33,907 nt of DNA. Origin: Cellulomonas sp. IC4_254 (GTDB lineage Bacteria > Actinomycetota > Actinomycetes > Actinomycetales > Cellulomonadaceae). The notes under the pieces were generated by a model. It saw nothing but the letters and a program-made list of their open reading frames with translations. It did no database searches and was not told the DNA's origin. The stretch covers positions 1 through 33,907 of the forward strand of contig NZ_JAANNB010000016.1 in assembly GCF_011603975.1 (NCBI RefSeq), given 5' to 3'. Made by a program: the position numbers and the translations under genes. Within the stretch, counting starts at the first letter, position 1; each line of letters opens with the position of its first letter. Shown here piece after piece: positions 1-33,907 of the stretch.

Positions 1-82
1 CTGCGTCACGGGCGCCATCCTCGCACCCGCGCGGGGCGGGGCGGTCGGGTACCCGGCACGGGTGCGCGGGGTGCCGGCTGTG

Positions 83-108
83 GGAACCTGGGCCCGACCC
101 GGCGCGTT
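83..108 (+). promoter_or_regulatory. ECF-sigma-like promoter upstream of the UPF0182 gene
   Basis: GGAAC at 83-87 is followed after 17 bases by CGTT at 105-108. This fits the GGAAC/GTT pattern of actinobacterial extracytoplasmic-function sigma factors (SigE/SigR/SigH type). It points toward the gene starting at 180, leaving an untranslated leader of roughly 65 bases. In DNA this GC-rich a chance match is possible. I see nothing else interpretable in bases 1-82. Confidence 0.4.
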
Positions 109-179
109 GTGCCCAGCGTGTGCGTCCTGCCCGGTGCGTGCACGCGTGACCCGTACCCGACGACGAGGACCTCAAGGCC

Positions 180-3100
180 GTGACCTTCGCCAACCCGTCC
201 GCACGACAGCCCCGGGGGCCACGACCGCCCCGGCCACCGAGAGGCGCCGCCGGCCGTCGGCGTCCGAGCCCGATCGCGATCACCGTCGTGGTGCTCGCGC
301 TGGTCGTGGTTGCGGTCCTGCTGCTCGCCCAGTTCTGGACCGAGGTCCTGTGGTTCGACCAGCTGGGCTACTCCCAGGTGCTCTGGACGCAGTGGCTCAC
401 CCGCGGCGCCCTGTTCGTCGCCGGCCTGCTCGTCATGGGCGGGGCCGTGTTCGCCAGCCTCGCGATCGGCTACCGCACCCGGCCGGTGTACGCGCCGTCC
501 AACCAGGAGCAGGCCAGCCTCGACGCGTACCGCGAGGCCGTCGAGCCGCTGCGCCGCGTCGTCCTGGTCGCGGGTCCCGCGGTGCTCGGCCTGTTCGCCG
601 GCATCGCCGCCTCGCAGCAGTGGAGCTCCATCCAGCTCTGGATGCACAGCACCGAGGTCGGGCAGACCGACCCGCAGTGGCACATGGACCTGTCGTTCTA
701 CATGTTCCAGCTGCCGGGCATGCGGTTCGTCATCAGCTTCCTCATGGCCGTCACCGTGCTCTCCGGCATCGCGGCCGTCGCGACGCACTACCTCTACGGC
801 GGCTTCCGCGTCGGCGGCTCCGCCGGCACGCCCCGCATGACCAAGGCCGCCCGCGTGCACCTGTCGGTGATCGCCACGGTGCTCATGGTGCTCATCGCGG
901 CCAACTACTTCCTCGACCGGTACTCGATCCTCACCCGCGAGGGCGACCGGTTCGAGGGCGCGTCCTACACCGACGTGCACGCCGTCATCCCGTCCAAGAG
1001 CATCCTGGCGGTCGTCGCGCTGCTCGTCGCCGTGATGTTCGTCGTGACCGCGGTGCGCGGCTCCTGGCGGATCCCGGCCATCGGCGTCGGCGTCATGGTG
1101 CTGTGCGCCGTGGCCATCGGCGGCGTCTACCCGGCCGTCGTCCAGCGGTTCCAGGTGAACCCGAACCAGCAGGACGCCGAGGCGCCGTACATCCAGCGCA
1201 ACATCGACGCGACGCTGTCGGCGTACGGCCTGGAGGACGTCGAGACCACGGACTACAACGCGAGCGTCACGGCCGAGCCGGGCGCCCTGCGCGAGGACGC
1301 GGAGACCACCGCGTCGATCCGCCTGCTCGACCCGCAGGTCGTCTCCGACTCGTTCCGCCAGCTCGAGCAGATCCGCGGGTTCTACTCGTTCCCCGACACC
1401 CTGTCCGTCGACCGGTACGACGTCGCGGACGAGAGCCGGGACACCGTGATCGCGGTCCGCGAGGTCGACCTCGACGGCCTCGACGCCCAGCGCCGCAACT
1501 GGACCAACGACACCACCGTCTACACCCACGGGTTCGGCGTGGTCGCGGCCTACGGCAACACCACGACGTCGAGCGGCGCCCCCGAGTTCTGGGAGGGCGG
1601 CATCCCGTCCTCCGGCGAGATGGGCGAGTACGAGCCGCGGATCTACTTCGGCCAGAGCTCGCCGGACTACTCCATCGTCGGCGCCCCCGAGGGCTCCGAG
1701 TGGGAGCTCGACTACCCGGACGACGAGTCCGGCGGCGCGATCAACACGTCGTTCCCGACCAGCGAGGTCTCGGCCGGCCCGGAGATCGGGACGTTCTGGA
1801 ACAAGCTGCTCTACTCGATCAAGTTCGGCTCCGAGCAGATCCTGTTCTCCGAGCGGGTCACCGCCGAGTCGCAGATCCTCTACGACCGCGACCCGGTCGA
1901 CCGCGTCCAGAAGGTCGCGCCGTACCTGACGCTCGACGGCCGGGTGTACCCGGCGGTCGTCGACGGGCGGGTCAAGTGGATCGTCGACGGCTACACCACG
2001 TCGAACCAGTACCCGTACGCCGCGGCGCAGTCCCTCGAGGACGCCACGGTGGACTCGCTCACCGAGACCTCGACCACCATCGCGGCCCTCCAGCCCGAGA
2101 AGGTCAACTACATCCGGAACTCGGTGAAGGCCACAGTCGACGCCTACGACGGCACCGTCACGCTGTACGCCTGGGACGCCACCGACCCGGTCCTGCAGTC
2201 CTGGAGCAAGGTCTTCGACACCTCGCTGCAGCCGGTGTCCGAGATCAGCTCGGAGCTGATGAGCCACATCCGCTACCCCGAGGACCTGTTCAAGGTGCAG
2301 CGGACCCTGCTCGGCACCTACCACGTGACCGACCCGGGCCAGTTCTTCTCCGGCAACGACGCGTGGCGGACCCCGAACGACCCGACGGCCGCCGGCCAGA
2401 ACGTCGCGCAGCCGCCGTACTACCTGACGCTGGAGATGCCGACGCAGGACGCGGCGACGTTCTCCCTGATGTCGACGTACGTGCCAGCGGGTGGCAACGC
2501 CCGTGACGTGCTGACGGGGTACATCGCGGTCGACGCCGAGGCCGGGAACGCCGCAGGCGAGCCCGCGGACGGCTACGGCAAGATCCGGCTCCTGGAGCTG
2601 CCACGCGACTCCACGGTCCCCGGGCCGAACCAGATGAACAACAACTTCACGTCCAACCCGGACGTGTCGAACGAGCTGAACATCCTGGCCCGCGGCGACT
2701 CCGAGGTCATCCGCGGCAACCTGCTCACGCTGCCCGTCGGCGGCGGCCTGCTGTACGTGCAGCCGGTCTACGTGCAGGCGGCCACCGGCACGCAGTTCCC
2801 GCTGCTGCAGCGGGTGCTCGTGGCGTTCGGCGACCAGATCGGGTTCGCCAGCACCCTCGACGAGGCGCTGGACCAGGTGTTCGGCGGCGACGACGGCACG
2901 TCCGCCGGTGACGCCGGCAACGAGATCACGCCGCCCGACACCGGGGACACCGGCGGCGACACCGGGGACACGGGCGACGGCACCGCCACGCCGGCGCCCA
3001 CCCCGGCCCCGACGGGTGACACCGGCGCCGGTGCGACGGACGCCCAGACCCGGCTGACGCAGGCCATCGACCGGGCCACCCAGGCCTACCAGGACGGGCA

Positions 3101-3215
3101 GGCCGCGCTGGCGGACGGCGACTTCGCCGCCTACGGCGAGGCGCAGGCCCGGCTCCAGGAGGCCCTGGAGGACGCCGCGGCGGCCGACGCGGAGCTGGGC
3201 GGCTCGGGAGGCTGA
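180..3215 (+). CDS. UPF0182 family integral membrane protein
   Basis: A 1011-residue protein of the UPF0182 family, which is conserved in actinobacteria and of unknown function. The N-terminus is basic and proline-rich. About seven hydrophobic membrane segments follow, near residues 32-52, 74-96, 125-145, 180-203, 226-245, 273-292 and 297-318. A large, soluble, presumably extracytoplasmic domain then runs to about residue 890. The tail (about 900-960) is a low-complexity Thr/Gly/Asp/Pro linker with repeated TGDTG units. It is followed by an Ala/Glu-rich helix of coiled-coil character, which may contact the envelope. The start is GTG at 180, with GAGGA a short distance upstream. The length is normal for the family. 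The gene stands alone, ends before a strong hairpin terminator, and is preceded by an ECF-like promoter. The family call is from recognition of the overall pattern and is secure; the role is unknown. Confidence 0.93.
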   Translation: MTFANPSARQPRGPRPPRPPRGAAGRRRPSPIAITVVVLALVVVAVLLLAQFWTEVLWFDQLGYSQVLWTQWLTRGALFVAGLLVMGGAVFASLAIGYRTRPVYAPSNQEQASLDAYREAVEPLRRVVLVAGPAVLGLFAGIAASQQWSSIQLWMHSTEVGQTDPQWHMDLSFYMFQLPGMRFVISFLMAVTVLSGIAAVATHYLYGGFRVGGSAGTPRMTKAARVHLSVIATVLMVLIAANYFLDRYSILTREGDRFEGASYTDVHAVIPSKSILAVVALLVAVMFVVTAVRGSWRIPAIGVGVMVLCAVAIGGVYPAVVQRFQVNPNQQDAEAPYIQRNIDATLSAYGLEDVETTDYNASVTAEPGALREDAETTASIRLLDPQVVSDSFRQLEQIRGFYSFPDTLSVDRYDVADESRDTVIAVREVDLDGLDAQRRNWTNDTTVYTHGFGVVAAYGNTTTSSGAPEFWEGGIPSSGEMGEYEPRIYFGQSSPDYSIVGAPEGSEWELDYPDDESGGAINTSFPTSEVSAGPEIGTFWNKLLYSIKFGSEQILFSERVTAESQILYDRDPVDRVQKVAPYLTLDGRVYPAVVDGRVKWIVDGYTTSNQYPYAAAQSLEDATVDSLTETSTTIAALQPEKVNYIRNSVKATVDAYDGTVTLYAWDATDPVLQSWSKVFDTSLQPVSEISSELMSHIRYPEDLFKVQRTLLGTYHVTDPGQFFSGNDAWRTPNDPTAAGQNVAQPPYYLTLEMPTQDAATFSLMSTYVPAGGNARDVLTGYIAVDAEAGNAAGEPADGYGKIRLLELPRDSTVPGPNQMNNNFTSNPDVSNELNILARGDSEVIRGNLLTLPVGGGLLYVQPVYVQAATGTQFPLLQRVLVAFGDQIGFASTLDEALDQVFGGDDGTSAGDAGNEITPPDTGDTGGDTGDTGDGTATPAPTPAPTGDTGAGATDAQTRLTQAIDRATQAYQDGQAALADGDFAAYGEAQARLQEALEDAAAADAELGGSGG

Positions 3216-3235
3216 GCCTCCGGCGCACGCACGAC

Positions 3236-3275
3236 GGCGGCGGGCCGGTTCCCTCGGGGGAGCCGGCCCGCCGCC
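3236..3275 (+). terminator. Strong hairpin terminator after the UPF0182 gene
   Basis: An 18-base arm at 3236-3253 pairs with 3258-3275 around the loop TCGG, with one G-U pair. It begins 20 bases after the stop codon. There is no T-tract, as is usual for terminators in very GC-rich actinobacteria. Confidence 0.8.
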
Positions 3276-3311
3276 GCTTCCGGGCGGGGCCGGCTGCGGC
3301 GCGGCCGAGGC

Positions 3312-3382
3312 GCGAGGTCGGCGGTTGCGCTCGAGGTCGGCGGCTCCGCCGGGGGTCTGCCGGACGGAACCGCCGACCTCGC
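3312..3382. repeat. GC-rich palindromic (REP-like) element
   Basis: GCGAGGTCGGCGGTT at 3312-3326 and its exact reverse complement at 3368-3382 form a 15-bp inverted repeat. The loop contains another copy of the GAGGTCGGCGG motif, at 3333-3343, followed by CTCCGCCG. A related sequence lies at 10527-10544 inside a second palindrome, so this may be a dispersed repeat family. It could also act as a backup terminator. Confidence 0.5.
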
Positions 3383-3427
3383 CCCACGTGGGCGGGAGGG
3401 GTGTGACCGAGGGCACGGGGGCTGGAT

Positions 3428-3456
3428 TTGGAACGCCCGTCACCCTGGCGTAACGT
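3428..3456 (+). promoter_or_regulatory. SigA-type promoter of the first tRNA-fMet gene
   Basis: TTGGAA (3428-3433), a 17-base spacer and TAACGT (3451-3456) precede the mature tRNA 5' end at 3469 by 12 bases. This spacing suits transcription starting a few bases before the tRNA. The second tRNA copy has only a weak equivalent, a -10-like TATGGT at 5392-5397 with no good -35. Confidence 0.6.
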
Positions 3457-3468
3457 AGTGATCACCGA

Positions 3469-3542
3469 CGCGGGGTGGAGCAGCTCGGTAGCTCGCTGGG
3501 CTCATAACCCAGAGGTCGCAGGTTCAAATCCTGCCCCCGCTA
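3469..3542 (+). tRNA. Initiator tRNA-fMet (CAT), copy 1
   Basis: A 74-base cloverleaf with anticodon CAT. It shows the initiator hallmarks: an unpaired C1-U72 at the acceptor end, an A11-U24 pair in the D stem, and three consecutive G-C pairs in the anticodon stem (CTGGG/CCCAG). The T loop is TTCAAAT. The 3' CCA is not encoded. It is identical base for base to the copy at 5410-5483. Confidence 0.97.
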
Positions 3543-3549
3543 CAAGAAG

Positions 3550-3583
3550 ACGAAGGCCTGGACCATCTGGTCCGGGCCTTCGT
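3550..3583 (+). terminator. Terminator of tRNA-fMet copy 1
   Basis: ACGAAGGCC-T-GGACC pairs with GGTCC-G-GGCCTTCGT around the loop ATCT, giving a stem of about 15 pairs that starts 8 bases after the tRNA. A related hairpin with the same GAAGGCC/GGCCTTC arms follows the second tRNA copy. Confidence 0.8.
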
Positions 3584-3608
3584 GCTGTGCGGGGTGCGGT
3601 CGTCGTGC

Positions 3609-4256
3609 CTAGCGGGCGGAGCGCTGGGCAGCCGGGCGCCGACGCAGCGCGGCGTCGGCGACCTCGGGGCCGCGGTAGACCATGTCCAGCGCGCCGATGC
3701 TCTCGCCCGGCGGCACGATCGCGTCGATCCGGTCCAGGACCTCGTCGGGCAGCGCGACCTCGGCGCCGGCGAGGGTGGCCTCGAGCTGCTCCATGGTGCG
3801 CGGGCCGATGATCGCTGCCGTCACGCCCGGGTGCGCGATCGCGAACGCCATCGCCAGGTGCGGCAGCGCGATCCCGACCTCGTCCGCCAGCGCGAGCAGC
3901 TGCTCCACCGCGGCCAGGCGGCGCTCGTCACGGAAGTGGCGCATCCCGGTGCTCGCCCGGAACGTGTCGTTCGCCTGCCCGGCCCGGTACCTCCCGGTGA
4001 GCGCGTCCCCGGCGAGCGGGCTGTACACGAGGGTGCCCATCCCGTAGCGCTGCGCCACCGGGAGGATCTCGCGCTCGATCTCGCGGTCCAGGATCGAGTA
4101 GTTCGGCTGCTCGGTGCGGAACCGCTCGAACCCGCGGCGCTGGGCGGCCCGCTGCGCCTCGACGATCTCCGAGCCCCGCATCGAGGACGAGCCGATCGCC
4201 CGGACCTTCCCCTGGCGCACGAGGTCGCTGAGGGCGGACAGCGTCTCCTCGGCGGA
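3609..4256 (-). pseudogene. Aldo/keto reductase, C-terminal remnant (5' end lost)
   Basis: About 215 residues match the C-terminal two thirds of an NADP-dependent aldo/keto reductase. The stretch starts at SAEETLSALSDLVRQGKVR, continues through RTEQPNYSILDREIEREILP and YSPLAGDALTGRYR, and reaches the cofactor-binding segment near IIGPRTMEQL. About 110 N-terminal residues are missing, and with them the catalytic Asp, Tyr and Lys and the first barrel strands. The frame stays open upstream to about 4490, but that part is Arg/Pro-rich and unlike the family, so the original 5' end was replaced or deleted. No start codon with a ribosome site is obvious. The fragment lies between the two tRNA-fMet copies. 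A full-length enzyme is usually 310-340 residues, so this is very probably non-functional. Confidence 0.8.
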
Positions 4257-4438
4257 CGGCTCGCCGAACCCGATGTGCGGCTCCTGGTCGACGGGCTGCT
4301 GGTGCGCGCCTAGCGGGCGCGTTCCCCGGAGGGGGCAGTTCACCCGATCGACGCGTCGCGTCGCACCTCGCTCAAGCAGCGCTCCACAGGTGCCGAGGAC
4401 GTGGTCGACGTGCAGTCCAGGACGCTGGGGAGCGAGCG

Positions 4439-5371
4439 ATGACGAGCGATGACGCCTATGAGGACTTCCTCGCGGCCTACCGGACGGCACGGCCGGCCCG
4501 GGACTACGCCGTGATGGTCGACGTGGGCACGGTGCTCGCGCGCCGGACCGCGATCGCGGTCCTGGAGGCGCTCGGGACGCCGGTCAAGGAGAGCGCGAGC
4601 ACGGTCGCGCTGGTGCACCACGCAGGGGTCGAGGAGGTGGAACGCGTCGGACGTCTCGACCGGACCCAGCCGTGGCCGCCGCGCGAGCTTCTGCCGCGCC
4701 TGTACAGGGCGATCTGGTGGCTCTCGAGATCCGACGAGACGGCCCGGGTGGACGGCACCCTCCGCGCGGACGCGCCGTACCGCGACCTCGGGCACCTGCT
4801 CAGGTGCCTCATGAACGACGCGCGCCAGCTGCTCGCGGCCTGTCCGAGCACCGCGGTCGCGCCGGACCCCGCCTATGTCCGGGTCAGCTGGTCCGGGACG
4901 GGCCTGCCGTCCGCGGGGTTCCCCGTCGACGAACCTGACGAGGAGCAGGCCGAGGAGTGGTGGTGCGCCGCGCACGAGCTGGTCGAGATCGAGCCCGCGG
5001 CGTGGAAGCCGTTCGTCGTGGCACTGGAGCACGAGGGGACGGAGTGGCCGGACATGGTCCAGGTGCCCGACCTGGAGCTCGTCGTGTACTCCGACCGGTT
5101 CCGTGATGCTGTGGAAGCCGCCCGTCGTGACGGCGACACGCACGGCTGGCTCGCCGTCGGGGTGCACCGGGCCGGTGAAGCGCGGACCTACGCGGTCCTG
5201 AACGTGTGGGGTGCCGCGGGCGCGAGCGTCCACGGGATGGAGGAGCGCCTCGCCGGCGACCGGACCGTGGTGCTGCCCGGGCCGGGAGGAGGAGAGCCCG
5301 TCTTCGCGGCTCGGGCGCGCGCCGCTGTGGACGCGGCCGGCATCGCGCTTCCGTGGAAGACCGTCGAATAG
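4439..5371 (+). CDS. Hypothetical protein, 310 residues
   Basis: I do not recognise this family. The protein is soluble, acidic and Trp-rich, with no signal peptide, membrane segment or catalytic motif that I can name. Notable parts are an N-terminal helical region (about residues 1-140), a PDEEQAEEWW stretch near 165-175, and an alternating beta-like C-terminus. Start ATG at 4439 is preceded by GGGGAG about 8 bases upstream; a second ATG follows at 4451. The frame has normal high-GC third positions, so it is genuinely coding and looks native in composition. It is one of only two things between the duplicated tRNA-fMet genes, and its stop lies 38 bases before the second tRNA. Confidence 0.75.
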   Translation: MTSDDAYEDFLAAYRTARPARDYAVMVDVGTVLARRTAIAVLEALGTPVKESASTVALVHHAGVEEVERVGRLDRTQPWPPRELLPRLYRAIWWLSRSDETARVDGTLRADAPYRDLGHLLRCLMNDARQLLAACPSTAVAPDPAYVRVSWSGTGLPSAGFPVDEPDEEQAEEWWCAAHELVEIEPAAWKPFVVALEHEGTEWPDMVQVPDLELVVYSDRFRDAVEAARRDGDTHGWLAVGVHRAGEARTYAVLNVWGAAGASVHGMEERLAGDRTVVLPGPGGGEPVFAARARAAVDAAGIALPWKTVE

Positions 5372-5409
5372 GCCCCGGCGCCCGACTCGCGTATGGTGGG
5401 GGGCACCGA

Positions 5410-5483
5410 CGCGGGGTGGAGCAGCTCGGTAGCTCGCTGGGCTCATAACCCAGAGGTCGCAGGTTCAAATCCTGCCCCCGCTA
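5410..5483 (+). tRNA. Initiator tRNA-fMet (CAT), copy 2
   Basis: Identical in all 74 bases to copy 1 at 3469-3542, with the same initiator features (C1-U72, A11-U24, three G-C pairs in the anticodon stem). The six bases directly upstream (CACCGA) are also shared. Further flanks differ apart from the related downstream hairpin. CCA is not encoded. Confidence 0.97.
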
Positions 5484-5489
5484 CGAACG

Positions 5490-5521
5490 CGAAGGCCCGG
5501 GCCGCACGGTCCGGGCCTTCG
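5490..5521. terminator. Hairpin shared by tRNA-fMet copy 2 and gap
   Basis: CGAAGGCCCGG pairs with CCGGGCCTTCG around a 10-base loop, giving an 11-bp stem 6 bases past the tRNA. It also lies 24 bases beyond the GAPDH stop on the other strand, so it can serve both convergent units. Confidence 0.75.
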
Positions 5522-5545
5522 TCGTACCCGCGACGTCGCGGGCGC

Positions 5546-6550
5546 TCAGCCCTGCGACCGCCCGATGAGCTCGAGGGTGTCGACCACGCGGTTCGAGAAC
5601 CCCCACTCGTTGTCGTACCAGGCGACGACCTTCACGTGCTTCCCGTCGACCCGGGTCAGGTGCGAGTCGAAGACGGACGACGCCGGGTTCCCGACGATGT
5701 CCGAGGAGACCAGGAAGTCCTCCGAGTACTCCAGCACCCCGGCCAGCGCGCCCCCGGCCGCGGCGCGGTAGGCGGCCAGGACGTCCTCGCGGGTGACGTC
5801 GCGGGCGACGGTCGCGTTGAGCTCGACCAGGGAGCCCACCGGCACCGGCACCCGGATGGAGTCGCCGGAGAGCCGCCCGTCGAGCTGCGGCAGCACCAGC
5901 CCGATGGCCTTGGCGGCGCCGGTCGTCGTCGGCGCGATGTTGACCGCGGCCGCCCGGGCGCGGCGCGGGTCGCGGTGCGGGCCGTCCTGCAGGTTCTGCT
6001 CCTGGGTGTAGGCGTGCACGGTCGTCATGAAGGCGTGCTCGATGCCGGCGAGCTCGTGGAGCACCAGGGCCAGCGGGGCCAGCGCGTTGGTCGTGCAGGA
6101 GGCGTTGGAGACGACGGTGTGCGCGGCCGGGTCGTAGGCGTCGGTGTTGACGCCGTAGGCGATCGTGACGTCCGCCCCGTCCGAGGGTGCGCCGACCAGG
6201 ACCGCGCGGGCCCCGGCGTCGAGGTGGCCGCGGGCGGCGGCGGCGCTCGCGAACCGGCCGGTGGACTCCAGCACGACGTCGACGCCGAGCTCCGCCCAGG
6301 GCAGCCGGGCGGGCTCGCGCTCGGCCAGGACGGCGATCCGCCGGCCGTCGACGACGAGGTGGTCGCTGTCGACGGACACGGGTCGGCCGAGCCGCCCGGC
6401 GGTCGAGTCGAACGCGAGCAGGCGGGCGAGGGCCGCCGGCTCGGTGAGGTCGTTGACGGCGACGACCTCGAGGTCGCTGCCGCGCTCGAGGAGGGCGCGC
6501 AGGACGTTGCGGCCGATGCGTCCGAAGCCGTTGATGGCGACGCGGGTCAT
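5546..6550 (-). CDS. gap: Type I glyceraldehyde-3-phosphate dehydrogenase
   Basis: Oxidises glyceraldehyde-3-phosphate to 1,3-bisphosphoglycerate with NAD in cytoplasmic glycolysis. The 334-residue protein has the N-terminal Rossmann motif INGFGRIGR (residues 6-14). Asn-Asp follow at 33-34, where Asp usually favours NAD over NADP. The catalytic motif SNASCTTN has its cysteine at about residue 152. The substrate-binding segment is APTTTGAAKAIG, and the C-terminus has the conserved WYDNEWGFSNR. The start ATG at 6550 is fixed by GGAGG six bases upstream; the open frame extends further but without family similarity. The gene stands alone, not with pgk or tpi, so it could be a second GAPDH copy in the genome. 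It is separated by about 120 bases from the regulator upstream and ends facing the tRNA terminator. Confidence 0.96.
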   Translation of the reverse strand: MTRVAINGFGRIGRNVLRALLERGSDLEVVAVNDLTEPAALARLLAFDSTAGRLGRPVSVDSDHLVVDGRRIAVLAEREPARLPWAELGVDVVLESTGRFASAAAARGHLDAGARAVLVGAPSDGADVTIAYGVNTDAYDPAAHTVVSNASCTTNALAPLALVLHELAGIEHAFMTTVHAYTQEQNLQDGPHRDPRRARAAAVNIAPTTTGAAKAIGLVLPQLDGRLSGDSIRVPVPVGSLVELNATVARDVTREDVLAAYRAAAGGALAGVLEYSEDFLVSSDIVGNPASSVFDSHLTRVDGKHVKVVAWYDNEWGFSNRVVDTLELIGRSQG

Positions 6551-6671
6551 GGGTACCTCCGGTGGGTCGCTGTGCGGGACGCCACCAGCCTCGGCGGGCC
6601 GGCGCGCCCTCGACAGCGGCGCGCGCGCCACGGTCCGCACGGATCCCGCCACCCGTGGTCGCGCCGGCGGG

Positions 6672-7628
6672 CTACTCGCCGCGGGCGAACGTCCGCCGGT
6701 ACTCGCTCGGCGTGGTCCCGAGCACCCGCTGGAAGTGCCGCCGCAGGTTCGCGCCCGTCCCGAGCCCGACGTCGACGGCCACCTGCTCGACCGACCGCTG
6801 CGAGCGCTCCAGCAGCTCCCGGGCGACGTCCACCCGCGCCCGCAGGACCCACTCCATCGGGGTGTAGCCCGAGTCCTCGACGAACCGGCGCGAGAACGTG
6901 CGCGGCGACACCGCGGCGTGCCGCGCCAGCGCCTCCAGGGTCAGCGGCTCGCCGAGCCGGTGCAGGGCCCACTCCCGGGTGGCCGCGAACCGCTCGCCCA
7001 GCGGCTCCGGGACGCTGCGCGGCACGTACTGCGCCTGGCCGCCCGAGCGGTACGGCGCAGCCACCAGGCGGCGCGCGGCGTGGTTGGACGGGGCGACCCC
7101 GAGCTCGCGCCGGATCAGGTGCAGGCACAGGTCGATCCCGGACGCCGCGCCGGCGGAGGTGAGCACCTGGCCCTCGTCGACGAACAGCACGTTCTCGTCG
7201 ACGGTGACGCGCGGGTACCGGGCGGCGAACGCCCGCGTGTAGTGCCAGTGCGTCGTCGCCCGCCGCCCGTCGAGCAGGCCCGTCGCGGCCAGCGCGAACG
7301 CGCCGGTGGAGATCGCGGCGAGGTCCGCGCCCCGCGCGTGCGCCGCCACGAGCGCGGCCACGACGGCGGCCGGCGGGTCCTCCTGGTCGGGGTGCCGGTA
7401 CCCGGGGATGAACACGACGTCCGCCCAGGCCAGCGCGTCGAGGCCGTCGGCGACGTGGTACGACAGGCCGTCACCGCCCCGGACCAGGCCCGGCGTCGGG
7501 CCGCAGACCCGGACCTCGTACGGCATGCTCGGCCGGTTCGTGAACACCTGCGCCGGGATGCCGACGTCGAGCGGCTTCGCGCCCTCGAGGACGAGCACGG
7601 CGACGCGACGGAGGCGGGGGGCGGCCAC
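6672..7628 (-). CDS. GlxA-type transcriptional regulator (DJ-1/PfpI + AraC)
   Basis: A 318-residue DNA-binding regulator. Residues 1 to about 185 form a DJ-1/PfpI-like domain (VAVLVLEGAKPLDVGIPAQVF, then a DVVFIPGY strand). Residues from about 210 to the end are an AraC helix-turn-helix pair (EPLTLEALARHAAVSPRTFSRRF and SVEQVAVDVGLGTGANLRRHF). In many relatives the nucleophile-elbow position holds Cys in an I-C-T-G-A-F motif. Here it reads ISTGAF, so the domain is presumably a ligand sensor rather than an enzyme. Start GTG at 7628 is chosen because the family similarity begins there. It has no clear ribosome site, and a TACGCT a few bases upstream would allow a leaderless message. The target is unknown; GAPDH downstream and the hydrolase upstream are candidates only by position. 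Confidence 0.88.
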   Translation of the reverse strand: MAAPRLRRVAVLVLEGAKPLDVGIPAQVFTNRPSMPYEVRVCGPTPGLVRGGDGLSYHVADGLDALAWADVVFIPGYRHPDQEDPPAAVVAALVAAHARGADLAAISTGAFALAATGLLDGRRATTHWHYTRAFAARYPRVTVDENVLFVDEGQVLTSAGAASGIDLCLHLIRRELGVAPSNHAARRLVAAPYRSGGQAQYVPRSVPEPLGERFAATREWALHRLGEPLTLEALARHAAVSPRTFSRRFVEDSGYTPMEWVLRARVDVARELLERSQRSVEQVAVDVGLGTGANLRRHFQRVLGTTPSEYRRTFARGE

Positions 7629-7693
7629 GGCGCCAGCGTACGGCCGGCGACCTCGTGGCCCGCCGTCGTGCTCCGGCGCGCGCCGTGCGCCCG

Positions 7694-8788
7694 TCAGGGC
7701 CGGCGGCGCAGCTCGACCGCCCGGCGCAGCCCCCAGAGGTAGTCGTCCGGCCGCTCCCAGGCCGCGAAGTGCCCTCCGTGGGCGTGCTCCTGCCAGTCCG
7801 CGACGCGGAAGAACCGCTCGGCGAAGCGGCGCGGGGCGTTGACGAGGTCGTGCGCGAAGACCGTGAACACCGTGGGCGCCTCGATCCGCGGCCAGTCCTT
7901 CGCGCCACCCGCGGCGTACGGGGCGAACGAGGTCCCGATCGATCCGGTGAACCAGTACGCGCTCACCCACGTGAGCGCCTCGTCCGGGGTGAACGCGCGG
8001 GAGAGGTCGCCGTCGGAGTCGGTCCAGGCCACGAGCTTCTCGACGATCCACGCCGCGAGGCCCGCGGGCGAGTCGCCGAGCGCCGCCGCGAGCGTGCCGG
8101 GCCGGGTCGACTGCTCGTGCATGTAGCCGCCCTGCTCGGCCTGCCAGCGGTGGCCGTGGGCCACGTAGGCCCGCTCCTCGTCGTCCAGGTCGTCGGGGAG
8201 CCCGGCCAGGAAGTGGTACTGCGAGACGTCCGTGAGGTGCAGTGCCGTGACCATCGCGGGGTGGCGGGCGGCGAGCGCCTCGGCGACGTCGCAGCCCACG
8301 TCGCCCGCGGAGACCACGACGTGCCCGAACCCGGCCTCCCGCACCGCGGCGGCGACGGCGTCGGCCATCGCCACGGCGGACAGCCCGCCGCCGGGGACGG
8401 GCGCGGCGAACGGGAAGCCGGGGAGCGCCGGGGCCACCACCGTCAGGTCCTCCAGCGCGGGCAGCACGCGCTCGAACCGCAGCACCGAGTCGGGCCAGCC
8501 GTGCAGCAGGACCACGACCGGCGCGTCCGCGGCCGCCCGGCGGACGATCGCGCGGACCGGGACCGCCGCCTCCTCGGTCTCGACCCACGGGTGGGCGGCG
8601 ATCCGGTCCTCGTGCGCGCGCCAGTCGAACCCCTCGCGCCAGTGCGCGAGGAGGCCGGCCAGCAGGTCGGGGTCGACCCCGAGCGGCCGGCCCAGCGTCG
8701 GGACCGGGACCGTGCGGGTCCTGGACAGGCGGTCGGCCAGGTCGTCCAGCGCGTCCGGGGTGACCCGGGCGAAGGTGTGCTCGCGCAT
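7694..8788 (-). CDS. Epoxide hydrolase family alpha/beta-fold protein
   Basis: A 364-residue protein with the N-terminal cap typical of microsomal-type epoxide hydrolases (DLADRLSRTR, then HWREGFDWRAHEDRI), followed by an alpha/beta-hydrolase core. The oxyanion motif HGWPDS is at 96-101. The likely nucleophile is Asp at about 163 in SAGDVGCD, where relatives usually have GGDWG. The catalytic His is in HGGHFAAWERPD near the C-terminus. The expected role is hydrolysis of epoxides to diols in the cytoplasm; the substrate is not predictable. Start ATG at 8788 has GAGGGG 6-8 bases upstream. It is divergent from the CYTH-CHAD gene and has a 65-base gap to the regulator downstream. The AGDVG variant may shift specificity. 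Confidence 0.88.
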   Translation of the reverse strand: MREHTFARVTPDALDDLADRLSRTRTVPVPTLGRPLGVDPDLLAGLLAHWREGFDWRAHEDRIAAHPWVETEEAAVPVRAIVRRAAADAPVVVLLHGWPDSVLRFERVLPALEDLTVVAPALPGFPFAAPVPGGGLSAVAMADAVAAAVREAGFGHVVVSAGDVGCDVAEALAARHPAMVTALHLTDVSQYHFLAGLPDDLDDEERAYVAHGHRWQAEQGGYMHEQSTRPGTLAAALGDSPAGLAAWIVEKLVAWTDSDGDLSRAFTPDEALTWVSAYWFTGSIGTSFAPYAAGGAKDWPRIEAPTVFTVFAHDLVNAPRRFAERFFRVADWQEHAHGGHFAAWERPDDYLWGLRRAVELRRRP

Positions 8789-8933
8789 GTGCGTCCCCTC
8801 GTCGGTCGCGGTGCCGTGCGTCGTGCGGTCGGGACCAACCTGGCACCCGGGTCTGACACACGGCCCACCCGCCCGGCACCGGCGCGGTGCCGAGCGGTCG
8901 CCCGCGCGAGCGCCCCGCGATACAACGGACGGC

Positions 8934-10511
8934 ATGGCCGACGTGCACCGCGAGATCGAGCGCAAGTACGCCGCCGACGCGGACGTCGAGCTGCCGGCGC
9001 TGACCGAGCTCCTGCCGGGGGCGGCCGGGCTGCCGGACGGCGGGACGCCCGTGGCGACCGGCGAGGACGCGGCCGAGCTGGACGCGACCTACTTCGACAC
9101 CGCTGACCTGCGGCTGGCCGCGGCCGGGCTGACCCTGCGCCGGCGCACCGGCGGGCCGGACGCGGGCTGGCACCTCAAGGTCCCGGCCGGCCCGGACGAG
9201 CGCTCGGAGGTCCGGCTGCCGCCCGGCCGGGCGGCCCGCACGGTGCCGGCGACGCTGCGGGCCCTGGTGCACGCCGCCACGCTGGGCGCGACGCTGCGGC
9301 CGGTCGCCGAGGTGCGGACGTCCCGCACGGTGCACCGGGCCGCCGACGCCACGGGGCGGGTGCTGCTGGAGCTGGTCGACGACCGGGTCACCGCCCGGCG
9401 GATCCGGCCCTCCGGGTCGACCGGCGACGTGGTCGGCGCCGCCGAGGAGTGGCGCGAGGTCGAGGTCGAGCTGGTCGACGGTCCCGCCGACCTGCTGGAC
9501 GCGGTGGAGGAGCGGCTGGGCGCGCTCGGCGTCCGGCCGGCGGGGCAGCGCTCCAAGCTGGAGCGGGTGCTGGGCCCGGCGGACGAGCGCGCCCCCGTCC
9601 CCCGGCGGTTGACGGCGACGTCGCCCGCCGGGGAGGTCGTGGTGGGGTACCTGTCCGACCAGCTCGACCGGCTGCGCGAGCAGGACCTGCGGGTCCGGCT
9701 GGGTGCCCCCGACGCGGTGCACCAGATGCGGGTCGCGGCGCGGCGGGTGCGCAACGCCCTGCGGACGTTCCGCCGGCTGTTCGAGCCGGGCGTCGTGCGG
9801 CCGCTACGGGACGAGCTCGGCTGGCTGGCGGACGTCCTCGGCCGGGCGCGGGACGCGGAGGTGCTGCGCGAGCGGGTGCGGTCCGCGGTCGAGGGGCCGG
9901 GTGCGGAGGAGGCCGTCGGGACGGGGACGCACGGCGCGGCGGTGGCCGCCGACGCGGAGCTCGGGCGGGCGGCGCAGGACGCGATCGACGCGCTGCTGCG
10001 CGAGCTCGACGGCGACCGCTACCGGCGCCTGCTGCGCGACCTGGCGTCGTTCGTCGCCGAGCCGCGGTTCTCCGAGGAGGGCCGGCGCCGCGCGCGCCGG
10101 GTGCTGCCCGCGCAGGTCGCCCGTCGGGACCGCAAGGTGCGGCGCCGGCTGCGCCGCGCGCGCCGGGTCCCCGAGGGCCGGCGCCGGGACGACGCGCTGC
10201 ACGACGCGCGGAAGGCCGCGAAGGCCGCCCGGTACGCGGGGGAGTCCGTCGCCGGCGTGCTCGGGAAGGACGCCGCCCGGTACGCGCGCCGGATGGAGGA
10301 CCTCCAGGAGGTCCTCGGGGAGCACCACGACTCCGTGGTCGTGCGCGCGCGGCTCCGCGACCTCGCCCGGCACGCGCCGAGCACCGAGGTGGCGTTCCTG
10401 TACGGCCGGCTGCACGCGCTGGAGGAGGCGCGCGGCCGGGACACGGCGCAGGCGGCCCGCGCCGTGTCCTCCGCGGCGACGGCGACGAAGCTCCGCCGCT
10501 GGCTCGGCTAG
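8934..10511 (+). CDS. CYTH-CHAD domain protein
   Basis: A 525-residue protein with an N-terminal CYTH (triphosphate tunnel metalloenzyme) domain. It has the hallmark E-x-E-x-K as EIERKY at residues 6-11, and the metal/phosphate strands YFDTADLRL, LTLRRRTGG and WHLKVP. From about residue 225 a helical CHAD domain begins with conserved histidine and basic residues (VHQMRVAARRVRNALRTF) and a second half near LHDARKAAKAARYAGE. CYTH domains hydrolyse or bind triphosphates or polyphosphate, and CHAD domains bind polyphosphate, so a role at polyphosphate granules is likely. Start ATG at 8934 is chosen because the CYTH motif follows immediately. There is no clear ribosome site, but TACAAC lies 8 bases upstream, which would suit a leaderless transcript. 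Confidence 0.92.
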   Translation: MADVHREIERKYAADADVELPALTELLPGAAGLPDGGTPVATGEDAAELDATYFDTADLRLAAAGLTLRRRTGGPDAGWHLKVPAGPDERSEVRLPPGRAARTVPATLRALVHAATLGATLRPVAEVRTSRTVHRAADATGRVLLELVDDRVTARRIRPSGSTGDVVGAAEEWREVEVELVDGPADLLDAVEERLGALGVRPAGQRSKLERVLGPADERAPVPRRLTATSPAGEVVVGYLSDQLDRLREQDLRVRLGAPDAVHQMRVAARRVRNALRTFRRLFEPGVVRPLRDELGWLADVLGRARDAEVLRERVRSAVEGPGAEEAVGTGTHGAAVAADAELGRAAQDAIDALLRELDGDRYRRLLRDLASFVAEPRFSEEGRRRARRVLPAQVARRDRKVRRRLRRARRVPEGRRRDDALHDARKAAKAARYAGESVAGVLGKDAARYARRMEDLQEVLGEHHDSVVVRARLRDLARHAPSTEVAFLYGRLHALEEARGRDTAQAARAVSSAATATKLRRWLG

Positions 10512-10522
10512 CGACGCCGCCG

Positions 10523-10577
10523 CGCCGAGGTCGCGGCTCCGCCGACGCCGGGGCGCCGGCAGCGCGCGACCTCGGCG
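10523..10577. terminator. Bidirectional palindrome between converging genes (REP-like)
   Basis: CGCCGAGGTCGCG at 10523-10535 pairs exactly with 10565-10577. It fills the 84-base gap between the stops of the CYTH-CHAD gene and the chemoreceptor gene and can terminate both. Its left arm and inner sequence (10527-10544) closely match the palindrome at 3333-3351, differing by one missing G. Confidence 0.6.
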
Positions 10578-10595
10578 GCCCCGGCTGCGCGCGCC

Positions 10596-12230
10596 TCAGA
10601 CCCGGAAGCCGCCCACCAGGCGCTGCAGGTCGGTCGACATCTCCGCCAGGGACGTCACCGCCCGCCGGGACTCCGCGGCTCCCTGGGTCGTGAGGTCCGC
10701 GGCGCCCGCGACCCCGGCGATGTTGCTCGCGATCTCACCGGAGCCGGTGGCCGCCTCGGCCACGCTCCGGTTCATCTCCGCGGTGGTCGCGGTCTGCTCC
10801 TCGACGGCGCTCGAGATCGACAGCTGGAAGTCGTTGATCTGCGCGATGATCCCGGCGACGTCGTCGATCGCGGTGACCGCGCCGGCCGTGTCCGCCTGGA
10901 TCGACTCGACGCGGCGCGCGATGTCCTCGGTCGCCCGGGCGGTCTCCTGCGCGAGCTCCTTGACCTCGCCCGCGACGACCGCGAACCCCTTGCCGGCCTC
11001 GCCCGCGCGCGCCGCCTCGATCGTCGCGTTGAGCGCGAGCAGGTTCGTCTGCTCCGCGATCGAGGTGATGAGCTTCACGACGTTGCCGATCTCCTTGCTC
11101 GACTCGCCCAGGCGGTCCATCGTGGCGGTCGTGGTGCCCACGGCGGAGACGCCCTTGCCGGCGACCTCGACCGCCCGCGACGCGCTCCGGGCGATCTCCT
11201 GGATGGAGGCGCCCATCTGCTCCGACCCCGCGGCGACGGTCTGGACGTTGCGCGACACCTGCTCCGCCGCGGCGGAGACCACGCCGGCCTGCGCCGCGGT
11301 CTCCTCGGCGGAGGCGGCGATCTGCCCGCTGCTCGCGGACATCTGCTCGGCGGCCGACGCCAGCGCCGTCGACGACCGGTCGATGGTGCCGATGACGCCG
11401 CGCAGCGTGCCGACGGCCGAGTCAAGGGCCGTGCCCATCCGGCCGACCTCGTCCCGGCTCGTGAGCCCGGCGGTCACGGTGAGGTCGCCCTGCTCGAGGG
11501 CCGCGGCGACGACCTGGACCCGCTGCAGCCCGCGCACGATCGACCGCGCCACCAGGGCGGCGAGCGCGAGGGCCAGCGCGGTCCCGACGACCAGCAGCCC
11601 GATGACCGTCGTGCGGCTGACGCGGTAGTCCGCGGCCGCCCGCTCGACGGCCGCGGCGGCGGCGGACTCCTCGCGCTCGACGAGCGCCGTCGCGCTCGCG
11701 GACATCGCGTCGATGATCGGCTGCGCGACGGCGTCGCGGACCTCGGCGAACCCGGCCGTGTCCCCGGCGCGGCTGGCGACGAGCAGCTGGTCGTCGCGCA
11801 CCCGCAGGTAGTCGGCGAGCGCGGCCTCGAAGGCGCCGAGCGCCGCCCGCGACTCGTCGTCGAGCGGCAGCGCGGCGTACGCGGCGATCGCGTCGTGGAG
11901 CTCGGCCTCGCTCGCCGCGATCTTGTCCTCGAACCGCGCCAGCACGGTGTCGTCGGTGGACAGCGCGTGGTTGGTGACGTCGAGCCGCATCTGGACCATG
12001 GCCCGGCGCAGGGTCGCGGCCTGCTGCAGCCCGACGACGTTCTCGGCGTACATCGCGGTGGTCGCGGCGTTCGTGGACCCGAGCGCGACGATGCCGACGA
12101 CGCCCACCAGGGCGCCCACGGCGGCGGCGAGCAGGACGGCGGCCAGGATCCGGGCGCGGACGCCGCGATCGGCGAGCCAGGACAGGACGGACGGGCGACG
12201 GGCGCCCGCGGTGACGGTGGTGGTGGTCAC
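10596..12230 (-). CDS. Methyl-accepting chemotaxis protein
   Basis: A 544-residue transmembrane chemoreceptor. A membrane segment at about 28-50 is followed by a periplasmic-side four-helix-bundle sensor (about 52-185). A second membrane segment (about 190-212), a HAMP linker and a cytoplasmic signalling domain follow. The signalling hairpin tip is canonical: [20 protein letters not shown] then [19 protein letters not shown], where it contacts CheA/CheW. There is no C-terminal CheR-tethering pentapeptide. Start GTG at 12230 follows a strong AGGAGGA ribosome site. No che or flagellar genes are in the window, so this is an orphan receptor. A DosR-like palindrome lies 81 bases upstream, which suggests control by redox or hypoxia. 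The ligand is unknown. Confidence 0.95.
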
Positions 12231-12310
12231 GGGATCTTCCTCCGGCGTGCACGCGGGGCACCCCCTGCACCCCGGCGCCCGACCCATCGGCAGGGCGACG
12301 CCGTCGCTCT

Positions 12311-12324
12311 GGGACTTTGGTCCC
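12311..12324. promoter_or_regulatory. DosR/DevR-type operator palindrome
   Basis: GGGACTTTGGTCCC is a GGGAC/GTCCC inverted repeat around TTTG. It matches the mycobacterial DosR core GGGACTWWAGTCCC at all but one position. It lies in the 174-base gap between the divergent chemoreceptor (start 12230) and LigD-like (start 12405) genes and could serve either. The regulator gene is not in the window. Confidence 0.5.
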
Positions 12325-12404
12325 GAGGTGGCTGAGCGCGCGCGCGACGCCGGTCTCGGCCACGCTGGGTCCCGGGCGTCCGAGCCGGGGAAGGGGTGGT
12401 CAGC

Positions 12405-14057
12405 GTGCCGGAGCGGCGGCGCCGTGCGACGTCGGCGGGGAAGGACCAGGCCGGGGCGCGCGGGCTGGAGACCTACCGGTCGATGCGCGACTTCGACCGG
12501 ACCGCGGAGCCCGCGGGTGCCGCGACCCCCGCCCCGACCGAGCCGGGCGCGCCCCGGCGGTTCGTGGTCCAGCGGCACCGTGCCCGGCGGCTGCACTACG
12601 ACGTGCGGTTCGAGGTCGACGGGGTGCTGGTGTCCTGGGCGGTGCCGCGCGGCCCGACGCTGGACCCGGACGCGCGGCGGATGGCCGTGCACGTGGAGGA
12701 CCACCCGCTGGAGTACGAGGACTTCGAGGGCGTCATCCCGGCCGGCGAGTACGGCGGCGGCGACGTGATCGTCTGGGACCGCGGCACCTGGGAGCCGCAC
12801 GGCACGGACGACCCGGCGTCGACCATCGCCGCGGGGGAGCTGCACGCCGACGTGCACGGCGAGAAGCTGCGCGGGCGGCTGGTCCTGGTGCGCCGGGGCG
12901 AGCCCGGCGCGGACGGCAAGGAGCAGTGGATCCTCGTGCACAAGCACGACGAGCACGCGGTGCGGGGCTGGGACGCCGAGGACCACCCGCGCTCGGTGCT
13001 CAGCGGCCGGACCAACGACGAGGTCAAGGCGGACCCCGACCGGCTGTGGCGCTCCGACCTTCCCGCGGCGGAGGCGTCCGTGGACCTGCGCGCGCCGGCG
13101 GCCGACCCGCCCAACGACGACGAGCTCGCCGCGCTCGACGACCTCGGCCCGAACGGCGGGACCTGGGACGTGCACGGCCGCACGCTCAAGGTGACGAACC
13201 TCGACAAGGTGCTCTTCCCGGCCCGCGACGGCGAGGAGCCGGTGACCAAGCGCCAGCTGCTCCGGTACGCCGCCCGCATCGCCCCGGTCGTGCTGCCGTA
13301 CCTGCGCGGTCGCGCGCTCAACATGCACCGGTTCCCGCAGGGCGCCGGGACCGCCGGGTTCTGGCACAAGGAGCTCCCGTCGCACGCGCCCGACTGGCTG
13401 CCGCGCTGGGACAACCCCGAGGCGGACGACGACGACACCCGCACCTACCTGGTCGTCGACGAGCCCGCGGCGCTGATCTGGGCGGCGAACTTCGGGGCGC
13501 TGGAGTGGCACGCCTGGACCTCGCGCACGGACGCGCCGCGGCGTCCCACCTACGCGCTGGTCGACCTCGACCCCGGCCCGTCGACCGCGTGGGAGGACGT
13601 GCTGCTGCTCGCCCGGCTGCACCGGGACGCGTTCGAGCACCTGGGCGTGCGCGCGGTCCCGAAGGTCACCGGGCAGCGCGGCATCCAGATCTGGGTCCCG
13701 ATCGCGACCGGCCCGTCGTTCGACGACACCCGCGCGTGGGTCGAGCGGGTGTCCCGCACCGTCGGCGCCGTGGTCCCGGACCTGGTCAGCTGGAAGTGGG
13801 AGGTCAAGGCCCGCGGCGGGCAGGCGCGCCTCGACTACACGCAGAACGCGATCAACAAGACCCTCGTGGCGCCGTACAGCCCGCGGGCCCGCGCCGGGGC
13901 GCCGGTGTCCGCGCCGATCACCTGGGACGAGCTCGACGAGCCCTGGCTGCGGCCCGACGCGTTCACGATCCGCACGGTGCTGGACCGCGTGGCGGAGCGG
14001 GGCGACCCGTTCCGCGCGCTGCTCGGGGAGGGGCAGGTGCTGCCGCGGCTGGCGTAG
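12405..14057 (+). CDS. ligD: LigD-like 3'-phosphoesterase/polymerase (no ligase domain)
   Basis: A roughly 550-residue non-homologous end-joining enzyme. The N-terminal half is a LigD 3'-phosphoesterase domain ([32 protein letters not shown] and WILVHKHD supply the metal-binding His, Asp and Glu), which cleans 3' ends. The C-terminal half is an archaeo-eukaryotic primase-type polymerase with the catalytic VDLDPGP and the conserved [14 protein letters not shown], which fills gaps with ribo- or deoxynucleotides. The KxDG ligase domain is absent; a separate ATP-dependent ligase lies at 17549-19129. Start GTG at 12405 is preferred because GGGGAAGGG sits 6-8 bases upstream; an in-frame GTG at 12396 overlaps that site. 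No Ku gene is in the window. It stops 3 bases before a convergent gene with no terminator between. Confidence 0.92.
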
Positions 14058-14060
14058 CGG

Positions 14061-14693
14061 TCACCGGGCCGTCGAGGCCGGATCAGCGGCGCCCGGCGCC
14101 GGTCGCCGCCGTGCCCAGCGCTCGCGCGCTCGGCGGTCGCCACGGGACATCGGGTCCGCCCAGAGGAACGGGTTGAGCCGGTGCCGCTGCCAGCACAGCA
14201 CCGCGACGACCGCCGTGGTCCCGAACTGGGGCAGCAGCGCGGCGACCACCGACCACGCCTCGCCCCAGCCCGCCCACGCGGAGATCGTCGTGAGCACCAG
14301 CCCCGGCGCGAGCGCGTGCGTGGCGCTCAGGCCGGCGACCATCCACCTCGGCACGCCGCGGTGCGGTCGGCGGCCCCGGACGAGGAGGGCGACGTGGGCG
14401 GCAGACGCGCCCGCGACGACGAGGCCGGGGACGGTCAGCCAGAGAACCAGTACGGGGAGCCGATCGGCCGCCACGAGGTCCTCCCAGACGGTGCCTCCGC
14501 CGCGAGCAGCGACGACCACCGTCCAGAGCACGGCGTCCGGGCCCACGGGTGCGGCCGCCGCGGCCGTGGCGAGCTGCGCCGCAACCGCGGCCGCGCTCAG
14601 CAGGAGCCACGACCGGATCCGGTGCAGGACGGCCGCGCCGAGGTCGGCGTCGAACGGGGGCGGCACCGACGTGTCGTACGCGTGGCGGGCCAT
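14061..14693 (-). CDS. Hypothetical four-helix membrane protein
   Basis: A 210-residue protein with four predicted membrane segments: the LLLSAAAVAAQL region, the LPVLVLWLTVPGLVVAGA region, the GLSATHALAPGLVL region and the SVVAALLPQFGTTAVVAVL region. They are separated by a basic loop (RGRRPHRG) and followed by a very basic tail. I recognise no family. Start ATG at 14693 is chosen over an in-frame GTG at 14720; neither has a clear ribosome site. The gene is convergent with the LigD-like gene, with 3 bases between the stops. Coding is supported by the composition pattern and by membrane segments consistent only in this frame. Confidence 0.65.
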   Translation of the reverse strand: MARHAYDTSVPPPFDADLGAAVLHRIRSWLLLSAAAVAAQLATAAAAAPVGPDAVLWTVVVAARGGGTVWEDLVAADRLPVLVLWLTVPGLVVAGASAAHVALLVRGRRPHRGVPRWMVAGLSATHALAPGLVLTTISAWAGWGEAWSVVAALLPQFGTTAVVAVLCWQRHRLNPFLWADPMSRGDRRARERWARRRPAPGAADPASTAR

Positions 14694-14710
14694 GCCCAGG
14701 GCATCGGCAG

Positions 14711-14812
14711 GTGCGCACACCCGCTGAACCGTCCGGCGCCACCATCGAGCGTCGGGACCTCGGGCAGTGGGCCGCGGCGAACGGGATCGTCACGGCGCAC
14801 GCGGAGGGCTGA
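14711..14812 (+). CDS. Possible 33-residue ORF or gene remnant
   Basis: A short plus-strand frame from GTG 14711 ends 4 bases before the hairpin at 14817. Its end, IERRDLGQWAAANGIV, resembles the helix of small DNA-binding modules such as the Lsr2 C-terminus (I-R-x-W-A-x-x-N-G), but the AT-hook-like part that should follow is missing. Its start overlaps the alternative start of the divergent membrane gene. It may be a decayed fragment or chance; the support is weak. Confidence 0.18.
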   Translation: MRTPAEPSGATIERRDLGQWAAANGIVTAHAEG

Positions 14813-14816
14813 CGCG

Positions 14817-14846
14817 AGGCCGGGCGGCGTCGGCGCCGCCCGGCCT
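14817..14846. terminator. Perfect hairpin terminator
   Basis: AGGCCGGGCGGCG pairs perfectly with CGCCGCCCGGCCT around TCGG, giving 13 pairs. It lies 10 bases past the stop of the small minus-strand gene at 14857-15021 and just after the stop of the short plus-strand frame at 14812. Confidence 0.8.
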
Positions 14847-14856
14847 CCAGCGGGCG

Positions 14857-15021
14857 TCAGTGGCGGCGGCGCGCGGCGGTCAGCGCGGCGAGCGGGCGGC
14901 GGTGCCGCGGCCGGCGCTCGGGGGCGTCGCCCCGGGCGGACTGCGAGCGCCGGTGCTCGAGCCGGTGCTCGAGCTCGCGCTCGCGCTGGCGGTACACGAC
15001 GAGGAACAGGTCGGGGTGCAC
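14857..15021 (-). CDS. Small basic protein, 54 residues
   Basis: A 54-residue, strongly basic protein. The first nine residues are hydrophobic (VHPDLFLVVY), then comes an Arg/Glu/His-rich helix (RQRERELEHRLEHRR) and an Arg-rich tail. Three things support a real gene: an excellent AGGAGGA ribosome site 4-5 bases before GTG 15021, a perfect hairpin terminator just past the stop, and my recollection of similar short Arg/Glu-rich proteins in related actinobacteria. The upstream extension of the frame is Pro/Arg-rich and probably not translated. The function is unknown. A DosR-like palindrome lies about 200 bases upstream. No other gene is visible in the 250-base gap to 15273. Confidence 0.55.
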   Translation of the reverse strand: MHPDLFLVVYRQRERELEHRLEHRRSQSARGDAPERRPRHRRPLAALTAARRRH

Positions 15022-15224
15022 GGGGTCCTCCTGCACGGGTTCGGGTGGCGGGTCACGCCACCGGCCGGGTCGCCGCGAGGGAGCGGTCGCGTCCTCGCGG
15101 CCCGTGGACCGGGGGTGGTGGTCCACGCCTCCATCGTCCCCCGCACGCGCCCGGCGAGCCCGCTGACCTGGGGGTGGATCACCCGTCCGCGCGGCGCGAC
15201 GCCTCGGGGCGGCGGGGCGCGGAA

Positions 15225-15238
15225 GGGACCTCGGTCCC
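15225..15238. promoter_or_regulatory. GGGAC/GTCCC palindrome, possible weak DosR-type site
   Basis: GGGACCTCGGTCCC has the same GGGAC-N4-GTCCC arms as the site at 12311-12324, but its centre is CTCG rather than the A/T-rich DosR centre. It lies in the gap between the 102-residue gene and the small basic protein. It could be chance in GC-rich DNA. Confidence 0.25.
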
Positions 15239-15272
15239 GGTACGGCACAGGCGCCGCCCGTGCGCGGGCGCC

Positions 15273-15581
15273 TCAGGGGCGGGCGGCGTCCTCGACCGCG
15301 CGGAGGACGCCGATCGCGTGCTGGAGGGAGTGCCAGGCCGGTGCGGCGGCTCCCGCCTCGACGAGCGCGCGCACCTCGGCGAGGTCGTCGCTCACCTGGC
15401 CGACCGTGAGGTCGGCGTCCCGGGCGGGACGCCGCGACAGGTCGAACGCCCGGTCGACCGGAAGGTGCCAGTAGTGGTCGCGGGCGATCAGGAGCTCGGT
15501 CCCGTGCTCCGCCTCGAAGGCGTCGAGGGCGAGACCGAGCGCCGCTCGGAGATCCGAGAGGCGGAGGATGGCGTCCGACAT
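15273..15581 (-). CDS. Hypothetical protein, 102 residues
   Basis: A 102-residue, mostly helical, acidic protein (MSDAILRLSDLRAALGLAL, then HYWHLPVDRAFDL, ending HSLQHAIGVLRAVEDAARP). I recognise no family. Start ATG at 15581 has no strong ribosome site. The stop overlaps the edge of an imperfect hairpin at 15249-15273 that may terminate it. The gene lies 30 bases after the stop of the displaced ligase 3' end, on the same strand. Before the insertion at 15872 it was therefore probably the gene directly downstream of the ligase and perhaps co-transcribed with it. It now lacks that upstream promoter. Confidence 0.65.
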   Translation of the reverse strand: MSDAILRLSDLRAALGLALDAFEAEHGTELLIARDHYWHLPVDRAFDLSRRPARDADLTVGQVSDDLAEVRALVEAGAAAPAWHSLQHAIGVLRAVEDAARP

Positions 15582-15611
15582 GTCACGAGCGTCGCAGACT
15601 CGTGGAGGGTC

Positions 15612-15871
15612 TCAGTGTGCCAGCGCCCGCACCGTGTCGATCGTGTCCGCCGCCGCCGCGGTCTTGTCGTCGCGGTACCGGAGCACCCGCGCGAACCGCA
15701 GTGCCAGCCCGCCGGGGTACCGGGTCGACCGCTGCAGCCCGTCGAACGCGATTTCCACGACCTGCTCCGGCCGCAGCGTGACGTTCCAGCCGTCGTCGGC
15801 GACCTCCAGCTCCCGGAACCGCGCGGTCTGCCAGGCGAGCATCTCGTCCGTCATGTCCTTGAACGTCTTGC
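15612..15871 (-). pseudogene. Displaced native 3' end of the ATP-dependent DNA ligase gene
   Basis: About 85 residues from [20 protein letters not shown] to the stop match the C-terminus of the intact ligase at 17549-19129. By eye the two agree at roughly four of five residues, with identical runs such as [12 protein letters not shown] and [15 protein letters not shown]. The stretch covers the OB-fold end with ligase motif VI ([13 protein letters not shown]). The DNA is high-GC and host-like, whereas the ligase's present 3' end is not. Similarity stops abruptly at 15871/15872, inside the Gly codon before KTFK. It is thus the original ligase 3' end, cut off by the insertion. A short product from an internal ATG is conceivable but has no evident promoter. 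Confidence 0.85.
15858..15871. repeat. Left junction repeat (attachment-like)
   Basis: CTTGAACGTCTTGC, the last ligase-homologous bases on the left, aligns with 17792-17805 at 11 of 14 positions. It encodes Lys-Thr-Phe-Lys on the minus strand. It marks the left edge of the inserted segment. Confidence 0.5.
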
Positions 15872-15955
15872 GCGACACGAGTGACGAACGACTGCGGCCG
15901 CAGGGCAGCGCACGCTAGATTGGGCCCGCAGCGGCCAACGGCATTGGAGTCCAGG

Positions 15956-17515
15956 GTGTCCTCACAGACCTTCCTTGAGAGTTGTGGATTCGTAGGCGAC
16001 CCTTTCGCGTCGACCAACTCCGAGAACGAGGAGAGCCTCGCGGATTATTTCGTGCCACCGCCTTACTTTGAGAGTGTCCTCGGGTCGCCCAAGTCGCCGA
16101 AATCGACCATCGTGTTTGCTCCTCGCGGCAGTGGAAAGACGGCGCAGCGCAGGATGATCGAGATCGCCTCGGGGAAAGGTGCCGACTTCGCATGTGTGAC
16201 CTACACGAACTTTGCTGAGATTGATCCGCTTTCCGCGACCCTTTCGGATCACCAAAGGGCCTTATGTCGCTTGCTGACGGTGGCCGCCCTCAGTCACATC
16301 GCCGACGACCCTTCGCGTGCCGGTGCGCTAAGCGAGCACAATAAGCAAGTGGTCAAGTATGCCGCGAGTGCTCTGCTCAGCGACCTCAACCAGCAAGAGC
16401 TAGAAATTGCCATCTCGTCGGTCAAGTCGCTGGGAGACAAGGCGGCAGACACATGGCGCAAGTATGGCGGCTTTGTTGCTGTCGGCATCGCAGCAATCAT
16501 GAAGAAGTTCGGCTTCGATGGGGTTAACCTGCCCGCCGAGTTGTCCGAGACCGCGCGCGAGTCGGCCGCCCTGGCGTACCTCTTTCCAAAACTGCTGGAG
16601 GTTTTCAGCGCACTCGGGTTCCACGCGGTCTATATCCTGGTGGACAAACTCGACGAGACGAGCAAGACTGCAAACAGCGCTGAGCGAGCGTTTGAGTTGA
16701 TTAGTCCGCTTCTCTTGGACCTCACGACCGTCGAGCAGCCTGGTGTCGCCTTCAAGTTCTTTCTTTGGGATCTTCTCGAATCGCCCTTTGTGGAGAATGG
16801 CGGACGTGGCGACCGACTCGGTGTCGCGAACCTGCATTGGACCGTGCCTGAGTTGATGGAGATGCTCAGCCGTCGCGTGGCCGCGTTTTCCGACAATCGC
16901 ATAACGAGTTTCAACCAGTTGGTCGAAGCCGATTGCGATCTTGACGTGCATCGACTGCTGGCCTATCTCAGTCCGAATTCGCCACGCGACATGATCCGAA
17001 TGTGCGAGAAGATCGTTGCCGAACATACGCGACAGCCAGATTACCCCATCCTGATTTCTACGCGCACGGTTCTCAAAGGGATCCACGAGTTCGCAAAGAT
17101 CCGCAGCCAGGAACTGTTTGGCCGGTTCATGAAGGACTTGACGAGGCTCCCGCAGCCCTCATTTACAAATACGCGTCTCGCTAGCGATGTGTTCAAGATT
17201 TCGACCACTGCGGTGCGGAACAAGATTGTCAGCTGGATTGAGGCGGGAGCGGTTGAGAAAATCGGCGAAGAGAGTCGCGGCGCCAAGCCACTTCACAAGT
17301 ATGCATTCAGGGACCCGCGGACGGCAGTTGCAACGGCTCCGCTAACTGGCCTAACAAGGCTGCTCGAATCTGAGATCTTCATCTGCCCGTCGTGTTCAAC
17401 CATGCTGATTACATCGACGCCGTCTGCGCCTTGTAAGGAGTGTGGCGCGGAAGCGCGTGAGGGCGAGGTTAGAAGCCTGCTTCGGGTTTGCGCGAGGTCA
17501 TCGACAGGTGATTGA
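15956..17515 (+). CDS. P-loop ATPase with winged-helix-like and zinc-ribbon C-terminus
   Basis: A 519-residue soluble protein. Near the N-terminus are DPFASTNSENEE and YFVPPPYFE, then Walker A APRGSGKT at 55-62. Walker B VYILVDKLDE is at about 225-234, and a short hydrophobic stretch (GGFVAVGIAAIM) lies near 171-182. A winged-helix-like segment (ASDVFKISTTAVRNKIVSWI) lies near 408-427, and a zinc ribbon has Cys at 477, 480, 493 and 496. From memory it resembles proteins annotated as Sll1717-family P-loop ATPases, whose function is not established; a role in phage defence or DNA transactions is only a guess. Start GTG at 15956 is chosen for GGAG seven bases upstream and family-like sequence from residue 10. 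TAGATT at 15916-15921 is a possible -10. Codon use is clearly foreign. The gene is convergent with the ligase. Confidence 0.85.
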   Translation: MSSQTFLESCGFVGDPFASTNSENEESLADYFVPPPYFESVLGSPKSPKSTIVFAPRGSGKTAQRRMIEIASGKGADFACVTYTNFAEIDPLSATLSDHQRALCRLLTVAALSHIADDPSRAGALSEHNKQVVKYAASALLSDLNQQELEIAISSVKSLGDKAADTWRKYGGFVAVGIAAIMKKFGFDGVNLPAELSETARESAALAYLFPKLLEVFSALGFHAVYILVDKLDETSKTANSAERAFELISPLLLDLTTVEQPGVAFKFFLWDLLESPFVENGGRGDRLGVANLHWTVPELMEMLSRRVAAFSDNRITSFNQLVEADCDLDVHRLLAYLSPNSPRDMIRMCEKIVAEHTRQPDYPILISTRTVLKGIHEFAKIRSQELFGRFMKDLTRLPQPSFTNTRLASDVFKISTTAVRNKIVSWIEAGAVEKIGEESRGAKPLHKYAFRDPRTAVATAPLTGLTRLLESEIFICPSCSTMLITSTPSAPCKECGAEAREGEVRSLLRVCARSSTGD

Positions 17516-17530
17516 GCCGGCCGCGGCTCA
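17513..17530. terminator. Hairpin between converging ATPase and ligase genes
   Basis: TGAGCCG pairs with CGGCTCA around GCCG. The left arm starts in the ATPase stop codon, and the ligase stop is 18 bases beyond the right arm. It is a short but perfect stem that could terminate both genes. Confidence 0.5.
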
Positions 17531-17548
17531 CGTCGTATGGATCAGGTT

Positions 17549-19129
17549 CTAGAGCATGCTTTGCAGCGTTTCGATCGTGTCGGCCTCGATGGCTGCCTTG
17601 TCTTGACGGTATCGGAGTACACGGGCGAACCGAAGGGCGATACCACCCGGATAGCGGGATGAACGCTGAACTCCGTCGAAGGCAATCTCGACCACCTGCT
17701 CGGGGCGAAGTGTGACAGTCCATCCGTCATCGTCCACGGCTAGCTCTCGAAAACGCGCGGTTTGCCAGGCGAGCATCTTGTCGCTCATCCCTTTGAAGGT
17801 TTTGCCAACCATCACCCAGCCGATTCCGTCGCTGTCCTGCTTCGTCTCGCCCAGCATGACGAAGCCGCCTTCGCCGTCACGCGCGCCCAGGTGGATGTTC
17901 GACAGCGAGCCGACCCGGCGGCCGGAGCCGCGCTCGACGGCCAGCACCACCAGGTCGAGCGTGTGCCGCGGCTTGACCTTGACCCAGGCGCCGCCGCGCC
18001 GGCCGGCCTCGTAGGGCGCAGCGGCGTCCTTGACGATGACGCCCTCCTGGCCGGCGGCGACCCAGCCGGTGAACGCCTCCTGCGCGACCTGCGGGTCGGC
18101 GGTGACGACCCGCTCGACGGCGTGGTCCGGGGCGATCGCGTCGAGGACGGCGAGCCGCTCGGTGAGCGGGGCGTCGAGCAGGTCCGCGCCGTCGCGGTGC
18201 AGCACGTCGAAGAAGAACGGCCGCAGCGCGGTCGTGGCGGCGAGCTCGGCGTCCCGGGTGGCGCTGCGGGCGGCGGTCTCCTGGAACGGGCGCGGGCGGC
18301 CGGCGTCGTCCAGGGTCAGCGCCTCGCCGTCGAGCACCACCGAGCGCACGGGCAGGGCGCGGACGGCCTCGACCACCTCCGGCACGCGCGCCGTGATGTC
18401 GTCGAGGCTGCGGGTGTAGACCCGGACGTCGTCGCCGTCGCGGTGCACCTGGATCCGGATGCCGTCGAGCTTGGCGTCCACGACGACCGCGCGGCCGTCG
18501 AACCCCGCGACCGCGGCGGGGACGTCCGGCGCGGAGGCGGCGAGCATCGGCCGGACCGGGCGGCCGACGGTGAGCCCGAAGGCGTCCAGCGCCGCCCGCG
18601 CCGCCTCCGGGTCGGTCGCCGCGAGCGCCGCCTCGGCGACCGGCTCGCTGCCACCGGCCAGCATCGCCGCGCGCCGGACGGCCGCGACCGGCACGCCCGC
18701 GGCCTCGGCGACGGCGTCGAGCAGCAGGGCGTCGAGCGCGCCCTGCCGGACCTCGCCGGAGACGAGCCCGGCGAGGAACCGCTGCTCCTCGGCGGTGGCG
18801 GCGCCGAACAGCTCCGCCGCCAGCGCCGCGCGGGCGCCCGCGGACCCCGGCCCGGACAGCCCGGTCATCCGCTCGAAGGTGGCGTCGACGGCGCGCACGT
18901 CGAGGGACGGCTCGGCCGCGGGCTGCGGCAGGTCGCGCAGGGACCGCCAGCCGAGGCCGGTGCGCCGCTGCCGGAGCTCGCCCGCGAGGTAGCGCGCGAC
19001 GACGGGCACCTCGTCGGGGCCGGTCCGGCGCAGCAGGTCGACGAGCAGGGCGCGCTTGGCCAGGCGCGAGCGGGTCGCGGCCAGGCCCGCGCTGGTGGCG
19101 GCGACGTCGGCGAGCAGCACGTCCGTCAT
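17549..19129 (-). CDS. ATP-dependent DNA ligase (LigB-like), hybrid 3' end
   Basis: A 526-residue ATP-dependent DNA ligase that seals nicks. It has an N-terminal helical DNA-binding domain (MTDVLLADVA onward). The nucleotidyltransferase domain has the adenylated Lys in DAKLDG (motif I), FFFDVLH, EGVIVKD and WVKVKP (motifs III-V). The C-terminal OB fold ends in motif [13 protein letters not shown]. Length and layout match mycobacterial LigB. Start ATG at 19129 matches the family start; an in-frame GTG at 19150 also exists. From about 17549 to 17820 codon use is foreign and A/T-richer, while the rest is host-like. The protein is therefore a chimera whose last ~85 residues came with the ATPase insert; the reading frame is perfectly restored. 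It lies 45 bases after the antiporter gene and is probably co-transcribed with it. It may partner the ligase-less LigD at 12405. Confidence 0.95.
   Translation of the reverse strand: MTDVLLADVAATSAGLAATRSRLAKRALLVDLLRRTGPDEVPVVARYLAGELRQRRTGLGWRSLRDLPQPAAEPSLDVRAVDATFERMTGLSGPGSAGARAALAAELFGAATAEEQRFLAGLVSGEVRQGALDALLLDAVAEAAGVPVAAVRRAAMLAGGSEPVAEAALAATDPEAARAALDAFGLTVGRPVRPMLAASAPDVPAAVAGFDGRAVVVDAKLDGIRIQVHRDGDDVRVYTRSLDDITARVPEVVEAVRALPVRSVVLDGEALTLDDAGRPRPFQETAARSATRDAELAATTALRPFFFDVLHRDGADLLDAPLTERLAVLDAIAPDHAVERVVTADPQVAQEAFTGWVAAGQEGVIVKDAAAPYEAGRRGGAWVKVKPRHTLDLVVLAVERGSGRRVGSLSNIHLGARDGEGGFVMLGETKQDSDGIGWVMVGKTFKGMSDKMLAWQTARFRELAVDDDGWTVTLRPEQVVEIAFDGVQRSSRYPGGIALRFARVLRYRQDKAAIEADTIETLQSML
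17792..17805. repeat. Right junction repeat (attachment-like)
   Basis: TTTGAAGGTTTTGC is the counterpart of 15858-15871, matching at 11 of 14 positions. It encodes the Lys-Thr-Phe-Lys codons at which ligase codon use switches from foreign to host. Confidence 0.5.
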
Positions 19130-19174
19130 CCTGCCGCCGACCTCCGACACCCGCCCGCCGACCGGCGCACCGTG

Positions 19175-20755
19175 TCACTCGGGGGACAGGGCGCCCCGGG
19201 TGAGCCGGACTTCCTCGGCGTCGAGCTGCGCCTGCACCTCGCGCAGCACGATGTCGTCGATCGTCCGCTCGTCGCGGAGCTGCACGACGGCGGCGCGCTT
19301 GTGCGCGAGCACCGCCAGGCGCAGCGCGTCGAAGTCGGCCTCGCGGGGGCGGCCGTCGTCGGTGCGCTCCGCGTCCGCCTCGGCGAGCGCCTCGGCGTGC
19401 ATCCGGTACTCCGCCTCCAGCTTGGCGACCACCTTGCCGTCCAGCCCGAGCCGCGCGGCCTCCGCGGGCAGCGCCTCCAGCGCGGCACGGGTCGCGACCT
19501 GCTCGGCCTGGTGCCGCTCGGTGTCGACGGCGTCGTCGGCGGGCAGTCGCGCCCAGCGCACCACCGCCGGCAGCGTCAGGCCCTGGACGAGCAGGGTCGC
19601 CAGGATGACGCCGCCGGTGACGAAGATGATGACGTCCCGCTCCGGGAACGGGGCGCCCTCCGCGGTCACCTCGGGCACGCCGAGGGCGGCGGCGAGCGAC
19701 ACCGCGCCGCGGAACCCGGCCCACGCCCCGGGCATCCGGTGCCGCCAGGACACCCGCCGGGTCCGCTGCACCGGCCGCCGGTCGAGCGCCCGGACCACGT
19801 AGGGCGTGGTGTGGAACCACAGCATCCGCGTGCCGATCACGGCGACGAACGCCGCGGCCGTCCAGCCCAGCGCCTCCGCCAGCCCGGCCGAGGAGAGCCC
19901 GTCGGCGGCCGTGACGAGCTGGATGCCGACCAGCACGAACAGCGCGCCGTTGAGCACGTGGCTGACCACCGCCCAGAACGACTGCGACTGGACGCGCGCG
20001 GCCGCCGGGATCACCCGCGGGCCGCTCTGGCTGAGCAGCAGGCCCGCGACCACGACGGCCAGCACGCCCGAGGCGTGCACGAGCTCGGCCAGCAGGAACG
20101 CCGCGAACGGGGTGAGCACGCTGATCACGCTCTGCTGGATGGCCTCGTGCACCCGCTCGCGGAGCTGGACCGCCAGCCACCACACGGCGACGCCCGCCGC
20201 CACCCCGCCCAGGTACGAGATCGTGAACCGGCCGGCGAGGTAGCCGCCGGTGACCGGCTCGGCGACGGCGTGCACCGCGATCGCGTAGATGACCAGCGCC
20301 GTGCCGTCGTTGATCAGGCTCTCCGCGCGCAGGGTGGTCAGGGTCCGGCGCGGCATGCCCTTCGCGACCCCGGCGACGGCGGTGGCGTCGGTCGGGGCCA
20401 GCACGCCGCCGAGGATCCACGCCGGGCCCCAGTCCATCCCGAGCGCGTGCAGCACGGCGGCCACGGCGCCCGCGGTCACCAGGACCAGCAGCACGCTGGA
20501 CAGGACGATCACGCGCAGGTTCGCGCGGATCTCCCGCAGCGACGTGGTGAGGCTCTCCCAGTAGAGCAGCGCGGGCAGCACGACCAGGAGCACCATCTCG
20601 GGTGGCACGGTCAGGCCGCGGAACGCCGGCAGGAAGCCGAGCGCGATCCCGAGGACGAGCAGCACCAGCGGCGGTGCGACGCCGAACCGGCGGCCCAGCG
20701 CGGTCCCGGCGAGGAGCGCCAGCAGCACGACGACGATGAGCTCCAGCGTGAGCAC
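19175..20755 (-). CDS. CPA1-family Na+/H+ antiporter
   Basis: A 526-residue cation/proton exchanger of the plasma membrane, extruding Na+ (or K+) for H+. Around 12 hydrophobic segments span residues 1 to about 410. They include the ion-binding motifs APTDATAVAGVAK and ESLINDGTALVIY that define the CPA1/NhaP family, and GFRGAVSLAAALG in a later helix. A hydrophilic helical cytoplasmic tail rich in Glu/Arg (about 415-526) follows. Start GTG at 20755 has AGGAGG five bases upstream. It is the first gene after the hairpin that closes the glycosidase operon and probably heads a two-gene unit with the DNA ligase. Confidence 0.95.
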   Translation of the reverse strand: MLTLELIVVVLLALLAGTALGRRFGVAPPLVLLVLGIALGFLPAFRGLTVPPEMVLLVVLPALLYWESLTTSLREIRANLRVIVLSSVLLVLVTAGAVAAVLHALGMDWGPAWILGGVLAPTDATAVAGVAKGMPRRTLTTLRAESLINDGTALVIYAIAVHAVAEPVTGGYLAGRFTISYLGGVAAGVAVWWLAVQLRERVHEAIQQSVISVLTPFAAFLLAELVHASGVLAVVVAGLLLSQSGPRVIPAAARVQSQSFWAVVSHVLNGALFVLVGIQLVTAADGLSSAGLAEALGWTAAAFVAVIGTRMLWFHTTPYVVRALDRRPVQRTRRVSWRHRMPGAWAGFRGAVSLAAALGVPEVTAEGAPFPERDVIIFVTGGVILATLLVQGLTLPAVVRWARLPADDAVDTERHQAEQVATRAALEALPAEAARLGLDGKVVAKLEAEYRMHAEALAEADAERTDDGRPREADFDALRLAVLAHKRAAVVQLRDERTIDDIVLREVQAQLDAEEVRLTRGALSPE

Positions 20756-20791
20756 GGTGCCTCCTGCGGCGGGCGGGGTCGCCGGGCGGCG

Positions 20792-20836
20792 GCCGGGCGG
20801 GACGGCAGCAGGATGCTCGCCGCCGACCCGCCCGGC
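20792..20836 (-). terminator. Terminator of the oligosaccharide operon
   Basis: GCCGGGCGGG at 20792-20801 pairs perfectly with 20827-20836. An inner AGCA/TGCT stem closes the loop. It lies 13 bases beyond the GH1 stop and before the antiporter ribosome site, so it probably insulates the two units. Confidence 0.6.
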
Positions 20837-20849
20837 AAGACCTGGGACC

Positions 20850-22277
20850 TCAGCCGGCGTGCACCGGCTCCGGCAGCACCCCGGTGGTCGCGAGCCGCCG
20901 GTACCAGTGCCCCGAGTCCTTCACGGTGCGCTCGAGCGTCGCGTAGTCGACGTGCACGATCCCGAACCGGCGTTCGTACCCGTACGCCCACTCGAAGTTG
21001 TCGAGCAGCGACCACGCGAAGTAGCCCCGCACGTCCGCCCCCGCGTCCAGGGCGGCGCCGACCGCGTCGAGGTGCGCGTGCAGGTACCCGACCCGGTCGG
21101 CGTCGTGCACCCGCCCGTCGTCGGCCACGACGTCGGGGTAGGCGGCGCCGTTCTCCGTGATCCACAGCGGGAGGTCCGGCCGCCGGCGGTGCAGGTCGAG
21201 GAGCAGCCCGGTCAGCCCGGAGGGGTCGACGACCCAGCCCATCGCGGTGCGGGGGCCCGGCTGGTGCAGCCACCGGACCCCGGTGACGAGGTTGGCGGGC
21301 GGCCGCTGGTCACCGTCAGGCGACGCGGCCTGCACGTCGGCGGTCCCGTCCGCCCCGGCTCCGCCGGCCCCCGCGACCAGCGCCGTCGTGTAGTAGTTCA
21401 CCCCGAGCGCGTCGAGCCGGGTCCGCACCAGGTCCAGGTCCCCGTCGCGCACGAACGACCAGTCCGTGAGGTGCGCCGTCTCGGCGACGACCTCCTCCGG
21501 GTAGGCGCCGTCCAGCAGCGGCCCGAGGAACACCTCGTTCGCCACCCGGTCGAGCCGGGCCTTGGCGGCCACGTCCTCCGGCGCCGTGGACGCGGCCCGG
21601 TTGACCTGCAGGTTCAGCGTCACGGACACCTGCGCCGCGTCGCCCGCCGCGGCCCGGACCGCCCGGGCGCCGAGCCCGTGCGCCAGGTTGAGCGTGTGCA
21701 CGGCCGCGAGGGCGCGCGCCGGGTCCTGCACGCCGGGCGCGTGCTCGCCGGAGGCGTACCCGAGGTAGGCGGTGCACCAGGGCTCGTTGAGCGTGGTCCA
21801 CAGCGGCACCCGGTCGCCGAGCGCGCCGGCGACCAGGCCGGCGTAGTCGGCGAACCGCCACGCCGTGTCCCGGTCCGGCCAGCCCCCGGCGTCCTCCAGC
21901 GGCTGCGGGAGGTCCCAGTGGTAGAGCGTGACGACGGGGTCGATGCCGTGCGCGAGCAGGGTGTCGGCGAGCCGGCGGTAGAAGTCGAGCCCGGCCTGGT
22001 TCGCGGGCCCGCGCCCGGTCGGCTGCACGCGGGGCCACGCGACGGAGAACCGGTAGGCGCCGAGGCCGAGGTCGGCCATGAGCGCGACGTCCTCGGCGAA
22101 CCGCCGGTAGTGGTCGGTGCCGAGGTCGCCCGTGTGGCCGCCGAGCACGGCGCCGGGCGTCCGGGAGAACGTGTCCCAGATCGAGGGGCCGCGCCCGTCG
22201 GCGTCGGTCGACCCCTCGACCTGGTACGCCGCCGTGGCCGCGCCCCAGACGAAGCCGTCCGGGAACCGGCGCGTCAC
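20850..22277 (-). CDS. Family GH1 beta-glucosidase
   Basis: A 475-residue cytoplasmic retaining beta-glycosidase releasing glucose (possibly also mannose or galactose) from short beta-linked oligosaccharides. It shows the family N-terminus [18 protein letters not shown]. The acid/base Glu is at about 165 in TLNEPW, and the nucleophile Glu at about 375 in ITENGAAY. The aglycone-site [12 protein letters not shown] is near the end. There is no signal peptide, consistent with action on imported sugars. Start GTG at 22277 overlaps the upstream GH2 stop by 4 bases, so translation is probably coupled. It is the last gene of the eight-gene operon. Confidence 0.95.
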
Positions 22278-24829
22278 CGGGCCGCCTCGAGGTCGGCCTC
22301 GAGGTCCGGCGCGCCCGCGAGCGGCACCCCCCGCAGGTCGTTCGCCGACCGCATCACCGGCGCCGCCGTGAGGTCGGCCAGGTCGAGCACCGCGTCCGTC
22401 GAGACGTGGAACGTCGCCCGCTCGCCCGCCAGCAGCGTGACCAGGGCGTCGTCCACGACCGCGTCCGCGGCGAGCCGGTCGGCGTGCAGGGTGACGTCCG
22501 CCGCGTACGACCGCGCGACGACCTCGACCCGGTACCCGCCCGGCTCGCGCGCCGCGGTGGCCCGCACCGCGCCCGGGTCGAGCCGCAGGTCGACGTCGTC
22601 GACGAACGCGTGCGTCGCGCGCCGCTCCGTCCCGCCGTCCGCCAGCCGCGCGGCGAGCACCTCGCCCGTCGGGTCGCCCGGGGTCGCGAGGTCGGCGGGC
22701 AGCGGCACGACGGCCACGGACCGCGGCTCGACCGCCACGGGCAGGGCCGCCGCCGCTGCGGTCACCCCGCCGAGCGTCTCGCGGCGCAGGTGCGCGGTGC
22801 CCGCCCAGGGCTCGTCGGTGTCGTTGGTCGCGACGAGGACGACCCCGCCGTCGCGCTCGGCGAGGAACAGCGTCCGCGGGGCGCCGGCCGCGCGCAGCGC
22901 GTACCAGAGCGGCTTCGGCCGCTCCGCGGAGTCGACGGCGGCCCAGGACGTGACCGGCCAGCAGTCGTTGAGCTGCCAGACGATCCAGCCCGCGGTGCGC
23001 GGCCACCAGGCGCGGTAGTGCTCGACCGCGTGCCGGACCGCGCGGGCCTGGTTGAGCTGGGTCGCCCAGTGCCAGTCCGCGAAGTCGCGGGGGACGCCGA
23101 GGTGCGGGGCCAGGCCGCGGTCGAGCTTGCCGTTGCCGTCCTCGGCCTTCTGGTGCACGAGGAACACCGGGTCCTCCTGGGGCACCGGCGCGTCGGCGAG
23201 CGGCCCGCCGTCGACCGCGTGCACCGAGTCGACCAGCGTCCGCCAGGCCGGCGGACCCTGGAAGCCGAACTCCGAGCAGAACCGCGGGATCTCCGAGCGG
23301 TACACCGTGTAGTCGACGCGGTTCCACACCTCCCACTGGTGGTGGGTGCCGCGGTCGGGGTCGTTCGGGTGCACGTCGGCGGGGTCGCGCCGCGGGGTGA
23401 ACGGGCTGTTGGTGGCGTACGGGCGGGTGGGGTCGAGCTCGGCCAGCACGGCGGGGAACAGCTCCTCGGCGTACCACCGGCCCCAGGTCGCGTCGCCGAG
23501 GAGCGCCTGCCAGCCCCAGTCCTCGTGGCCCCAGACGTTCTCGTTGCCGCCGTTCCACAGCACCAGGGACGGGTGCGGCATCAGGCGCACGACGTTCTCC
23601 CGCGCCTCGGCCTCGATCTCGGAGCGCAGCGGCTCCTCCTCGGGGTAGGCCGCGCAGGCGAGCAGGAAGTCCTGCCAGACCAGCAGGCCGCGCTCGTCGC
23701 ACGCCTCGTAGAAGTCCTCGGACTCGTAGATCCCGCCGCCCCACACCCGGAGCAGGTTGAGGTGCGCGTCGGCCGCCTGGTCGAGCCGGCGGACCAGTCG
23801 CTCGCGGGTGATCCGGGTCAGCAGGTGGTCGTCGGGGATCCAGTTGGCGCCGCGCACGGCGACCGGGCGGCCGTTCACCACCAGCGTGAACCGGGTGCCG
23901 TGCTCGTCGTCGGCGGTGTCGAGGGCGACCGACCGGAAGCCGACCCGGCGGCGCCAGGTGCCCAGGACCCCGGGCCCCGCGCCCGCCAGCGTCACGTCCA
24001 GGTCGGCCAGCGGCTGCTCGCCGTGCCCGACCGGCCACCACACCGGTGCGTCCGGCACCGCGAGCTCGACCGTGGCGGCGGAATCGCCGGCCGGCACGGT
24101 CACCGACGCCGCCACCCCGAGCACCGCGGCGCGGACGGTCAGCGGTCCGTCCGCCACGAGCCCCGAGCGCTCCACGTCCACGTGCACCGCGACCCGCCCG
24201 GTGCCGTCGGCGTCGAGGGTGACCAGCGGCCGGACCCGGGCCAGCCGGGCCACCGACCAGCGCTCGACCCGCACCGGCTTCCACAGCCCGGCGGTGCGCA
24301 GGTCGGGGCCCCAGTCCCAGCCGAACGAGCAGGCCATCTTGCGGACGAAGTTGAACGGCACCGGGCTGTACGCCGAGGGCCGGTCGCCCAGGGCGTCCCG
24401 CACCTCGTCGGCGTAGGCGGTGGCGGAGCGCAGGTCGACCGTCAGCGCCCGCGGGGTCCCGTCCGCGAGCGGACGCACGTCGTACCGGTACGACCGGTGC
24501 ATGTTCGCGGTCGTGCCGAGCACCCGTCCGCCGAGCGCCACCGTGCCCACGGTGTCGACGCCCTCCAGCACGAGGTCGACCCGCTCGCCCTCGGCGGCCG
24601 GCTCCAGCGCGAGCGCCCGCTCGTACCGCCAGTCCGTGCCGTGGAACCAGCGCACGGACTCCTCGTGCGCGTCCAGGTACGGGTCGGGGATCAGGCCGGC
24701 GGCGAGCAGGTCGGTGTGCACCGACCCCGGCACCTCGGCGGCGAGCGGGCCCGCGGCGAGGACGGCGTCGGGCACGGCTCCGGCGGTGGCGGTGACGGTC
24801 CAGCCGTCGGCGAGGGTGTGGTGCTGCAC
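22274..24829 (-). CDS. Family GH2 beta-mannosidase
   Basis: An 851-residue exo-beta-mannosidase that removes terminal beta-mannose from manno-oligosaccharides in the cytoplasm. The N-terminal jelly-roll domain has [18 protein letters not shown] and the mannosidase hallmark [18 protein letters not shown] (about 164-181). An Ig-like domain and a TIM barrel follow. The acid/base is Glu at about 430 in [10 protein letters not shown] and the nucleophile Glu at about 520 in [10 protein letters not shown]. Ancillary C-terminal beta domains complete the protein. The length is typical. Start GTG at 24829 has GGAG five bases upstream. The assignment to mannosidase rather than galactosidase or glucuronidase rests on the [12 protein letters not shown] motif. 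It is the seventh gene of the operon. Confidence 0.93.
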
Positions 24830-24844
24830 GGGTGCTCCCGGATG

Positions 24845-24886
24845 TCGCAGGGGTGGCTCAGGGTGACGCAGGGGTGTCGCAGGGTG
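24845..24886. repeat. Four imperfect 10-11-bp tandem repeats in an intercistronic gap
   Basis: Four successive units resembling TCGCAGGGGTG (variants GCTCAGGGTG, ACGCAGGGGTG and TCGCAGGGTG) fill most of the 67-base gap between the GH42 stop and the GH2 start, the longest gap among the glycosidase genes. A processing or translational role is speculative. Confidence 0.5.
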
Positions 24887-24896
24887 CCGCGACGGA

Positions 24897-26945
24897 TCAG
24901 CGGCGCTCGCGGACGACGCGCACGCCGCCCGCCGGCACGGTGGTGACGGGGCCGACCTCCGCGCCGGTGAGCAGGTCGGTCCCGGACGCGGTGGCCTTCC
25001 GGTCCGCGTCGGTGTGGTTGAGCAGGAACAGGTAGGACGCGCCGTCCCCGACGCGGCGGACCGCCTCGACGCCGGGGTCGGCCTCGGCGGTGCGCGGCAG
25101 CCCGGCCTCCTCGACCAGCCGCGCCGTGACGCGGTCGACGGCGTCCCGGGGCAGCGCCGCCCCGACGTACCAGGCGGCCCCGCCGCCGTCGACGGACCGC
25201 CGGGTGACGGCTGCGCCGCCCGCGAGCGACGAGGTGGCGTACCGGACCACCGCCTCCGCGCCGTCGAGCTCGACCCGCTCGGTCCAGTCCGCGACCTCGG
25301 CGCCGTCGTCCAGCCGCACGCGCTCGCCGGGCTGCAGCGGGTAGAACTCGTCGGTCCACGCGCCGAGCACGTCCGCCAGCGCGCCGAGCCCGGGCCGGAC
25401 CCGGCCGGTCGGCTCGCAGACCCCGGACAGGTAGGTCACGAGCAGGGTCCCCCCGCGCGCGGGCACGGCGCGCAGCCGATCCGCCTCCGCGTCGGACAGC
25501 ACCTGCAGCGTCGGCACCAGGACCAGGTCGTAGCCGTCGAGGTCGGTCCCGGGCGGGACGACGTCGCACAGCACCTGCCGCTCCCACAGCGCCCGGTGCC
25601 AGGTGCGCAGCTCGCGCCCGTACCGGAGCGCGCGGTGCGGGGTGAGCCCGTGCTGCAGCGCCCAGCCGGCCGGGTCGTCGACGACCATCGCGGCCCGCGC
25701 GGGCTCGACCACGGTGCCCTGCACCTCAGCCAGCGCCCGGAGGTCCCGCCCGAGGGCGACCACCTCCCGCCAGACCCGGGACCGGGTGCCGGAGTGCGGC
25801 AGCATCGCCGAGTGGAACTGCTCGGCCCCGGCGGTCGACGCGCGCCACTGGAAGAACAGCGCGCCGTCGGAGCCGCGGGCGACGTGTGCCAGGGCGTTCC
25901 GGGCGATCTCGCCGGGGTCCTTCGCGCGGTTGCGCTGCTGCCAGGACGGCGCGCCGGTGGAGTGCTCCATCAGCAGCCACGGGCGGCGGCCCGCCGACAT
26001 CCCGCGCATCCGGTCGCCGGCGAACGCGAGGTCCTGCTCCCGGTCCGGGTCGTCCACCAGCGTGTAGTGGTCGTTCGCGACCACGGCGGTGTGCGGCGCC
26101 CAGGACGCGTAGTCCACGACCTGCGCGCCGGGCCCGACCATCATGTTGGTCGTGACCGGCACCGCGGAGTGCCGCTCGATCACCGCCTTCTCGGCCAGGT
26201 AGTGCGCGAGCAGCGCGTCCGAGGAGTACCGCTCGTAGTCGAGGTACAGCCCCGGGTTCGGCGCCCCGTGCTTCCCGCGCGGCGGCAGGATCTCCTCCCA
26301 CGCGCCGAACCGGTGCCCCCACTGCGCGGTGCCCCACGCGTCGTTCACGGCGTCGACCGTCCCGTACCTGGCGCGCAGCCAGTCCCGGAACGCCGCCGCC
26401 GACACGTCGCAGTAGCACCGGGCGTTGCCGCCGCCGAGCTCGTTGCTGACGTGCCAGAGCCGCACGGCCGGGTGCCGGCCGTACCGCGCCGCCAGCGCCT
26501 CGACGTACCGCAGCGCGTACCGGCGGAACACCGCACTGCTCGGGCACCACGCCAGCCGGCCGCCCGGCGGCTGCTGGTACAGGTCGGCGTCGAACGGCAG
26601 CACCTCGGGGTGCGCGGTGTGCAGCCAGGACGGCGGTGCCGCGGTGGGGGTGGCGAGGTCGATCGCGATGCCGTGGGTGTGCAGCAGGTCGACGACCTCG
26701 TCGAACCAGGTCCAGTCGAACGCGCCGTCCGCGGTCTCGACCAGGCCCCAGGAGAAGACGCCGAGTGTGACCAGGTTGACCCCGGCCTCGCGCATCAGGG
26801 CGACGTCCTCGCGCCAGACCTCGCGCGGCCACTGCTCGGGGTTGTAGTCGCCGCCGTAGGCGAGGCCGTCGACCAGCCGGACGGGCGGGGCGGCCGGCGC
26901 GGCGGCGGGCGGCGGCGGCACGACCGCGCTGACGAACTCAGACAC
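24897..26945 (-). CDS. Family GH42 beta-galactosidase
   Basis: A 682-residue retaining beta-galactosidase, cytoplasmic. After a Pro/Ala-rich leader of about 25 residues comes the family start LAYGGDYNPEQWP. The acid/base Glu is at about 169 in WHVSNELGG. A CYCD cluster follows, consistent with the zinc-site region of some GH42 enzymes. The nucleophile Glu is at about 327 in LLMEHSTGAPSW. The trimerisation (class-I-glutamine-amidotransferase-like) and C-terminal beta domains follow. Start GTG at 26945 overlaps the upstream ATPase gene by 8 bases. In this operon it would trim galactose branches or beta-galactosyl ends from imported oligosaccharides. A start further downstream, near LAYGGDY, is possible because the leader is not family-like. 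Confidence 0.93.
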   Translation of the reverse strand: MSEFVSAVVPPPPAAAPAAPPVRLVDGLAYGGDYNPEQWPREVWREDVALMREAGVNLVTLGVFSWGLVETADGAFDWTWFDEVVDLLHTHGIAIDLATPTAAPPSWLHTAHPEVLPFDADLYQQPPGGRLAWCPSSAVFRRYALRYVEALAARYGRHPAVRLWHVSNELGGGNARCYCDVSAAAFRDWLRARYGTVDAVNDAWGTAQWGHRFGAWEEILPPRGKHGAPNPGLYLDYERYSSDALLAHYLAEKAVIERHSAVPVTTNMMVGPGAQVVDYASWAPHTAVVANDHYTLVDDPDREQDLAFAGDRMRGMSAGRRPWLLMEHSTGAPSWQQRNRAKDPGEIARNALAHVARGSDGALFFQWRASTAGAEQFHSAMLPHSGTRSRVWREVVALGRDLRALAEVQGTVVEPARAAMVVDDPAGWALQHGLTPHRALRYGRELRTWHRALWERQVLCDVVPPGTDLDGYDLVLVPTLQVLSDAEADRLRAVPARGGTLLVTYLSGVCEPTGRVRPGLGALADVLGAWTDEFYPLQPGERVRLDDGAEVADWTERVELDGAEAVVRYATSSLAGGAAVTRRSVDGGGAAWYVGAALPRDAVDRVTARLVEEAGLPRTAEADPGVEAVRRVGDGASYLFLLNHTDADRKATASGTDLLTGAEVGPVTTVPAGGVRVVRERR

Positions 26946-27872
26946 CGGCCCGCGCCCCGCCCGCGGTCGCGGCGCGCGCCGCGGCCTCCGCCTCGTCGAT
27001 CGGCACCCACGCGCCGAGGGTGTGGTCGTAGCAGACCGAGTTGTCGATGCCGTCCCGCGCCACGGCGGTGTCGCCCTCGCGCCCGACGCTGCCGACCCGG
27101 TCGGGGTCGGGCGCGGCCATCGCGAGCAGCCGGGTGTAGTCGTGGTGCGGGTCGAGGATCACGGCGTCGGACGGCCCGCGCTCGACGACCCGGCCGCGGT
27201 AGAGCACCAGGATCTCGTCGGAGAAGTGCCGCGCGGTCGCCAGGTCGTGCGTGATGTAGAGGACGGCGAGGTTGTCCTCCCGCTGCAGCCGGCCGAGCAG
27301 GTTGAGCACCCCGAGCCGGATGGACACGTCGAGCATCGACACCGGCTCGTCGGCGATCAGCACCTGCGCGCCGGGGGCGAGCGCCCGGGCGATCGCGACG
27401 CGCTGCCGCTGCCCGCCGGACAGCTCGTGCGGGCGGCGCGCCGCCATGTCCTCCGCCGGGTGCAGGTTGACCCGCTCCAGCATCTCCAGCACCCGGGCGT
27501 GCGTGGACGCGGCGTCGTGGGTGCGGCGGTGGATCCGCAGCGGCCTCGCCACGTGGTGCTCGACGGAGTGGAACGGGTTGAGCGACGCGAACGGGTCCTG
27601 GAACACCATCTGCACGTGCCGCTGGTAGACCGACCCCATCACCGGGGTGCGGTCGTCCAACTGCACGTCGATCGTCCCGGAGGTCGGCTTCTCCATCCGG
27701 GTCAGCAGCTTGGCGATGGTCGACTTGCCGGAGCCCGACTCGCCCACCAGGGCGACGGTCCGCCGCGGCACCAGGTCGAACGACACCCGGTCGACCGCGC
27801 GCAGCGTGCTGCGGCGCAGCCCGGAGCGCAGGCCGTAGTCCTTGGTCAGGTTGGTGACGTGCACGCTGGTCA

Positions 27873-27873
<1 letters not shown>
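26938..27873 (-). CDS. ABC transporter ATP-binding protein (OppF/DppF type)
   Basis: The second ATPase of a peptide/nickel-type importer, on the cytoplasmic membrane face; 311 residues. Walker A is GESGSGKS, the Q-loop is in VFQDPFASLNP, the signature is LSGGQRQRV, Walker B is VLIADEPVS and the switch His is in ITHDLA. The C-terminal extension (SVCYDHTLGAWVPIDEAE) lacks the Cys-rich C-R-x-H-P-R-C-P motif common in peptide transporters. That fits the sugar-transporting branch of the family. Start ATG at 27873 overlaps the previous stop (TGATG), with GGAGG just upstream. Confidence 0.92.
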
Positions 27874-28756
<883 letters not shown>

Positions 28757-28760
<4 letters not shown>

Positions 28761-29776
28761 CGGGCGGCCTCCGTCCGGCGGGCGGCCCGGCGCGCGGCGT
28801 TCGCGCGGCGGCGCGCGGTGCGGGCGTTCTTCAGCCGGGGGTTGATGATCTCGTCGATCGAGAAGTTGACCAGCGACAGCCCCATGCCGAACAGGGCGAT
28901 CACCAGGCCCGGCGGCACGAACCACCACCAGGCGCCGAGCGGGAGGGCGAAGCCGTTCTGCGCGTAGAACAGCATCGTCCCGAGCGTCGAGGCGTTCGAG
29001 GCGCCGAGGCCGAGGAACGACAGCCCGGCCTCGCCGAGGATCGCCGCGATCACCGCGTACACGAACTGCGAGGCGAGCACCGGCAGCAGGTTCGGCAGGA
29101 TCTCCACGCCGATGACCCGCCACGGCTTCTCGCCCGACAGCCGGGACGCGGCCACGTAGTCCCGGGACCGCACCGACAGGGTCTGCGCGCGCAGCACCCG
29201 GGCGGACGCCGCCCACGACGTCAGGGCGAGCACCACCGCGATGGTCCACAGGCCGCGGCTCTCCCGGGGCACGAAGCCCGAGATCACGATGACCAGCGGC
29301 AGGCCCGGGATCACCAGGAACACGTTCGACAGCAGGGAGAACCCCTCGTCGGCGGCGCCGCCCAGGTAGGCGCCGTAGATCCCGAAGAACGCCGACAGCA
29401 GCGTGGCGAGCACGCCGACCATGAGGCCGATCTGCAGCGAGCCGCGGGTGGCGTACGCCAGCTGGGCCAGCACGTCCTGCCCGGTCTGGGTGGTGCCGAG
29501 CCAGTGCTCCGCCGACGGCGGGGCGAGGCCGACGTCGCTGATCGCGTCGGGGTCGCCGACCAGGTACGGCCCGACCACGCCGAGCAGCACCACGCCGGCG
29601 ATCAGCACGAGGCCGGTGGCGAGCCACGGGGTCATGGTGGGCAGCAGCATCCGCCACGCGGGACGGGCGCGGGTCCCCGCGGGGCGGGGCTCGGGCGCGT
29701 CGGTCGGCGCGGTGGTCTCCACGGGACCGCCGGGCCCCTCGACGGCCACCTGCACGTCCGGTCCGATGTTCGTCAT
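28757..29776 (-). CDS. ABC transporter permease (OppC/DppC type)
   Basis: A 339-residue inner permease subunit. The N-terminus is long and hydrophilic (about 45 residues), followed by six hydrophobic segments. The conserved LGTTQTGQDVLAQLAYATRGSL motif segment and the EAA-type coupling region (YVAASRLSGEKPWRVIGVEI) contact the ATPases. The end, SIDEIINPRLK, is typical of the DppC side. Start ATG at 29776 has GGGGAG upstream. The stop of the partner permease is 12 bases away. Confidence 0.92.
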
Positions 29777-29788
29777 CGCCGGCTCCCC

Positions 29789-30778
29789 TCAGCCCTTCGC
29801 GCGGGTGCGCGGGTCGATGAGGCCGTACAGCAGGTCGACGACGAGGTTCGCGCCGAGCACGGCCAGGGTGATGAACAGGAACACGCCCTGCATGAGCGCG
29901 TAGTCGTTGTTGGTGACCGCGGCGAGCAGCCGGGACCCGATGCCGGGGTAGGAGAACACCTGCTCGGTGACCACGGACCCGGAGACGACGAAGCCCAGCG
30001 AGATGGCGAACCCCGCGACGGACGGCAGCACGGCGTTGCGCGCGGCGTAGTTCCGCATCACCTGCCCGTGCGGCAGGCCCTTGGCGCGGGCGGTCAGCAC
30101 GTAGTCCTCGGACAGCGTGGACACCATCATGTTGCGCATCCCGAGCAGCCAGCCGCCGATGGACGCGACCACGATCGTCAGCGCGGGCACGAAGCCGTAC
30201 TCGATCGCCGACCCGATGAACTCGGGCGACCAGCCGGGGTCGAGCACCACGTCGTAGCCACCCTGCGACGGGAACCAGCCGAGCACCCGGGACAGCAGGT
30301 AGACCAGCACCAGCGCGAGCCAGAAGTAGGGCACCGCGGCGAGCAGGGTGGTCAGCGGCACGGCCGAGTCCAGCCAGGTGCCGGGGCGCCAGCCGACGAA
30401 CGCGCCGAGCAGCACGCCGATGGTCGCCGCGAGCACGGTCGCGATGCCGACCAGCACGACGGTCCACGGCATCGACGTGCCGATGACCTCGCTGACCGGG
30501 GTGGGGAAGTAGGTGACCGAGACGCCGAGGTCGCCGTGCACCAGGTTCGACAGGTAGGTGCCGTACTGCTGCAGCAGGGAGTCGGTGGTGTCGCCGCCGA
30601 GCAGGGCGGAGTACGCCTCGCGCGTCTCCGGCGTGACGGTCCCGCCGCGCTGCTGGAGCTTGGCCAGCAGGATGTCGACCGGGTTGCCCGGGAGCAGGCG
30701 GGGGATGAGGAAGTTCAGGGTGACGGCGGCCCACAGGGCGACCGCGTAGAAGCCGAGCTTGCGCAGGACGTAGTTCAC
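29789..30778 (-). CDS. ABC transporter permease (OppB/DppB type)
   Basis: A 329-residue permease with the family N-terminus (YVLRKLGFYAVALWAAVTLNF, RLLPGNPVDIL), six membrane segments and the coupling loop YVLTARAKGLPHGQVMRNYA. It has the conserved VVTEQVFSYPGIGSRLL and ends with DLLYGLIDPRTR. Start GTG at 30778 follows GGAAGGG at good spacing. It is the first membrane gene after the binding protein, from which it is separated by 90 bases containing a strong hairpin. Confidence 0.93.
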   Translation of the reverse strand: MNYVLRKLGFYAVALWAAVTLNFLIPRLLPGNPVDILLAKLQQRGGTVTPETREAYSALLGGDTTDSLLQQYGTYLSNLVHGDLGVSVTYFPTPVSEVIGTSMPWTVVLVGIATVLAATIGVLLGAFVGWRPGTWLDSAVPLTTLLAAVPYFWLALVLVYLLSRVLGWFPSQGGYDVVLDPGWSPEFIGSAIEYGFVPALTIVVASIGGWLLGMRNMMVSTLSEDYVLTARAKGLPHGQVMRNYAARNAVLPSVAGFAISLGFVVSGSVVTEQVFSYPGIGSRLLAAVTNNDYALMQGVFLFITLAVLGANLVVDLLYGLIDPRTRAKG

Positions 30779-30823
30779 GTCGCGACCCTTCCGACGGCGG
30801 GGGGAGGTCCGGGGTGGCCCGGT

Positions 30824-30858
30824 GCCGGGCGGCCGCACGGTGCGCGCGGCCGCCCGGC
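30824..30858 (-). promoter_or_regulatory. Intercistronic stem-loop after the binding-protein gene
   Basis: GCCGGGCGGCCGC (30824-30836) pairs perfectly with 30846-30858 around a 9-base loop, 10 bases after the binding-protein stop. Such hairpins commonly stabilise the upstream message or partly terminate it, giving more binding protein than permease. A partial terminator is the simplest reading. Confidence 0.6.
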
Positions 30859-30868
30859 CCGGGTCGCC

Positions 30869-32584
30869 TCAGCCGGCCGCCGGCTCCAGGCGCTTGAAGA
30901 TCTCCGCGGCGTCGAACGCGGACCACACCGCCGGGAAGGCGTAGAGGTCGTCCTCGGTCGGCCAACCGGTGAACTCGCCGACGTTCCACTCGCTCGTGGT
31001 GCCGCCGGTGAGGATCGGGATGTACGGCATGTCCTCGACGACGGCGGCCTGGATCGTGTCGAAGTACGGCTGCCGCGCCGCGGCGTCGTCCAGCGGCATC
31101 GACTTCAGCGCCTCGAGCGCGGCGTCGACGTCCGGGTTCGCGTACCGGGAGTAGTTGTTCCCCGCCGCCTCGCCGACCGGGGCGCCCGTCGCCGAGGAGA
31201 AGAAGTACGTGTACAGGTAGTACGGGTCGGGCGCGGGGCCCTGCCACAGCGAGTCGATCGCGAGCTGGAAGTTGCCCTGGGTGCGGCGCTCGGTCCACTC
31301 GTTCCAGGACGACTGCGCGGTCTGCACGTCGATGCCGGCGGCCTTCGCCTGCTGCGCGATGGTCTGCACCGCGGTGATGTAGTCGGTCCAGCCGGTGACG
31401 ACCTCGACCGTCACGGTGAGCCGCTCGCCGTCCTTGGCGTAGATGCCGTCGGAGCCCTTCGCCCAGCCGGCGGCCTCGAGCACCGCCGCGGCACCCTCGG
31501 GGTCGGCCTTCTCGGGGGCGACCGGCTCCGCGACGTCGGCCGAGATGGTGGCCTCCTGCGTGGACGTCAGCGCGAAGGTCGGCGAGATCTCGGACGCGGT
31601 CTCCTCGAACGCGAGCTGGTTGAGCTGCGTGCGGTCCATCGCCAGGTACAGCGCCTGCCGGACGGCCGGGTCGGTCTGCGGCCCGGAGCAGCCGAGCTCG
31701 ACGCTGGAGCAGGTGGCGAGCACCATCTGGTTCTGCGCGGCGGTCAGCGTGTCGTAGCCCGGGAAGTTCTCCGCGACGTTCTGGATGTCGGGCACGGGGC
31801 CGGTCTGCCAGTCGATGGTGCCGTTCGCGATGCCGTCGGCGCCGGCGGTGTTGCCGGACAGCGACAGGAACCGGATGGTCGTCACGGCGGGCTCGCCGCC
31901 CCAGTAGTCGGGGTTCGCGGTGTAGGTGAAGGCCTGCGGCTTGAAGTCCCCGAGCGTGTACGCGCCGGTGCCGACCGGGTTCTCGACCACGTCGGCGGTC
32001 GGGTCGACGTCCGCCCACAGGTGCTCCGGGACGATCGGGACGCCGGACAGCACGTCGGGGCCCTGCACGAACGCGGGGGCCTCGAAGGTGAACGTCACGT
32101 GGGTGTCGTCGACGGCGGTGGCGGTGCCCGCGTAGCCCACGTTGTTGATCGCGGGGGTGCTGGCGAGCAGGTCGTAGGTGAACACCACGTCGTCGGCGGT
32201 GAACGGCTCCCCGTCGCTCCAGGTGACGTCGTCGCGGAGCGTGACCTGCAGCTCCGTGCCGTCGTCGTTCCAGGTGTAGTCCGTGCCGAGCAGCGGGACC
32301 GGGTCCGACTCGGCGGCCTTGTTGATGAAGAACAGCTGCTCGTAGATCGCGCCGAGCCCGCCGATGCGCGATGGGGAGAACGGGTTGAAGTTGACCTGGT
32401 AGTCGCCGGACTGGCCGGTGTAGGCGACGAGCGTCGTGCCGTCGCCGGAGGCGCCGGTGCTGCCCGAGCCGCCGCCGTCGCCGCCGCTGCACGCGGCGAG
32501 CAGGGCGAGGGTCGCGGCGCCGGCGACGAGCGCGACCCCCTGGCGGGGACGGCGCCGGTGCGTGCGTGCTGACCTGAGGAACAT
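30869..32584 (-). CDS. ABC transporter substrate-binding lipoprotein (family 5)
   Basis: A 571-residue extracytoplasmic solute-binding protein of the peptide/nickel/oligosaccharide family 5. The N-terminus has a basic region, a hydrophobic core and the lipobox LLAAC with lipidated Cys at 32, then a Gly/Ser-rich linker. Family signatures include the VTLRDDVTWSDGEPFTADDV region and the NPVGTGAYTL motif. It delivers substrate to the two permeases. The enzyme genes downstream suggest beta-linked oligosaccharides (mannan, glucomannan or cellobiose type) rather than peptides; the specificity is inferred. Start ATG at 32584 has GGAAAGG nearby. It is the first gene of the operon, about 70 bases after the predicted transcription start. 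Confidence 0.94.
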   Translation of the reverse strand: MFLRSARTHRRRPRQGVALVAGAATLALLAACSGGDGGGSGSTGASGDGTTLVAYTGQSGDYQVNFNPFSPSRIGGLGAIYEQLFFINKAAESDPVPLLGTDYTWNDDGTELQVTLRDDVTWSDGEPFTADDVVFTYDLLASTPAINNVGYAGTATAVDDTHVTFTFEAPAFVQGPDVLSGVPIVPEHLWADVDPTADVVENPVGTGAYTLGDFKPQAFTYTANPDYWGGEPAVTTIRFLSLSGNTAGADGIANGTIDWQTGPVPDIQNVAENFPGYDTLTAAQNQMVLATCSSVELGCSGPQTDPAVRQALYLAMDRTQLNQLAFEETASEISPTFALTSTQEATISADVAEPVAPEKADPEGAAAVLEAAGWAKGSDGIYAKDGERLTVTVEVVTGWTDYITAVQTIAQQAKAAGIDVQTAQSSWNEWTERRTQGNFQLAIDSLWQGPAPDPYYLYTYFFSSATGAPVGEAAGNNYSRYANPDVDAALEALKSMPLDDAAARQPYFDTIQAAVVEDMPYIPILTGGTTSEWNVGEFTGWPTEDDLYAFPAVWSAFDAAEIFKRLEPAAG

Positions 32585-32661
32585 CGCTGGTCCTTTCCAC
32601 CCGTCGCGGCCGACGGTCTGGTCGTGGCCGCGTCGTCGCGGCCCGGGGAAACGCAGGCATA

Positions 32662-32690
32662 TCGTTACGTGCTTAAATTAAGCATGTCAA
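32662..32690 (-). promoter_or_regulatory. SigA promoter of the oligosaccharide operon
   Basis: On the minus strand a perfect TTGACA (complement of 32685-32690), a 17-base spacer and TAACGA (complement of 32662-32667) point into the binding-protein gene. The A/T-rich patch stands out sharply from its surroundings. Confidence 0.7.
32670..32684. promoter_or_regulatory. Palindromic operator, probable ROK-regulator site
   Basis: TGCTTAAATTAAGCA is a perfect inverted repeat (7+1+7). It fills the spacer between the -35 and -10 boxes of the operon promoter and lies 20 bases before the likely start of the divergent ROK gene. A/T-rich palindromes of this sort are typical ROK (NagC/XylR-type) operators. 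Bound repressor would block RNA polymerase and could autoregulate. Confidence 0.7.
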
Positions 32691-32704
32691 GATATGGTCG
32701 GGCG

Positions 32705-33907
32705 ATGCGCACGACACCCCGTGCCGCGACCGGGGCGCTCGTCCTCGACCTGATCCGGACGCTCGGCACGGTCAGCAGGGTCGAGCTCGCCGACCGGTCC
32801 GGGCTCACCGCGGCGACCATCACGCACGTCGTGCGGGACCTCATGGGCGAGGGCCTGGTGCACGAGGTCGGCCGCGTGACCGGCGGCGTCGGCTCGCCCC
32901 GGCGGCTGCTGGAACTCCACGCGGGCGCCTGGTTCGCGGTCGGCGTGCAGCTGGACCGGTGCGCGAGCAGCGTCGTCGTCACCGACTTCGCGGGCCGGCG
33001 GGTCGCCTCCACCGGCGTGCGCGGGGTGGGCCGGGGCGCGCCGGACGACACGCTGCCGGTGCTCGCCCGGCACATCGACCTGCTGCTCGCCGGCGCCGGC
33101 ATCCCCCGCGACCGCGTGCTCGGCGTCGGGCTGGTCACCCACGGGCCCCAGGACCGCGCGGCCGGCGCCGTCCTCACCGGGCAGCCGACCCCGGAGTGGC
33201 GGGACTACCCGCTGACCGGGACGCTCGCCCGGCTGCTGGGGCTACCGGTGCTGCTGGAGAACGACGCCACCGCCGCCGCCGTCGGCGAGCAGTGGGTCGG
33301 CGCGCTCGACGTCGACACGTTCGGGGTGCTGTACATGGCCACCGGCGTCGGCGGCGGCGTGATCGCCGGGTCCGAGGTGTACCAGGGCGGCACCGCGAAC
33401 CCCGTGGAGATCGGGCACGTGCCGGTCGACCCCGCGGGACCGGCGTGCGCGTGCGGCAACCGGGGGTGCGTCGAGGCGCTGGCCGGCCCCGGCGCGGTGG
33501 TCCGCGCCGCGCTCGCCGACGCGGCGCTCGCGGCCCGGCTGGGGCTCGCCGGGGGCGAGGACGCGGTGCTGGCCGACTTCCAGCGGGTGGCGCGGGCCGC
33601 CGTCGCGGGGGACGCGGCGTGCGCCGCCCTGCTCGCCGCGTCCGCCCGGCACCTCGGCACCGCCGCGGTGACGCTGATGAACCTGTTCGACCTGGATACG
33701 GTGGTGCTGGCCGGGCCGGCGTTCGGCGTCGCCGGGCCGCTGTACGTCGCCGGGGTGCAGGAGGTGGTCGACGCGGGCGCGCTCGCGCGGCTGCTCCGGC
33801 CGGTGCGGGTGCGGCTGTCCCGGGACGTGCGGGTGTCCGCGGCCGTGGGCGGGGCGCTCGTGGTGCTGCGGTCGCCGCTCGGGCGGCCGGGGGTCCCCGT
33901 GGGGGAC
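32705..33907 (+). CDS. ROK family transcriptional regulator (3' end outside window)
   Basis: At least 401 residues, with no stop before the window ends. An N-terminal winged helix-turn-helix (LIRTLGTVSRVELADRSGLT) is followed by a ROK sugar-kinase-like domain. The latter has LENDATAAAVGE, the ATP/sugar-binding TGVGGGVIAG, the EIGHVPV active-site histidine region and the zinc site CACGNRGCVEALAG. ROK regulators of this class sense a sugar or sugar phosphate and release their operator. Start ATG at 32705 is preferred; an in-frame ATG at 32684 overlaps the operator. Neither has a strong ribosome site. It is divergent from the oligosaccharide operon and is almost certainly its repressor. Only a few residues are likely missing, judging from family length (about 380-410). 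Confidence 0.93.
   Translation, partial: MRTTPRAATGALVLDLIRTLGTVSRVELADRSGLTAATITHVVRDLMGEGLVHEVGRVTGGVGSPRRLLELHAGAWFAVGVQLDRCASSVVVTDFAGRRVASTGVRGVGRGAPDDTLPVLARHIDLLLAGAGIPRDRVLGVGLVTHGPQDRAAGAVLTGQPTPEWRDYPLTGTLARLLGLPVLLENDATAAAVGEQWVGALDVDTFGVLYMATGVGGGVIAGSEVYQGGTANPVEIGHVPVDPAGPACACGNRGCVEALAGPGAVVRAALADAALAARLGLAGGEDAVLADFQRVARAAVAGDAACAALLAASARHLGTAAVTLMNLFDLDTVVLAGPAFGVAGPLYVAGVQEVVDAGALARLLRPVRVRLSRDVRVSAAVGGALVVLRSPLGRPGVPVGD

Follow-up and report, generated by a model that had tools for sequence, protein, structure and literature searches.

A predicted defence-gene cassette within the ATP-dependent DNA ligase gene of a Cellulomonas, and similar insertions at the same codons in other genomes

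The ATP-dependent DNA ligase gene of Cellulomonas sp. IC4_254 contains, exactly within it, a low-GC element of 1,979 bp that carries one gene for a predicted anti-phage ATPase and a replacement for the 3′ end of the ligase itself. The insertion is precise and recurrent, and the case is a member of a family of such insertions, not a singleton. We consider it probable that this is a small defence cassette lacking a recombinase, which was inserted site-specifically at an AAGAC core in the ligase gene and is moved by serine integrases acting in trans.

The insertion and its borders

By the window we mean the whole stretch of DNA that was analyzed, 33,907 nucleotides long. The element occupies positions 15870–17848. 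The ligase gene is on the reverse strand, and its host part (codons 1–434, to ..GGFVMLG; 17849–19150) is 91.5% identical to that of a near relative, G015. The right arm of the element follows as a 15-residue in-frame linker, ETKQDSDGIGWVMVG (17804–17848, reverse strand), which is missing from the empty ligases compared, and then comes the replacement ligase 3′ end, from KTFKGM to the stop codon (17549–17803, reverse strand), 73% identical to those of three near relatives. Because the right arm is read as a linker leading into the carried 3′ end, the ligase retains a full-length frame; despite the linker, the ligase has a full-length match to PRK03180 (NF002868; 766.5 bits with a cut-off of 641, residues 11–532). 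At the other edge, the left arm (15870–15895, reverse strand) ends in cgttcgtcactcgtgtcgcgc adjoining the core, and resembles the left arms of cassettes with different cargo. Beyond it lies the displaced original 3′ end of the ligase, the orphan (15612–15869, reverse strand), which starts with the core AAGACGTTCAAGG.

The element has a GC content of 58.1% vs. 75.2% outside. A first-pass annotation of this DNA had proposed that an element integrated into the ligase gene and brought along a replacement 3′ end, and that the ligase C-terminus is present twice, the in-frame copy being foreign and of lower GC. All of this is borne out. The two C-termini lie 1,934 nt apart and share 74% identity across 243 nt, and GC3 is 69.0% for the linker and new C-terminus, similar to the ATPase (68.1%), vs. 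99.1% for the host portion of the ligase and 95.3% for the orphan. The insertion had been placed at 15872–17805, and there the coordinates needed correction: the right edge lies 43 bp further out, because the foreign stretch also contains the 15-codon linker, absent from near relatives. The orphan had been described as cut off at its 5′ edge; the edge is real, and it is the insertion point.

How precise is the insertion? When the empty site is rebuilt by joining the host flank (..GGC, 17849) to the orphan (AAGACG.., 15869), a single alignment to the empty ligases of near relatives spans the joint, with identities of 91.5% (G015), 91.1% (G009), and 91.9% (G028). There are no gaps in the alignment to G015, and the gaps closest to the joint are at 458 bp in G009 and 763 bp in G028. 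A precise insertion with a rebuildable empty site is what is expected at the attB core of large-serine-integrase elements. The linker starts with the core as GAGAC in the window, where the empty sites compared have AAGAC, and in other carriers the junctions are at the same core.

The orphan is 93.8% identical to the ligase C-terminus of the nearest relative among the loci fetched. Against the C-termini of three near relatives, the orphan is 90–93% identical vs. 73% for the in-frame copy, and a tree groups the orphan with G035, G471, G009, and G028. It is therefore this genus' own ligases, not an unrelated ligase gene, that the orphan is closest to; and the close relatives compared have uninterrupted ligases. 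Neither of the two outcomes that the first-pass annotation had named as counting against an insertion is observed.

The cargo

Apart from the ligase end, the sole gene recognized in 15870–17848 is a P-loop ATPase of 519 amino acids (15956–17515, forward strand), with a Walker A motif APRGSGKT and two CxxC pairs. Its likely start is the GTG at 15956, and the open frame extends back to 15881. Residues 36–479 of the 544-residue frame match NF053860, the NCBIfam model of the DS41_1 anti-phage protein (445.8 bits, cut-off 370); there are further matches to ATPase_Sll1717 (119 bits, cut-off 75) and to the Pfam ORC-CDC6-like family (33.1 bits, cut-off 27). A search for homologues in 248 genomes of the order gives one match, the window's own genome. 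The ATPase may act as a stand-alone anti-phage defence.

Adjoining the orphan and outside this element is a gene of 102 amino acids (15273–15581, reverse strand). The expectation had been that related genomes would have an uninterrupted ligase followed 30 bases on by this gene. That does not hold in the three nearest relatives (G015, G009, and G028), for which no homologue was found behind the ligase within the 14 kb fetched. Since it was not found there, the 102-residue gene may have come in as cargo with an older cassette. In two other carriers, G456 and G479, no gene but a homologue of it was found between the ligase and the orphan.

Recurrence in other genomes

Searching elsewhere for ligases followed by another 3′ fragment, with other cargo, as the first-pass annotation had suggested, turned up 11 further genomes. 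In all, 12 genomes from at least three families and two orders have an intact ligase with additional 3′ fragments, most of them cut at the same codons; in Intrasporangium oryzae (G362), the ligase and fragment parts are on two separate contigs. The same architecture of ligase, cassette, and orphan is present in four single-contig genomes (G021, G296, G479, and G480), and the distance from the ligase core to the first orphan is about 0.5–2.5 kb in the cassettes. A search of a genome contig collection for the orphan-junction pattern matched 3 contigs, none beyond the carriers already in the set.

Known or candidate anti-phage cargo, by a match to a defence family, is present in 7 of the 12 carriers, and the other 5 have no convincing match. 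A ligase spot that holds different defence genes in related bacteria suggests a common docking site. The in-frame linker, of 15–16 amino acids, is found at the same place in half of the carriers (the window and five others), and the other 6 have an intact ligase without it. Six of 7 linker-type C-termini fall in one supported clade (99/95) that runs across three families and two orders, and the window C-terminus falls outside it; the orphans are scattered in the tree among other ligase ends. The junction in G517 is compatible with an insertion into the ligase-side junction of an earlier cassette.

As for the arms, we counted 16 orphan junctions with a recognizable core, 10 of which had been used in an earlier motif test; three further decayed fragments, in which the core could not be placed, were left out, namely the downstream fragment in G296, the third in G500, and the second in G517. 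A GTNA motif, which was picked post hoc, starts 15–18 nt from the core in 13 of the 16, for a background of 2.9%, one of these junctions being that of a prophage in Promicromonospora kroppenstedtii. Of 71 empty sites, 68 have the motif too, on their right side. In the window, the left arm has the motif and the right arm does not, and the first core base is G instead of A.

We also used a position matrix to look for dyad symmetry linking the left arms with the right ones, which were taken in a fixed or one-sided register; 2,813 of 5,000 shuffles reached the observed sum. In a second matrix test 322 of 5,000 shuffles did so, with the best blocks mostly at unexpected offsets, which is not significant. 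Because the dyad tests failed, the link to serine integrases is based not on symmetry but on the junctions in P. kroppenstedtii and I. oryzae.

Integrases at the same core

In a thirteenth genome, that of P. kroppenstedtii (G550), the ligase is interrupted at the AAGAC core by a prophage that encodes a large serine integrase, and attP, attL, and attR are all present. The N part of the ligase ends in GGC-AAGAC-CTTCCCGGCAACGGAGTTACGAGG, followed after 12 nt by the ATG of the integrase and afterwards by an N gap in the scaffold; the C part is fused to the other phage arm; and the attP (arm-AAGAC-arm) is on a scaffold carrying tailed-phage genes. In I. oryzae, a recombinase 56% identical to the G550 integrase over 436 residues adjoins the same junction, with possible ATG starts about 20 and 32 bp from the core. 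Its matches to XisF, CcrC, and CcrB are weak, with 34 bits against CcrB and CcrC, whose cut-offs are 900. The recombinase is on one contig, and restriction-modification (R-M) genes are beside a linker ligase on another; the two contigs are probably parts of one element. Neither the G550 nor the G362 element is in one piece: both are broken up across contigs or scaffolds that have N gaps.

The window element has no integrase of its own, and no PF07508 recombinase or relative of the I. oryzae recombinase was found in the window genome. At E ≤ 1e-25, integrases like that of G550 are found in 2 of 220 family genomes, G550 itself and one 35% identical. These two observations together suggest that a helper integrase would be rare or transient. 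The I. oryzae recombinase finds no relative at E ≤ 1e-40 in 297 genomes of the order, which says little, since both species would match and so neither is in the sample. Among the best 30 of 385 records from a phage collection, the top relatives of the G550 integrase are about 26–29% identical. The ligase C-terminus is not found in 50,697 phage records. In IMG/VR, it gives one truncated tail, the two integrases give no confirmed match, and the two attP patterns give none. Of the records in a plasmid collection, 89 have a match to the ligase end; most of the 20 listed are annotated ligases or unannotated, and of two inspected, one is a full ligase and the other an isolated decayed end.

How the cassettes might move

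We infer that the cassettes are mobilized in trans by serine integrases that target the ligase. The fixed insertion point would be the AAGAC core, in the Gly-Lys-Thr codons of the C-terminal part of the gene. Insertion displaces the host 3′ end as an orphan, and the carried 3′ end rebuilds the ligase. Phages or other elements may supply integrases of the kind found in P. kroppenstedtii and I. oryzae, and these would move the cassettes in trans. The ligase-side junction would remain an attB-like site, so that fresh cassettes would stack beside the ligase, and older ligase ends would be pushed downstream as orphans by the newer ones.

Could the arrays have spread instead without any site-specific recombinase? 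One ancient insertion might have given rise to the ligase-cassette-orphan arrays, which ordinary recombination between ligase copies, brought in by transformation or conjugation, then spread and changed. Recombination between ligase ends does seem to occur: intact and orphan C-termini are mutually closest in the linkerless G296 (99.0%), G480 (95.8%), and G500 (94.4%), and the intact C-terminus of G456 has its closest counterpart in a different lineage from that of the N part. That no recombinase was found in the window genome fits as well. However, donor tracts would be expected, and the window flanks are host-like up to the very core; the core and left arm recur across unrelated cargo and hosts; and that core is also where a prophage and a recombinase gene are found. 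We regard this origin as unlikely.

We give slightly less credence still to the cassette being a remnant, reduced in place to one defence gene and two ends, of a larger integrase-bearing element or prophage. Such elements are known at the same core, and the two I. oryzae contigs, if they are one element, would be of that kind. But in G550 the phage arm continues directly to the integrase, with no ligase 3′ end in between, so this prophage is not the direct parent of the cassettes, and similar deletions would be required in at least 11 carriers. A linker clade that crosses families with different cargo fits the movement of small units better than deletion. An assembly or annotation artefact is a very improbable explanation, even for a draft assembly of 407 contigs and with G362 and G550 split by N gaps, since the window lies within one contig and recurrence in the four single-contig genomes excludes chance or assembly effects, and a plain tandem duplication is excluded by the different origins of the two C-termini, which differ by 26%.

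Returning to cassettes moved in trans, we also entertain, as a speculation that we would not bet on, that the ligase serves minimal defence cassettes as a docking platform similar to an integron, with the recombinase borrowed from temperate phages that share the attB. A cassette would then need little beyond an attP-type left arm, a single defence gene or gene pair, and a ligase 3′ end. The in-frame right arm would mimic the right half of the attB, thereby keeping the ligase in frame and leaving an attB-like site for the next cassette. Phages on the same attB would break the ligase, unlike the cassettes. If so, defence genes would spread by means of the phages' own enzyme, and cassettes may compete with phages for the site.

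What this implies is a chromosomal docking site for anti-phage genes within a protein-coding gene, in several actinobacterial families. Its cargo can be read mechanically by searching for orphan ligase ends, a simple route to new defence genes, and the five carriers whose cargo lacks a convincing family match may hold some. It also makes testable whether defence genes travel as small recombinase-less units on a phage integrase, and it brings to light new serine integrases for which a candidate attB is defined.

Comparison with known systems

A full-text literature search found, among titles and beginnings of abstracts, no paper dealing with an attB in a ligase gene or with cassettes of this kind; PMC10083194 mentions ligase four times, and two of its ligase passages concern T4 ligase. 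There are nonetheless several systems with features in common.

Staphylococcal cassette chromosome (SCC) elements without a recombinase (ccr) exist. SCC and the ssrA islands differ from our case in their targets, rlmH or ssrA, where here it is an ATP-dependent ligase gene; neither PF07508 nor the I. oryzae recombinase, used as queries, picked up a ccr gene in the window genome; and unlike SCC, the cassette is very small and carries about 300 bp of its target gene, including the in-frame linker. SCC and the CcrB-type ssrA islands of Dehalococcoides (PMC3146451) share with our case a single site near the 3′ end of a conserved gene, an end that is preserved or regenerated, tandem islands, and a serine recombinase in the integrase-bearing members.

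The prophage of P. kroppenstedtii is like other actinophage prophages with large serine integrases, in that the integrase is beside attP, the shared core is short, and attL and attR are as expected. The integrases of phiC31 and Bxb1 are of this type. Unlike those, the G550 prophage uses a ligase attB; and the prophage truncates the ligase, whereas the cassettes rebuild it.

The PLE of V. cholerae is a phage satellite with a serine recombinase and anti-phage cargo (PMC6002521). Anti-phage cargo is shared with our cassettes, and so, if they move as we propose, would be the reliance on phage-encoded recombination. Unlike the phage satellites (PICI, PLE, and P4), the window cassette has no integrase, replication, or packaging gene, and it is far smaller.

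As in e14/icd, a protein-coding gene has its 3′ end exchanged by an element, and the old end is left as a fragment. Unlike our cassette, e14 is a prophage and encodes a tyrosine integrase of its own. A CIME is a cis-mobilizable element with attL and attR flanks and no recombination or conjugation genes, descended from an ICE or IME. The window element has no recombination or conjugation gene and has junctions at a shared core, but its right arm is atypical; the one candidate for a parent element is the split element of I. oryzae. Finally, as with integron cassettes, small gene units are stacked at one site, here presumably with the newest by the platform. Unlike in integrons, the platform is an ordinary protein-coding gene, and its end is replaced each time.

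Boundaries of the insertion

The ligase gene of the window (17549-19150, minus strand) encodes a full PRK03180-type ATP-dependent DNA ligase (766.5 bits, against a cut-off of 641), and the last 300 bases of its frame are foreign, with GC3 falling from 99.1% to 69.0%. A second ligase C-terminal end, the orphan, sits on the same strand at 15612-15869 and has a GC3 of 95.3%. When both are compared to the C-termini of G015, G009, and G028, three near relatives with an empty ligase site, the orphan is 90-93% identical and the in-frame copy 73%.

Host sequence stops at 17849 (..ATGCTGGGC) and picks up again at 15869 (AAGACGTTCAAGG..). With the two flanks put together, one alignment runs through the joint to the empty ligases of G015, G009, and G028 with 91.5, 91.1, and 91.9% identity, and in 60-bp bins the identity does not fall at the joint. 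Against G015 there are no gaps, and gaps appear only at least 458 bp (G009) or at least 763 bp (G028) upstream of the joint. Thus, the element is 15870-17848, 1,979 bp with a GC content of 58.1% vs. 75.2% in the remaining window. The right edge that the first-pass annotation had proposed, 17805, falls 43 bp short: where the relatives read GGFVMLGKTFKGM, the window reads GGFVMLGETKQDSDGIGWVMVGKTFKGM, an in-frame linker of 15 residues in its ligase.

Recurrence in other genomes

That the insertion is precise and recurrent, and that it replaces the gene end, is a solid conclusion. Using the 91-residue ligase end as query (E ≤ 1e-10), we find more than one copy in 5 of 142 matched genomes of the order (396 searched), 9 of 165 of the family (221 searched), and 3 of 199 of the class (394 searched), samples that overlap and that each include the window's own genome. 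There are 12 distinct carriers with an intact ligase: the window's genome (G000), G021, G051, G296, G362, G456, G479, G480, G500, G517, G581, and G709. Intrasporangium oryzae NRRL B-24470 (G362) is counted even though its two ligase-end copies sit on two contigs. In a thirteenth genome, Promicromonospora kroppenstedtii DSM 19349 (G550), a prophage splits the ligase. Most orphan ends share their first codons, which read KTFKGM or a decayed version of it. An IMG/VR contig (L113, 1070-1219) has a truncated ligase 3′ end, its last 50 residues, without the usual core.

Cargo of the cassettes

The single recognised gene between the two ligase ends of the window codes for an ATPase of 519 aa on the plus strand, with a likely GTG start at 15956. 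It matches the NCBIfam family NF053860 'DS41_1 anti-phage protein' (445.8 bits, cut-off 370) and the Sll1717 ATPase subfamily (119 bits, cut-off 75). The window's own genome is the only one to have it among 248 sampled from the order, a rarity in line with acquisition from outside.

In seven of the 12 carriers, a cassette gene matches a defence family. Besides DS41_1 in the window, the matches are HEC-04 in G296 (602.8 bits), a type II methyltransferase in I. oryzae (698 bits) together with a putative restriction enzyme (weak, E 0.008), PDC-S32 (298.8 bits) and AbiJ_NTD4 in G480, PDC-M55C in G581 (87.8 bits) and in G517 (139.6 bits, from the array section that precedes the oldest orphan), and HEC-01A/B in G709 (156 and 51 bits). 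The other five have no convincing match: G021 (147 aa), G051 (246 and 235 aa, with PD-T7-3 at E 0.0014 over 35 residues), G500 (80 aa, PADLOC only), and G456 (Cellulomonas rhizosphaerae) and G479, whose 99-aa cargo, scanned in the G456 copy, is homologous to a 102-aa gene of the window.

This 102-aa gene (15273-15581, minus strand) lies in a block, 15241-15618, that is absent behind the ligase of the three near relatives: from the ligase match to the next conserved block it is about 30 bp in G015, about 60 bp in G009, and about 100 bp in G028. In both G456 and G479 a homologue of the gene sits between the ligase and its orphan, and G017 has one behind its ligase. Because of this absence and these homologues, the gene may be the cargo of an older cassette whose orphan vanished.

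Serine integrases at the same core

In I. oryzae, the orphan end adjoins a serine recombinase of up to 455 aa, with possible ATG starts about 20 and 32 bp from the AAGAC core, a Resolvase domain (110 bits), and weak XisF, CcrC, and CcrB matches. Behind it and a small ORF, there is an inverted repeat (ttgcatcactgaggtgtgaacaca .. tgtgttcacacctcagtgatacaag; L073, about 11090-11230, at the end of contig C31).

The P. kroppenstedtii integrase is 56% identical to that recombinase (PHROG 'integrase', 164 bits), and its scaffold also bears portal, major head, tape-measure, and tail genes. Directly beside it we find an attP, TTTCGTGACTCCGTCCCC(C)GC-AAGAC-CTTCCCGGCAACGGAGTTACGAGG. The N part of the split ligase ends in GGC-AAGAC-CTTCCCGGCAACGGAGTTACGAGG, after which come the opening bases of the integrase gene and then an N gap, and the C part is preceded by the other phage arm. 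This one assembly therefore contains all three sites (attP, attL, and attR) of an integrase that targets the ligase, spread over three scaffolds. The prophage leaves the ligase truncated, with TFPATELRGIVPA-stop as the new end of its frame. A serine integrase is the likely agent of insertion.

On scaffold C14 of the same assembly (L141 and L143) there are six attP copies. An integrase start follows most of them, N gaps lie close by, and the poly-C length varies, which would fit a scaffold assembled from several phage forms or from a collapsed mixture.

Arms, core variants, and possible stacking

Of 16 orphan junctions, 13 (including that of the G550 prophage) have a GTNA motif that starts 15-18 nt ahead of the core, against a background of 2.9% (binomial 5e-18); it is missing from both junctions of G517 and from the single one of G296. 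On the ligase side, GTNA starts 15-21 nt away in six of seven right arms, and is absent in the window. Distinct empty or linker-less sites have it on the right side in 68 of 71 cases and on the left in none of the 71. Because the motif was chosen by eye, and two matrix tests of arm symmetry both failed, we give GTNA no more than a supporting role.

Among elements with the motif, its spacing is 16 nt in the four cassettes without an integrase and 20 nt in the two elements that bear one. The zinc-domain motifs of a Listeria phage integrase are reported to lie 5 bp nearer the centre in attB than in attP (PMC3783163). On that basis the right arm of the cassettes would be attB-like, and this could account for stacking at the ligase-proximal junction. 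The tandem array of G517 (L101, 2203-3540), where a left end runs straight into AAGAC and the right arm of another cassette, suggests that a cassette entered the ligase-side junction of an earlier one. In four loci (the window at 17803, L035, L036, and L101) the second core, inside the carried ligase copy, is AAAAC, while empty sites have AAGAC. The AAAAC core might block re-insertion there, but AAGAC is kept in L139, L074, and further copies in L101.

Origin of the replacement ends

A linker of 15-16 residues is found at the same place in six of the 12 intact ligases (window, G021, G051, G362, G517, and G709). A tree of 90 distinct ligase ends groups six of the seven linker-type ends in a single supported clade (99/95), with members from families f1, f17, and f45, the last from another order. 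The exception is the end of the window, on a long branch weakly placed (87/69) with family f1. Outside the wider clade that contains these six linker-type ends fall 12 of 13 orphans; the remaining one, from G500, groups with the intact end of its own genome, right next to that clade.

In the linkerless G296, G480, and G500, intact and orphan ends are mutually nearest (99.0%, for the downstream fragment of G296; 95.8%; and 94.4%), a pattern that would result if the orphan had converted the intact end and so removed the linker. In G456 the two ends point to different lineages, the orphan to that of the N part (G031) and the intact end to another (G002). Neither pattern explains G479 and G581.

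Mobility and comparison with known elements

Profile PF07508 has no match in the window's genome, and occurs somewhere in 5 of 12 genomes searched (G550 and all carriers except G709). Its absence alone is weak, because the profile also fails to detect the recombinase that lies right at the ligase in I. oryzae; a search with that recombinase as query covers the gap, and has no match in the window's genome at E ≤ 1e-5. An integrase of the G550 type (E ≤ 1e-25) appears among 220 family genomes only in G550 itself and as one distant match (35%). The cassettes are thus commoner than the enzyme, which suggests that the helper is transient. A bold reading, which the data allow but do not prove, is that phages mobilise small defence cassettes in trans, with a right arm that preserves the ligase and can be stacked.

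We found no description of such ligase-gene cassettes in the open-licence literature. They can be likened to SCC- or CIME-like elements, but their target gene is new, and their cargo unit is unusually small and rich in defence genes.
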